NCBI RefSeq assembly: GCF_003688665.1
Contig: NZ_REFO01000016.1
Coordinates: 1 to 51,524 of the forward strand
Length of the DNA stretch: 51,524 nt
From: Hydrogenothermus marinus
GTDB taxonomy: Bacteria; Aquificota; Aquificia; Aquificales; Hydrogenothermaceae
Reading direction: 5' to 3'
The notes beneath the pieces were generated by a model. The model was not told the origin of the DNA. It made no database searches and worked only from the letters and a program-made list of their open reading frames with translations. The translations under genes were made by a program, and so were the position numbers. Position 1 is the first letter of the stretch. Each line of letters starts with the position of its first letter. Shown piece by piece: positions 1-51,524 of the stretch.

Positions 1-636
1 TGTTTCTTTTACTCTAATATCTAATTCTACTCCTGATTTTGCTATATCTTCCATTATTTTAATACTATCAAATCCTTTGTCTGCTATAAAGGAATGAACT
101 TTAATTTTAGATATATCTATATTTTTTAAAGCCCTTTCTAAAAGCTTTATTTCACTTGCATATGCTTCCCCTTCTTCTGCACATAAAACTATTCTTTTTT
201 TATCTTCTGTAACTATACTTATAGGTACTATTCTTATATGATTTTGTACTTTCCTTATTTCTAATCCTCTTAAGTATTTAAGAGGGTATATATCATCAAA
301 ACTAAATCCTGTTCCATCTGCTATAAGATAAGAAACTTTTTTCTTTATCTTTTTTATTATGATTATTGCTGTTTTGTGTATTAATTTTTGTAATAAACTT
401 TTTGGCAAAGCCTTTACCCTATAATGATATACAGATAATGATGGTAATTTCTGTATTATATCTTTTGTTTCTTCTAATACTTCTCTATATGAATATCCTT
501 TTAGAATTTGGTATAGAAATAATGATATAATTAAATAGTCTGGATATTCTTTTGGTCTTCCTTTCCCTTTTTTCTCTTTTTTGCTTTTTTCTCTTAGTAT
601 TGATTTAGTTATTTTGATTATTTTTTTGAATTTCAA
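1..636 (-). CDS. IS transposase, DDE type, 3' end cut off by window edge
   Basis: An open frame of 212 codons runs from TTG at 636 to the window edge without a stop. The N-terminal part has a GRPKEYPDYLI motif and a helical region, followed by IADGTGFS, which supplies the probable first catalytic Asp. Further on, FIADKGFDS near the edge resembles the second-Asp motif of IS4/IS5-type DDE transposases. The third acidic residue would lie outside the window. The TTG at 636 has no Shine-Dalgarno sequence. The frame stays open upstream to a run of six Gs, which would be well spaced for an in-frame ATA codon 15 bases upstream, so the true start is uncertain. This is the intact-looking copy over the part visible here. 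Confidence 0.8.
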   Translation of the reverse strand, partial: MKFKKIIKITKSILREKSKKEKKGKGRPKEYPDYLIISLFLYQILKGYSYREVLEETKDIIQKLPSLSVYHYRVKALPKSLLQKLIHKTAIIIIKKIKKKVSYLIADGTGFSFDDIYPLKYLRGLEIRKVQNHIRIVPISIVTEDKKRIVLCAEEGEAYASEIKLLERALKNIDISKIKVHSFIADKGFDSIKIMEDIAKSGVELDIRVKET

Positions 637-718
637 TCTAGTTCTTCTTATTTTTATTCCCCCCTACTTTTAGTTTTTACCTTATTTTACATCTGACTCT
701 ATATTTTTAGAACACTTT
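1..718 (-). mobile_element. IS element, left-end copy, truncated by window edge (IS4/IS5-like DDE)
   Basis: This segment is the near-exact inverted repeat of 50981-51524. The shared sequence begins at 718 (mirrored at 50981, starting AAAGTGTTCT), which I take as the end of the element nearest the transposase start. The element continues beyond base 1, so its other end is not visible. Compared with the right-hand copy it carries 176 extra bases (107-282), a run of six rather than eight Cs at 659-664, and a few substitutions (for example at base 96). Its end lies 9 bases from the -35 box of the tRNA promoter at 728. The family call rests on the encoded protein only. Confidence 0.85.
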
Positions 719-727
719 CCATTTTTA

Positions 728-756
728 TTGACTTTTTGATTAATTCAGTATATATT
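728..756 (+). promoter_or_regulatory. Promoter of tRNA(CAU) and the zinc-ribbon gene
   Basis: TTGACT at 728-733 and TATATT at 751-756 are separated by exactly 17 bases, which is a near-consensus housekeeping sigma-factor promoter. Transcription would begin about 20 bases before the tRNA at 786. The end of the IS copy at 718 lies only 9 bases upstream of the -35 box. Confidence 0.75.
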
Positions 757-785
757 ATTATTCCTAAATTTAATTGAATATGTAA

Positions 786-862
786 GGGCCCGTAGCTCAG
801 TTGGTTAGAGCAGACGGCTCATAACCGTCAGGTCGGAGGTTCGAGTCCTCCCGGGCCCACCA
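786..862 (+). tRNA. tRNA with CAU anticodon (probable tRNA-Ile2, otherwise elongator tRNA-Met)
   Basis: A complete cloverleaf: acceptor stem GGGCCCG/CGGGCCC, D arm GCTC/GAGC, anticodon stem GACGG/CCGTC with loop CTCATAA, T arm GGAGG/CCTCC, and an encoded CCA end. The anticodon is CAU. It is not the initiator, which is at 35690-35766. The acceptor pairs C4-G69 and C5-G68 match determinants used by TilS, the lysidine synthase that converts tRNA-Ile2. As I recall it, the anticodon arm resembles that of Bacillus tRNA-Ile2. I therefore favour Ile2, but elongator Met cannot be excluded by eye. Confidence 0.95.
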
Positions 863-879
863 TTAATTTTGAGGAAAAT

Positions 880-1584
880 ATGCAAGAGAACATTGAAGAT
901 TTAATACTTTTACAAGATATAGACAAAAAAATCCAAGAAATAAAATCAAAACTTAAATCTATTCCATCAGAAATTCAAGAATTAAAAGAAAAGAAAGAAA
1001 ATCTAATTTTCAAATTAGATGAAATAAAAACAAAAATAAAGAAACTCCAAACAACAAAAAAAGAAAAAGAACTTGATATTCAATCATTAGAAGATAAAAT
1101 TTTAAAAATTCAAAACAATCTTGAAAATGTAAGAACTAACGAAGAATATAAAGCATTACTGAGAGAAAAAGCGAGAGCTGAAGAAATTATAATGCACACT
1201 GAAGATGAGATTTTAGAGATTATGGAAGAGATTGAAAATCTACAAAAAGAACAGCAAAAACTTGAAAAAGAAATAGAGATTGAAGCTTCTATAATTGAAA
1301 AAGAAATACAAGAAAAGGAAAAAATCTTAAAAGATTTAGAAAAAGAGCTTAAACATCTTGAAGAAGAAAAAAAGAAAATAGAAAGTAAAATACCTTCAAA
1401 TCTTTTATCAAAATATAAAATGATAAAGAAAAAAGGCCTTCCTGTTGTTGCTTTTATTCAAGATCAATCATGTAGTGGTTGTTATATGGTAATTCCACCT
1501 AAATTATATAGTGAAATAATAAAAGGAAAAAAAGTTTCTACCTGCCCTAATTGTGGCAGGTTTTTATATTACAATGAATCTTAA
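880..1584 (+). CDS. Coiled-coil protein with C-terminal C4 zinc ribbon (CdsZ/FlgZ-like)
   Basis: 234 aa. Residues about 5-170 form one long, Lys/Glu-rich coiled coil. The C-terminus carries a four-cysteine zinc ribbon: CSGC at 198-201 and CPNC at 222-225. This is the architecture of the DUF164/C4 zinc-ribbon family, which includes Helicobacter HP0958, a protein linked to RpoN stability and flagellar RNA handling. The biochemical role here is unproven. The ATG at 880 follows a GAGG ribosome-binding site and lies 17 bases after the tRNA CCA end, so gene and tRNA probably share a transcript. Its last bases overlap the stop codon of the convergent secF. A terminator-like hairpin lies inside its 3' coding end. 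Confidence 0.85.
   Translation: MQENIEDLILLQDIDKKIQEIKSKLKSIPSEIQELKEKKENLIFKLDEIKTKIKKLQTTKKEKELDIQSLEDKILKIQNNLENVRTNEEYKALLREKARAEEIIMHTEDEILEIMEEIENLQKEQQKLEKEIEIEASIIEKEIQEKEKILKDLEKELKHLEEEKKKIESKIPSNLLSKYKMIKKKGLPVVAFIQDQSCSGCYMVIPPKLYSEIIKGKKVSTCPNCGRFLYYNES
1541..1565 (+). terminator. Terminator-like hairpin inside the zinc-ribbon coding sequence
   Basis: CCTGCC (1541-1546) pairs with GGCAGG (1555-1560) across an eight-base loop and is followed by TTTTT at 1561-1565. It lies wholly within the codons for the second zinc knuckle, about 17 bases before the stop codon. If used, it would release an mRNA lacking a stop codon. It could be a coincidence of coding CPNCGR followed by Phe. Confidence 0.4.
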
Positions 1585-2510
1585 TTTGCTTTAACTTCTT
1601 TTAAAGTTTTATTTCTTATATATTTTTCTAAATCAATAACAAGTGGCACTGCTACATATATTGAAGAGTAAGTACCAAATATAATCCCTATTAATAAAGC
1701 AAGAGAGAAGCCTTTTAAAGATTCACCGCCAAATAAATAAAGAGCTAAAACTGAGAATAAAGTTGTTCCTGAAGTAATTAATGTTCTTGCTAAATTCTCA
1801 TTAATACTTTGATTTGCAAGAAGAATTAAATTCTTTTTACCTCTTAATTTTAGATTTTCTCTCATTCTATCAAAAATTATGATTGTATCGTTTAATGAAT
1901 AACCAAGTACTGTCAAAATAGCGGCAATTACAGAAAGATTTAGTTCTATACCAAATAAAGAGAAAAATCCAAGAGTTATAATAGCATCATGGAATAAAGG
2001 TATTACTGCAGCAATTGCAAAAACAGGTTCAAACCTATAACCAACATAAAGTAGTATAGCAATCATTACTGCAATTATTGAATATATACTGGCTTTTCTA
2101 AGTTCTTCACCAACAACAGAACCTATATATTCAACTTTTCTTATTTCATATTTATTTTTAAAAAATTCATCAAAAGCTTTTTTTACCTTCTTATATACTA
2201 CTGTAGAACTTCCAACCTTTATAGGTACTCTTATTTCATACTCATTACCTTCCTTTCCAACAGATTGAATCTGAATATCAGTAATGTTTACTGTTTTTAA
2301 AGCTTTTCTAATTTCTCCTGCAGTGATCTGCTGTTTAAATTTTACTTGTATAGAAGTACCACCTGTAAAATCAAGTCCTAGATTAAAACCTTTTATGAAG
2401 ATTAATAATAAACTTAATATTACAAAAGTAGCTGAAGTTATATAACCTATTTTTTTTATTTTTAAGAAATCTATATTTGGAGGGGTAGATAAAAAATGCC
2501 TCATTTTCAC
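1581..2510 (-). CDS. secF: Protein translocase subunit SecF
   Basis: 309 aa, the normal length for a separate SecF. SecF pairs with SecD in the inner membrane and uses the proton gradient to help SecYEG pull exported proteins across. The protein has an N-terminal membrane helix (about 20-40), the LGLDFTGGTSIQVKF motif, a short periplasmic domain, then a five-helix block containing LTVLGYSLNDTIIIFDRMRE, a hallmark of the SecD/SecF/RND superfamily. It starts three bases after the secD stop codon, so the two are one operon. It converges on the zinc-ribbon gene with a 4-base overlap. Confidence 0.97.
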   Translation of the reverse strand: MKMRHFLSTPPNIDFLKIKKIGYITSATFVILSLLLIFIKGFNLGLDFTGGTSIQVKFKQQITAGEIRKALKTVNITDIQIQSVGKEGNEYEIRVPIKVGSSTVVYKKVKKAFDEFFKNKYEIRKVEYIGSVVGEELRKASIYSIIAVMIAILLYVGYRFEPVFAIAAVIPLFHDAIITLGFFSLFGIELNLSVIAAILTVLGYSLNDTIIIFDRMRENLKLRGKKNLILLANQSINENLARTLITSGTTLFSVLALYLFGGESLKGFSLALLIGIIFGTYSSIYVAVPLVIDLEKYIRNKTLKEVKAN

Positions 2511-2513
2511 TCC

Positions 2514-4061
2514 TTAAAATGCGTATTTTAATTGTTTTTTACCACCAAGAATTAAATCAATAAATACTTTTGTAAGGTATAAAGCAGTAAATATAGAAAT
2601 AATTGTACCTATTGATAAAGTTGCTGCAAATCCTTTCAAAGGACCTGTTCCAAATTGGAATAAAACAAATGCTGCAATTAAAGTAGTTACTTGCGCATCA
2701 AATATAGCATCCCAAGCCCTTTTAAATCCTTCTTCTATTGCAACTCTTAAAGTCATTCCTTTTCTAAGTTCTTCTTTAATTCTTTCAAAGATTATTACAT
2801 TTGCGTCAACAGCCATACCAATGTTTAAAATAATACCTGCAATACCAGGAAGTGTTAATGTTACATCAAGTGCTACCATAGCAGCCCATAGGAAAAGACC
2901 ATTAAAAAATAAAGCAATTATTGATATAAATCCTGAGATTGCATATCTCCATATCATAAATATACCAACAAGAATAAGGGCAGCGATACCTGCTTTAACT
3001 GTTTTTTCTATAGATTCTTTTCCTAAGGTTGGACCTATTACACTTTCTTCTAATATATAAACAGGTGCTGGTAATGCTCCAGCTCTTAAAACTATAGCTA
3101 AGTCTGCTGCTTCTTCAGAGGTAAAATCTCCAGTTATCTGACCAGATGCAGAAATTCTTGATCTAACAACAGGTGCAGACATAACTTTATTATCTAATAC
3201 TATTGCAAGTCTTTTACCTATCATTTTTGCAGTTGCTTCTCCAAATTTATCAGCACCTTCTGAAGTAAGTTCAAAATTTACTGCTGGTTTCCCTCTATTA
3301 TCAATAGTAGCTCTTGCATCTTTTAGCATATCTCCAGTGATAATAGGTTCTTTTTTTACTAAATACCACTCTTTTATTTTTTTTCCTTGTATTTTTTGTT
3401 CTACACCTTCTAAAATCTCTGTTCCTTCAGGAATACCATTTGGATATTTTTTCAATAATTCTTCTTTTGAAAAAGCAGTATCAACAACCTCTTTTATTTC
3501 CAGTTGAGCTGTTCTACCGATTATAGCTTTTGCTCTTTCAGGATCGACAACACCTGGTAATTCTACAAGAATTCTATCTTCACCTTTTCTTGCAATATTA
3601 GGGTTTAATGTTCCAAACTCATCAATTCTATTTCTTAAAGTTTCTATAGCTTGCTTAACAGTTTGATCTTTTATCTTTTTTATTTCCCACTCTTTAAATT
3701 TTACAAATAAAGCTCCATTTTGTGTATTAACATCAATAACAGGATTTTCTTCTCTTAATATATTTAAAGCTTTTTCTAATTTGGTGGGATCAAGTAAAGT
3801 TATAACAACACCTTTTGTTCCTTCAGCCTTTGCCTCAAGAACTTTTATTCCATTTTTTGTAAGAATATTTTCTATATCTTTTGCTAAATTTTGATATTTA
3901 AGTTCAATCACTTTATTTACATCAACTTGAAGAGTGATACTCATACCACCTTGAAGATCAAGGCCAAGTTTTACAGGTTTGCTAAAGATAAAATATAAAG
4001 CAACAACTGTTAAAATGAATATTAATGATAGTTTAAATTTGATATTCTCTTTAAATTTCAA
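2514..4061 (-). CDS. secD: Protein translocase subunit SecD
   Basis: 515 aa. Partner of SecF in the Sec accessory complex. Features in order: an N-terminal membrane helix (about 10-28), LGLDLQGGMSITLQV just after it, a large periplasmic region containing IETLRNRIDEFG and ILVELPGV, then five C-terminal membrane helices with the conserved IGMAVDANVIIFERIKEEL segment. ATG at 4061 is preceded by GTAGGGG at a usable distance. A good promoter lies just upstream at 4093-4121. No yajC is seen next to it. Length and all hallmark motifs fit SecD. Confidence 0.97.
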   Translation of the reverse strand: MKFKENIKFKLSLIFILTVVALYFIFSKPVKLGLDLQGGMSITLQVDVNKVIELKYQNLAKDIENILTKNGIKVLEAKAEGTKGVVITLLDPTKLEKALNILREENPVIDVNTQNGALFVKFKEWEIKKIKDQTVKQAIETLRNRIDEFGTLNPNIARKGEDRILVELPGVVDPERAKAIIGRTAQLEIKEVVDTAFSKEELLKKYPNGIPEGTEILEGVEQKIQGKKIKEWYLVKKEPIITGDMLKDARATIDNRGKPAVNFELTSEGADKFGEATAKMIGKRLAIVLDNKVMSAPVVRSRISASGQITGDFTSEEAADLAIVLRAGALPAPVYILEESVIGPTLGKESIEKTVKAGIAALILVGIFMIWRYAISGFISIIALFFNGLFLWAAMVALDVTLTLPGIAGIILNIGMAVDANVIIFERIKEELRKGMTLRVAIEEGFKRAWDAIFDAQVTTLIAAFVLFQFGTGPLKGFAATLSIGTIISIFTALYLTKVFIDLILGGKKQLKYAF

Positions 4062-4092
4062 GTTTTGCCCCTACATTTAATATTTGAATTCT

Positions 4093-4121
4093 ATTATACA
4101 TTAACTATTGCTTTGAACCAA
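4093..4121 (-). promoter_or_regulatory. Promoter of secDF
   Basis: Read on the minus strand, TTGGTT (4121-4116) and TATAAT (4098-4093) are separated by 17 bases. The predicted start of transcription is about 25 bases upstream of the secD ATG. The tgt gene starts divergently at 4172. Confidence 0.6.
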
Positions 4122-4159
4122 AATTTTATAATATTATTTTCCTTTCTAAAAAACAAATT

Positions 4160-4174
4160 GAGGTATATATCCTG
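4160..4174 (+). promoter_or_regulatory. Ribosome-binding site and CTG start codon of tgt
   Basis: TTGAGG ends at 4163, followed by eight bases and CTG at 4172-4174. The placement decides the start, because the conserved N-terminal residues begin immediately after this codon and no ordinary start codon is available in frame upstream of 4262. Confidence 0.6.
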
Positions 4175-5308
4175 TTTAAATTTGAACTAATTAAAAAAGA
4201 TGGAAATGCGAGACTTGGGAAAATATATACTAAGTATGGAATAATAGAAACTCCTGTTTTTATGCCTGTTGGAACGCAAGGTACAGTTAAAGCAATTACA
4301 CAAAAACAACTTCTTGAAACAAAACCGCAAATTATACTTGGAAATACTTATCATTTATATTTAAGACCAGGAATAGAAGTATTAAAGCATTTTAAGGGAC
4401 TTCATAACTTTGCCAACTGGAAACTTCCAATATTAACAGATAGTGGTGGTTTTCAAGTATTTTCTCTTGCTTATGGTAAAGATAGGGAAAAAGGACATAA
4501 ACCAGAAGTAGTATTAACTGAAGAAGGAGTTAAATTTAAATCCCATTTAGATGGAAGTTGGCATTTTTTTACTCCTGAATTTGTAATTGAGATACAGAAA
4601 ATAATTGGTAGTGATATTATGATGCCCCTTGATGTTTGTCCTCCTTATCCTGTAGAGAAAGAAAGAGCTAAAGATGCAGTAGAAAAAACAATAAGATGGC
4701 TTAAAAGATCCAAAAAAGCAAATGAAGGAAATTGGCAAGCCCTTTTTGGAATAATACAAGGTTCAGTTTTTGAAGATTTAAGAAAAGAAAGTGCTTTAAA
4801 AACTATAGAACTTGATATGGATGGATACTCAATTGGAGGTTTATCAGTTGGTGAACCTGCTGAATATATGTATGCTATGACTGAAGTTGTTGTAGATATA
4901 ATTCCAGAAGATAAACCTAGATATTTAATGGGAGTTGGCACACCTGAAAATATAATAGAAAGTGTTGATAGAGGAATAGATATGTTTGATTGTGTAATGC
5001 CAACAAGAAATGCAAGAAATGGTACCTTATTTACTCATTATGGAAAAATAAATATGAAATCTGCAAAACATAAACTTTCTGATGAACCAATAGATAAAGA
5101 ATGTGATTGTTATACATGTAATAACTTTTCAAGAGGCTATATAAGACATCTTTATAATGCCCAAGAAATAACTGCTATGATACTTGGAACAATACATAAT
5201 TTAAGATTTTATAATAAATTAATGGAAGATATTAGGAAAGCTATAAAAGAAAATAGATTTAAAAGTTTTAAAGAAGAATTTTTGCAAAAATTTAAATCAG
5301 GAAATTAA
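4172..5308 (+). CDS. tgt: Queuine tRNA-ribosyltransferase, apparent CTG start
   Basis: 378 aa from CTG at 4172. The enzyme swaps guanine 34 of GUN-anticodon tRNAs for preQ1 during queuosine synthesis. Visible motifs are DSGGFQVFSL (substrate-pocket Asp near residue 90), FDCVMPTRNARNG (nucleophile Asp) and the zinc site CDCYTC with a downstream His. The first ATG (4262) would cut off 30 residues that match the family N-terminus: FKFELIKKDGNARLGKIY aligns with the E. coli start MKFEL. No ATG, GTG or TTG exists in frame to cover them. CTG at 4172 lies 8 bases after GAGG (4160-4163) and is the best candidate. It converges on bpsA across a shared hairpin. Confidence 0.93.
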   Translation: MFKFELIKKDGNARLGKIYTKYGIIETPVFMPVGTQGTVKAITQKQLLETKPQIILGNTYHLYLRPGIEVLKHFKGLHNFANWKLPILTDSGGFQVFSLAYGKDREKGHKPEVVLTEEGVKFKSHLDGSWHFFTPEFVIEIQKIIGSDIMMPLDVCPPYPVEKERAKDAVEKTIRWLKRSKKANEGNWQALFGIIQGSVFEDLRKESALKTIELDMDGYSIGGLSVGEPAEYMYAMTEVVVDIIPEDKPRYLMGVGTPENIIESVDRGIDMFDCVMPTRNARNGTLFTHYGKINMKSAKHKLSDEPIDKECDCYTCNNFSRGYIRHLYNAQEITAMILGTIHNLRFYNKLMEDIRKAIKENRFKSFKEEFLQKFKSGN

Positions 5309-5312
5309 TTTT

Positions 5313-5334
5313 AGGAGGTGAATACTCACCTCCT
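5313..5334. terminator. Bidirectional terminator between tgt and bpsA
   Basis: AGGAGGTGA (5313-5321) and TCACCTCCT (5326-5334) form a perfect 9-bp stem with a four-base loop. It is flanked by T-rich sequence on the plus side and by A-rich sequence that gives Ts on the minus side. It lies between the stop codons of two convergent genes. Confidence 0.8.
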
Positions 5335-5343
5335 ATTTTATAA

Positions 5344-6420
5344 TTAAGTAGTTGAACCTTCTTCATCTAAATATAATTCTCTAAATACTTCGTCTTTTAT
5401 TTGTTCATTTTCACCTTTGAATCCTGGCATAGCCTCAATTCTATACCAAGCAGAACGGTACCATATATCTTGAGGTCCTTTATTTACAGGAGCAACTTTT
5501 TGAGCTCTTGTTTCTTCATGATATTCCCAGTTCATATATGCATTAAAATCTTGAACAATATCAGTAATAACCATTCCATAATCAGTTATTAAAGCTTTTT
5601 GGAATTGTTGCCATCTATTTAAAGAACTATCTCTAAGAGTTAAACCAAAATAACCTGCAGAACCTTCACTTCTTAATGCAGCAATACCTCTAGCTATAAA
5701 TGCTTTAAATGCTTTTACAGTTTCTGGAGGATCTGTAATAAATACATCAAATGCTCCTATCCATTCTTCAGGGAAAGGATTTCTAAGATCAAATCTTATT
5801 GCTTCTGCATTTGTTATTCCAAGCTCTTTGAAAATTTTGTTATCAAACTCAATAGATCTTTCATCTATATCAAGAATTAAAACTCTTTTAGCAAGACCAG
5901 TTAAAGCAACAGCTAAACCTGTTAAATCATCCTCTGCACCCATTACAAGAATCTCTTTATTTCTTAAATCTTCTCGTGAATCTAAGAATAAAACTCTTGA
6001 AATTGTTGTTTCGGGAGTAACAGAACCTTGATCGTACTCTTGAATAGCTTTTGGTCTATCTTTTGCAAGCTCTACAAATGTTCTATACCAATCTTTATTT
6101 GCATAAAAAGGTATTCCTCTACCTTCACATGCTTGACATGTATAATCTACATAAGGAGGAATATTTAATTCTTTTACAAGATTAATACCTTTATCTGTTA
6201 AAAAAATTTCATCATTTTCTATTTTTACTATTCCTTCATTTAAAAGTTCTTTTATTATTTCTGATGCAGCTGGAACTGGTAAATCAGAATAGTCAACTAC
6301 TTTCCAAAAATCAGTAGTTACTTGAAGAGCTGCAAGTACTCTTTCTACATTTCTACCAATAAGTTTAATATTTGTTTTTTCTGTAGCTCTTTTAGCAACA
6401 TTTTCTAAAATTTCTGCCAA
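5344..6420 (-). CDS. bpsA: N4-bis(aminopropyl)spermidine synthase (branched polyamine synthase)
   Basis: 358 aa. BpsA adds two aminopropyl groups to one spermidine nitrogen, giving the branched polyamines that stabilise nucleic acids in hyperthermophiles. The sequence has an N-terminal winged-helix-like region (about 20-90), a Cys pair in YTCQACEGRG, and a Rossmann methyltransferase-like core with GAEDDLTGLA and the DPPET motif typical of BpsA. It is unlike ordinary linear spermidine synthases. The start is TTG at 6420 behind AGGAGGT. It is a single gene, divergent from the macro-domain gene. The family is found in thermophilic archaea and some thermophilic bacteria, which supports a hot-spring or vent organism. 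Confidence 0.92.
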   Translation of the reverse strand: MAEILENVAKRATEKTNIKLIGRNVERVLAALQVTTDFWKVVDYSDLPVPAASEIIKELLNEGIVKIENDEIFLTDKGINLVKELNIPPYVDYTCQACEGRGIPFYANKDWYRTFVELAKDRPKAIQEYDQGSVTPETTISRVLFLDSREDLRNKEILVMGAEDDLTGLAVALTGLAKRVLILDIDERSIEFDNKIFKELGITNAEAIRFDLRNPFPEEWIGAFDVFITDPPETVKAFKAFIARGIAALRSEGSAGYFGLTLRDSSLNRWQQFQKALITDYGMVITDIVQDFNAYMNWEYHEETRAQKVAPVNKGPQDIWYRSAWYRIEAMPGFKGENEQIKDEVFRELYLDEEGSTT

Positions 6421-6484
6421 TGGTTTACCTCCTAAGTATTAAATTAAATATAATATTTTAGCATATTTTATATATATTTTTTTT

Positions 6485-6493
6485 TGCTATAAT
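6485..6493 (+). promoter_or_regulatory. Extended -10 promoter of the macro-domain gene
   Basis: TGCTATAAT is a perfect extended -10 element (TGnTATAAT). It ends 6 bases before the ATG at 6500, so transcription should begin at or next to the start codon. No good -35 box or ribosome-binding site is visible. Confidence 0.6.
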
Positions 6494-6499
6494 TTAAAT

Positions 6500-7054
6500 A
6501 TGCAAGTAAATATAGGAAATACACAAATAATACTAAAAAAAGGTGATATTACAGAAGAAAAAGTAGATGCTATTGTTAATGCAGCAAATTCTACCCTTAT
6601 GGGTGGAGGTGGTGTAGATGGTGCTATCCATTTAAAAGGTGGACCTTCTATATTAGAAGAATGTAAAAAAATAAGACAAACTATATATCCAGAAGGGCTT
6701 CCAACAGGAGAAGCGGTGATTACTACTGCAGGTAATTTACCTTCAAATTATGTAATTCATACAGTTGGACCAATATGTAATGGAAAATGGGATAAAGAAA
6801 AAGAAAAACTTTTATTTAATAGCTATTATAACTCTTTAAAACTTGCAAAAGAAAAAGGCTTACAAACCATAGCTTTTCCATTTATAAGTGCAGGAGTTTA
6901 TAGATGTCCTAAAGAAGAAGCATCTAAAACAGCTTTAAAAGCGACAATTGAGTTTATTAAAAAAGAAAACTTCTTAAAAGAAATTAGATTTATTCTTTTT
7001 TCTGAAAATGATTATAGAATTTTTGAAAAAAATCTAAAAGAGATAATCAAATAA
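6500..7054 (+). CDS. Macro-domain protein (MacroD-type ADP-ribosyl hydrolase)
   Basis: 184 aa, one complete macro domain. MacroD-type proteins bind ADP-ribose and remove it from acidic residues or from O-acetyl-ADP-ribose. Hallmarks are VDAIVNAANSTLMGGGGVDG near residues 22-42 and the loop FPFISAGVYRCPKEEA. The catalytic Asn and Asp of the MacroD class are present in NAAN and GGVDGAIH. No ribosome-binding site precedes ATG 6500, and a perfect -10 element ends six bases away, which suggests a leaderless message. The stop codon overlaps the ATG of the next gene by one base. The cellular target is unknown. Confidence 0.9.
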   Translation: MQVNIGNTQIILKKGDITEEKVDAIVNAANSTLMGGGGVDGAIHLKGGPSILEECKKIRQTIYPEGLPTGEAVITTAGNLPSNYVIHTVGPICNGKWDKEKEKLLFNSYYNSLKLAKEKGLQTIAFPFISAGVYRCPKEEASKTALKATIEFIKKENFLKEIRFILFSENDYRIFEKNLKEIIK

Positions 7055-7818
7055 TGAATATAGATCTTTTAATAGCCTCTTTAATACTTACATTTGTAGG
7101 AATTTATATAGTTTTTAGATATGTAGAAGAAAAGAAAAAGTATAAAAAAAATTATATTCCTATGCTTGAATCTTTTATTGAAAAATGCAAAAAAGAGAAA
7201 AAATATTATCAACATAGAGCAGATAATTTTAAACAAAATATAGAAGAAATAAAAAAACAGATACAAAAAATAAAAAACTCTACTAATGATTATAAATGGA
7301 CAGATGAGGATATTAAAGATTTAAGAAGATTAAAAGGAAAAGAGCTTGAATCTATAATGACAGGTATTCTTGAAATATTAGATTATAAAGTTGAAGAACC
7401 ACCAATTTTTAAAGATCATTTCATAGATTTTATAGCTAAAAAAGATAATAAAAAAATTTGTATATATTTTTTAGATTCTAAAAAGTTAAAAAATTTTTCA
7501 GAAAAAACTGTTAATGAACTTCTGAAAGGAAAAGAAAAATATAGATGTGATACAGTATGGATAATTTCTAATGTAGATATAAATAGGGATTTATTAAATC
7601 ATACAGATATAAAACTTTTTACAGAAAAAGAGATTATAAAAGAGTTTCCTTCTTTAACAATATTTATTGATTATGAAGAAGCAAAAACTAAACTTCATAA
7701 TTATGAACTTTTATATAAAGAAACATATGATGAAGTAATCAGAAGAGATGAATGGATAGAAGAAGCCAATAGAAAAATTCAAGAATTTCAATCCAATATG
7801 TCAAACTTGTCAAATTGA
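7054..7818 (+). CDS. Membrane-anchored coiled-coil protein with Mrr-like nuclease-fold domain
   Basis: 254 aa, not recognised as a named protein. Residues about 5-23 form one membrane helix, followed by a basic coiled coil to about 75. Residues about 90-205 look like the restriction-endonuclease-like (Mrr/DUF2034) fold: LKGKELESIMTGILEILDYKV, then DHFIDFIAKKDNKK, then CIYFLDSKK. The usual D...(E/Q)xK catalytic set is only partly recognisable, so nuclease activity is doubtful. A second helical stretch (about 205-254) closes the protein. It is translationally coupled to the macro-domain gene by a one-base overlap, which suggests a joint function. The fold assignment is inference. Confidence 0.6.
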   Translation: MNIDLLIASLILTFVGIYIVFRYVEEKKKYKKNYIPMLESFIEKCKKEKKYYQHRADNFKQNIEEIKKQIQKIKNSTNDYKWTDEDIKDLRRLKGKELESIMTGILEILDYKVEEPPIFKDHFIDFIAKKDNKKICIYFLDSKKLKNFSEKTVNELLKGKEKYRCDTVWIISNVDINRDLLNHTDIKLFTEKEIIKEFPSLTIFIDYEEAKTKLHNYELLYKETYDEVIRRDEWIEEANRKIQEFQSNMSNLSN

Positions 7819-7870
7819 CAAAAAAGTTATATCATCAATTTCAAATCTAATTATATAAGAGGGTATAATT

Positions 7871-8899
7871 ATGATTAATATAATTTCAGGTAATAAAATA
7901 AAAATCATACCAGATATAGAGCCCCAAAAAGAAACTAAAATAACATATTTAAGAATATCAATCACAGATAGATGTAATCTTAAATGTTTTTATTGCAGGC
8001 CAGAAAATCAAGAATTTATACCAAGAGAAGAAGTTCTAGATTATGAAGATATGGTAAAGTTTGTAAAAGTTTTAACAAAGTTTGGACTTAAAACTGTAAG
8101 AATAACAGGGGGAGAACCTCTTTTAAGAAAAGATATAGAAAAATTTATCTCAATGTTAAATGAGATTGAAGGTATAGATGATATTGCTATGACTACAAAT
8201 GCTATTACTTTAAAAAAACAGGCAAAAGCTTTAAAAGAAGCAGGACTAAAAAGATTAAATATATCAATAGATAGTTTAAAACCTAAGCTTTTTTATGATA
8301 TTACAAAAGGTAATTTACAAGATGTAATAGATGGAATAATAGAAGCAAAAAAAGTTGGAATAGAGCCTATAAAAGTAAATGCAGTTGTAATTAAAGGATT
8401 AAATGAAGATGAAGCTATTGATTTTGTAGAGTTTGGAAGAGAGTATAATGTGGAAGTTAGATTTATTGAAATGATGCCTATAGGCCAAGGCCAGATAGAT
8501 TGGAAAGAAGATATGGTACAGCCCCTTGAAAAAGTAAAACAAAAAATAGAAGAAAAATATGGGAAAATGCTACCTTCATTTTCAATGGGAAGTGGAGCAG
8601 CAAGAGTTTATGAGATACCTTCAATAAAAACAAAAGTTGGATTTATTACACCTATTTCTAATCCATTTTGCGATGGATGTTCTAAATTAAGACTTACAGT
8701 AGAAGGAAATGTAAAGTTATGCTTAAGAACAGATGATGAAATTCCAGCTAAGGATATATTAAAAGAAGGAACAGAAGAAGAAATTGAAGACTTTGTAAGA
8801 AAAGTAGTAGTAGCAAAAGAAATTTCAAATGAAAATATTCAGTTTAATAATTATGCATTTGGAGAATGCCAGAGAATAATGACTAGTATAGGTGGTTAA
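7871..8899 (+). CDS. moaA: GTP 3',8-cyclase MoaA (molybdenum cofactor synthesis)
   Basis: 342 aa. This radical-SAM enzyme performs the first step of molybdopterin synthesis, turning GTP into 3',8-cyclo-7,8-dihydro-GTP. The SAM cluster motif CNLKCFYC is at residues 35-42, the GGEPLLR motif follows, and the C-terminal cluster cysteines lie in FCDGCSKLRLT and VKLCLR. The C-terminus ends in GG, which the family uses in catalysis. AGAGGG upstream of ATG 7871 serves as the ribosome-binding site. No other mo genes are in this window. The organism therefore probably has molybdo- or tungsto-enzymes encoded elsewhere. Confidence 0.97.
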   Translation: MINIISGNKIKIIPDIEPQKETKITYLRISITDRCNLKCFYCRPENQEFIPREEVLDYEDMVKFVKVLTKFGLKTVRITGGEPLLRKDIEKFISMLNEIEGIDDIAMTTNAITLKKQAKALKEAGLKRLNISIDSLKPKLFYDITKGNLQDVIDGIIEAKKVGIEPIKVNAVVIKGLNEDEAIDFVEFGREYNVEVRFIEMMPIGQGQIDWKEDMVQPLEKVKQKIEEKYGKMLPSFSMGSGAARVYEIPSIKTKVGFITPISNPFCDGCSKLRLTVEGNVKLCLRTDDEIPAKDILKEGTEEEIEDFVRKVVVAKEISNENIQFNNYAFGECQRIMTSIGG

Positions 8900-8956
8900 T
8901 TATTAAAAACTATGTTTGATATAATAAATAATTAAATTAAAATAACGAGGTATAAA

Positions 8957-9211
8957 ATGACTAAAGAAGAAAAATTACATTTAGAAGATTTTGTAGCAAG
9001 AGTTTTTACATTTGCTTTTGAACTTGGAACACAATTAGATGAATTACATAAAGAACTTAGAAAAATGAGATTTGAAACAAAAGATAAAGATTTAGAAGCC
9101 GCTTTAATTAATTTAGAACATGCTTTCTTTATGAATGCCCAATCTATAAATATATTAAAAGAGCAAGCAAGAAATGCAATCATTCCAACAAGAAAAGCTC
9201 CAAGAAAGTAA
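8957..9211 (+). CDS. Small conserved-looking helical protein of unknown function
   Basis: 84 aa, not recognised. It is predicted almost entirely alpha-helical, with acidic and basic residues in heptad-like order (for example HLEDFVARVFTFAFELGTQL) and a basic tail ending PTRKAPRK. There are no cysteines, signal peptide or membrane helix. ATG 8957 follows ACGAGGT at good spacing, so it is a genuine gene. It overlaps the next frame by 38 bases and heads a short operon ending in a thioredoxin-like lipoprotein. A small helical dimer or nucleoid/adapter protein is conceivable, but nothing in the sequence proves it. Confidence 0.65.
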   Translation: MTKEEKLHLEDFVARVFTFAFELGTQLDELHKELRKMRFETKDKDLEAALINLEHAFFMNAQSINILKEQARNAIIPTRKAPRK

Positions 9212-9578
9212 TATACATACAGTATTTTTAAAAGCTTATGAATTAGTTGATGAAAATAAAATAGAAAAGATTAAGGATATTGAAACACCATTATTACTTG
9301 TAGAAAGGGTAAAAGATTTTAAAGAAAATACTTTTTGGATGAAAATCAGAGATATATGGGTATTAATAGGTAAAATACCTCCTTTAACACTTGAAACAGA
9401 TGATATTGTATTTTTTAAAGAGTCTGGAAAGTGGGGATTATTTAAATATTTAGAAGAAAAAGATGAGCTTATAATCTTAAAAGATGCTAAAGGGGAAAGG
9501 ACTACTAAAATTCCTAAGGAAGTTTTAAGTACATTAGAGCTTTTTGGGAAAGTATTAAGAGTTCAGGAAAAAGTATGA
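9174..9578 (+). CDS. Protein of unknown function, start uncertain
   Basis: 134 aa, not recognised. The central part (about 55-134) is rich in beta strand: WVLIGKIPPLTLETDDIVFF, then GKWGLFKYLEEKDELIIL, then LELFGKVLRVQEKV. The pattern loosely recalls small beta-barrel folds such as the C-terminal half of S24/LexA peptidases, but no catalytic Ser or Lys motif is seen, so I do not assign that family. The ATG at 9174 lies 38 bases inside the preceding gene and has a weak ribosome-binding site. Translation might begin later by coupling. The stop codon overlaps the next ATG (ATGA), which places it firmly in the operon. Confidence 0.6.
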   Translation: MQSFQQEKLQESNIHTVFLKAYELVDENKIEKIKDIETPLLLVERVKDFKENTFWMKIRDIWVLIGKIPPLTLETDDIVFFKESGKWGLFKYLEEKDELIILKDAKGERTTKIPKEVLSTLELFGKVLRVQEKV

Positions 9579-10054
9579 GAGCAATAATTTTAACTTTAGT
9601 ATTTGCTTTGTTTTTTTCTTGCAATGAAAAAGAAAAACAGTCAAGTTTAAAAAAAATCCCGAAGAATGCTATAGTTGTAGATATAAATGGTAATCCTATA
9701 GAATTACCTAAGGATAAACTTATAATATTAAATTTTATGGCATATAGTTGTTCCGCTTGTATGAAAGAAATTCCTGTTATAAAAAAAGTTTTAAGAAAAC
9801 CTGAATTTAAGGATAAATTTTATTTAGTAGGTTTAGTTATAGATACTAATAAAAATGATTTATCAGATAAAGAATTTCCTAAATATGCAAATAACAAAAT
9901 CAATTTTATAAAATTTCCAGTACCTGGAACGCCAACTACTTATATAATAACTCCTAAAGGAAAGAAACTAGTTTATATATTTGGTGCAGTAACCGAGGAA
10001 AATTTTGAAAAATTCTTAAAAGAAGCTTTGAGAAAATACAAAGGGGCTATTTAG
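9575..10054 (+). CDS. Thioredoxin-like lipoprotein (TlpA/ResA type)
   Basis: 159 aa. A lipobox, ALFFSC, with lipidated Cys16, places it on the periplasmic side of a membrane. The mature part is a thioredoxin fold with active site CSAC at 59-62 and the cis-Pro loop VPGTPTTYIITP. TlpA/ResA proteins reduce disulfides in apocytochromes c and other exported proteins. A link to the cytochrome c assembly protein ResB at 41342 is plausible but not adjacent. It overlaps the preceding gene by four bases and ends in an intrinsic terminator that includes its stop codon. Confidence 0.88.
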   Translation: MRAIILTLVFALFFSCNEKEKQSSLKKIPKNAIVVDINGNPIELPKDKLIILNFMAYSCSACMKEIPVIKKVLRKPEFKDKFYLVGLVIDTNKNDLSDKEFPKYANNKINFIKFPVPGTPTTYIITPKGKKLVYIFGAVTEENFEKFLKEALRKYKGAI

Positions 10055-10065
10055 CCCTTATTTTT
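10042..10065 (+). terminator. Intrinsic terminator after the TlpA-like gene
   Basis: GGGCTA (10044-10049) pairs with TAGCCC (10052-10057), with flanking A-T/G-T pairs, and TTATTTTT follows. The stop codon TAG at 10052-10054 is part of the stem. The hairpin is nearly palindromic and may also serve the convergent lipoprotein gene. Confidence 0.65.
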
Positions 10066-10666
10066 ACTGACTTCCAAACTCTTTTTCTATCTCTTTATCT
10101 AATTCCTCATAAGCTTTTTTAGCTTGAAACTGTTGCCATAAAGCTCTTTCATTTTTAAAGCTCGCTAAGGTAGCCTGTTTTACTGCTTCTTTTACTGCTT
10201 GAGGATCTAAAACAACTAAAACATAAAGTTCCCCACTTGGAGATATCCACATATCCTTTTGCATTGAACCTTGTAAAAGTTGTGCAGTAACTTGTTTAGA
10301 GACTATAGCAGTAACTTTATCTACTGTTTGATCTTCACCAACACCTATTTGCTGAGAGAAATTTTTGACCATATTTTTTACTTTAACAGATAACATTCTC
10401 GCAAGTTCATCTCTTGCATTTGCAAGGGCTTCTGTTCTGGCAAACTGGATACCTGCTTTCCCAATTTTTGCTGAACCTACTGCAGCCAACTGTTTTCCAT
10501 TTGGAGGATTTAATACCCAAACAGGAGCATTTTGAAATTCATTTTTCCATTTTTGATTTTGAATTTTTGCTGGCTGTTGTTTAGGTTTCTCTATTTTCTT
10601 CTTTGCACAAGAACCAAAAAAGAAACTAACAAATATTACTAAAAATAGCGACAAAACTTTTTTCAT
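10064..10666 (-). CDS. LPP20-family lipoprotein (FlgP-like)
   Basis: 200 aa. The signal peptide ends in a lipobox with Cys20 (FFFGSC), so it is an outer-membrane or periplasmic lipoprotein. The body carries the LPP20/FlgP pattern: APVWVLNPPNGKQLAAVGSA, an AxxxARDELARML helix, and the strand pair DMWISPSGELYVLVVL. In Vibrio, FlgP of this family builds a ring around the flagellar basal body; Helicobacter LPP20 is a surface antigen. It belongs to a cluster with FlgT-like and CsgG-like genes. A second, diverged family member lies at 12855. A flagellar or secretion-ring role is inference. Confidence 0.82.
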   Translation of the reverse strand: MKKVLSLFLVIFVSFFFGSCAKKKIEKPKQQPAKIQNQKWKNEFQNAPVWVLNPPNGKQLAAVGSAKIGKAGIQFARTEALANARDELARMLSVKVKNMVKNFSQQIGVGEDQTVDKVTAIVSKQVTAQLLQGSMQKDMWISPSGELYVLVVLDPQAVKEAVKQATLASFKNERALWQQFQAKKAYEELDKEIEKEFGSQ

Positions 10667-10696
10667 CTTTAAATATCCTCCCTTTTTTAATTATTA

Positions 10697-11815
10697 TTAA
10701 TTAAGATTAATAATAATTCTGGTAGGGGAAAAAGTCAAAATCTTATATCCATAAATACTTTCTAATGCATTTGCTAAATATATAGGATTTTCAAGATATT
10801 CAACTCTAAATTTACCTATCCCTAAGTCTTCTACAGATTTTACCCAAGGAAGTTTTTGTAAATTGGATTTAATTTCAAAATTTTTAGAAACTGATTTTAT
10901 ATCTTTAACATACACAATAATAAATTTTCTTTTAGATATCATATATCTTTGGATTTTATTTAAAATATCATCTGCAAGTTTTGGAGCTAAAGATTCTAAA
11001 GCCTTATTTTTAGCATATTCATCTATAGAACTTATTCCTTTAGCAGAAACATTTCCAGAAGATAAAATTCGTATTCTACCTTTATCTTTCATAAGAAGAT
11101 AGTATTGAGCTTGAGCCAAAATAATATTAAAAGGAGAATATAATTCATAGCCAATATTTTGTCCTGCTTTTGTTCTATATATAAATCTTATTTTTCCTAT
11201 AATAGTGATTTTAGCTAAACTTCTTGTTAAAAGTCTTCTTAAAGATATAAATCTTCTTTGAGAAATTATATTTTCTATTTCATAAGGATTTATGTCAGGA
11301 TCCGATGCAAAATCATAAACTTCAAATCCTTGCTGAGTTAATGTATTAATAAGCTCCACATTTACAGGGTTCATATCATCTAATTCAATATTATTTCTAT
11401 CTTGAACAATAAAAATCACATTAAACATAGTATTTCTGCTGATAAGACTTAAAGCCTTTTCTGCTTTTTGTGGATAAACACAACCTTTAATAGTAACTCT
11501 AACTGCATCACCTAAGTTTTCTTCTTTTATTATTTTTACATCTGTTATAAACCCTTTTACATCTTTTGTAATTACTTCATCTAATAATTTAAAATTTTCT
11601 ATTACACTTTTTACATTAATTTGGGTTCCTAATGCCTTTTCTAATGCATCCCATTTTGCTCTTGCACAAGCTTCCATTTTCGCTGATGAATAATCTTTAA
11701 TAATAGATGCCTCACCAATACCCTCTTGCCATTTACATTTTATATGCTTAGCATAAATACTATTACTTATTAACAAAATTATTAATAAATTTAAAATATA
11801 AAAACTTCTCTTCAT
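10697..11815 (-). CDS. Exported FlgT-like protein
   Basis: 372 aa. A cleavable signal peptide ends near NSIYA-KH (residue 22). The N-terminal domain, GIGEASIIKDYSSAKMEACA followed by AKWDALEKALGTQI, has the repeated Ala helix typical of FlgT N-domains, which share the LPP20-like fold. Its middle and C-terminal regions (about 130-372) alternate strands and helices and are not recognised beyond general FlgT resemblance. FlgT forms the H-ring of sodium-driven Vibrio flagella. Its ATG overlaps the CsgG-like stop by four bases, so the two are co-translated. The assignment is by fold pattern and context and is moderate. Confidence 0.6.
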   Translation of the reverse strand: MKRSFYILNLLIILLISNSIYAKHIKCKWQEGIGEASIIKDYSSAKMEACARAKWDALEKALGTQINVKSVIENFKLLDEVITKDVKGFITDVKIIKEENLGDAVRVTIKGCVYPQKAEKALSLISRNTMFNVIFIVQDRNNIELDDMNPVNVELINTLTQQGFEVYDFASDPDINPYEIENIISQRRFISLRRLLTRSLAKITIIGKIRFIYRTKAGQNIGYELYSPFNIILAQAQYYLLMKDKGRIRILSSGNVSAKGISSIDEYAKNKALESLAPKLADDILNKIQRYMISKRKFIIVYVKDIKSVSKNFEIKSNLQKLPWVKSVEDLGIGKFRVEYLENPIYLANALESIYGYKILTFSPTRIIINLN

Positions 11816-12798
11816 TTTGTTTTCACAATATCCTTTATTTTAACTTTACTTGCATTATCACCTTCTATTATACATACAGCTCTTTCTGGATATAACTCAT
11901 TTTCTGCCACTACACATTCTGCTATAATTTTTTCTTCGGTTATTATTTGACCAGTAATAGGGTTTTTTTCTTGTTGATATTCTATAATCTCAAGTTTATC
12001 TCCTGGTTTTAAACCGTCATTTTTACCTAAGGTTATAAAAGCAACTCTTTTAGAAGGATCTTTTTTATGTGTCATTAATTTATAAATATATCCATAAGAA
12101 GGAAAATATTCTTTAAAAGAATGTAAAGAACCAGATATTGCTTTATATGTAGCCTCAGATAAAAGTCCACAAGGATCTGTAATCCTACATTGATATGCAT
12201 ATCTAATTTGCGTAGAACTAAATGCTTGACCTGCTAAAATAAAAGATTTGATTACTTTAGTTGATGGGAATTTTATTAATCTATAAGAGATTATTACTTT
12301 TCCATATTTTGTACAAGAAGGAGGAATATAATGTATTTTTCCTTTTTTGTCATACCATCTTTTAGATTCTCTAAACTGTGTATCCACACGTGCAGTAGTA
12401 ACAGCTCCAACTAAAGCAAAATCTATGTTTCCTCCAATTTTTGATAATTTTTCTAAATTTATATCTTTTCCCATAGATTCTTGAAATTGTAACTCTTGCA
12501 TTATCTTATCTAACTCGCTTCTTTCAAGTACTTCAACACTTCCTAATTTTTCTAATGCCGAGATTGTGTATTCTTGAGCTGTTTTAGCTAACCCGCATTT
12601 TTTAACTATGTAGTTAGAAGAGCTTAGCGGTAAAACAGCAATCTTTGGCTTTCTTTTTTCTATTATATATTTAGGAATTTCTTGATTTGCTATGATTAAA
12701 TCCTGCTTAGTTTTTGTATATTCCTTTAGATTAACTTTTGGTGTACAGGAACTAAGAAAAATTAATATAGCCAAAAATAAAAAATAATATATTTTCAT
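11812..12798 (-). CDS. CsgG-like outer-membrane lipoprotein
   Basis: 328 aa. The lipobox IFLSSC gives Cys18. The core matches the CsgG/FlgO-type fold: KPKIAVLPL, then a TAQEYTISALEKLGSVEVLE helix-strand unit, ERSELDKIMQEL, and IDFALVGAVTTARVDTQ. CsgG proteins form oligomeric pores or rings in the outer membrane. The C-terminal part (about 250-328), with TLGKNDGLKPGDKLEIIE, resembles a FlgT C-terminal-like beta domain. GGAGGG precedes the ATG. It is the first gene of the CsgG-FlgT-LPP20 run on the minus strand, and the second LPP20 gene diverges from it across 56 bases. Confidence 0.78.
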   Translation of the reverse strand: MKIYYFLFLAILIFLSSCTPKVNLKEYTKTKQDLIIANQEIPKYIIEKRKPKIAVLPLSSSNYIVKKCGLAKTAQEYTISALEKLGSVEVLERSELDKIMQELQFQESMGKDINLEKLSKIGGNIDFALVGAVTTARVDTQFRESKRWYDKKGKIHYIPPSCTKYGKVIISYRLIKFPSTKVIKSFILAGQAFSSTQIRYAYQCRITDPCGLLSEATYKAISGSLHSFKEYFPSYGYIYKLMTHKKDPSKRVAFITLGKNDGLKPGDKLEIIEYQQEKNPITGQIITEEKIIAECVVAENELYPERAVCIIEGDNASKVKIKDIVKTK

Positions 12799-12854
12799 AG
12801 GTACCCTCCTTCTTTGATATATTTTATTATATAAATTTAAAATGGAGTTATAAA

Positions 12855-13469
12855 ATGAGAATACTTATCTTAATTATTATTTCTTTTTCTATAGTAGCGT
12901 GTAGTGAAAAAACAGAGAAAACAGAAAAAAAGATAAACAAAGAGTATTTACTGGAAAAAGCTAATGCTAATTTTCAAGAACTTGAAAGAGAATCAGAAAA
13001 AAGCCCTGAAGAGTTAACACTTCCTGAAACAAAAGATGAAGCAACTATGCTAAAAGTTAATAAAAAGCTAGTAAAGAGAAAGATGATTATAACTAAAAGG
13101 GATATCCATACTAAATATCCACTTAAAAATGGTTATCCGATTTGGTTTTATAATCCTAATTATGGAGGATATATTGGTGCAGTTGGAATTGCAAGGAAAA
13201 CAAAAAATATAGGTTATCCAGAGCAAAAAAGATTAGCTATAATGATTGCACAAGCAAATCTTTCAAAGCAGTTAAAACTTTTAGTAAATGCAGAGGTTTA
13301 TACTGAAAAATTAAGAATAAGTAGAAAAGATTATGAAGAATATAAATCAAAACTAGAATCATTATCAAGACAAGAATCCTCTGCTTATTTAAGAAATACT
13401 GTTGTTAAAGATGAATGGATAGATCCAAAAACAGGAGATTTATATGTATGGGTAGTCCTTGAGAAATAA
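12855..13469 (+). CDS. Second LPP20-like lipoprotein
   Basis: 204 aa. The lipobox SIVACS gives Cys16. A charged linker (about 20-85) precedes a domain paralogous to the lipoprotein at 10064: PIWFYNPNYGGYIGAVGIAR, an AIMIAQANLSKQLKLLV helix, and DEWIDPKTGDLYVWVVLEK at the C-terminus, which mirrors DMWISPSGELYVLVVL in the other copy. It is read divergently from the CsgG-like gene, with a 56-base shared promoter region. ATG follows TGGAG. The pair probably sits in the same envelope assembly, though no function has been shown here. Confidence 0.72.
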   Translation: MRILILIIISFSIVACSEKTEKTEKKINKEYLLEKANANFQELERESEKSPEELTLPETKDEATMLKVNKKLVKRKMIITKRDIHTKYPLKNGYPIWFYNPNYGGYIGAVGIARKTKNIGYPEQKRLAIMIAQANLSKQLKLLVNAEVYTEKLRISRKDYEEYKSKLESLSRQESSAYLRNTVVKDEWIDPKTGDLYVWVVLEK

Positions 13470-13512
13470 GTTAAAATATATTACTTAAATTCAAATCCTA
13501 TTTGGAGGATTT

Positions 13513-15315
13513 ATGTCTGAAAGATTAAAAAAGATAAGAAATTTTTCTATAATAGCCCATGTTGATCATGGAAAATCAACTCTTGCAGATAGATTAATGG
13601 AATTTTGTAATGCAATTACCGAAAGAGAAAAAGAAGACCAACTTCTTGATACTTTAGAAATAGAAAAAGAAAGAGGAATTACAATAAAACTTCAAGCTAT
13701 AAGATTAAACTATAAAGCTAAAGATGGTGAAAACTATATATTACATCTTATAGATACACCGGGGCATGTTGATTTTGGATATGAAGTTTCACGTTCTCTT
13801 ACTGCTTGTGAAGGAGCATTACTTTTAATAGATGCAACTCAAGGAATAGAAGCTCAAACTTTGGCTACATTTTGGCAGGCTTTAAATTTAGATTTAGAGA
13901 TAATACCTGTAATTAATAAAATAGATTTACCTTCTGCAGATGTAGATAGAATTAAAAGACAGATAGAAGATGTTTTAGGTTTAGATCCAGAAGAAGCAAT
14001 ATTAGCATCTGGTAAAGCAGGGATTGGTATAGAAGAAATTCTGGAAGCAATTGTTAAAAAAATTCCCCATCCAAAAGGAGATGAAAGTAAACCATTAAAA
14101 GCTTTAATTTTTGATTCTTATTATGATCCATATAGAGGAGCAGTTGCATTTATAAGGGTTTTTGATGGAGAAATTAAAAAAGGCACAAAGATAAGATTAA
14201 TGTCAACAGGCAAAGAGTTTGAAGTTACAGAAGTAGGAGCACAAATGCCAAAAATGACTGCATTAGATTCTTTAAAAGCAGGCGATGTTGGATATGTTGC
14301 TGCATCTATAAAAGATGTGAAAGATATTAGAGTTGGAGATACAATTACAGATGCTAAAAATCCAACACCTGAGCCAATTCCCGGATTTAGACCAGCAAAA
14401 CCTATGGTATATGCAGGACTTTATCCTACAGGCTCAACAACTTTTGAAGATATGAGAGATGCCCTTGAAAAATACTCAATAAATGATGCTGCATTAACTT
14501 ATGAAGTTGAAAGCTCACCAGCTTTAGGACTTGGATTTAGATGTGGATTTTTAGGACTTCTTCATATGGAAATAGTACAAGAAAGACTTGAAAGAGAATA
14601 TGATATAGAGCTTATAACTACTGCTCCAAATGTTATTTATAAAGTAAAACTAAAAACAGGAGAAGAAATAGAAGTAAGAAATCCTTCTCAACTTCCAGAC
14701 ATATCTAAAATACAAGCTATATTAGAGCCTTATATAGAGGCAGATATAATATCTCCTTCTGAATATATTGGAGCTATTATGCAACTTGTTCAAGAAAAAA
14801 GAGGTATTCAAAAAGGCTTTGATTATTTAGATAAAAATACAGCCCATTTAAGATATGAAATACCTATGGCAGAAGTTTTATTTGATTTTCATGATAAACT
14901 AAAAACTGCTACAAGAGGATATGCATCATTTGATTATGATTTTATTGGATATAAAGAAGGAGATTTGGTAAAGATTGATATAAAAATAAATGGAGAACCT
15001 GTAGATGCTCTTTCTTTTATAGTTCATAAAGATAAAGCTTATAGAGTAGGTAGAAATATAGTAGATAAAATGAAAGAAGTTATACCAAAACAACTTTTTG
15101 AAGTTAGAATTCAAGCAACAATTGGTTCAAAAGTAATAGCATCTGCCAAAATAGCACCTTTAAGAAGAGATGTTCTTGCAAAATGTTATGGTGGTGATGT
15201 AACAAGAAAGAAAAAACTTCTTGAAAAGCAGAAAGAAGGTAAAAAAAGAATGAAACAATTTGGAAAGGTAGAACTTCCTCAAGAAGCATTTTTAAGTATA
15301 TTAAAAGCAGACTAA
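13513..15315 (+). CDS. lepA: Elongation factor 4 (LepA)
   Basis: 600 aa, the full family length. LepA is a ribosome-bound GTPase involved in initiation/assembly and in coping with stalled or mispositioned ribosomes. GTPase motifs are AHVDHGKST (G1), ERGITIK (switch I), DTPGHVDF (G3), NKIDLP (G4) and SGKAGIG (G5). The LepA-specific C-terminal domain ends near [19 protein letters not shown] precedes ATG 13513. It overlaps birA by one base (TAATG), so the two are likely co-transcribed. Confidence 0.98.
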
Positions 15316-16265
15316 TGGATAATATTGATAAAAAGATAATTCAGTTAACAAAGGAAAAAACTATTTCAGGAGAAACCCTTTCCTCTTTTTTTGGAATTTC
15401 AAGAACTGCCATTTGGAAAAGAATAAAAAAATTAGAAAAATTAGGATATAAATTTTCCCATTTAAAAGAAGGATATAAACTTATTTTAACCTCTCCATAT
15501 CTTTTAGAAACTGAAATAAAACCATTTATAAAAACAAGATTAATAGGAAAAGAATATATATTCTTTGAAGAAATAGATTCAACAAATATTTATGCAAAAG
15601 AAAATAATCTAAATGAAGGAACAGTTATAGTTGCTGAAACTCAAACAAAAGGAAAAGGTAGAAAAGGAAGAAAATGGATATCTACTAAAGGAAAAGGATT
15701 ATATTTTTCTACTGTTTTAAAACCAGAAATTAATATAAATCAGCTTTTAAGATTTTCTTTAATTTTTCCATATTCAGTATATGAAACTATAAAGCAAGAG
15801 AATTTAACTCCTAAAATAAAGTGGCCAAATGATATTTATCTAAGCAATAGAAAAGTTTCAGGAATTTTAATGGAAACTGATATAGAAGGCTCAGAAATAA
15901 AAAAATTAGTAGTTGGAATAGGTATAAATGTAAATCATAATATAGAAGATTTAAACGAGATAAAAGATATTGCAACTTCTTTATTTTTAGAAAAAGGACA
16001 AAATATAGATAGAAAAAGATTTTTTATAAGACTATTACAAAACATAGAAAAAAATTATTTCCAATTTTTGGAAAATAAATTAAATCCTATAGAAAAAGTA
16101 GAAGAAAATCTACTTTGGAAAGATGAAGAAGTAAAAATATTAGATGGAAATAAAGAGATAAAAGGAATTTTAAAAGGATTAGATAACCAAGGAGGAATAA
16201 TCCTTCAAATAGGAAATAATTTAGAAAGTTTTTATTCAGGAGATTTATCTTTAAGGAAAACTTAA
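15315..16265 (+). CDS. birA: Biotin-protein ligase with repressor-type HTH
   Basis: 316 aa. An N-terminal helix-turn-helix (about 14-58, SGETLSSFFGISRTAIWKRI) is followed by the ligase core with KGKGRKGRKW (biotinyl-AMP loop), KWPNDIYL and GIGINVNH. The C-terminal SH3-like cap is also present. The ligase charges biotin carboxyl carrier proteins; the HTH suggests it also represses biotin genes, as in E. coli. A client enzyme subunit, biotin carboxylase, is encoded at 19443. It is coupled to lepA and converges on the SDR gene with a 4-base overlap. Confidence 0.95.
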   Translation: MDNIDKKIIQLTKEKTISGETLSSFFGISRTAIWKRIKKLEKLGYKFSHLKEGYKLILTSPYLLETEIKPFIKTRLIGKEYIFFEEIDSTNIYAKENNLNEGTVIVAETQTKGKGRKGRKWISTKGKGLYFSTVLKPEININQLLRFSLIFPYSVYETIKQENLTPKIKWPNDIYLSNRKVSGILMETDIEGSEIKKLVVGIGINVNHNIEDLNEIKDIATSLFLEKGQNIDRKRFFIRLLQNIEKNYFQFLENKLNPIEKVEENLLWKDEEVKILDGNKEIKGILKGLDNQGGIILQIGNNLESFYSGDLSLRKT

Positions 16266-16957
16266 ATTTTTCTAATATCTATAAACTCACCACTTTTAAA
16301 ATTTTCTTTAATCGTAGCTAAAAGATTAAATATTTTTTCTGCGGCTTCTCTTGGAGTTTGCTTATAAGAAGATTTTAATCTTTTTACTGAAGGAAATTTT
16401 TCTTCATCTACATTTTTAAGTATATATTCAAGCATTGGAGTTAAAACAAGCCCAGGAGCTAAAGCTATAATATGAGTATTTTCCATCTCTCTTGAATAAA
16501 GTTTTAAAAGCATATTTAAAGATGCTTTAGAGATTGAATATCCTCCCCAACCTTTATTACCATTAACAGCTGCACCTGAAGAAATACCTATTATCTGATT
16601 AACTTCTTTATTTTCATTAATTAAGCAATCAAGTATTATCTTATTAGCCCAAACATTTATGTCCATAATATCTTGAATTTCATAAAGATTAGTTTTATTT
16701 ATCTCTTTAATATCTCCAAGAATTCCAGCATTTAAAATCACAAGATCAATATTTTCTATATCTTTTAATAATTCTTTTGTACAGTTATAAACTGTTTCAA
16801 GAGCTTTAAGATCACAATATTTAAATTTTATTCTACCTTTAAATTCTATTGGTAAATGTCTACTTAAAGCAAAAACTTTATAACCTCTTTCTAAAGCAAC
16901 TTCTACAAAAGCTTTACCAAGTCCTGAGCCTATGCCTGTAATAAATAAATTTTTCAT
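16262..16957 (-). CDS. Short-chain dehydrogenase/reductase
   Basis: 231 aa, a classical SDR. The cofactor-binding motif is TGIGSGLG at 7-14; NAG follows in ILNAGILG; and the catalytic Ser and YxxxK are in GISSGAAV and YSISK. DLKAL at the second strand favours neither cofactor strongly. The PG motif (ALAPGLVLTPM) is present. The substrate cannot be read from sequence. It lies 10 bases downstream of plsC and is probably the last gene of the hemE-MagIII-plsC-SDR transcript. Confidence 0.88.
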   Translation of the reverse strand: MKNLFITGIGSGLGKAFVEVALERGYKVFALSRHLPIEFKGRIKFKYCDLKALETVYNCTKELLKDIENIDLVILNAGILGDIKEINKTNLYEIQDIMDINVWANKIILDCLINENKEVNQIIGISSGAAVNGNKGWGGYSISKASLNMLLKLYSREMENTHIIALAPGLVLTPMLEYILKNVDEEKFPSVKRLKSSYKQTPREAAEKIFNLLATIKENFKSGEFIDIRKI

Positions 16958-16967
16958 AATTTATCCT

Positions 16968-17573
16968 TTATAAAGCCTTTATTTTTTCCATTATTATTTT
17001 AGCCATTTCTTCATGAGAAAGATTATCTTCAAACTTTATAGGCTTACCTACTTTTACTTTTATAGGATAAACTAAAAATTTAGGAAATTTACTATCCCTT
17101 GATAAAACCTTATCAGCTCCCTCTATTCTTACAGGAACTACTGGTGCTTTTGTTTTTTCAATTAAAAGGCCTATTCCCGGCTGTGGCTTTAAAAACTTTC
17201 CAGGAGCCGCTCTTGTTCCTTCTGGAAAAATTCCAATTACATATCCTTTTTTCAGAAAATCTATTGCTTTTATTAAAGATTTTACTCCTTTTCTTCCCCT
17301 TTCTACTGGAATAGCTCCTGCTTTTGTAATAATACTTCCTAATATTGGTACTTTAAATAAATCTTCTTTTGCCATAAATATTACAGGAAAAGGAGAAATA
17401 GTATTTATAATTGGAGGATCAAGATAGCTTCTATGATTTGCAGCTATTATAAAGCCACCTTCTTTTGGAAAATTTTCAGCTCCTTCAACTTTTAACCTAA
17501 ATAATAGTTTTACAAAAGGTTTTAGCTTAAACCATATTTTATAGCCTAATTCTGAATAAGGTTTTTTTTCCAT
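16968..17573 (-). CDS. plsC: 1-acylglycerol-3-phosphate acyltransferase
   Basis: 201 aa from ATG 17573. PlsC adds the second acyl chain to make phosphatidic acid at the inner membrane. The catalytic HxxxxD motif is in NHRSYLD, the glycerol-phosphate motif is FPEGTR, and GAIPVER lies between them. A longer form from ATG 17609 is possible and would overlap the 3' end of the upstream glycosylase gene by 29 bases. I prefer 17573 because the extra 12 residues fall in the upstream gene's coding end and add nothing family-like. Neither start has a clear ribosome-binding site, so coupling to the upstream gene is likely. Confidence 0.93.
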   Translation of the reverse strand: MEKKPYSELGYKIWFKLKPFVKLLFRLKVEGAENFPKEGGFIIAANHRSYLDPPIINTISPFPVIFMAKEDLFKVPILGSIITKAGAIPVERGRKGVKSLIKAIDFLKKGYVIGIFPEGTRAAPGKFLKPQPGIGLLIEKTKAPVVPVRIEGADKVLSRDSKFPKFLVYPIKVKVGKPIKFEDNLSHEEMAKIIMEKIKAL

Positions 17574-17580
17574 AAATCTA

Positions 17581-18213
17581 TTATAGTTTAAAATAGCTAC
17601 ATTTTTCATTTAAAAAGCAATTTTCACAGTTTGGATTTTTTCTACACATATCTTTACAATGTTTTACAATCAATGCATGGAATTCTTTATATATGTTTGT
17701 GTCTTTTTTTATGTTTTTTTCAATAAAATGTCTTAAAAAATCATAATCTATTTTTTCATTCTTTATTAATCCAACTCTATAAAAAAGTCTTTTCGTATAA
17801 GCATCTACAATAAAAATAGGTTTATTAAGACCATATAATAAAATAGTATCTGCTGTTTCTTTTCCTATTCCTTTAATAGAAAGAAGAAAATCTCTGTCAA
17901 TGTTTTCTTTTTTGATAGATAAAACCTTTTTTACAAATCTTTTTAATGTTTTAGCTTTTTGATTATAAAATCCTGAAGGTTTGATTAATTTTGAAAGATT
18001 TTCTTCTGATATTTTTTCTATTTTTTCAAAAGAGGTTATATTATTTAAAATTAAATTATTTAAAGCCTTTTCTACATTATTCCAATTTGTGTTTTGGGTT
18101 AATATTGCTCCTATGCAAATCTCTTCAAATGGTTCAAACTTACCAGTTAAAGGCCACCAATTTTGGTAGCCATAATTTTTTAGTAATGTTTCATATAACT
18201 GCTTAACCTCTAT
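17581..18213 (-). CDS. Endonuclease III-family DNA glycosylase, MagIII/COG2231 type, apparent ATA start
   Basis: 210 aa. I translated this frame by hand: it is an uninterrupted HhH-GPD protein with no ATG, GTG or TTG near its N-terminus. Motifs are YGYQNWWPL, GAILTQNTNW, the helix-hairpin-helix IKGIGKETAD, and the catalytic-Asp segment PIFIVDAYTKR. Glu occupies the place of the Nth catalytic Lys (GRKTA), which predicts a glycosylase without lyase activity, as in Helicobacter MagIII (3-methyladenine repair). The C-terminus has C-x5-C-x2-C-x6-C, a likely iron-sulfur site. The start is inferred to be ATA at 18213-18211, which overlaps the hemE stop as ATAG, 10 bases after AGGAGG. Confidence 0.85.
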   Translation of the reverse strand: MEVKQLYETLLKNYGYQNWWPLTGKFEPFEEICIGAILTQNTNWNNVEKALNNLILNNITSFEKIEKISEENLSKLIKPSGFYNQKAKTLKRFVKKVLSIKKENIDRDFLLSIKGIGKETADTILLYGLNKPIFIVDAYTKRLFYRVGLIKNEKIDYDFLRHFIEKNIKKDTNIYKEFHALIVKHCKDMCRKNPNCENCFLNEKCSYFKL

Positions 18214-19253
18214 CTTCTGCTTCCCTCCTGCACAATTTTTACAAGATACTTTACTTTTTCCTTGTCCATATCAGGCATTAATCCATGTCCTAAATTAAAT
18301 ATATGTCCTGAATCTTTCCCCCATTTTTCTAAAATTTCTATAGCTTTTCTTTTAATAACCTCTTTCTCTGCATATAAAACTATTGGATCTAAATTACCTT
18401 GTACAGCAGATTTTGGAAATACTTTTTCTTTTACTTTTTTTATATCTATCATCCAATCTACACTATAAACATCAGCTCCAGAGGTTATCATATAATCTAA
18501 GAAACCAGCTACACCTTTTGTAAAATGAATAATAGGAGTATTTGTTTTTTCTTTTAGTTTTTTTATAACTTTTTTTATTGGTGGTAAAGCAAACTCTTTA
18601 TAATCATCAGGTGATAGATAACCTGCCCAGCTATCAAATATCTGAACAGCATCAGCTCCACTTTCAATCTGAAAATAAAGATAGTCTACAAGGCTATCTG
18701 CAAGTTTATCAAGTAATGTTTTAAATTCTTCTGGATAGTTATACATAAAAGTTTTTGCTTTTTTAAAATCTCTTGAAGTTCTTCCTTCTATCATATAAGC
18801 AGCAAGAGTAAAAGGAGCTCCACAAAATCCTATAGTTGGAATAGCCCTATTTAAACTTTCATTAACTCCTTTTATAATCTCTCCAACATAACTAACTTCA
18901 TTTACATCTAAAGGCTTTAATCTATTTATATCTTCAGGTTTTTCTATTGGCTTTTCAAAAACAGGACCTTCTCCTTGCTTAAAATCAAAATTAAATCCCA
19001 TTGGCTCAAGAGGTGTTAATATATCAGAAAATATAATAGTTGCATCTACTCCTAAAAATTTATAAGGTAGTATTGAAGCTTCAACTGCAAGTTCTACATT
19101 TTTATAAAAATTTTTAAATTTACCTGCTTTTTCTCTTAATTTTCTATATTCAGGCATATATCTTCCTGCTTGTCTCATTAGCCAAATAGGAGTTCTTTCT
19201 ATCGGTTCTTTTTTTATAGCTCTTAAAAGCAAGTCATTTTTCGGTTTTTCCAT
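18210..19253 (-). CDS. hemE: Uroporphyrinogen decarboxylase
   Basis: 347 aa. HemE removes four carboxyl groups from uroporphyrinogen III to give coproporphyrinogen III in haem synthesis. The signature RQAGRYMPEYR is near residues 22-32, ATIIFSDILTP supplies the catalytic Asp region, and GFCGAPFTLAAYMIEG is present. GGAGAG precedes ATG 19253. Haem fits with the cytochrome c assembly protein ResB found at 41342. The stop codon overlaps the probable ATA start of the glycosylase gene. Confidence 0.97.
   Translation of the reverse strand: MEKPKNDLLLRAIKKEPIERTPIWLMRQAGRYMPEYRKLREKAGKFKNFYKNVELAVEASILPYKFLGVDATIIFSDILTPLEPMGFNFDFKQGEGPVFEKPIEKPEDINRLKPLDVNEVSYVGEIIKGVNESLNRAIPTIGFCGAPFTLAAYMIEGRTSRDFKKAKTFMYNYPEEFKTLLDKLADSLVDYLYFQIESGADAVQIFDSWAGYLSPDDYKEFALPPIKKVIKKLKEKTNTPIIHFTKGVAGFLDYMITSGADVYSVDWMIDIKKVKEKVFPKSAVQGNLDPIVLYAEKEVIKRKAIEILEKWGKDSGHIFNLGHGLMPDMDKEKVKYLVKIVQEGSRR
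18211..18229 (-). promoter_or_regulatory. Ribosome-binding site and coupled ATA start of the MagIII-like gene
   Basis: AGGAGG (18229-18224, inside the last hemE codons) is followed by ten bases and ATA (18213-18211), whose last two bases are the first two of the hemE stop TAG. This copies the usual ATGA stop/start overlap, with A in place of G. Homologues begin about six residues before the LYE segment, which agrees with this site. Confidence 0.5.
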
Positions 19254-19265
19254 AAAACTCTCCTT

Positions 19266-19376
19266 TTATTTAATTAATCCAACTATTTTAAACACAAACT
19301 CCTTACCATATTTTTCCTCAAATGGCTTATAAACCTTAAGCATTAAGTTTACAGCTACAATAAATCTTCTTTTCAT
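19266..19376 (-). CDS. Possible 36-aa small protein upstream of hemE
   Basis: An ATG frame gives 36 residues, beginning MKRRFIVAVN and ending FVFKIVGLIK, with a basic amphipathic middle. It stops 12 bases before the hemE ATG, and the hemE ribosome-binding site follows its stop at once. No good ribosome-binding site precedes its own ATG. It could be a real small gene, a leader peptide for hemE, or chance. It fills most of the 189-base gap between hemE and accC. Confidence 0.3.
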   Translation of the reverse strand: MKRRFIVAVNLMLKVYKPFEEKYGKEFVFKIVGLIK

Positions 19377-19442
19377 TGATAAAATACGCTCAATAATAAT
19401 ATAATTTTTTATACTAAAAATATCAAACTAAAAGAGGTTATT

Positions 19443-20792
19443 TTGCTGAAAAATATTAAAAGAATACTAATAGCAAACAGAGGAGAAATTGCAGTAAGAG
19501 CAGTAAGAAGTATAAGAGAACTTGGAGGAGAATCTATAGCAGTATATTCAACAGGAGATAAAAACTCTATCCATAAAGATTTAGCAGATATTGCAATATG
19601 TATAGGAGATGCTCCTGCAAATAAAAGTTATCTAAATATTCCATCTATTTTATCTGCAATAGAAATTACAGGAGCTGATGCAGTTTACCCTGGATATGGA
19701 TTTTTAGCTGAAAATCCAAATTTTGCAGGAATATGTGAAAAAAGTAATATAACCTTCATTGGCCCTTCTTCTGAAACTTTGAGTTTAGTTGGAGATAAAG
19801 CAAAAGCTAGAGAGGCGGCAAAAAGGGCTAATGTTCCAATAATTCCTGGAAGTCCACCAGTTGAAACCTTAGAAGAAGCTTTAAGCATTGCTAAAAAAAT
19901 AGGATACCCTGTTTTACTTAAAGCTGCTGCTGGTGGTGGTGGTAGAGGTATGAGAGTTGTTCATAATGAGCAAGAACTTACAAGACTTTTACCTGTAGCT
20001 CAAAGAGAAGCAGAAGCAAATTTTGGAGATTCAACAGTTTATATAGAAAAATTAATCCAATCTCCAAAGCATATAGAGATTCAAATACTTGCAGATAAAT
20101 ATGGAAATGTTATCTATATTGGAGATAGGGAATGCTCTATTCAAAGAAGACATCAAAAGGTTTTAGAGGAAAGTCCTTCTCCTTTTATTACAGATGAAGT
20201 TAGAAAAAAGATGGGAGAAGCGGCAGTAAGATTTGCTAAAGAAGTAGGATTTGTAGGAGCAGGAACAGTAGAGTTTATTGTTGATAAAGATATGAATTTT
20301 TATTTTATAGAAATGAATGGAAGAATACAGGTAGAGCATCCAGTTTCTGAAATAACTACTGGAATAGATATAGTTTCTTGGCAGTTAAAAATTGCAGATG
20401 GACAAGAATTGAATATAAAGCAAGAAGATATAAAACAAAAATACCATGCAATAGAGTTTAGGATAAATGCAGAAGATCCGGAAACTTTCCAGCCAAATAT
20501 TGGTAAAATTGAAAAGTTATATCTTCCGGGAGGATTTGGAGTAAGAGTAGATACTCATATTTATCAAGGATATGAAATTCCACCTTATTATGATTCTTTA
20601 ATTGGGAAGATAATTGTTTATGGAAAAACAAGACAAGAAGCTATAAATAGAGGGAAAAGAGCCTTAAAAGAGTTTATTATAGAAGGAATAAAAACAACAA
20701 GAGATTTTCACTTGAAAATTTTAGAAGATGAAAGATTTTTAGATGGTAGTTATACAACCACATTAGTAGATGAAAAATATTTAAAAGGATAG
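19443..20792 (+). CDS. accC: Biotin carboxylase subunit (acetyl-CoA, pyruvate or 2-oxoglutarate carboxylase)
   Basis: 449 aa. This ATP-grasp enzyme carboxylates biotin on a carrier protein. Motifs are RILIANRGEIAVRAVR at the N-terminus, the glycine-rich KAAAGGGGRGMR loop, CSIQRRHQK, and EMNGRIQVEH (usually EMNTRLQVEH, so two positions vary). TTG at 19443 is preceded by AGAGG. In Aquificota the close relatives AccC, PycA and CfiB (2-oxoglutarate carboxylase of the reductive TCA cycle) are hard to separate by eye, and no carboxyltransferase or carrier gene is adjacent. The AccC name is therefore provisional. Confidence 0.9.
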   Translation: MLKNIKRILIANRGEIAVRAVRSIRELGGESIAVYSTGDKNSIHKDLADIAICIGDAPANKSYLNIPSILSAIEITGADAVYPGYGFLAENPNFAGICEKSNITFIGPSSETLSLVGDKAKAREAAKRANVPIIPGSPPVETLEEALSIAKKIGYPVLLKAAAGGGGRGMRVVHNEQELTRLLPVAQREAEANFGDSTVYIEKLIQSPKHIEIQILADKYGNVIYIGDRECSIQRRHQKVLEESPSPFITDEVRKKMGEAAVRFAKEVGFVGAGTVEFIVDKDMNFYFIEMNGRIQVEHPVSEITTGIDIVSWQLKIADGQELNIKQEDIKQKYHAIEFRINAEDPETFQPNIGKIEKLYLPGGFGVRVDTHIYQGYEIPPYYDSLIGKIIVYGKTRQEAINRGKRALKEFIIEGIKTTRDFHLKILEDERFLDGSYTTTLVDEKYLKG

Positions 20793-20797
20793 AAAAA

Positions 20798-21439
20798 ATG
20801 ATATTAAAAGTAATACCAGTAGGACCAATAGATGAAAATACAATAATAGTAGCAGATGAAAAGACAAAAGAAGCAATTATTATAGATCCGGGTGCAGAAG
20901 GTGAAAAATTAAAAAAAGAGCTTGAAGGTTTAAAGCTAAAAGCGATAGTTAATACCCATGGACATATAGACCATGTAGGACAAGTTGGTTTTATAAAAAA
21001 AGAATTTGATGTACCATTTTATCTAAATAATAAAGATATATTTTTAACAAAAGATGAGTTATTCCCCGGCTTTATGCAATATATAAAAGCTGTACCTTGC
21101 CCTAAGCCAGATTTTGATTTAAAAGAAGGAGATTCTATTAAGGTAGGAAATTATGAATTTCAAGTAATAGAAACACCAGGACATACCCCTGGAGGAGTAT
21201 CTTTTTATGAGCCAAATGAAAAAATTCTTATTGCAGGAGATACATTGTTTAAAGGAAGTGTTGGAAGGACAGATTTACCAGGAGGAGATGCAAAACAGCT
21301 AATGGAAAGTCTTCAAAAACTTATGAAACTTCCAGACGATACAACAGTAGTTTGTGGACACTACTCAAATACAACAATAGGCTATGAAAAAGAGAATAAT
21401 CCATACATTACAGGTAAACACAGAGTATCCTTATGGTAA
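20798..21439 (+). CDS. MBL-fold metallo-hydrolase (glyoxalase II-like)
   Basis: 213 aa. Metal-binding motif THGHIDHVG near residues 53-61, a third His in ETPGHTPGG, and Asp in IAGDTLF place it in the metallo-beta-lactamase fold, hydroxyacylglutathione-hydrolase-like group. VCGHYSNTTI supplies the last His. Members hydrolyse thioesters or act as sulfur dioxygenases; the substrate is not evident here. It begins six bases after accC and overlaps nfo by seven bases. Confidence 0.9.
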   Translation: MILKVIPVGPIDENTIIVADEKTKEAIIIDPGAEGEKLKKELEGLKLKAIVNTHGHIDHVGQVGFIKKEFDVPFYLNNKDIFLTKDELFPGFMQYIKAVPCPKPDFDLKEGDSIKVGNYEFQVIETPGHTPGGVSFYEPNEKILIAGDTLFKGSVGRTDLPGGDAKQLMESLQKLMKLPDDTTVVCGHYSNTTIGYEKENNPYITGKHRVSLW

Positions 21440-22293
21440 AAATTGGAGCTCATGTATCTTCATCTAAATCTTTAGACCTTGTTTTTGATAGGGGAAAAGA
21501 GATAGGAGCAGAAACTATCCAGTTTTTTGTTCGCTCTCCAAGAGCTTGGGCATGGAAAGAAAGAACAGATAAAGAAAAAGAACTTTTTAATAAAAAAAGG
21601 AAGGAAACAAAAATAAATCCTTTAGTTGTACATGCTTCATATCTTTTTAATCTTGCATCTGAAGATGAAAATCTTAGAAAAAAATCTATAACTGGTGTAA
21701 TTGAAGAGTTAATGCTTTGTGAAGAATTAAATGTACAATATTATGTAATCCATGCAGGAAAAGCAAAAGGCCAATCGGAAGAAAAAGCTATTAATCATAT
21801 ACTAAATGCTATGGAGGATATATTTAAAAAAGTAAATCTAAAAAACACAACCTTTTTAGTAGAAACCCTTGCAGGACAAAAAGGAGAAATAGGAAAAACT
21901 ACTGAAGAAATAAAAAGGTTAATTGAACCATTTAAAACAGAAAATATAGGTGTTTGCATAGATACGTGCCATATTTATTCAGCAGGTTATAAAATTAATG
22001 AAAAAAAAGGCTTTAATGAGTATAAAAAAGAAGTAGATTCATTAATAGGATTAGAAAAAGTAAAAGTTATTCATTGTAATGATTCAAAAACACCATTTAA
22101 TTCCCACAAAGATAGACATGAGCATATTGGAAAAGGAAGTATTGGATTAAAAGGATTTGAACTATTTTTAAATGACTCTTATTTTTCAAAACTACCTTTT
22201 ATTCTTGAAACACCAAAGGAAGATAATATGGATATTATTAACATAAAAATATTAAAAAGCTTAATAAAAGCGCCCGTAGCTCAGTCTGGATAG
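21433..22293 (+). CDS. nfo: Endonuclease IV (AP endonuclease), stop codon inside a tRNA gene
   Basis: 286 aa. Nfo cuts DNA 5' to abasic sites in base-excision repair. Family motifs are KIGAHVSSS at the start, GVCIDTCHIYSAGY, VIHCNDSK, and ILETPKED near the end. Metal-ligand His, Glu and Asp residues are in these motifs. The reading frame does not stop before the tRNA-Arg gene: the last residues (APVAQSG) are read from tRNA bases 22270-22293, and the TAG stop lies in the D-arm region. It may act in the same repair pathway as the MagIII-like glycosylase at 17581. Confidence 0.96.
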   Translation: MVKIGAHVSSSKSLDLVFDRGKEIGAETIQFFVRSPRAWAWKERTDKEKELFNKKRKETKINPLVVHASYLFNLASEDENLRKKSITGVIEELMLCEELNVQYYVIHAGKAKGQSEEKAINHILNAMEDIFKKVNLKNTTFLVETLAGQKGEIGKTTEEIKRLIEPFKTENIGVCIDTCHIYSAGYKINEKKGFNEYKKEVDSLIGLEKVKVIHCNDSKTPFNSHKDRHEHIGKGSIGLKGFELFLNDSYFSKLPFILETPKEDNMDIINIKILKSLIKAPVAQSG

Positions 22294-22344
22294 AGCATCG
22301 GTTTCCGGGGCCGATAGTCGCTGGTTCAAATCCAGCCGGGCGCA
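22270..22344 (+). tRNA. tRNA-Arg (anticodon CCG)
   Basis: Acceptor GCGCCCG/CGGGCGC, D arm GCTC/GAGC, anticodon stem TCGGT/GCCGA with loop TTCCGGG (anticodon CCG), and T arm GCTGG/CCAGC. The CCA end is not encoded. The first 24 bases are also the end of nfo. No separate promoter is visible, so it is probably transcribed with accC-MBL-nfo. The next gene starts 16 bases after it. Confidence 0.95.
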
Positions 22345-22360
22345 TATGAGAAGGAGAAAG

Positions 22361-23323
22361 ATGGAAATATTAAAAAATGAGCTTTTAGGTTTGGTAAAGG
22401 AAAATTTAACAAAGTATTTAGATTCACATATAGAATTTATTTTGAAAATAGGTAGATATATTCTTGAAAGTGGTGGAAAGAATATAAGACCATTATTAGT
22501 TTTATCTTTTGCAAAACTTTTAGAAGAAGAGGATTTAGATGATTTAGTTCCACTTGCAATTTCTATGGAGTATTTACATACTGCTTCTTTACTTCATGAT
22601 GATGTAGTAGATAAAGCAGACACAAGAAGAGGTAAACCTTCTGCCAATACAGTTTTTGGAAATGATACAGTTGTATTAACAGGAGATTATATGTATGCAA
22701 ACTCTTTATATCTTTTTTCAAAATATGGAAATATAGAAATGATTAAAGTTGTTTCAGATGCAGTAAAGAAAATGGCAGAAGGACAACTTTTAGAGTTAAA
22801 AAAGATAGCAGATTTTGATTTAACTGAAGAAGAGTATTTTAAAATAATAGATGGTAAAACTGCAGTTTTATTTGCTGCTTGTGCTTATGTTGGAGCTAAT
22901 TACTCAAAAGCAGATGAAAACCTTTTAAACCAAGCATATCAATATGGAATAAATATAGGAAGAGCTTTTCAGATAGTAGATGATATTTTAGATTATATAT
23001 CTACGGAGGAAAAACTTGGAAAACCTGTATGTAATGACTTGCGAGAAGGAAAAATCACTTATCCTTTAATAACTGTTAGAGATTTACTTTCAGAAGAAGA
23101 AAAGCAGTATTTTAGGAAGCTTGTAAAAGATATAAATCCTTCAGACAAAGATATAGAAAAAGCAAAAAATATAGTTTTAGAAAAAGAAGGACATAAAAAA
23201 GCATTTCAAGTAGCAAAGGATTATGTGAGAAAAGCCATAGAAAATTTAGACTTTTTTCCTAATAATATTTATAATCAAGAACTTAGAAAATTAGCCGAAT
23301 ATATTGTAGAGAGGGAAGTTTAA
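22361..23323 (+). CDS. ispB: Long-chain polyprenyl diphosphate synthase
   Basis: 320 aa from ATG 22361. Trans-prenyltransferase that builds the side chain of quinones. The first Asp-rich motif is [15 protein letters not shown] and the second is [10 protein letters not shown], with [12 protein letters not shown] between them. An upstream in-frame ATG (22346) touches the tRNA end and lies before the ribosome-binding site AAGGAG (22351-22356), so I choose 22361. Chain length cannot be read from sequence alone. It ends with a one-base overlap onto panD. Confidence 0.94.
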
Positions 23324-23718
23324 TGGAAAGAACTATTTTAAAATCTAAAATTCATAGAATTACAATTACAGGTGCAGACCTTAATTATGAAGGCTCATTA
23401 ACCTTAGATGAAGATTTAATGGAAAGAGCAAATCTTTTACCTTATGAAAAAATAGAGGTTTATAATGTAAATAATGGCCAAAGATTTTCAACTTATGTAA
23501 TTCCGGGAAAAAGATACAGTGGTGAGTGTATACTTAATGGTGCAGCAGCAAGACTTGGACATAAAGGAGATATTATAATTATTGCATCTTATGTAAATAT
23601 TAAAGATGAAGAGCTTAAAGATTTTGAAATAAACCTTGTTTATATGAATGAAAACAATCAAGTAAAAGAACATAAAAAAGTTTCTGTATTTGAGCATCAA
23701 TTTATAGAAAAGGAATAG
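23323..23718 (+). CDS. panD: Aspartate 1-decarboxylase
   Basis: 131 aa. PanD makes beta-alanine for pantothenate and coenzyme A. It is made as a proenzyme that cleaves itself at Gly24-Ser25 to create a pyruvoyl group, and [12 protein letters not shown] shows exactly this site. [28 protein letters not shown] and the C-terminal strand match the family. It overlaps the prenyl synthase by one base. Confidence 0.96.
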
Positions 23719-23722
23719 TCCT

Positions 23723-24778
23723 ATGCAAAAAAAAAGCTGGGGATTATTTATAATTTTTCTTTTTTCCTCAGCTTTTTTTATATCTTCTTGTGGAACAAAA
23801 AAGATAAATTATTCTTATAATTATGAAATCTCAGATGAAGATCAATACTACTTAGATAGTGAAGCTAAAAAATTACATATAAAAATTCCAAATAAAAGAG
23901 ATATTAGAAAGTTTTTATATTATTTCACACATGAAGATAGAGGATTTATCCAAGAAGGATTAAATAATGCTCAAATTTATCTTCCAACAGTAAAAAAGAT
24001 ATTTATAAAATACAACATACCTACTGACCTTGCATATCTTCCTTTAATAGAAAGTAAATATAATCCTTATGCAGTTTCTTCGTCTGGTGCAGCAGGTTTA
24101 TGGCAGTTTTTACCTATGACAGCCAAAAGATTTGGATTAAAAATAAATCATGTAATTGATGAAAGAAAAGATCCTTATAAATCAAGTATTGCTGCTGCTA
24201 AATATCTTAAATATTTATACTCATTATTTGGAAGATGGGATTTAGTTTTAGCAGCTTATAACTGCGGAGAAGGATGTATCCAAAGAAAAAAAGGTTATAA
24301 AAAAGGTTTTTGGAATATAAAGTATAAACTTCCTAAACAAACAAGAGATTATGTTCCTAAATTCTTTGCTGCATTATTAATTGCTAAAAATCCAAGAAAA
24401 TATGGTTTTTATATAAAAAGAAAACCTGTTTATATAGTTAGAAAACCTGCAAAAACTACATTTAGTTTAAAAAAGTTAGCTTATTTTTATCATCTTGATT
24501 ATAATCTTGTAAAGCTTTTTAATGCTCATTTAAAAAGAAAAGTAGCATATAAAGGTGTTTATGTTAATATTCCTATTAAGAAAAAAATAGCATCTAAAAA
24601 ACCAAAAATTAAAAAAGTTTCTTTAAAATACAAAATTTATATAGTAAAACCAAAAGATACATTATATAGAATTGCTAAAAAATATGATATAAGTATTGAA
24701 AAAATAAAAAGGGTAAATAAACTACATTCTAATATTATTAAAGTTGGGCAAGTATTAAAAATACCTATAGAGGATTAA
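23723..24778 (+). CDS. MltD-like lytic transglycosylase lipoprotein with LysM
   Basis: 351 aa. The lipobox FISSC gives Cys23. The SLT domain (about 90-220) has the catalytic Glu in PLIESKYNP, then SSGAAGLWQFLPMTAKRFGL and LAAYNCGEG. A C-terminal LysM (YIVKPKDTLYRIAKKYDIS to GQVLKIP) binds peptidoglycan; a partial LysM-like stretch precedes it at about 245-285. The enzyme cleaves the glycan strand with anhydro-muropeptide release at the cell wall. The linker is very Lys-rich. The ispG start codon directly follows the stop. Confidence 0.93.
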   Translation: MQKKSWGLFIIFLFSSAFFISSCGTKKINYSYNYEISDEDQYYLDSEAKKLHIKIPNKRDIRKFLYYFTHEDRGFIQEGLNNAQIYLPTVKKIFIKYNIPTDLAYLPLIESKYNPYAVSSSGAAGLWQFLPMTAKRFGLKINHVIDERKDPYKSSIAAAKYLKYLYSLFGRWDLVLAAYNCGEGCIQRKKGYKKGFWNIKYKLPKQTRDYVPKFFAALLIAKNPRKYGFYIKRKPVYIVRKPAKTTFSLKKLAYFYHLDYNLVKLFNAHLKRKVAYKGVYVNIPIKKKIASKKPKIKKVSLKYKIYIVKPKDTLYRIAKKYDISIEKIKRVNKLHSNIIKVGQVLKIPIED

Positions 24779-25834
24779 ATGATAGAAAGAAGAAAAACAA
24801 GACCAGTTTATGTTGGAAATGTAAAAATAGGAGATAATGCACCTATTATAGTTCAATCTATGACAGATACTAAAACAAGAGATATAGAATCTACATTAAA
24901 TCAGATAAATAGACTTTATAAAGCAGGATGTGAAATTATAAGAGTTGCGGCACCAATAGAAGAAGATGCAAAGGCATTACCAGAAATTGTAAAAAATTCA
25001 CCAATACCTGTAATAGCAGATATCCATTTTTCACCAAGAATAGCATTTTTAGCATTAGAAAGTGGTATCCATGGAATTAGGCTAAATCCGGGAAATATTA
25101 ATGATAAAGGTAAAATAAAAGAAATTCTTCAAGAATGTAAAAAGAAAAATATAGCAGTTAGACTTGGAGTAAACTCAGGTTCTTTAGAAGAAAGACTACT
25201 TGAAAAATATGGATACCCTTCAGGAGAAGCCTTGGCAGAAAGTGCTTTGTACTGGTCTGAATTTTTTGAAAGTGTAGGTTTTTATAATTTTAAAGTTTCA
25301 ATAAAAGGCTCTGATGTCCTCCAAAATATTAAAGCAAATCAGATTTTTGCAGAAAAAACTGATATTCCTCTTCATATAGGAATTACAGAAGCAGGTCCGG
25401 GTAAAAAAGGCTCTATAAAATCTTCTGTTGGTATTGGAATTCTTCTTTATATGGGAATAGGAGATACTGTTAGAGTTTCTCTTACTGCAGATCCAGAAGA
25501 AGAGGTTGAAACTGCTTATTCAATACTTCAATCCTTAGGATTAAGAAGAAAAGGTATTGAGATTATATCTTGCCCAACCTGTGGAAGAATAGAAGTAAAT
25601 CTTCCTGAAATTGTTTCAAAAGTAGAAGAAAAATTAAAGTATCTAAATAAACCTTTAAAAGTTGCAATTATGGGATGTGTAGTTAATGCAATAGGTGAAG
25701 CAAAAGAGGCAGATATTGGTTTAGCTTGTGGAAATAAATCTGCTATATTATTCAAAAAAGGTCAGCCAATAAAAAGAGTTTCTGAAGAAGAAATGGTTGA
25801 AGAACTTGTAAAAGAGATAAAAAATATAGATTAA
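24779..25834 (+). CDS. ispG: 4-hydroxy-3-methylbut-2-enyl diphosphate synthase
   Basis: 351 aa. IspG catalyses the penultimate step of the MEP isoprenoid pathway using a [4Fe-4S] cluster. Motifs are IIVQSMTDTKTRD, ADIHFSPRIA, and the cluster cysteines in SCPTCGRIEV and GCVVNAIGEAKEADIG. The polyprenyl synthase upstream uses the pathway's products, so this operon joins precursor and chain synthesis. It overlaps the following gene by one base. Confidence 0.97.
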   Translation: MIERRKTRPVYVGNVKIGDNAPIIVQSMTDTKTRDIESTLNQINRLYKAGCEIIRVAAPIEEDAKALPEIVKNSPIPVIADIHFSPRIAFLALESGIHGIRLNPGNINDKGKIKEILQECKKKNIAVRLGVNSGSLEERLLEKYGYPSGEALAESALYWSEFFESVGFYNFKVSIKGSDVLQNIKANQIFAEKTDIPLHIGITEAGPGKKGSIKSSVGIGILLYMGIGDTVRVSLTADPEEEVETAYSILQSLGLRRKGIEIISCPTCGRIEVNLPEIVSKVEEKLKYLNKPLKVAIMGCVVNAIGEAKEADIGLACGNKSAILFKKGQPIKRVSEEEMVEELVKEIKNID

Positions 25835-26256
25835 TGGATAAAAAATATATAGCGGGTATATTTGAATCATCTGGACATATAACATTTAGGAAAGACATAA
25901 GAACAAAAAACTCTATATTTCCTGTAATTATTATAAATTCACAGAACATAACTCTTTTAGAAAATTTAAAAAACATATATGGAGGGAGTTTAAAAAAAGG
26001 AAAATATTCTTCAAAATTAATTATTTCTCATAGAAAAGCATTATCATTTATCAATGATATTTATGATTTTCTTCTTTTTAAAAAAGAAATTGCAGATATT
26101 ATAATAGATTTTTATAATGTTAGATTTACAAGAAAATATGAAGCAAAAAGAAAAAAAGATTTAGTTAGAAAATTTATACAGCTTGAAGGTTTTGAAGAAA
26201 AGAATACAAAAAAAGGTAATGGTTCAATAATAAAATGGCTTGAGGAGAAAGAATGA
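25834..26256 (+). CDS. Stand-alone LAGLIDADG-like protein
   Basis: 140 aa. The N-terminus YIAGIFESSGHITFRKD matches the LAGLIDADG homing-endonuclease motif in shape, but the usual Asp/Glu plus Gly pattern reads FESSG. Strands and helices follow as in the family (VIIINSQNITLLENLKNIYG, then LIISHRKALSFINDIYDF, then a KKEIADIIIDFY helix). Only one motif is present, so a homodimer would be needed. It is not inside an intron or intein but sits in an ordinary operon between ispG and argB with coupled starts. A domesticated DNA-binding protein is as likely as an active nuclease. Confidence 0.65.
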   Translation: MDKKYIAGIFESSGHITFRKDIRTKNSIFPVIIINSQNITLLENLKNIYGGSLKKGKYSSKLIISHRKALSFINDIYDFLLFKKEIADIIIDFYNVRFTRKYEAKRKKDLVRKFIQLEGFEEKNTKKGNGSIIKWLEEKE

Positions 26257-26582
26257 GTTGGGAATACAAAGATGTTAAATTAAAAGGTATTGCAGTAGAT
26301 GTATTATCAGATGAATGGATAGAAGAAGATGTAATTAATAAAGCACCTGTTGAAATATATAAAATAGCAAAAAGAAAAGGTGGTTTTACTCTTTTTATGA
26401 AATCACCAACAGAAGATTTAGAATGGTATTTTTCAAAAGGACTTACAGAAATAAAACTTAAACAAGGAAAAACAGGAAAATATCTACATATAGAGCATGA
26501 AGATGGTATTTACTGGGTAGATATGCAGATAAATAAAGAAGTATATGAGTTTTTAAAAGAGTTTATACAGGAGCAAGAATAA
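26253..26582 (+). CDS. Protein of unknown function in the ispG-argB operon
   Basis: 109 aa, not recognised. It has no signal peptide, membrane helix or cysteines. Segments alternate strand and helix: WEYKDVKLKGIAVDVLS, KGGFTLFMKSP, LEWYFSKGLTEIKLK, GKYLHIEHEDGIYWVDMQI, then a C-terminal acidic helix. It overlaps the LAGLIDADG-like gene by four bases (ATGA) and is followed at once by argB, so it is certainly translated in this operon. A small alpha-beta fold is likely, but no function can be offered. Confidence 0.7.
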   Translation: MSWEYKDVKLKGIAVDVLSDEWIEEDVINKAPVEIYKIAKRKGGFTLFMKSPTEDLEWYFSKGLTEIKLKQGKTGKYLHIEHEDGIYWVDMQINKEVYEFLKEFIQEQE

Positions 26583-27479
26583 ATGGAAAAAGCTATGGAA
26601 AAAGCATCTATATTAATGGAAGCACTTCCTTTTATTACAAAATTTAGAGGAAAAACATTTGTAATTAAGTATGGTGGAAATGCTATGGCAAAGGCAGATT
26701 TAAAGACTGCTTTTGCACAAGATATATTAATGCTCAAATATATTGGAATAAACCCTGTAATTGTACATGGTGGAGGTCCTCAAATAGGTGAGTATCTAAA
26801 AAAGATGGGACTTGAAAGTAAGTTTATAGGAGGACTTAGAGTTACACCAAAAGAAACTATGGATGTTGTAGAGATGGTTTTAGGTGGCCTTGTAAATAAA
26901 AATATTGTGATGCTTATAAATAAATATGCAGGTAGCCATACAAGAGCTATAGGTCTAACTGGAAAAGATGGAGGACTTATAAGAGCAAGAAAACTTGATA
27001 TAGGACAGTACTTTAAAGAGATTGGAGAGTTTATACCAACAGAGCTTTTAGATTTAGGACATGTTGGAGAAGTTGAATATATAGATACAGAGATTCTAAA
27101 AAATATTATGAATTTATATATACCAGTTATAGCACCAATAGGATTTGATTCAGAAGGAAATGCATATAATATAAATGCAGATTTTGTAGCTGCTGCAGTT
27201 GCAGGAGCCTTAAAAGCAGAAAAAGCTATATTTTTAACAGATATAGAAGGAATAAAAGATAAAAATAAAAATACAATATCATCAATCAAAAAAGAAGATA
27301 TTCAAAAACTTATAGAAGATGGAACAATTACAGGAGGAATGATACCAAAAGTAAAAGCTTGTATAAAAGCTCTTAATGAAGGAGTAAAAAAAGCACATAT
27401 ATTAGATGGAAGAATTTTACATTCAGTTTTACTTGAAATTTTTACAAATGAAGGTGTAGGAACAGAAATCTATCAATGA
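26583..27479 (+). CDS. argB: Acetylglutamate kinase
   Basis: 298 aa. ArgB phosphorylates N-acetylglutamate in arginine synthesis. Motifs are FVIKYGGNAM, VIVHGGGPQIG, LTGKDGG, and GGMIPKVKAC near the C-terminus. The N-terminal helix (MEKAMEKASILMEALPF) is the extension found in arginine-inhibited, hexameric ArgB enzymes, so feedback control by arginine is likely. It starts directly after the previous stop codon. Confidence 0.97.
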   Translation: MEKAMEKASILMEALPFITKFRGKTFVIKYGGNAMAKADLKTAFAQDILMLKYIGINPVIVHGGGPQIGEYLKKMGLESKFIGGLRVTPKETMDVVEMVLGGLVNKNIVMLINKYAGSHTRAIGLTGKDGGLIRARKLDIGQYFKEIGEFIPTELLDLGHVGEVEYIDTEILKNIMNLYIPVIAPIGFDSEGNAYNINADFVAAAVAGALKAEKAIFLTDIEGIKDKNKNTISSIKKEDIQKLIEDGTITGGMIPKVKACIKALNEGVKKAHILDGRILHSVLLEIFTNEGVGTEIYQ

Positions 27480-27489
27480 GGTGAGAAAA

Positions 27490-27693
27490 ATGAAAATAAA
27501 ACTAAATGGTGAGTATAAAGAATTTAATAAAGATGAAATGACTATTACAGAACTTGTAAAAGAACTTGGAATAAAGGCACCTAATTTTGCAGTAGCAGTA
27601 GGAATGGATGTTATACCAAAAAGTGAGTATGATACATTTAAGATAAAAGATGGAGATAATGTAGAAATAGTAACTTTTGTTGGTGGAGGTTAA
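27490..27693 (+). CDS. thiS: Sulfur carrier protein ThiS
   Basis: 67 aa from ATG 27490, which follows GAGGTGA at proper spacing; a GTG nine bases upstream lies inside that site. It is a ubiquitin-like beta-grasp protein ending in FVGGG, whose terminal Gly is adenylated and thiocarboxylated to deliver sulfur for the thiamine thiazole. No thiG or thiF lies nearby. Confidence 0.9.
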   Translation: MKIKLNGEYKEFNKDEMTITELVKELGIKAPNFAVAVGMDVIPKSEYDTFKIKDGDNVEIVTFVGGG

Positions 27694-27696
27694 TAA

Positions 27697-28878
27697 TTGA
27701 ATAATATCCTAAAATCTTTAAGACCTTATCCAATGGATGAGCTAAATAGAATAAAACAGTCTTTAAAAGAAAAAAGAATAAAAATATATGATTTTGGGAC
27801 AGGTGATCCAAAAGAACCAACACCTTTCTTTATAAGAGAAGCAGTTCAAAAAGCAATTCCTGAAGTAAGTCAATATCCAACTGTAGCAGGAAAAAGAGAT
27901 TTAAGAGTTGCAATCTCTGATTATATAAAAAGAAGATTTGGCGTTAGACTTAGTCCTGACAAAAATATTATTCCATCAAATGGCTCAAAAGAAGCAATAT
28001 TTCATTTTCCACTTGTTTTTATAGACCCTTCAGAAGAAAAAAAGACAGTAATATTTGGGACACCTGCTTATCCTGTATATGAAAGAGGAGCATTATTTGC
28101 AAATGCTGATGTATATCCTATCCAATTAAAAGAAGAAGATAAATTTTTACTTAGACTTGATAAAATACCTGAAGAAATTTTAAAGAAAACAAAAATAGTT
28201 TGGATAAACTATCCGCATAATCCAACAGGAGCAGTAGTAAACAAAGAATATTTACAGGATATCTATGATATATGTAATCAATATAATATTATCCTTTGCA
28301 GTGATGAATGTTATATAGATTTATATTTTGAGAAAAAGCCACCATCTATTCTTGAAATAGGCACAAAAAATGTTGTTGCTTTTCATTCTTTATCAAAAAG
28401 AAGTGGTATGACAGGTTATCGTTCAGGGTTTGTAGCAGGAGATGAAGATATAATTCAAACATATAAAAAATTTAGAACATCTTTTGGAGTAGCAACACCA
28501 GAATTTATACAAGAAGGAGCAAAAGTTGCTTGGGAAGATGATAATCATGTTAAAGAAAGAATTAAGATTTTTAAGCAAAAAAGAGATTTATTTATAGAAT
28601 TTTTTGATAGAATAGGCCTTGAATATCTATATCCACAGGCAACATTTTATTTTTGGGTAAAATCCCCTACAGGAATTCCTGCCAAAGAGTATGTAAAAAA
28701 GCTTCTTGAAAATGGCATAGTAGTATCTATTGGAGAAAATTTTTGTGCAGGTATAGAAATAAAAAATGGTAGTTGTAAAAGTGAATTTTTCAGAATAGCT
28801 TTAGTACCAACTGTAGAAGAATGTAAAGAAGCTATTAATGTATGGGAAAAAGTTCATTATGAAATAAAAGGAGCATAA
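27697..28878 (+). CDS. PLP aminotransferase, probable succinyldiaminopimelate aminotransferase (DapC-like)
   Basis: 393 aa, class I/II fold. The PLP lysine is in SLSKRSGMTGYRSGF; other landmarks are the NYPHNPTGA loop, CSDECYIDLYF and the substrate-anchoring Arg near FFRIAL. The SKRSGMTGYR form is typical of DapC-type enzymes that aminate N-succinyl-2-amino-6-ketopimelate on the way to lysine and peptidoglycan. A DapE-type gene at 48904 supports a succinylated route. TTG 27697 follows GGAGG with eight bases between. Another aminotransferase specificity is possible. Confidence 0.85.
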   Translation: MNNILKSLRPYPMDELNRIKQSLKEKRIKIYDFGTGDPKEPTPFFIREAVQKAIPEVSQYPTVAGKRDLRVAISDYIKRRFGVRLSPDKNIIPSNGSKEAIFHFPLVFIDPSEEKKTVIFGTPAYPVYERGALFANADVYPIQLKEEDKFLLRLDKIPEEILKKTKIVWINYPHNPTGAVVNKEYLQDIYDICNQYNIILCSDECYIDLYFEKKPPSILEIGTKNVVAFHSLSKRSGMTGYRSGFVAGDEDIIQTYKKFRTSFGVATPEFIQEGAKVAWEDDNHVKERIKIFKQKRDLFIEFFDRIGLEYLYPQATFYFWVKSPTGIPAKEYVKKLLENGIVVSIGENFCAGIEIKNGSCKSEFFRIALVPTVEECKEAINVWEKVHYEIKGA

Positions 28879-28889
28879 AGCTCCTTTTT
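28866..28889. terminator. Terminator after the aminotransferase gene
   Basis: AAAAGGAGC (28866-28874) pairs with GCTCCTTTT (28880-28888) around a five-base loop, followed by T-rich sequence. It includes the stop codon region of the aminotransferase and lies just before the end of the convergent gene at 28897, so it may serve both. Confidence 0.75.
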
Positions 28890-28896
28890 ATCTTAT

Positions 28897-29541
28897 TTAT
28901 CTTGAAAGTAAGTCTAAACTAAATTCTTTATTGTTATATAAATCTATTGAATAATTATCCCAAAATACACATGTTCCACCTGCAATAAATTTACCGCCAT
29001 TTTCATCTACATATTCAGCAAATAATATAGGTTCAAATTCTAATTTAGATTCACAAGTATCTTCTCCATGAACTAAAATTCTTACTTTAGGATCAGTAGT
29101 TAATAAGCTGTCGGTACAAGCAAGCATAACTTTGTTAATAGAATTATTCATATTTGATATATCTGTTGTTGTGATTAAAAGATTATCATTATCATAATTG
29201 TTAATATTATCTATAATAATATCTCCATTAAACTTAATTCCAAATCTTTCTGACAAAGTATTGCAAGTATCTGCTATATGATCCTCATTTTTATAATAAG
29301 CAAAAATTCCTACAGTTTTTCCTTTTTTTACAAGTTCCTCTATAAAATCTACTTCTTCTTTTTTAAAAGGAATTTCTGGATAATTAAAAATGATAGTGTC
29401 ATAGTTTGCAAGTTTTTCAAACTCATCAACTTCATCAACTTGCATACCAGCTTCATTTATATATCTTTGAAGCTTTGAAAAATAATAATGATCTGAAATA
29501 ATAAATTCCTGATGAGATATATCCCATCCTATCTTTCTCAT
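28897..29541 (-). CDS. GATase-like protein of unknown function (DUF4350-like)
   Basis: 214 aa, not confidently named. The N-terminal half reads like a class I glutamine-amidotransferase or DUF4350-type Rossmann unit: KIGWDISHQEFIISDHYYFS, YDTIIFNYPEIPFKKEEVDF and LVKKGKTVGIFAYY. The catalytic Cys-His pair of true amidotransferases is not evident. The C-terminal half has KFIAGGTCVFWDNYS. There is no signal peptide. AGGAAG and a Shine-Dalgarno-like GGAGG precede ATG 29541. It is a single gene, divergent from the DUF2892 gene. A sensing or carbohydrate-related role is only a guess. Confidence 0.6.
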   Translation of the reverse strand: MRKIGWDISHQEFIISDHYYFSKLQRYINEAGMQVDEVDEFEKLANYDTIIFNYPEIPFKKEEVDFIEELVKKGKTVGIFAYYKNEDHIADTCNTLSERFGIKFNGDIIIDNINNYDNDNLLITTTDISNMNNSINKVMLACTDSLLTTDPKVRILVHGEDTCESKLEFEPILFAEYVDENGGKFIAGGTCVFWDNYSIDLYNNKEFSLDLLSR

Positions 29542-29594
29542 AACTTCCTCCTTTAGTTAGTATATAATTATGTTAGATATTATTTTAACATCTA

Positions 29595-29622
29595 TTGACT
29601 TTATAAAATCCAAATATAATTT
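29595..29622 (+). promoter_or_regulatory. Probable promoter of DUF2892-mre11
   Basis: TTGACT at 29595-29600 with TAATTT at 29617-29622 gives a 16-base spacer. An overlapping TATAAT at 29615 has a 14-base spacer, which is short. The -35 is good, and the exact -10 is uncertain. It lies 45 bases before the ATG at 29667. Confidence 0.4.
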
Positions 29623-29666
29623 AATTTATATTACTAAACTTCAATAACAAAAAGGAGAGATAAGAA

Positions 29667-29879
29667 ATGACACCTATGAGAGCACAAAGAATATTTATGG
29701 GTATACTTCTTACAATAGCACTTGTTTTAATGCATTCAGGTTTTAGTTGGGGAGAGTATATCATCTGGTTTATGATATTTATGCTTATATTTTCTGGAAT
29801 TACTGGATTTTGTCCTTCAGATGCAGTTTTTGGTAAACTTTTTGGTAAAAAAGTTAATGAGGATTCTTGTTGTCAGTGA
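29667..29879 (+). CDS. DUF2892-family membrane protein
   Basis: 70 aa. Two membrane helices (about 8-24 and 30-47) are followed by ITGFCPSDAVFGKLFGKK, the signature of the DUF2892/YgaP-C-like family. In other bacteria this domain is often fused or adjacent to rhodanese domains and has been linked to sulfur-species handling. A C-terminal Cys pair is present (DSCCQ). AGGAGAG precedes the ATG. Its stop codon overlaps the GTG of the next gene. Confidence 0.8.
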   Translation: MTPMRAQRIFMGILLTIALVLMHSGFSWGEYIIWFMIFMLIFSGITGFCPSDAVFGKLFGKKVNEDSCCQ

Positions 29880-31024
29880 AATTTTTACAAATAAGTGATA
29901 CTCATTTAGGCTATAACCAATATGGTCTAAAAGAAAGAGGAGAAGATTTTTTTGATGTTTTTAAGGAAGCTATTGATATAGCTATAGACGAAAAGGTAGA
30001 TTTTATACTTCATTCAGGGGACTTTTTCCATACTTCTCGTCCCTCTAATGAAGTGTTATTAAATGCAATTGATCAATTAAAAAGATTAAAAGAAGCTAAT
30101 ATTCCAATATTTGCAATATCTGGAAACCATGATAGAGGAAATCAAGTAAGAGATATTTCTCCTTTAAAGATTTTAGAAAATTTTGGTTTAAATTTAGTTG
30201 AAAATGGAAGTTTATATTATGAAGGAATAGTTATTTCCGGATTAAAATATCTTTCAAAAGTAGCAATAAGAGAACATAAAGGAATTAAGGATTTTTTAGA
30301 AAAAATATTAGAGAAATCCCCTGATAAAAATGCTCTTCACCTTTTAATGCTTCACGCAGAATTTGAACCATTTTTTCCAAATAGCTTAAATCTAAACAAA
30401 GAAGTTCCCGAAGGTTTTGATTATATAGGAATAGGCCATTATCATATTCCACAAAAACCATTTTTAATGGGAAATACAACTGTTCTATATGCAGGTTCTA
30501 CAGAATTTACTGCATATAATGAAAAAGAGGAAAACTATCCAAAAGGTATACATCTAATTAATTATCAGGATAAAGAGTTTGATTATAAGTTCCTTGAATT
30601 AAAAAGAAAAAGACCTTTTATCAGAATAAATGTAGAAGATAATTTAGAAAAATTAGAAAAGGATTTAAAAGAAAAATTAGAAGAAAGTTATGAAATATCA
30701 GATAAAAAACCTGTAGTTATTCTTAAAGGAAATGTAAAAAATATAAGCTATAAGGATATTTATACCTTAATAGAAGCTAAAAATTTTAATGAAAAAGTTT
30801 TACATTTTAATATATCTTTAACAAATATTTTTGAAACAGAAAGTTTAGTAGAATCTTTATCTGATAATAAAGAAGAGCCTATTGAATATAAATTAAAAGA
30901 GTTTTTAGATGATGAAAATCTTTATAATCATGTAATAGATGTAATAGCAACTCTTAAAACCTTTGATACAACTGATGAGGTTAAAAAATATCTAAAAGAA
31001 AATCCTAACCTTTTAGACATTTAA
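29876..31024 (+). CDS. Mre11/SbcD-type DNA repair nuclease
   Basis: 382 aa from GTG 29876. All phosphoesterase motifs are present: ISDTHLG, SGDFFH, SGNHDRG, HAEF and GHYH, which bind the two manganese ions. The YGLKERGEDFFDVF stretch after the first motif is more like archaeal Mre11 than E. coli SbcD. Mre11 opens and trims DNA ends and hairpins with Rad50/SbcC, but no Rad50 gene is adjacent. An in-frame TTG at 29867 lies closer to GAGG, so the start could be three codons earlier; the family start fits VKFLQISDTH. Confidence 0.92.
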   Translation: MKFLQISDTHLGYNQYGLKERGEDFFDVFKEAIDIAIDEKVDFILHSGDFFHTSRPSNEVLLNAIDQLKRLKEANIPIFAISGNHDRGNQVRDISPLKILENFGLNLVENGSLYYEGIVISGLKYLSKVAIREHKGIKDFLEKILEKSPDKNALHLLMLHAEFEPFFPNSLNLNKEVPEGFDYIGIGHYHIPQKPFLMGNTTVLYAGSTEFTAYNEKEENYPKGIHLINYQDKEFDYKFLELKRKRPFIRINVEDNLEKLEKDLKEKLEESYEISDKKPVVILKGNVKNISYKDIYTLIEAKNFNEKVLHFNISLTNIFETESLVESLSDNKEEPIEYKLKEFLDDENLYNHVIDVIATLKTFDTTDEVKKYLKENPNLLDI

Positions 31025-31136
31025 GCATCTTTATTTTGTTATAAATACTGCTGATTAAAGTTTTATTTTCTATAAAATCAAGTTAAAATATTTTTTTGTT
31101 TTAAATACTAAATTACAGATTTACGAGGTAAGTTTA

Positions 31137-32753
31137 TTGCAGAAATTCATATTTATTACAGGTGGTGTTCTTTCTTCGCTTGGAAAAGGCGTTACTTCAG
31201 CAGGAATAGGTGCAATATTAGAGTCTATGGGTTATAAAATAACTTTTTTAAAATTAGATCCATATTTAAATATAGATCCAGGAACTATGAATCCTTATCA
31301 GCATGGTGAAGTTTATGTAACTGAAGATGGAGCTGAAACTGATCTTGATCTTGGGCATTATGAAAGATTTACCCATGTAGTTTTAACTAAATATAATAAT
31401 GCAACTTCTGGAAAACTTTATAATACAATTCTTGAAAAAGAAAGAAGAGGAGCATATCTTGGAGCTACAGTCCAGATAATTCCCCATTTTACAAATGAAA
31501 TAAAAAGAGCTATAGAAAAGGCAGCAGATGGTGCAGATATTATATTAGTTGAAATAGGTGGTACAGTAGGTGATATTGAGAGCTTACCTTTCTTAGAAGC
31601 TATTCGTCAGATGTCATTAGAACTGGGGAAAGAAAATTCTTTATTTATTCATCTTACTTATGTTCCTTATATAAAAGCTGCTGGAGAACTTAAAACAAAA
31701 CCATCCCAGCATTCAGTAAAAGAATTAAGAGCAATAGGAATCCAACCAGATATTTTAATATGTAGAGCTGAAAAACCTTTACCTAAAGCTATAAAAAGAA
31801 AATTGGCTTTATTTACAAATGTTGATGAAGATGCAGTTTTATCAGCACCAGATTTAAATACAATTTATGAAATACCTTTATTGTTAAAAAAAGAGAAATT
31901 AGATCAAGTTATATCCAAAAATTTAAAACTTGAGTATAAAGAACCAGACTTGACCCATTGGAAAAAAATAGTAAATACATGGAATAACTTAGAAAAAACA
32001 GATAAAGAAGTTAATATAGCTATAATTGGAAAATATATAGAATTAAAAGATGCATATAAAAGTATAGATGAAGCTTTAATCCATGCAAGTATAGCAAATA
32101 AAGTTAAAGTGAATTTAAATTGGGTAAAAGCTGATGATTTAACTGAAGAGAATATATATGAAAGTCTAAAAGATATAGATGGGATACTTATTCCCGGTGG
32201 ATTTGGAGAAAGAGGAATAGAAGGAAAAATATTAGCTGCTAAATATGCAAGGGAAAATAATATTCCATATTTTGGTATATGTCTTGGTATGCAAGTAGCT
32301 GTCATAGAATTTGCAAGAAATGTTGTAGGTTTAAAAGGAGCCAATTCTACAGAGTTTGATCCTGAAACACCATATCCTGTAATAGATTTAATGCCAGAAC
32401 AGAGAAATATTAATAATAAAGGTGGAACAATGAGACTTGGTGCTTACAAATGTACTTTAAAAGAAGGTACTAAAGCTTTTGAGATTTATGGAAAGAAAGA
32501 TATTTATGAAAGACATAGACATAGATATGAATTTAACCCAGAATTTAGACCAATTTTAGAAGAAAAAGGGTTAGTTGTATCAGGAGAATATACTGCTAAG
32601 AAATTACCAGAAATTATAGAACTTCCGGAGCATAAATGGTTTATAGGTTGCCAATTTCACCCAGAATTTAAAAGTAAGCCTTTTGCTCCTCATCCTTTAT
32701 TTGTTGCTTTTGTAGAAGCAAGTTATAAAAATAGACTGGAAAAAATAAATTAA
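31137..32753 (+). CDS. pyrG: CTP synthase
   Basis: 538 aa. PyrG aminates UTP to CTP using glutamine. The N-terminal synthase domain starts [20 protein letters not shown] and contains the UTP-binding [13 protein letters not shown]. The C-terminal glutaminase has the nucleophile in FGICLGMQ and His-Glu in QFHPEF. TTG 31137 follows GAGGTAA. The 112 bases upstream are A+T-rich, with no clear promoter pair. The length and motifs are complete. Confidence 0.98.
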
Positions 32754-32792
32754 AGCATTAAAATTATTGTTAATTACAAAGGAGGTATGTTT

Positions 32793-34133
32793 TTGGATAA
32801 TATAAAAGAGTTAACTCCAAAAGAGATAGTTAATCAGCTTGATAAATATATAGTTGGACAACATAAAGCAAAAAAAGCAGTAGCTATAGCTTTAAGAAAT
32901 AGATGGAGAAGGCAAAAACTTCCAGAAAAATTAAGAGATGAAGTTATACCTAAGAATATATTAATGATAGGACCAACAGGTGTTGGTAAAACAGAAATAG
33001 CAAGAAGATTAGCATCTTTAGTAAATGCTCCTTTTATTAAAGTAGAAGCAACAAAGTTTACAGAAGTTGGTTATGTAGGAAGAGATGTAGAAGCAATTAT
33101 TAGAGAACTTGTTGAGACTGCTTTTAAAATGGTGAAAGCTGAAAAAATAGAAGAAGTTAAAGAAAAAGCAGAAAAATTAGCAGAAGAAAAAATTTTAGAT
33201 TATTTAGTTCCAAGAAAAATAAGAAGATTTGGAAGTTTTGAAGAAAGAGAAGAAGAATCTCCTGCAAGAGAAAAATTTAGAGAAATGTTAAGAAAAGGTC
33301 AGCTTGACGACAAAATAATAGAGATTGAAGTTGAAGAAAAACCAACAGTTGTTGGTGGAGTTATAGCTCCAGGTATGGAAGATATAGAAAGTCAGTTAAA
33401 GGATTTATTCTCATCTATTGCACCAGCTAAGAAAAAAAGAAGAAAAATGAATGTAAAAGATGCCTTTAAATATATAAAACAACAGGAAGCAGAAAAACTT
33501 ATAGATATGGATGAAGTAGCTTCAGAAGCAGTAAAAAGAGCAGAAAATTTTGGAATAGTTTTTATAGATGAGATAGATAAAGTAGCTGGAAAATCTTCGT
33601 CTTCAGGACCTGATGTTTCAAGAGAAGGTGTTCAAAGAGATTTACTTCCAATAGTAGAAGGAACTACTGTTTCTACAAAGTATGGACCTGTTAAAACAGA
33701 TCACATACTATTTATTGCTGCAGGAGCTTTTCATTTAGCAAAACCTTCAGATTTAATCCCAGAACTACAAGGTAGATTCCCAATAAGAGTAGAGCTTAAA
33801 GCATTAACAAAAGAAGATTTTATAAAAATTCTTACAGAACCTGAAAATGCTTTAATAAAACAGTATAAAGCATTAATGGAAACAGAAGATGTTTATTTAG
33901 AATTTACAGATGATGCAATTGAAGAGATAGCAAGAATAGCAGAAGAAGTTAATGAAAAAACTGAAAACATAGGTGCAAGAAGATTACATACAATTTTAGA
34001 AAATATAATGGAAGATTACTCTTTTGAGGCTCCAGATTTAAAAGGACAGACTATAATAATAGATAAAAAATTTGTACAATCTAAATTAGAAAACATTATC
34101 CAAAATGAAGATTTAACTAAATATATTTTATAA
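32793..34133 (+). CDS. hslU: ATP-dependent protease ATPase subunit HslU
   Basis: 446 aa from TTG 32793. HslU (ClpY) is the AAA+ unfoldase that feeds substrates to HslV. Walker A is GPTGVGKTE, Walker B is VFIDEIDK, and the inserted I-domain lies at about 110-240; the C-terminal tail ends in TKYIL, which normally docks into HslV. I prefer TTG 32793 because AAGGAGG (ending 32785) is 7 bases away, whereas ATG 32787 lies only one base after it. The N-terminus [19 protein letters not shown] fits the family. HslV is not in this window. Confidence 0.95.
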
Positions 34134-34153
34134 ATAAAAAGAGAGGTTAAAAA

Positions 34154-34456
34154 ATGGAAGAAAAATTAAATGAAGCGCCAATTCCTTTCTCAGAACTCTT
34201 AAAGGATATAGACGTAAAAGAAAAATCAAGAGCTTATGTACTAATAGAAGCTGATCCTGCTTTAATACCAGAGATATTAGAACAACTGGCGAAAATAGAA
34301 AATGTAAGATCTGCAGATATAGTAACTGGAATTTATGACATTATAGTTTTTGTAGAAGGAGAAAATCAAAATGAGATTGGAAGAGTAGTAATTAGAGATA
34401 TAAATCCTATAAAAGGAGTAAAAAAAGCTACTACTTGTATGGTTGTTGAAATTTAA
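34154..34456 (+). CDS. Stand-alone Lrp/AsnC ligand-binding (RAM) domain protein
   Basis: 100 aa. After a short acidic leader, residues about 23-100 form one RAM/AsnC effector domain: SRAYVLIEADPALIPEILEQ, VRSADIVTGIYDIIVFVEG and a CMVVEI end. There is no DNA-binding domain, so it is a lone effector module. Such proteins form ring-like oligomers and bind amino acids; they may tune other regulators. AGAGG precedes ATG. It overlaps the stop of the convergent TPR gene by four bases. Confidence 0.88.
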   Translation: MEEKLNEAPIPFSELLKDIDVKEKSRAYVLIEADPALIPEILEQLAKIENVRSADIVTGIYDIIVFVEGENQNEIGRVVIRDINPIKGVKKATTCMVVEI

Positions 34457-35514
34457 TTTATGTTTTTAAGTTTGTTTATTTTATCAGTTAAATAATCTTT
34501 ATAAGTTCCATTATCTATGGAAAAGGCTTTTTTATAATATTCTAAAGCCTTTTTATTTTCTCCTATTTTTTCATAAAGATTTGCTATTTTAATAATAGCC
34601 TTTATATCATTTTCCTTAGCTAAACCTTCATAAAGTTCAATAGCTGCATAAGGATTACCTGTTTTTTCACAAATATTAGCAAGTTTAAAAATTATTTTTT
34701 TATTTTCTGGAAATTTATAATATGCTTCCTCTAAAGTTAACTTTGCTAAATCTGTTTTATCTTCTTTTAAATAAGAATTAGCTATTAGAAGATAAGCATC
34801 AATATATTTAGGAAATTCTTTTAGTATTATTTTTGAATATTTAATAGCTCCCCTGTACGCTCCAACTCTATAGTTTAAATAAGCAATTTTATATAAGATA
34901 TCTGGATCAGGATTTAATTTATAAGCTTTTCTATAATAAAAGATAGCACTTTTTAAATCCCTTATTTTTTCAAACTTTTTTGCTAATGAATAATAGTAAG
35001 CAAAATCCTTTTTTGTATTAAGTTGTTTTTTTTCTTCTTTAGAATTACTTTCCTCTTTTTGTGTTTCTTTACTATTCTCTACAGTAGAAATTTGTTTAGT
35101 CTTTTTATTGTCTAAATTACTTTTTATTGTTTCTTGTGGTTTTTGATTATTTTCTTCTCTAAAATTAACCTCAGGAATTTGTAAAGATGCAATATTTTTA
35201 AAATCTTTATCTGATATGGAAATATTATTCATAGGATAATTTAAATTTTTAACTTCTTTTTGCTTTTGATTATTTTGTTTTGGATTTAATTCTGCAGTGG
35301 CTGCTTTTTTAGGATTATTAATAGTAATTAAAGACTTTTCTTCAAATTTGAAAAAATTTATATAAATAATAAATAAAATATTTACAACTGTTATTACAGA
35401 TAAAATTACTAATACTATTTGAAGTTTATTTTTTCCTTTCTTTATATGAGTTAAAGGATGAATATCTCTACCGTCTTTGTCTTTCTTTTTTATAACTTGA
35501 TTTAAATCTCCCAC
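34453..35514 (-). CDS. Membrane-anchored TPR protein
   Basis: 353 aa. A basic cytoplasmic N-terminus (1-30) is followed by one membrane helix (about 31-53), a long Asn/Lys/Gln/Glu-rich linker (about 60-170) and at least five tetratricopeptide-like repeats (about 172-345), such as DLKSAIFYYRKAYKLNPDPD and NKKALEYYKKAFSIDNGTYK. The repeats would sit outside the inner membrane and act as a protein-binding scaffold. The topology resembles factors for cytochrome c assembly, pilus or envelope machines, but no partner is evident nearby. Confidence 0.8.
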   Translation of the reverse strand: MGDLNQVIKKKDKDGRDIHPLTHIKKGKNKLQIVLVILSVITVVNILFIIYINFFKFEEKSLITINNPKKAATAELNPKQNNQKQKEVKNLNYPMNNISISDKDFKNIASLQIPEVNFREENNQKPQETIKSNLDNKKTKQISTVENSKETQKEESNSKEEKKQLNTKKDFAYYYSLAKKFEKIRDLKSAIFYYRKAYKLNPDPDILYKIAYLNYRVGAYRGAIKYSKIILKEFPKYIDAYLLIANSYLKEDKTDLAKLTLEEAYYKFPENKKIIFKLANICEKTGNPYAAIELYEGLAKENDIKAIIKIANLYEKIGENKKALEYYKKAFSIDNGTYKDYLTDKINKLKNIN

Positions 35515-35689
35515 ATTATTCTCTCATTTATCTTTATATTTCAAGAATAAATTATACGATATAAATTTATAAAAATTAAACATTTATCGTAAGAATTATT
35601 ATTTATCCTACTTATGATTGGCTAATATCCTAAGTAAAAGATGAAAATTTTAGAGTGATTTAAGTTAATTTGATTTTTGGAAATTTTTT

Positions 35690-35766
35690 TGGTTGCGGGG
35701 GAGGGATTTGAACCCTCGACCTCCGGGTTATGAGCCCGGCGAGCTACCAGCCTGCTCCACCCCGCG
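35690..35766 (-). tRNA. Initiator tRNA-fMet (CAT)
   Basis: The cloverleaf reads CGCGGGG at the 5' end against CCCCGCA before the encoded CCA, so position 1 is an unpaired C as in bacterial initiators. The anticodon stem has three G-C pairs (GGG/CCC) next to the CAT loop. Both are initiator hallmarks. It is third in a Pro-Arg-fMet group. Confidence 0.97.
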
Positions 35767-35782
35767 ATACTTTTCAACTCAA

Positions 35783-35859
<77 letters not shown>

Positions 35860-35870
35860 AAAAAATTAAG

Positions 35871-35943
35871 TCGGAGTGGCAGGACTTGAACCTGCGACCC
35901 CGTGCTCCCAAGGCACGTGCTCTGCCACCTGAGCTACACTCCG
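35871..35943 (-). tRNA. tRNA-Pro (anticodon TGG)
   Basis: Acceptor CGGAGTG/CACTCCG, anticodon stem CGTGC/GCACG with loop CTTGGGA (anticodon TGG), T arm GCAGG/CCTGC. CCA is not encoded. The 5'-C and pairing fit tRNA-Pro. It is the first gene after the strong promoter at 35960. Confidence 0.96.
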
Positions 35944-35959
35944 AACAAAAGAGGAGAAT

Positions 35960-35988
35960 AATATATCTTATTCTTTTAAATATGTCAA
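35960..35988 (-). promoter_or_regulatory. Promoter of the Pro-Arg-fMet tRNA group
   Basis: On the minus strand, TTGACA (35988-35983) and TATATT (35965-35960) are 17 bases apart, close to the ideal promoter. The -35 box overlaps the ppa stop codon. Confidence 0.8.
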
Positions 35989-36515
35989 GAATTATTTTTT
36001 AAATTTTCTATAGCTTTTTTGATATCTTCTTTAGCAATTTTTGAAGATTTGAAGTCTCTAACTTTTACCCATTTTCCTTTTTCAAGTTCTTTATAATGTT
36101 CAAAGAAATGTTTTATTTTATTCAAAATAGCTTCTGGTAAATCTGAAACTTCATTTATATTATCAAAAGAAGGGTCAAGTTTAGATACAGGAACAGCAAT
36201 TATTTTTGTATCTATTCCTTCTTCATCTTCCATTTCTAACATTCCTATAGGTCTTGATCTAATAACACTTCCAGGAGTTACTGGTTGCGAAGAAATAACT
36301 AAAACATCAGTTGGATCTCCGTCTTCTGCTAAAGTATTTGGAATAAATCCATAATTAAAAGGATAATACATTGCAGTAAATAAAAATCTATCTACAAATA
36401 CTGCTCCACTTTCTTTATCTACTTCATATTTAATAGAACTTCCTTGGGGAATTTCTACTACTACATAAATATCATCAGGAGGATTTTTTCCAGCAGGAAT
36501 TTTTGATAAATCCAT
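35985..36515 (-). CDS. ppa: Inorganic pyrophosphatase
   Basis: 176 aa, family I. It hydrolyses pyrophosphate to two phosphates and so drives biosynthesis. Active-site motifs are YKVDKESG-like [14 protein letters not shown], and the Asp-rich signature [10 protein letters not shown] that binds magnesium; [16 protein letters not shown] closes the site. TAGGAG precedes ATG 36515. It begins 31 bases after tRNA-Asn and has no promoter of its own that I can see, so it is probably read through from the tRNA promoter. Confidence 0.97.
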
Positions 36516-36546
36516 TTTATTTACACTCCTAGGAATTTTTTTGAAA

Positions 36547-36622
36547 TGGCTCCGGAGGAGGGATTCGAACCCCCGACCCGGCGGTTAACAGCCGCCTGCT
36601 CTGCCTGCTGAGCTACTCCGGA
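36547..36622 (-). tRNA. tRNA-Asn (anticodon GTT)
   Basis: Acceptor TCCGGAG/CTCCGGA, D arm GCTC/GAGC, anticodon stem GGCGG/CCGCC with loop CTGTTAA (anticodon GTT), T arm GGGGG/CCCTC with a mismatch, discriminator G, CCA encoded. It is followed by ppa on the same strand. Confidence 0.96.
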
Positions 36623-36644
36623 ACATCAACTACAAGGGATTAAT

Positions 36645-36673
36645 AATATATCATCAAATATGAAATCTGTCAA
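36645..36673 (-). promoter_or_regulatory. Promoter of tRNA-Asn and ppa
   Basis: TTGACA (36673-36668) and TATATT (36650-36645) are 17 bases apart on the minus strand. The left end of the IS1-like element at 36689 lies 15 bases upstream of the -35 box. Confidence 0.8.
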
Positions 36674-36739
36674 CAATGATTAAAAAAGGGTATTCAGTTT
36701 TAGAGTTGATGTATAATAAAAATAAAAAAGGTTAAGAAA

Positions 36740-37057
36740 ATGAGATGTGTTTACTGTAATTCAGAAAAAGTAGTAAAAAATGGAAAATCAAATCAAGGAA
36801 AACAAAGATATTTATGTAAAAGTTGTAAAAGAATATTTGTAGAAAATCCAGAAAGAAGGCATTATCCAAAAAAATTAAAAGACATGGCTATTAAACTATA
36901 TACAGATGGAGTATCTATAGCAGCAATATCTAGGTCTTTAGAAGTACCTTATGAAACCGTTAGAAGTTGGATAAGAGCAGCAGGAGAACTTGCAATTAAG
37001 AAGCTTGAAGCAAGAAAAAATATATTAATTAAAAAAAATTTAACAAAGCAGGATTAG
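36740..37057 (+). CDS. IS1-family InsA-like protein
   Basis: 105 aa. N-terminal zinc finger (C-x2-C ... C-x2-C: MRCVYC and LCKSCKR) and a helix-turn-helix (about 50-80, DGVSIAAISRSLEVPYETVR). IS1 InsA binds the inverted repeats and represses the element. Near its end lies a run of eight As (37031-37038). A -1 slip there would read on as FNKAGLDKMWIWIVV into the next frame, making the fused transposase. The zero-frame product ends at TAG 37055. Confidence 0.85.
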   Translation: MRCVYCNSEKVVKNGKSNQGKQRYLCKSCKRIFVENPERRHYPKKLKDMAIKLYTDGVSIAAISRSLEVPYETVRSWIRAAGELAIKKLEARKNILIKKNLTKQD

Positions 37058-37062
37058 ATAAA

Positions 37063-37389
37063 ATGTGGATATGGATTGTAGTTTTTGACAAAGACTATAA
37101 ATATTTTGAAATAGGGAAAAGAGATGAAGAGACATTTTGGAAATTATTAAATCAAATTCCTACAGCTAAAGAATATCATACAGATGGATATAAGGTTTAT
37201 GAAAATTTGAGGAATAGAAAGAAAGGCAAATATAACTGTACTAATTGGAATGAAGGATTAAATTCGTTTTTAAGAAGTAAATTAGCTATGCTACAAAGAA
37301 AGACAAAAGCTTATGCAAAATCTATTAGAGCTTTATATAGGGCATTAGCCTTAGTTTTTATTAGATGGAATTTATTATATACTCTTTAA
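37063..37389 (+). CDS. IS1-family InsB-like catalytic part (read by -1 frameshift)
   Basis: 108 aa from its first ATG, but probably translated only as the second half of a frameshift fusion. TDGYKVY holds the second catalytic Asp and NWNEGLNSFLRSKLAMLQRKT the Glu region. The first Asp would be in LDKMW just upstream of the ATG. Compared with the usual LDEMW-x-VGKKK-x-WIW layout, about ten residues seem missing between LDKMW and IWIVV, so the copy may be inactive. Confidence 0.7.
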   Translation: MWIWIVVFDKDYKYFEIGKRDEETFWKLLNQIPTAKEYHTDGYKVYENLRNRKKGKYNCTNWNEGLNSFLRSKLAMLQRKTKAYAKSIRALYRALALVFIRWNLLYTL

Positions 37390-37410
37390 CTAAATACCAA
37401 ATTTTTATAA

Positions 37411-37439
37411 TTGCATACGAATATGTCATAACATAATAT
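37411..37439 (+). promoter_or_regulatory. Promoter of the dnaB operon
   Basis: TTGCAT (37411-37416) and TAATAT (37434-37439) are 17 bases apart, 13 bases beyond the IS1 right end. The predicted leader before dnaB is about 55 bases. Confidence 0.65.
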
Positions 37440-37500
37440 CCTTAAAAAACTCTGAAAAAATTATATAATTAAAATTCTAAAAAAGCCTGTGGAGAAAAAT

Positions 37501-38976
37501 TTGGATAAATTATTAGATTATCCTATACCTCATGATGACCAAACAGAGAGGGCAGTATTAGGAGCTTTATTATATGATCCAAGTAATGTAGATACAGTTA
37601 TAAATATATTAAAACCAGAAGATTTTTACAATCTAAGAAATAAGATTGTTTACGAAGCTATTTTAGATTTAGTAGAAGAAGGTAAAATTTTAGATCCAAT
37701 AGTTCTTAAAAATCATCTTGAAAAATTAGGAAAGTTAGAAAGTATTGGTGGTGAAAACTATATTACATTATTATTACAAGATGCAGCTCCACAAAGTGCT
37801 TTAGAAATACTTGCACAAAATCTTAAAGAAAAATCTATTGCAAGAGGATTAATAGATATTGCCAAAGATATTTTAATAAAATCTAAAACAGTAAGAGATA
37901 TAAATGAGCTTATAGAAGAAACAGAAAACAGAATATTTAAACTTTCAGAAGAAAAATCTGTAGCTGAGTATTATTCCTTAGGAGATCTTCTAAAAGAAAC
38001 ATTAAATATAATTAATGAACTTTCTAAAAAAGAAACCTTAGTTACAGGTCTTGCTTCAGGATTTTATGAACTTGATAGGCTTACAACAGGATTCCATAAC
38101 GGAGATTTAATCATAATAGCTGCAAGACCAGCTATGGGAAAAACAGCATTTGCTCTTTCAATCCTTTATAACGTTTCAGTTATTGAACAAAAACCTTCTG
38201 CATTTTTCTCATTAGAAATGTCAAGACAGCAGATAGCAATGAGACTTTTATGTCAAGAAACAAGAATACCTTTAAGAAAAGTAAGATCTGGATTTTTAAC
38301 AAAAGATGAATTAGAAAAATTAACAGATAAAGCTTTAAAAATGGTAAATGCTCCTATATATATAGATGATACTGCATCTTTATCTATTTTAGATTTAAGA
38401 GCTAAAGCAAGAAAATTAAAAAGGGAAAAAGATATACAGCTTATTGTAATAGATTATCTTCAGCTTATGAGGTCTTCCCGTAGAGTTGAAAGTAGACAAC
38501 AAGAAGTAGCAGAAATATCAAGAGGTCTTAAAGGACTTGCAAAAGATTTAAATATTCCGGTAATAGCTCTTGCCCAGCTTTCAAGACAAACAGAACTTAG
38601 AAGTGATAAAAGACCTCAGCTTGCAGATTTAAGAGAAAGTGGAAGTATAGAACAAGATGCCGATTTAGTTATGTTTATCCATAGACCAGAATATTACAAA
38701 AAGAACCCAACTCCAGAAGAAGAAGGAATTGCAGAAATTATAATTGCAAAACAAAGAAATGGACCAACAGGAACAATAAAACTTGCATTTATAAAAGATA
38801 TTACAAGGTTTGAAAATCTTGCAAAAGATTATTATCAAAATATAGAAGAATCTGAAAATAAAAATATTAACCAAGATAAATCAAAGATTTCTAATCAAAA
38901 AGAAAATCCTTTAGAATATTTAAATGAAGAAGAAATACCATTTAATTTAGAAGAAGATGAAATAGTGGATATGTAA
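37501..38976 (+). CDS. dnaB: Replicative DNA helicase DnaB
   Basis: 491 aa from TTG 37501. DnaB is the hexameric helicase of the replication fork. The N-terminal domain starts PHDDQTERAVLGALL; the RecA-like domain has Walker A in ARPAMGKTAF, Walker B in LIVIDYLQLM, and LRESGSIEQDADLVMFIHRP. A GTG at 37489 is in frame, but GGAG (37491-37494) lies inside that extension and is spaced six bases from TTG 37501, which I therefore prefer. No intein is present. The C-terminal tail is acidic. It is followed one base later by mlaE. Confidence 0.96.
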   Translation: MDKLLDYPIPHDDQTERAVLGALLYDPSNVDTVINILKPEDFYNLRNKIVYEAILDLVEEGKILDPIVLKNHLEKLGKLESIGGENYITLLLQDAAPQSALEILAQNLKEKSIARGLIDIAKDILIKSKTVRDINELIEETENRIFKLSEEKSVAEYYSLGDLLKETLNIINELSKKETLVTGLASGFYELDRLTTGFHNGDLIIIAARPAMGKTAFALSILYNVSVIEQKPSAFFSLEMSRQQIAMRLLCQETRIPLRKVRSGFLTKDELEKLTDKALKMVNAPIYIDDTASLSILDLRAKARKLKREKDIQLIVIDYLQLMRSSRRVESRQQEVAEISRGLKGLAKDLNIPVIALAQLSRQTELRSDKRPQLADLRESGSIEQDADLVMFIHRPEYYKKNPTPEEEGIAEIIIAKQRNGPTGTIKLAFIKDITRFENLAKDYYQNIEESENKNINQDKSKISNQKENPLEYLNEEEIPFNLEEDEIVDM

Positions 38977-38977
38977 A

Positions 38978-39724
38978 ATGAAAATTCTATTGAAATTTGT
39001 AGAGCATACAGGAAATGCCACCCTTTTATTTTTAGAAACATTAAAATTTATTTTTATAAAACCTCCAAAATTTAGACACATTATCAAACAGATGGCTGAA
39101 ATTGGTGCAGATGCAGCAATACTTATAGCACTTACTGGATTTTTCACTGGTGGGGTTTTAGTTGTTGAAACTTATCCAACTTTCCATAAGTTTAATGCAG
39201 AGTTTTTAATAGGAGCTTTAGTTTCTCTTTCTTTATCAAGGGAGCTTTCTCCTGTTCTTGTTTCTCTTCTTATAACTGCAAGATCTGGTTCTGCCATGGC
39301 AGCAAATATTGGAACAATGCGAATTACTGAACAAATAGATGCTCTTGAAGTTTTAGCTGTCAATCCTATTAGGTATCTTATAGCACCTCGGATAATAGCA
39401 TCTATTTTAGTTGTACCAGCATTAACTATACTTTCTATAGTATCAGGAATAGCAGGAGGATATTTTGTAGCTACAGAGCTTTATCATATAAATCCTTATC
39501 TTTTTGTTACTAAAATGAAGGATTTAACAGAGTTTTACGATATACTTGGCGGTTTATATAAATCTATAGTTTTTGGTATTCTATTAACCGTAGTCTCTTG
39601 TTATTTTGGATATATTACAAAAGGTGGTGCTGAAGGGGTTGGAAAATCTACAACTACTGCAGTTGTAGTTTCTTCCGTACTTATTTTAATAGTAGACTAT
39701 TTCCTAACTGCTTTGATATACTGA
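38978..39724 (+). CDS. mlaE: MlaE-type ABC transporter permease
   Basis: 248 aa with about five to six membrane helices. The MlaE family moves phospholipids between outer and inner membranes to keep the outer membrane asymmetric. Typical segments are LTGFFTGGVLVVETYPTFHK, ITARSGSAMAANIGTMRITE, and EQIDALEVLAVNPIRYLIAPR. The ATPase, MlaD-type and lipoprotein partners are not adjacent. It starts right after the dnaB stop. Confidence 0.93.
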   Translation: MKILLKFVEHTGNATLLFLETLKFIFIKPPKFRHIIKQMAEIGADAAILIALTGFFTGGVLVVETYPTFHKFNAEFLIGALVSLSLSRELSPVLVSLLITARSGSAMAANIGTMRITEQIDALEVLAVNPIRYLIAPRIIASILVVPALTILSIVSGIAGGYFVATELYHINPYLFVTKMKDLTEFYDILGGLYKSIVFGILLTVVSCYFGYITKGGAEGVGKSTTTAVVVSSVLILIVDYFLTALIY

Positions 39725-39754
39725 TAATTACAAATTCCGTAGGAGGTTTTAGCT

Positions 39755-40048
39755 ATGAAAAAAGTTTTAACAGCATTAGGAGTTTCAGTTCTTCTTTCAA
39801 GTTTTAGCTTTGCTGATATAACAAAAGCACAAGCTGAGAAAAAAATAAAAGATTATTTAGCAGGTTCAAATCATGTTTCAAAAGTTATCGTATGTGAAAC
39901 CAAAAAATATTATGTTGGAGAAGCTATATTAGAAGGCTATGAAAAAATAGGTAATGTTGTTAGAAAAGTGTATGTTAGCAAAAAAGATGGTTCTATCCTT
40001 CCTACAATGGCTGAACATAGCGATTACTGCTATATGCTTAAAAAATAA
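39755..40048 (+). CDS. Small exported protein of unknown function
   Basis: 97 aa. The signal peptide MKKVLTALGVSVLLSSFSFA ends near residue 20. The mature part (about 77 aa) has two cysteines (VIVCETKK and HSDYCYML) that may form a disulfide, and a PepSY-like alternation of helix and strand (AQAEKKIKDYLAGSN, YVGEAILEGYE, VVRKVYVSKKDGSIL). PepSY-type small periplasmic proteins are a plausible relative, but I do not assert it. AGGAGG precedes ATG; the stop codon overlaps the pfkA start by one base. Confidence 0.75.
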   Translation: MKKVLTALGVSVLLSSFSFADITKAQAEKKIKDYLAGSNHVSKVIVCETKKYYVGEAILEGYEKIGNVVRKVYVSKKDGSILPTMAEHSDYCYMLKK

Positions 40049-41025
40049 TGAAAAAGATAGCTATTATTACAAGCGGGGGTGATGCCCCCGGTCTTAACGC
40101 TGCTATCCGTGCAGTTGTTAGAACTGCAAATTATTACAATATTCAAGTAATAGGTTTTAAAAGAGGATTAAAAGGCTTAATAGAAAATGAATTTATCCCT
40201 TTAGATGCAAGGGTTGTCTCTGGTTTTTTAGATAAAGGTGGAACTTTTTTATTAACAGCAAGAGAAAATAGATTTTATCAATATGAGTATAGAAAAATAG
40301 CTATAGAAAATTTAAAAAAGCATAATATAGATGCATTATTTGTTATTGGTGGAAATGGTAGTTTTCAAGCAGCAAATCTTTTAGTAAAAGAGTTTAACTT
40401 TCCAGTAATTGGAATTCCAAAAACAATAGATAATGATACTTATGGAACAGATTATACAATTGGATTTGACACTTGTATTAACACTAATGTTGAAGCAATA
40501 GAAAAAATAAAAGATACAACAATGTCCCATGAAAGAATTTTTATAGTTGAAGTTATGGGAAGAAAAAGTGGTTTTATAGCCCTTGAAACAGGAATTGCAA
40601 CTGGTGCTGATGTTATTTTAATTCCAGAATATCCATTTCCTTTACATGTTATAGTAGATACTATAATAGAAGGTAAAAAAAGAGGTAAAAACTTTTTTGT
40701 AATAATACTTGCAGAAGGAGTAGCAAAAGCTCAAGAATTAGCTCCGTTAGTTGAAAGAGAACTTTCTAAACATGGGAATTTTGGAGAAGTAAGATACTCA
40801 GTCTTAGGTTATATTCAAAGAGGAGGTTCTCCTTCAGCTTACGATAGATTAATTGCATCAAGATTTGGAGTTTTTGCAGTGGAACATTATATAAAAGGAA
40901 ATATAAATTTTATGGTAGCTTTAGAAAAAGGTGAAATTTTAGCAAAGCCACTTAATGTAAGCTTTGGAAAAATAAAAAAACCAGATTTAAAACAGTTTGA
41001 GGTAGCAAACATATTATCTACTTGA
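40048..41025 (+). CDS. pfkA: 6-phosphofructokinase
   Basis: 325 aa. PfkA phosphorylates fructose 6-phosphate in glycolysis. Motifs are TSGGDAPGLNAAIRA, GGNGS at 101-105, PKTIDND with the catalytic Asp (128), VEVMGRKSGFIAL and LGYIQRGGSPSAYDR. Gly104 favours ATP over pyrophosphate as donor, while Lys125 (Gly in E. coli) is typical of pyrophosphate or mixed-lineage enzymes. Asn103 replaces the metal-contacting Asp103 of E. coli, an unusual change. In an autotroph the enzyme may serve glycogen breakdown. Confidence 0.94.
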   Translation: MKKIAIITSGGDAPGLNAAIRAVVRTANYYNIQVIGFKRGLKGLIENEFIPLDARVVSGFLDKGGTFLLTARENRFYQYEYRKIAIENLKKHNIDALFVIGGNGSFQAANLLVKEFNFPVIGIPKTIDNDTYGTDYTIGFDTCINTNVEAIEKIKDTTMSHERIFIVEVMGRKSGFIALETGIATGADVILIPEYPFPLHVIVDTIIEGKKRGKNFFVIILAEGVAKAQELAPLVERELSKHGNFGEVRYSVLGYIQRGGSPSAYDRLIASRFGVFAVEHYIKGNINFMVALEKGEILAKPLNVSFGKIKKPDLKQFEVANILST

Positions 41026-41054
41026 AAATAGCATAAAAGGAATAAATTAAAAAG

Positions 41055-41342
41055 ATGGAAATAACAGAAGTTAAAATATATCCATTTGATACAACTGGAC
41101 TTGGTGGAAGAGTTAGAGCTATTGCAGATATAGTAATAGATGATATTCTTTTAATTAAAGGTATAAAAATTATAGAAAATAAACATGGTGGTCTTTTTAT
41201 ATCATTTCCTAAGAAGGCCACATCATCTAATAAATATATAGATATAATTCAGCCTTTATCAAATGATTTTAATGAAAAGATTAGAAGAGCTATCATTGAT
41301 AAATATAAAGAAATTATGAGTTTCCAAGCAGGAGGAATTTAG
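41055..41342 (+). CDS. spoVG: SpoVG-family RNA/DNA-binding regulator
   Basis: 95 aa, the standard length. MEITEVKIYPFDTTGLGGRV, ADIVIDDILLIKGIKI and FISFPKK are hallmark segments. SpoVG proteins bind nucleic acids and regulate septation, virulence or other genes in Firmicutes and spirochaetes; presence in a Gram-negative thermophile implies a general regulatory role. Start ATG 41055 has a weak ribosome-binding site (AAAGGAA). Its stop codon overlaps the resB GTG. Confidence 0.93.
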   Translation: MEITEVKIYPFDTTGLGGRVRAIADIVIDDILLIKGIKIIENKHGGLFISFPKKATSSNKYIDIIQPLSNDFNEKIRRAIIDKYKEIMSFQAGGI

Positions 41343-42913
41343 TGGATAAAATAAAAAAACTTTTTTTATTTCTTACAGGTTTAAAAGCAGGGGTTTTTTA
41401 TCTTATTACTCTTGCAATATTAACAGTTCTTGGTTCTACATATATAAAACAAGGTGATACATATATTAATTATGTTAAGCATTTTGGAGAGTTTTGGGCA
41501 AAAATAATATGGAAAACATGGCTTAATAATGTTTTTCATTCCTGGTATTATCAGCTTTTAATCTTCTTAGTTGCAGTTTCAGTTATTGTTGCTACTATAG
41601 ATAGATTTCCAAAAATATTTATGCAAGCTTATGGGAAAGTACATAAAAAATTAAATGAAAAAGATTTAAAATCAAGAAATAAATTTGAGTTTCTAATACC
41701 AGCTTCAATAGAGGTTGCTTTTAATTATGTTGTTCAATTAATACATAGTTTAGGTTTCAAAAAAATAGAAAAAGTAGAAGATAAAAAAGAAGGAAATAAA
41801 AGAGAGATTTACTTATTTGCAGAAAAAGGAAGATTTTCAAGATTAGGAATGCTTATTACCCATATAGGAATTATTGTTTTCCTTGTTGGGGCATTTATGG
41901 GAGCTCAATATGGGATAAGAGGACAGATAGAAATTCCTGAAGGTGAGTCTGCAGACTTTTTTTTCAAATTTAGACCAGGTTCTTTACAAGCAGGAAATGA
42001 AGTAGTACAGCTACCATTTACTATAAAAGTAAAAGAGTTTTGGCTTGATTATTATGATAGTAAAAAATTTAAAAATTCAATAAAATCTTTTAATAGTAAA
42101 ATTCAGATATTCCAAGATGGTAAATTAAAAAAGGAAGCTATTACTCAAGTTAATAATCCTACAGATTATGGAGGATACAGAATATTCCAAGCATCTTATG
42201 GAAAAACAGGAGATATTAAGTATGCAAAGATAATAGTAATAGATTATGAAAAAATGCTTAATCTTATGAAAGCTATAAATGAAACAGATAAAGCTCTTCA
42301 AAATGCAAAAACAGATAAAGAAAAAGAAAAACTTCAAAAAATTATGAAAGATTTAGAAGCAAAATCAGTTGTATTATTTTCATCAGCTAAAAGAATTGAA
42401 TATTTTTATGGAAAACCTTATATAGAAGTAAATGGAGAAAAACTAAAAGTAATAAATCAAACATTAAACTATAAAAATCCAATGCTTATAAATCAAGATA
42501 TTTATGACCCTGTAATAGTTGTTCAAGTAGAAAGAAATGGAAAAAAATTTAATTTACCAATATTAGCTAATCCAGATATTGCAATTCCCGCATTTAATCA
42601 GTTTGGATATAAAAATGGATATAAATATCTTTTAATGATAGAAGAGTTTAAACCAAGATATTTTTCAGGACTTCAGATAACAAAAATGCCTGGTGTAAAT
42701 CTTATATGGCTTGGAACAGCTATAGTTGTTTTAGGGATAATATTAGCATTTTATACAGTTCATAGAAGAATATGGGTTAAACTTGAAAGTGTAGATAATA
42801 ATAGTACTAAGGTTTATGTTGTAGTTTATTCTCAAAAATTCCTTGAAAGTTTTAAAGCTACTGTTAAAGATAAATTTGAAGATTTAGTAAATCAGATAAA
42901 GAGAAATGGTTAA
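41342..42913 (+). CDS. resB: ResB/Ccs1 cytochrome c biogenesis protein
   Basis: 523 aa. ResB works with CcsA/ResC in system II to move haem out and attach it to apocytochromes c. Three membrane helices lie near the N-terminus (about 12-30, 70-90, 165-185) and one near the C-terminus (about 455-475), enclosing a large periplasmic domain with NPTDYGGYRIFQASYG, a family signature. GTG 41342 overlaps the spoVG stop. CcsA is not in this window. A Lys-rich insert (about 300-340) is longer than usual. Confidence 0.92.
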   Translation: MDKIKKLFLFLTGLKAGVFYLITLAILTVLGSTYIKQGDTYINYVKHFGEFWAKIIWKTWLNNVFHSWYYQLLIFLVAVSVIVATIDRFPKIFMQAYGKVHKKLNEKDLKSRNKFEFLIPASIEVAFNYVVQLIHSLGFKKIEKVEDKKEGNKREIYLFAEKGRFSRLGMLITHIGIIVFLVGAFMGAQYGIRGQIEIPEGESADFFFKFRPGSLQAGNEVVQLPFTIKVKEFWLDYYDSKKFKNSIKSFNSKIQIFQDGKLKKEAITQVNNPTDYGGYRIFQASYGKTGDIKYAKIIVIDYEKMLNLMKAINETDKALQNAKTDKEKEKLQKIMKDLEAKSVVLFSSAKRIEYFYGKPYIEVNGEKLKVINQTLNYKNPMLINQDIYDPVIVVQVERNGKKFNLPILANPDIAIPAFNQFGYKNGYKYLLMIEEFKPRYFSGLQITKMPGVNLIWLGTAIVVLGIILAFYTVHRRIWVKLESVDNNSTKVYVVVYSQKFLESFKATVKDKFEDLVNQIKRNG

Positions 42914-43847
42914 AGTAATAGGACATGAAGAAGAGAAAAGATTAATAAGAAGAATTTTAGATAAAGGTTATAAGTCTTATTCCCTTTTATTTGAAGGGAA
43001 AAAATGTATAGGGAAAAAACTAATAGCTTTACAAACTGCAAGAACTTTTTTATGTGAAAAAGGTTATGGTTTTGGCTGTAATGAATGTAAAAGCTGTAAG
43101 CTTGTAAATAATACAATTCAAAATATTTACGAGAATAAAGACTTACCATCCCATCCTGATTTAAAAATAATTATCCCAGAAAATTCAAAAGAGATAAAAA
43201 TAGACCAGGTTAGACAGATTTCAGAATTTTTTAAACTAAAATCTGAAAAAGGTAAAGTAGTAATAATAGATGATGCTGACAAAATGAACATACAGGCAAT
43301 GAATGCTTTATTGAAAACTCTTGAAGAACCGCCTGATAATACAATGATAATATTAATAGCTGAAAATCAAAATAACCTTTTACCTACAATAATATCAAGA
43401 ACTTTAAAAGTAAGATTTAAAACTCTTTCTAAGAAAGAGATTTTTGATATATTAGTTTTAAAAGGAATGGAAGAAGAAAAAGCTAAAAAAATAGCCTTAA
43501 TATCAGATGGAAATCTATGCATAGCCAATTCAATAATTAATAATGAATATATTTATAAATATGCAGTAGATTTATACAACTTAATTGTAAAAATAAAACA
43601 GATACATCCAGAAGGGATAATAACATTAGTAGAAAATATAGAAAAATTAGAAATAGAAAACATATATAATATATTAGAATTATTAAGTATATTTGTACAT
43701 AAATCTATGTTAAAAGGAGAAATAACTGTTTCCTTTTATGATAACTTTATAAAAGAATTAAATAAATTAAGAAAAGCAGTAGAAAAAGGTGTAAAGAAAA
43801 ATTTAGCATTTGAGGCTTTTTATTTTAATCTTAAAACAGGAGCGTAA
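42906..43847 (+). CDS. holB: DNA polymerase III delta' subunit
   Basis: 313 aa. HolB is a clamp-loader subunit. The AAA+ core has a degenerate P-loop (FEGKKCIGKK), a cysteine zinc module (CNECKSCK plus an upstream C), VVIIDDADKMN (Walker B-like), and ALLKTLEEPPDNTMIIL with the sensor region NNLLPTIISRTLKVRF. It overlaps resB by eight bases and precedes ricT, the same order as holB-yaaT in Bacillus. Confidence 0.92.
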   Translation: MVKVIGHEEEKRLIRRILDKGYKSYSLLFEGKKCIGKKLIALQTARTFLCEKGYGFGCNECKSCKLVNNTIQNIYENKDLPSHPDLKIIIPENSKEIKIDQVRQISEFFKLKSEKGKVVIIDDADKMNIQAMNALLKTLEEPPDNTMIILIAENQNNLLPTIISRTLKVRFKTLSKKEIFDILVLKGMEEEKAKKIALISDGNLCIANSIINNEYIYKYAVDLYNLIVKIKQIHPEGIITLVENIEKLEIENIYNILELLSIFVHKSMLKGEITVSFYDNFIKELNKLRKAVEKGVKKNLAFEAFYFNLKTGA

Positions 43848-43849
43848 TA

Positions 43850-44716
43850 ATGGATAATATAAAAACAGTTAGAATAAGATTTTTGGATACCCATAAATTT
43901 AGTGAAGTAGATAATGTACCTTTAAATGTTAAAAAAGGAGAATTTATCACATTAGAGACTGAAAAAGGCCAAGAACTTGTTTTAGTACTTGGAAATAGTA
44001 TACCATCTGAAGAATCTTCTAATTATAAATTTTTAAGAAAAGCTACTACAGAAGATGTAATAACTTTTGATAAAAATGAAGAAGAAGCAGAAAAAGCTTT
44101 AGAAATATGTAAAGAATTAGCATCAGAACTTGGTTTAAAAATGAATTTATTGAAAGCATATATTCCCTTAGATAAAAATAAAATTATTTTTTATTACACG
44201 TCAGATGGAAGAGTTGATTTTAGAGAACTTGTTAAACAACTTGCAAAAAGATTAAAAAGAAGAATAGAAATGAGACAAGTAGGTGTAAGAGATGGTGTTC
44301 AGATAGGTGGTGCTATAGGGATATGTGGGAATGAATGTTGTTGTAGCTTATTTATGGACAAATTTCAAACAGTAAATGTTGAGATGTTAGAAGAACAAAA
44401 TTTACCACCTACACCTACTAAGTTTACTGGAGTTTGCGGAAGATTAATGTGCTGTTTAGCTTTTGAAAAAGAAAACTATTCAATAAGAAAAGATTTACCA
44501 GAAATTGGAAGTATTGTTGAGATAAATGGAAAAAAATATACAGTCAAAAATTATGATTTTATAAAAGAAAAGATATATTTTGAAAATGAAACAGGAATTG
44601 AAGAAAGTTATTCTTTTGATGAACTTGATAAATTAGGAATAGGAAAAAAATCTGCTTGTGGTGGTTGTAATGGTTGTAGTATAAAAAATGAGATGCTTGA
44701 GGAAGTAAATGGATAA
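43850..44716 (+). CDS. ricT: PSP1-domain protein RicT (YaaT)
   Basis: 288 aa. The PSP1 core includes ELVKQLAKRLKRRIEMRQVG, ICGNECCCSLFM and GVCGRLMCCLAFE. The cysteines there and in CGGCNGCS near the C-terminus can bind iron-sulfur clusters, as in the Bacillus RicAFT complex, which guides RNA maturation by RNase Y. RicA and RicF are not recognised here. It begins two bases after holB and overlaps kdsD by eight bases. Confidence 0.92.
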   Translation: MDNIKTVRIRFLDTHKFSEVDNVPLNVKKGEFITLETEKGQELVLVLGNSIPSEESSNYKFLRKATTEDVITFDKNEEEAEKALEICKELASELGLKMNLLKAYIPLDKNKIIFYYTSDGRVDFRELVKQLAKRLKRRIEMRQVGVRDGVQIGGAIGICGNECCCSLFMDKFQTVNVEMLEEQNLPPTPTKFTGVCGRLMCCLAFEKENYSIRKDLPEIGSIVEINGKKYTVKNYDFIKEKIYFENETGIEESYSFDELDKLGIGKKSACGGCNGCSIKNEMLEEVNG

Positions 44717-45668
44717 AATAAAAAATATAGCATTACAAGTTATAAAAGAAGAAACAAAAGCTTTAAAATCATTAGCTACAAGTATAAATGAAGATTTTGA
44801 AAAAGCTATAAAACTGATTCTAAATACAAAAGGAAAAGTTATAATTACAGGAATGGGAAAATCTGGACTTGTAGGAAAGAAGATAGCAGCTACTTTAGCA
44901 TCTACAGGAACTCCATCTTTTTTCCTACATCCAGCAGAGGCTATTCATGGTGATTTAGGAATGATTTCAAAAGAGGATATAGTAATTGCTATATCAAATA
45001 GTGGAGAAACACCAGAACTTCTTGCAATTATACCAACTATAAAAAGATGGGGAAATAAAGTAATAGCAATTACAAATAATAAATCTTCTACATTAGCAAA
45101 AGAGGCAGATATTCATCTTTTTTTAAATGTAGGGAAAGAAGCTTGTCCTTTAAATCTTGCTCCAACTTCATCTTCAACAGCAACCCTTGCTTTAGGAGAT
45201 GCAATAGCAGTAACTCTTTTAACCTTAAAAGGGTTTACAAAAGAAGATTTTGCAAAGTTTCATCCTGGTGGTTCCCTTGGCAAAAAACTTATGAAGGTTC
45301 AAGAAATAATGCATAAAGAAGATGAACTTCCTATTGTAAATCCGGAAACTCCTTTAAAAGAAACTGTTGTAGTAATGTCAGAAAAGGGATTTGGAGCAGC
45401 TATAATTGTAGATAAAAATAAAAATTTAACAGGAATAATTACAGATGGAGATTTAAGAAGATTTATTAAAAAAGGTGGAAGTATTGATAACAGCCTAACA
45501 GAAGAAGCAATGACTAAAAATCCGAAAAAGGTAGAAAAAGACAAATATGTACTTGAAGTTTTAGAAGAAATGGAAAAATACAATATTACAGTAATGCCAG
45601 TAGTTGAAAATAATAAACCAATTGGAATAGTCCATTTACATGATATATTAAAGAGTGGAGTTATTTAA
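44709..45668 (+). CDS. kdsD: Arabinose-5-phosphate isomerase (KdsD/KpsF/GutQ)
   Basis: 319 aa. A SIS sugar-isomerase domain (about 35-170; ITGMGKSGLVGKKIAATLAS, SNSGETPELL, TSSSTATLALGDA) is followed by two CBS domains (about 200-319). The enzyme makes arabinose 5-phosphate, the first precursor of Kdo in lipopolysaccharide. It is therefore evidence for a Gram-negative outer membrane. It overlaps the end of the convergent LysR gene by 21 bases. Confidence 0.95.
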   Translation: MDKIKNIALQVIKEETKALKSLATSINEDFEKAIKLILNTKGKVIITGMGKSGLVGKKIAATLASTGTPSFFLHPAEAIHGDLGMISKEDIVIAISNSGETPELLAIIPTIKRWGNKVIAITNNKSSTLAKEADIHLFLNVGKEACPLNLAPTSSSTATLALGDAIAVTLLTLKGFTKEDFAKFHPGGSLGKKLMKVQEIMHKEDELPIVNPETPLKETVVVMSEKGFGAAIIVDKNKNLTGIITDGDLRRFIKKGGSIDNSLTEEAMTKNPKKVEKDKYVLEVLEEMEKYNITVMPVVENNKPIGIVHLHDILKSGVI

Positions 45669-46538
45669 AACAAAATTTAAAAACTCTCTTTCAGCAGAAG
45701 GAAGTCTTATATTTTTTTGTGTAATACATGTAAATTTTCTATGAATATTTATATTATCAATCTGTATTTTTCTTAAAACTTTATTTTTTAGATAATCTTT
45801 TGCAATCAATTTAGAAGCAAAGCCTATGTAATCTGAATTTGCAACAAAATTTACAATTGCTTTACTACTTCCCATTTCTATTTCTGGATATATCTTAATA
45901 TTTTTATTTCTTAGATGTTTTTCTACAATATTTCTTGTTCCTGAGCCTTTTTCCCTAAAAACAAATTTATAATATTTAACATCTTTTTTATCTATATAAG
46001 CTGGTATATCAGCCTTTTCTGAAGCTAAAAATATAATCTCATCTTCATAAATATCTATAGTATTAAGCTTGTTAGATATTATCTCATCTTCAACAAAAGC
46101 TATATAAAATCTTTTAGATAAAATACCTTCTTCTACTTCTTTTGAGTTACCTATGAAAAGATTTATATTTAAGTTTTCTTTATTTTTTAAAAATTTTGCC
46201 ATTAAAGGTGGTAGGAAATATTCTCCTACAGTTGTACTTGCTCCTATTATAAGACTTGTATCAAGTTTTTTTCCTAAGGAATAAATATCTTCTTCTAATA
46301 CCGAGTAATCTTCTAATATTTTTGTAGCATGCTTATATAGAATCTTTCCTTCAGGTGTTAATTTAATACCTTCTTTTGTTCTTTCAAATAAAGTTACATT
46401 TAAATGATTTTCTATCTTTTTTATCTGAAGAGTAACAGTAGGTTGACTTAAAAATAGAAATTCAGCTGCTTTTGAAAAACTTTTTAAATCTGCTACTGCT
46501 TTGAAAATTTTTAATTTATTATAATCAAGTACTTCCAT
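45648..46538 (-). CDS. LysR-family transcriptional regulator
   Basis: 296 aa. The winged HTH (about 5-65) reads FKAVADLKSFSKAAEFLFLS, then QPTVTLQIKKIE. The effector domain (about 90-290) has FREKGSGTR and MGSSKAIVNFVANSDYIGFAS, patterns common to CysB/CbbR-like regulators. The ligand is unknown; a sulfur- or carbon-assimilation signal is possible for this kind of organism. It overlaps the tlyA stop by 14 bases, so it is the last gene of the gcvH-to-lysR run. Confidence 0.93.
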   Translation of the reverse strand: MEVLDYNKLKIFKAVADLKSFSKAAEFLFLSQPTVTLQIKKIENHLNVTLFERTKEGIKLTPEGKILYKHATKILEDYSVLEEDIYSLGKKLDTSLIIGASTTVGEYFLPPLMAKFLKNKENLNINLFIGNSKEVEEGILSKRFYIAFVEDEIISNKLNTIDIYEDEIIFLASEKADIPAYIDKKDVKYYKFVFREKGSGTRNIVEKHLRNKNIKIYPEIEMGSSKAIVNFVANSDYIGFASKLIAKDYLKNKVLRKIQIDNINIHRKFTCITQKNIRLPSAEREFLNFVLNNSTL

Positions 46539-47334
46539 TTTTTTCCTCTTTATATTTTTTGTGTGCTTTTTCTACAATCTCATAAATTTTTTCTTGATTA
46601 ATGGAATTATTTTGATAGCTTATAAAAGCTAAGAACTCAATATTACCATCTGTTCCAAATGGATATGAATATTCTAAATCTTTCACAACAATACCTTCTT
46701 TATTAAGAGAAGATATTATATTTTCAATAGCTTTAATATGCAAGTTTTTATCCTTTACAATGCCATTTTTAACTTCTTTTGGTGAAAGCTCAAATTGTGG
46801 TTTTATTAAAATAACACCTTCAAAATCTTCTTTTAAAAATTTTTTTATGTGAGGTATGATTTTCAATATAGAAATAAAAGAAACATCACTTACTAAAATA
46901 TCTACTTTTTCAGGAATATGTTTATCTGTAATATTCCTTGCATCTAATTTTTCATAAGATATAACCATAGGATTTTCTTTTAAACTTTTATGAAGTTGAT
47001 CTTTACCAACGTCTACTGCATAAACTTTTTTTGCTCCATGTTTTAAAAGACAGTCTGTAAATCCTCCTGTAGATGCCCCAATATCTAAGCAAACTTTGTC
47101 TTTTACATCTAAATTAAAAGAATTAATAGCCCTTTCAAGTTTTAACCCTGCTCGTGATACATAAGGGAATTTCTTTTTTAGTAGAATTTTATCTTCATTT
47201 GATACTTTAAAAGAAGGTTTTTTTATAATTTTTCCATTTACTTCTACAAAACCAGCTTTTATAAGCTCTAAAGCCTTTTCTCTACTTTCAGTTAATTTAT
47301 TTTTCTGTAAAAATTTATCTAATCTTTCTTTCAA
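46525..47334 (-). CDS. tlyA: TlyA-type rRNA 2'-O-methyltransferase
   Basis: 269 aa. An S4 RNA-binding domain (1-62; ERLDKFLQKNKLTESREKAL) is followed by an FtsJ-like methyltransferase domain with the SAM motif CLDIGASTGGFTDCLL and the K-D-K-E residues in VYAVDVGKDQLH, ILVSDVSFIS and IKPQFE. TlyA methylates cytidines of 16S and, in some bacteria, 23S rRNA, which affects capreomycin sensitivity. It directly follows def. Confidence 0.95.
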   Translation of the reverse strand: MKERLDKFLQKNKLTESREKALELIKAGFVEVNGKIIKKPSFKVSNEDKILLKKKFPYVSRAGLKLERAINSFNLDVKDKVCLDIGASTGGFTDCLLKHGAKKVYAVDVGKDQLHKSLKENPMVISYEKLDARNITDKHIPEKVDILVSDVSFISILKIIPHIKKFLKEDFEGVILIKPQFELSPKEVKNGIVKDKNLHIKAIENIISSLNKEGIVVKDLEYSYPFGTDGNIEFLAFISYQNNSINQEKIYEIVEKAHKKYKEEKNGST

Positions 47335-47850
47335 TTATTTTTTATAAACTTTTCTTTTAAATAAATCTTTTGGTGATAATATTCTATCTATAAAAAGTTT
47401 TCCATCTAAATGATCCATTTCATGCTGAATTACAACAGCTTCAAAACCTTCCGTGTCAAACTCTATTGTATTTCCATTAATATCTTCTGCTTCTACTTTT
47501 ATCCAGTTATATCTTTTTACATTTCCTGTATAATCTGGAACGCTTAAACATCCTTCTCTTATTATTAATTCTCCATCATGGGCTATTATTCTTGGATTTG
47601 ATAAAATCATAAGCCCATGATTTAACTTATTTTTTTTATGTTTATAATTTGAAGCATCTATAATAACTGTTCTTATATGTTTATTGACTTGAGGTGCAGC
47701 AATCCCAACACTGGAAGGAGAGTTATACATTGTATATAGTAGATCATCTATAAACTCTTTAAAATCTTTTCCAAAATCTTCAACAGGTTTAGAAATTTTT
47801 TTTAATCTTTCATCTGGATATCTTAATATTTCAAGCTTTTTTCCTTTCAA
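47335..47850 (-). CDS. def: Peptide deformylase
   Basis: 171 aa. Def removes the formyl group from new proteins. Its three motifs are present: VGIAAPQV, EGCLSVP (metal Cys) and QHEMDHLDG (two metal His and catalytic Glu). It starts at TTG 47850, overlapping the ACT-protein stop by four bases (TTGA). Confidence 0.97.
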   Translation of the reverse strand: MKGKKLEILRYPDERLKKISKPVEDFGKDFKEFIDDLLYTMYNSPSSVGIAAPQVNKHIRTVIIDASNYKHKKNKLNHGLMILSNPRIIAHDGELIIREGCLSVPDYTGNVKRYNWIKVEAEDINGNTIEFDTEGFEAVVIQHEMDHLDGKLFIDRILSPKDLFKRKVYKK

Positions 47851-48377
47851 AGTTCTATAACCTCTATTTTTTCACAAGAAACATCTACATTGATATCTTC
47901 TTTTAGATTTTCTATATCCTTCTGAAACTCTTCAAATGATAGATTTTCTGGTAGTTCAACTTCAGTTATTAAAACATAAAGATCACCACTTTTTTCAGTA
48001 GTCATATCTATTATATTAATACCTTTATCTGCTAATAGCTTAGCTACTTTATAAACAATTCCAGGTTTATCTGCACCATAAACTATTATTCTATAAACTT
48101 CATTTTCAGATTTTTCTTTTTTATAATCTTCAGGTAATATCTCTTTTACATATATATTTAGCCCTAAATCTTTTTCTATATTTTCAAAAGCTTTCTTTAT
48201 ATCTTCTTCTGTATAGTTTTTATCTGTTTCCACAAGAAGCATTATAGTAAATTCCCCACCAAGTCTTGACATAGTAGAATCTTCAAGATTAAATCCAAGT
48301 TCGTATAAAATCTTAGATACAGAAGCAACAATTCCTACTTTATCTTTTCCATAAGCATTTATTAAAAAGTATTTCAA
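47847..48377 (-). CDS. Double-ACT-domain regulator (GcvR-like)
   Basis: 176 aa, two ACT domains (about 3-80 and 93-170). The first begins FLINAYGKDKVGIVASVSK and the second YRIIVYGADKPGIVYKVAK, each with the glycine at the ligand turn. In GcvR such tandem domains bind glycine and control the glycine cleavage system. The upstream neighbour, gcvH, lies one base away, so a regulatory link to glycine metabolism is plausible. It has no DNA-binding domain. Confidence 0.88.
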   Translation of the reverse strand: MKYFLINAYGKDKVGIVASVSKILYELGFNLEDSTMSRLGGEFTIMLLVETDKNYTEEDIKKAFENIEKDLGLNIYVKEILPEDYKKEKSENEVYRIIVYGADKPGIVYKVAKLLADKGINIIDMTTEKSGDLYVLITEVELPENLSFEEFQKDIENLKEDINVDVSCEKIEVIEL

Positions 48378-48378
48378 T

Positions 48379-48795
48379 TTATTCCTCTTCTTCCTCTATT
48401 TCTTGTAAATAAACTTTATAATCTGTAGCTGTCATTAAATCTTCTACTTCAGATGGGTCGCTCATTTTTATTTCAAAAACCCAACCATCACCATAGGGAT
48501 CAGTATTTATTAAATCAGGTTCATCTTTTAAATCTTCATTTATAGATATAATCTGTCCTGTCAAAGGAGAAAAAATATCTACTGCTGCTTTTACAGATTC
48601 TACAGAAGCAACCTTTTCTCCTGCCTCTACTTCTTTATTTATCTCTGGTAGTTCTACATAAACAACATCTCCAAGTTGATGTTGTCCATAGTCTGTAATC
48701 CCAACTGTAGCATCATCTGATCCTTCAATTTTTACCCATAAATGATCCTTTGTATAGTATAATCCTTCTTTTATCTGATAATCTTCAAAAGCCAT
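48379..48795 (-). CDS. gcvH: Glycine cleavage system H protein
   Basis: 138 aa. GcvH carries lipoic acid on Lys69 in ASVESVKAAVD and shuttles the aminomethyl group among P, T and L proteins. GDVVYVELPEINKEVEAGE and PLTGQIISINE match. The C-terminal tail is unusually acidic (QEIEEEEE). GGGAGG precedes ATG. P, T and L genes are not here. Sulfur oxidisers also use GcvH-like lipoate carriers (LbpA) with the sHdr complex; this copy lies beside a GcvR-like gene, which favours the glycine role. Confidence 0.92.
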   Translation of the reverse strand: MAFEDYQIKEGLYYTKDHLWVKIEGSDDATVGITDYGQHQLGDVVYVELPEINKEVEAGEKVASVESVKAAVDIFSPLTGQIISINEDLKDEPDLINTDPYGDGWVFEIKMSDPSEVEDLMTATDYKVYLQEIEEEEE

Positions 48796-48903
48796 AAAAA
48801 ATTCCTCCCTATTCTATATTATCACTAAATTAATATTAGAAGAATACAGACTAAAAGTCAATCAGAATAAAGCTTTTTTAAAACTTAAAAGACTTATTTA
48901 ACT

Positions 48904-49971
48904 TTACTGTTTAACAGTTAAAAAATCTTTAAATATTTGGAAATTTTTTTCTAAGTTTTTAAGCTCTATATATTCATTTTTTTTATGAGCCTGATCTGTA
49001 TTACCAGGGCCAAAATTAACAGCATCTATATTATATAAAGAAAGTCTTGCTACATCTGTCCAAGCTTGCTTTGCTTCTACTTCAAGATTATTTTTAGAAA
49101 TCATTTCTGAAAGTATAGGGTTATTTAAACAAACCTTACCGGAAGGTGATAAATCAGTAAATTCTACTTTAGCTTCATTATTTACTATGTTTAAAATATC
49201 CTTTTTAGCGTCTTCTATGGTTTTAGTAGGAGAAAATCTATAATTAACATTTATTATAAATTTATCTGGAATAATATTTCTTCCTCCTGAGAAATCAACC
49301 ATAGTTGCATTCATTACCTCTATATACTTTAAACCGTCTATCTTATATTCTTTATATCCAAAATCTGCTAGTCTTTTTAGAAAATTTGCAGCTTTATGAA
49401 TTGCATTTTCACCTTGCCAAGGGCGAGCTGAATGGGCTCTTTTCCCTTCAAAAATAATAGAAGCATGTATAGTCCCAAGACATCCAACTTGGATTTTGTT
49501 ATCTGTAGGTTCTAAAGCAAAAGCTAAATCTGCTTTTTGGATAATATCATAATTATCTAAAAGAGGTTGAAGTCCATTTTCCTCATAAGGACCTTCTTCT
49601 TTTTCATAAAAAACATAAATTGTATTATATTTCTTTTCTTTATTATGAAACTCTTCTATAAGACCCATCATTACAGCAAGGCCACCTTTCATATCACTGG
49701 CACCAAGACCATATAACCTTCCATCTTTTATCTGACCTGTATATTCATTAATTCCAGGTACTGTATCAAGATGTCCAATTAAAGCAATAGTTTTTTTTGA
49801 AGAATCAATATTGTCAAAAGCTATTAGAGAATTGTTATATCTGATAATATTATCAGCTGGATAATAATTTTCTAAAAATTTTTCAGTATAATCGGCAATA
49901 TCTTTTTCATTGCCTATTACTGAAGGTATTTTTACAAGGTCTATAAGGTAATTTATAATATTACTTCCCAT
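48904..49971 (-). CDS. dapE: Succinyl-diaminopimelate desuccinylase-like M20 peptidase
   Basis: 355 aa. M20 metallopeptidase with IGHLDTVP (metal His), GASDMKGGLAVM (bridging Asp), YEKEEGP (catalytic and metal Glu), EPTDNKIQVGCLGT, and the lid-domain AHSARPWQGENA. These fit the DapE lineage best known from actinobacteria, which frees succinate to give LL-diaminopimelate for lysine and peptidoglycan. The DapC-like enzyme at 27697 fits the same route. It overlaps the iclR coding end by 19 bases. Other M20 substrates are possible. Confidence 0.85.
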   Translation of the reverse strand: MGSNIINYLIDLVKIPSVIGNEKDIADYTEKFLENYYPADNIIRYNNSLIAFDNIDSSKKTIALIGHLDTVPGINEYTGQIKDGRLYGLGASDMKGGLAVMMGLIEEFHNKEKKYNTIYVFYEKEEGPYEENGLQPLLDNYDIIQKADLAFALEPTDNKIQVGCLGTIHASIIFEGKRAHSARPWQGENAIHKAANFLKRLADFGYKEYKIDGLKYIEVMNATMVDFSGGRNIIPDKFIINVNYRFSPTKTIEDAKKDILNIVNNEAKVEFTDLSPSGKVCLNNPILSEMISKNNLEVEAKQAWTDVARLSLYNIDAVNFGPGNTDQAHKKNEYIELKNLEKNFQIFKDFLTVKQ

Positions 49972-50747
49972 TCTTCTGTATATCCTAATCTCTCTGAAAG
50001 TTCTTTAGATTTTTCTATAAACAGATTTTTAATATTCATTAAATTATCATTAGTTATTCTAAAAGATGGTCCAGATAATGTTATAGCTGCGGCAACTTCT
50101 TTTTTATAATCAAAAACAGGTACAGATAAGCACCTAACTTCTTTTTCCCATTCTTCATCATCAATTGCAAATCCTTGTTGTCTAACAAGCTTTACATGTT
50201 CCAGTAATTTTTCTTTATCTGTTATTGTTTTATCAGTATATGGTAAAAGTTTGATATTGTTAAAAAATTCTTCCAGCTCATGCTGTTCCATATATGCAAG
50301 ATGTACTTTTCCAGATGCTGAAGCATACATTGGTAAAAGTCTACCGACCCTTGATTTAACAATGACTGGTCTATCTACTTCGTAAGCATCTATATAAACA
50401 ATTTCCCATCCACTTCTAACAGCAAGATATACATTTTCTTTTATTGTTTCACCTAAGTATTGTAAATAAGGTTTAGCTAATTTTCTAATTTCAACATTAG
50501 ATAAATAAGAATAACCAACTTCAAAATTTTTGATACCTAAGGAATATACTTTTTCTTCTTTGTTAAAATCTATATAACCTCTATTTAAAAGAATGTTTAT
50601 GATTTTTTGAAGTTGATAAGTTGATATATTTATACCTTTTTGTATTTCTTCAAAAGTTGATTTAGAATGCTTAGATAAGAAGAATAAAATTTGAAAAGCA
50701 ACTTCTACATTATGAACTATATATTCTTTCTTTATTCTTTTTCCCAT
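49953..50747 (-). CDS. IclR-family transcriptional regulator
   Basis: 264 aa. The N-terminal winged HTH is at about 10-70 (HSKSTFEEIQKGINISTYQL). The IclR effector domain spans about 85-255, with LPMYASASGKVHLAYM and WEKEVRCLSVPVFDYKKEVA. The effector is unknown. ATG 50747 lies 20 bases after tRNA-Asp on the same strand, so it is probably transcribed from the tRNA promoter. It is coupled to dapE and may respond to an amino-acid or cell-wall precursor. Confidence 0.93.
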   Translation of the reverse strand: MGKRIKKEYIVHNVEVAFQILFFLSKHSKSTFEEIQKGINISTYQLQKIINILLNRGYIDFNKEEKVYSLGIKNFEVGYSYLSNVEIRKLAKPYLQYLGETIKENVYLAVRSGWEIVYIDAYEVDRPVIVKSRVGRLLPMYASASGKVHLAYMEQHELEEFFNNIKLLPYTDKTITDKEKLLEHVKLVRQQGFAIDDEEWEKEVRCLSVPVFDYKKEVAAAITLSGPSFRITNDNLMNIKNLFIEKSKELSERLGYTEEWEVIL

Positions 50748-50767
50748 AAAGTTAACCTATAAATTAA

Positions 50768-50845
50768 TGGCGGAGCCGACGGGATTCGAACCCGCGACCT
50801 CTGGCGTGACAGGCCAGCGTTCTGGGCCAGCTGAACTACGGCTCC
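50768..50845 (-). tRNA. tRNA-Asp (anticodon GTC)
   Basis: Acceptor GGAGCCG/CGGCTCC, anticodon stem CTGGC/GCCAG with loop CTGTCAC (anticodon GTC), T arm GCGGG/CCCGT, discriminator G and encoded CCA. It is second in the tRNA-Val-tRNA-Asp-iclR-dapE series. Confidence 0.96.
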
Positions 50846-50852
50846 ATTTTAA

Positions 50853-50926
50853 TGGGCGGTAGAGGATTCGAACCTCTGACCCCCTCCTTGTAAGGGAGGT
50901 GCTCTGGCCAACTGAGCTAACCGCCC
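50853..50926 (-). tRNA. tRNA-Val (anticodon TAC)
   Basis: Acceptor GGGCGGT/ACCGCCC, D arm GCTC/GAGC, anticodon stem CCTCC/GGAGG with loop CTTACAA (anticodon TAC), T arm AGAGG/CCTCT. CCA is not encoded. It is the first gene after the promoter at 50942. Confidence 0.96.
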
Positions 50927-50941
50927 AACAGCAGGATAAAT

Positions 50942-50970
50942 ATATTATTACATTCATTTTTATTTGTCAA
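50942..50970 (-). promoter_or_regulatory. Promoter of tRNA-Val, tRNA-Asp, iclR and dapE
   Basis: TTGACA (50970-50965) and TAATAT (50947-50942), 17 bases apart on the minus strand, form a near-perfect promoter. The end of the IS copy at 50981 lies 10 bases upstream of the -35 box. Confidence 0.8.
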
Positions 50971-50980
50971 GTTATTTTTA

Positions 50981-51524
50981 AAAGTGTTCTAAAAATATAG
51001 AGTCAGATGTAAAATAAGGTAAAAACTAAAAGTAGGGGGGGGAATAAAAATAAGAAGAACTAGATTGAAATTCAAAAAAATAATCAAAATAACTAAATCA
51101 ATACTAAGAGAAAAAAGCAAAAAAGAGAAAAAAGGGAAAGGAAGACCAAAAGAATATCCAGACTATTTAATTATATCATTATTTCTATACCAAATTCTAA
51201 AAGGATATTCATATAGAGAAGTATTAGAAGAAACAAAAGATATAATACAGAAATTACCATCATTATCTGTATATCATTATAGGGTAAAGACTTTGCCAAA
51301 AAGTTTATTACAAAAAATAATACACAAAACAGCAATAATCATAATAAAAAAGATAAAGAAAAAAGTTTCTTATCTTATAGCAGATGGAACAGGATTTAGT
51401 TTTGATGATATATACCCTAATTAAAGTTTATTCCTTTATAGCAGACAAAGGATTTGATAGTATTAAAATAATGGAAGATATAGCAAAATCAGGAGTAGAA
51501 TTAGATATTAGAGTAAAAGAAACA
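50981..51524 (+). mobile_element. IS element, right-end copy, internally deleted, cut by window edge
   Basis: Inverted copy of 1-718. It starts AAAGTGTTCT at 50981 and is nearly identical up to 51418, where 176 bases present in the left copy (107-282) are missing. It then continues to the window edge at the same base as the left copy. A run of eight Gs (51035-51042) replaces six. Confidence 0.85.
51065..51524 (+). pseudogene. IS transposase disrupted by a 176-base deletion
   Basis: From TTG 51065 the frame encodes 119 residues that match the left copy (GRPKEYPDYLI, IADGTGFSFDD), then stops at 51422 just after the deletion junction. Because 176 is not a multiple of three, the ADKGFDS region downstream is out of frame. 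The product keeps the presumed first catalytic Asp but loses the rest, so it cannot be an active transposase, though the ends of the element might still be moved by another copy. Confidence 0.85.

Follow-up and report, generated by a model that had tools for sequence, protein, structure and literature searches.

The window analysed here is the whole 51,524-nucleotide stretch NZ_REFO01000016.1 1-51,524, contig C16 of the 18 contigs in the 1.6 Mb genome of Hydrogenothermus marinus. Both of its ends (1-106 and 51419-51524) fall inside copies of an element assigned to the IS4/IS5 superfamily, here named IS A, and a single copy of an element assigned to the IS1 family, IS B, lies between them (Table 1). 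The predicted -35 box of tRNA-Met(CAU) is 8 bp from the end of the left IS A copy (score 11.6, offset 13 after GAACA), that of tRNA-Val is 9 bp from the end of the right copy at 50980 (score 11.2, offset 14 after GAACA) and that of tRNA-Asn is 15 bp from the IS B end at 36689 (score 12.1, offset 15). An initial annotation had noted that all three copies sit 9-15 bases from a tRNA -35 box; its distances of 9, 10 and 15 bases are right within one base, and its observation that two unrelated IS families share the arrangement holds for the IS1-type IS B and the IS4/IS5-superfamily IS A. The opposite end of IS B faces a weak promoter-like site, downstream of which dnaB has its GTG start at 37489. 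Around 30 bp of the DDE domain (window 36980-37090), kept in the copy on contig C10 and in relatives, are missing from the window copy of IS B, which is probably inactive given this loss.

Table 1. Features of the window that bear on the IS ends and the adjoining promoters.
Feature	Position	Strand	Details
IS A left copy, PF01609 transposase, truncated by contig end	1..719	-	outer TIR ATTTTTAGAACACTTTC ends at 719
Predicted sigma-A promoter of tRNA-Met(CAU)	728..756	+	-35 TTGACT 728-733, -10 TATATT 751-756
tRNA-Met (CAU)	786..862	+	ARAGORN
tRNA-Asn (GTT)	36547..36622	-	ARAGORN
Predicted tRNA-Asn promoter	36645..36673	-	-35 TTGACA 36673-36668, -10 TATATT 36650-36645
IS B, assigned to the IS1 family	36689..37398	+	TIRs GGTATTCAGTTTTAGAGT / ACTCTTTAACTAAATACC
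InsA-like frame in IS B	36740..37057	+	Zn_ribbon_InsA + HTH
InsB-like DDE frame of IS B	37063..37389	+	read as second frame
Weak promoter-like site, dnaB side of IS B	37411..37439	+	TTGCAT at offset 12, score 6.0
tRNA-Val (TAC)	50852..50927	-	ARAGORN
Predicted tRNA-Val promoter	50942..50970	-	-35 TTGACA 50970-50965, -10 TAATAT 50947-50942
IS A right copy, internally deleted form, truncated by contig end	50980..51524	+	

Further copies in the genome

Elsewhere in the H. marinus genome, an IS A copy at C10:502957-505190 adjoins the promoter of a tRNA-Lys-tRNA-Glu pair on one side and the 16S rRNA promoter on the other, and the copy at C13:55773-56567 faces the second tRNA-Lys-Glu promoter with its 3' end toward tRNA-Lys; protein genes are faced by IS A at C10:269.5-270.3 kb and by remnants at C10:76.3 and 110.8 kb. 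The IS B copy at C10:427.3-428.0 kb is flanked by divergent tRNA-Thr and tRNA-Gly promoters, with -35 boxes at 14 and 15 bp, and a 61-bp MITE of the IS B type (L049, C10:470.5 kb), bounded by the 8-bp target duplication TTTAATTA, lies between two divergent promoters that both have the -35 at 15 bp. That each transposase points away from the tRNA, as had been claimed, is true of all three window copies and does not extend to the C13 copy or to the C10 copy of IS B with tRNA promoters at both ends. Over this genome, a promoter at the exact offset was found at 5 of 6 IS B ends (shuffle mean 0.16) and 8 of 10 IS A ends (shuffle mean 0.40).

The H. marinus IS copies are partly degraded, and an IS256-family element with the 8-bp duplication CCTAATTT sits inside an IS A copy at C10:503108-504359 (L042:2309-3560). 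The tRNA-Lys-tRNA-Glu pair itself occurs twice (C10:502744-502897 and C13:56620-56773), preceded each time by the same IS A end at a nearly equal distance, and the two copies diverge directly after tRNA-Glu; the repeat looks like an IS-bounded duplication. The last approximately 94 bp of C10 overlap the beginning of C7, which indicates that C10 continues into the rRNA operon contig.

Assignment of the elements

Judged from its sequence features, IS B is an IS1-family element, having a zinc ribbon, an HTH, an IS1 DDE domain, two reading frames, 8-9 bp duplications, TIRs and a length matching the approximately 700-800 bp of that family. Zn_ribbon_InsA scores 34.2 bits (cut-off 26.1) in the window copy and DDE_Tnp_IS1 31.6 bits (cut-off 24.1) in the relative L124, both halves of which match NF033558, each under the full-length cut-off. 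Most two-ended copies are 710-753 bp long, with L176 at 662 bp and the MITE L049 at 61 bp, and target duplications of 8-9 bp are present at L049, L160, L162, L171, L173 and L174 and absent at several other IS B copies. An intact copy of this group, 76-77% identical, occurs in G009.

IS A can be placed at the level of the IS4/IS5 superfamily: its transposase matches DDE_Tnp_1 (PF01609) at 24.0 bits (cut-off 23) and is below both NCBIfam cut-offs, with 30.1 bits against the IS4 equivalog NF033592 (cut-off 115) and, for a 212-aa piece, 62.5 bits against NF033579 of the IS5 family proper (cut-off 140). The R-E-K spacing is present in the IS A reading frames, with the Y of the Y-R-E-K signature out of place. 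Where both flanks are intact the target duplications are 10-12 bp (ACCCGATGTTAC at L232, TCAAACGTTTG at L240, ACCTGCTCTA at L243 and TAATACCAATCT at L257), which agrees with the 10-13 bp of the IS4 family. The TIR pattern of IS A, GAGGCTGTTCTAAAAAT, is abundant in several genera of the order, a reversed-pattern control is absent from those genomes of the sister family f2, and relatives of the IS A transposase adjoin such TIRs in two genomes (G047 and G051). Transposase_mut was matched by neither the IS A nor the IS B transposase, and only by the separate IS256 element.

Distance between IS ends and promoters

The IS ends were aligned and the outside DNA was scanned at every offset from 0 to 59 for an outward sigma-70 promoter, a prediction from a general sigma-70 matrix that misses sites; shuffles preserved base composition only, and the unaffected offsets of the same flanks provided a second control. 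Counted from the IS end, the -35 box begins at a distance of 14-15 bp for IS B and of 8-10 bp for IS A (13-15 after GAACA). The 48 IS B flanks, drawn from 9 genomes, gave 8 promoters at offset 14 and 15 at offset 15 (null 0.5 each, shuffle maximum 2), and for IS A, 90 flanks across the order gave 9, 19 and 10 promoters at 13, 14 and 15 after GAACA (null approximately 1 each). Flanks with a promoter at the target offsets numbered 21/48 for IS B and 33/90 for IS A against 1-2 or so in the shuffles, in a set where some flanks are shared by descent (e.g. the orthologous L225 and L244), many genomes are fragmented MAGs and several copies have no target duplication, so that some flanks may have been rejoined by recombination. 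For neither element was there a comparable peak at any other offset between 0 and 59 or an excess at 18-59 bp, and in a by-group test of both sets of flanks inward-pointing promoters stayed at background level.

The same distances recur outside H. marinus. Compared with the promoter rate at 20-59 bp of the same flanks, IS B in other genomes (16/42, p 4e-16) and IS A in the sister family f2 (24/74, p 8e-21) are both strongly enriched; considered by themselves, the six IS A flanks of other Hydrogenothermaceae gave 1 match (p 0.2). In a hold-out of 9 additional IS B flanks, taken from a separate collection, TTG stood at offset exactly 15 in 5. About half of the IS B ends and 60% of the IS A ends had no promoter at the target offset, part of which is expected given that one promoter-facing end suffices and that the general matrix misses sites.

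It is the whole promoter that is enriched. After -35-like hexamers at the target offset, a -10 at 17-bp spacing is far commoner than after such hexamers at other positions of these flanks (p 2.7e-8 for IS B and 2e-7 for IS A). Where the -35 of an IS B flank is weak, the -10 position that fits best is 38, equal to 15+6+17. A bare TTGACA motif was rejected as the full account on this enrichment, direct reading of the -35 being retained as a rival. Intragenic IS insertions also have a -35-like box at the same offset; the intragenic copies L162 and L171 of IS B subfamily 2 have TTGA-like sites with a poor -10. Another subfamily-2 copy, L160 (G009:C30; also L288), interrupts a frame resembling iron superoxide dismutase at a cryptic promoter, TTGAAA-17-GATAAT at 14 bp.

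Two sets of other elements served as controls. IS256-family copies in the same hosts had a promoter at 8/45 flanks against a null of 6.4, with no peak, and E. coli IS1 had one at 1/28 flanks against 1.5, with no promoter preference; a further E. coli flank (L365), situated in an interrupted effector gene, was left out of this count. The former rejects a host-wide effect and the latter a general behaviour of IS1, and the preference therefore belongs to the IS A and IS B transposases and not to the hosts or to IS1 at large.

The tRNA link

In the relatives nearly all of the promoters at 8-10 and 14-15 bp belong to protein genes. The tRNA and rRNA share of promoter-positive flanks is 8/14 in H. 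marinus (7 tRNA and 1 rRNA, the two tRNA-Lys-Glu flanks possibly being one duplication and hence not fully independent) against 2/49 in the relatives (Fisher p 2.8e-5). A tRNA-specific target was rejected since the relatives' insertions face protein-gene promoters, and the tRNA pattern is a local excess over a general sigma-A promoter rule; promoter strength, or survival beside genes without upstream regulation, may have added this excess to the targeting. Targeting, one of the two alternatives offered at the outset, is supported by one sharp distance per family, including in the hold-out and the intragenic insertions, and loses its tRNA specificity, only 2 of the 49 promoter-positive flanks in relatives being at tRNA genes.

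Discussion

The comparison of flanks shows that the distance is fixed, that an entire promoter (-35, 17-bp spacer and -10) is preferred and that the pattern depends on transposase family. These results lead to the main reading, that the IS A and IS B transposases target sites immediately upstream of sigma-A promoters (probability about 0.9). Under the proposed rule, the element would insert behind a sigma-A promoter that points away from it, either IS end may face the promoter, and the promoter is left intact. IS B, with its 8-9 bp duplication, would join approximately 14-15 bp upstream of the -35; IS A, with a duplication of 10-12 bp, would join 8-10 bp upstream, and given this distance its duplication would just reach the -35 box.

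The other alternative offered at the outset was selection alone, in which insertion is random and the survivors are those that spare genes and promoters in a compact genome. The tRNA and rRNA excess in H. marinus is consistent with it, and as the copies there are partly degraded survival may have shaped which targets are left. However, selection predicts a broad range of tolerated distances, whereas the peaks span 2-3 bp and nothing above expectation is seen at 18-59 bp, where harm should be equally low; the -35-like box is also found at the same offset in intragenic insertions, and IS256 copies in the same genomes have no peak, so that selection by itself is scarcely credible. It is likewise highly unlikely that the IS ends were retained as upstream activating sequences: the geometry suggests that these AT-rich ends land in the UP-element region, but the benefit would need to apply to two families whose ends differ and to many unrelated genes. 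Negative supercoiling, which the initial annotation put forward as the basis of targeting, or open DNA in the region behind strongly firing promoters would attract any transposon, and two unrelated transposase families do share the pattern and tRNA and rRNA promoters are over-represented in H. marinus. Nevertheless, a host-wide attraction of this kind is improbable: it cannot account for fixed distances of 8-10 and 14-15 bp that differ between the two elements, or for the null result with IS256, a third family present in those hosts, and most targets in the relatives are ordinary protein-gene promoters.

A more serious rival, though still a tentative one, is that the transposases read promoter DNA directly, through the -35 TTGA(CA) and perhaps an AT-rich bend or the shape of an UP element, with no part played by RNA polymerase. 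Some intragenic IS B insertions with duplications have TTGAAA or TTGAAT at 14-15 bp and a poor -10, as this reading would have it, and the InsA-like HTH of IS B weakly resembles sigma-70 region 4 (E 0.0013, short of the Pfam cut-off). Against it, the -10 is independently enriched at the exact 17-bp spacing, for IS B even where the -35 is weak, and this calls for a reader of the whole promoter. Given the whole-promoter enrichment, polymerase-bound DNA is favoured over direct reading of the -35, and it is suggested that the transpososome may be guided by the promoter-bound RNA polymerase holoenzyme, through sigma region 4 or the alpha C-terminal domain at -40 to -60. Guidance by polymerase, as has been proposed for TnGBS, is given roughly an even chance. 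This raises the possibility, which we hold to be evenly balanced, that targeting of RNA-polymerase-bound sigma-A promoters arose independently in at least three DDE lineages (Mutator-, IS1- and IS4/5-type) through direct polymerase contacts of differing geometry.

A preference for sites upstream of promoters has been described in Mutator-type elements as atypical for prokaryotic transposable elements (PMC3942029); the TnGBS conjugative transposons and the ISLre2 family (Mutator-type, p-MULT 3) insert at a fixed 15-17 bp upstream of the sigma-A -35 (PMC3942029). IS A and IS B resemble them in the fixed distance upstream of a sigma-A -35 and in an intergenic safe-site strategy, and differ in that TnGBS and ISLre2 have a Mutator-type DDE transposase and a fixed end, IRr, facing the promoter, whereas either end of IS A or IS B may do so; the two elements act like the Mutator-type group in their fixed distance and are not members of it. 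The ISKra4 group (p-MULT 4) resembles IS A and IS B in that elements whose TIRs are near-perfect have promoters on either side (PMC3942029); its transposase is unrelated to those of IS A and IS B. E. coli IS1 is similar to IS B in the InsA zinc ribbon, HTH, IS1 DDE domain, two frames and 8-9 bp duplications, and differs in its lack of promoter preference (28 flanks). Among retroelements, Ty3, Ty1 and the Dictyostelium TRE elements land just upstream of tRNA genes by contact with the transcription machinery of RNA polymerase III. These are retroelements of the RNA polymerase III system, whereas IS A and IS B are found at bacterial sigma-A promoters of any gene; if polymerase contact does direct them, it would parallel, in bacteria, the tethering of Ty3 to RNA polymerase III factors. 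Ty3 tethering is itself cited in the study of the Mutator-type elements (PMC3942029).

Promoter-upstream targeting is thus known for Mutator-type elements, and the IS1-type and IS4/5-type cases seem undescribed: no prior report of promoter targeting by the IS1 or IS4/IS5 families was found in the open-access literature searched, an older subscription report being possible. Two further unrelated transposase families within one order make promoter-upstream targeting a recurrent strategy, and their two distances are available for mechanistic comparison. The natural contrast within the IS1 family, with E. coli IS1 showing no preference, offers a route to the residues responsible, and the IS ends in these genomes of thermophilic Aquificales can be used as markers of active promoters.

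Elements with IS A-type ends and a TnpB-like gene

In G098 and G099, a gene for a TnpB-like RNA-guided nuclease is present in elements of approximately 1640 bp whose TIRs are of the IS A type and whose target duplication is 10-12 bp. In L243 (G099:C12), the sole copy of these elements that was read, no DDE transposase was found, and the TnpB-like gene (L243:341-1912) encodes 523 aa with matches to TIGR01766 and NF040570. MITEs of approximately 290 bp with the same TIRs accompany these elements, and TnpB seems to be carried by an element that a DDE transposase mobilises.
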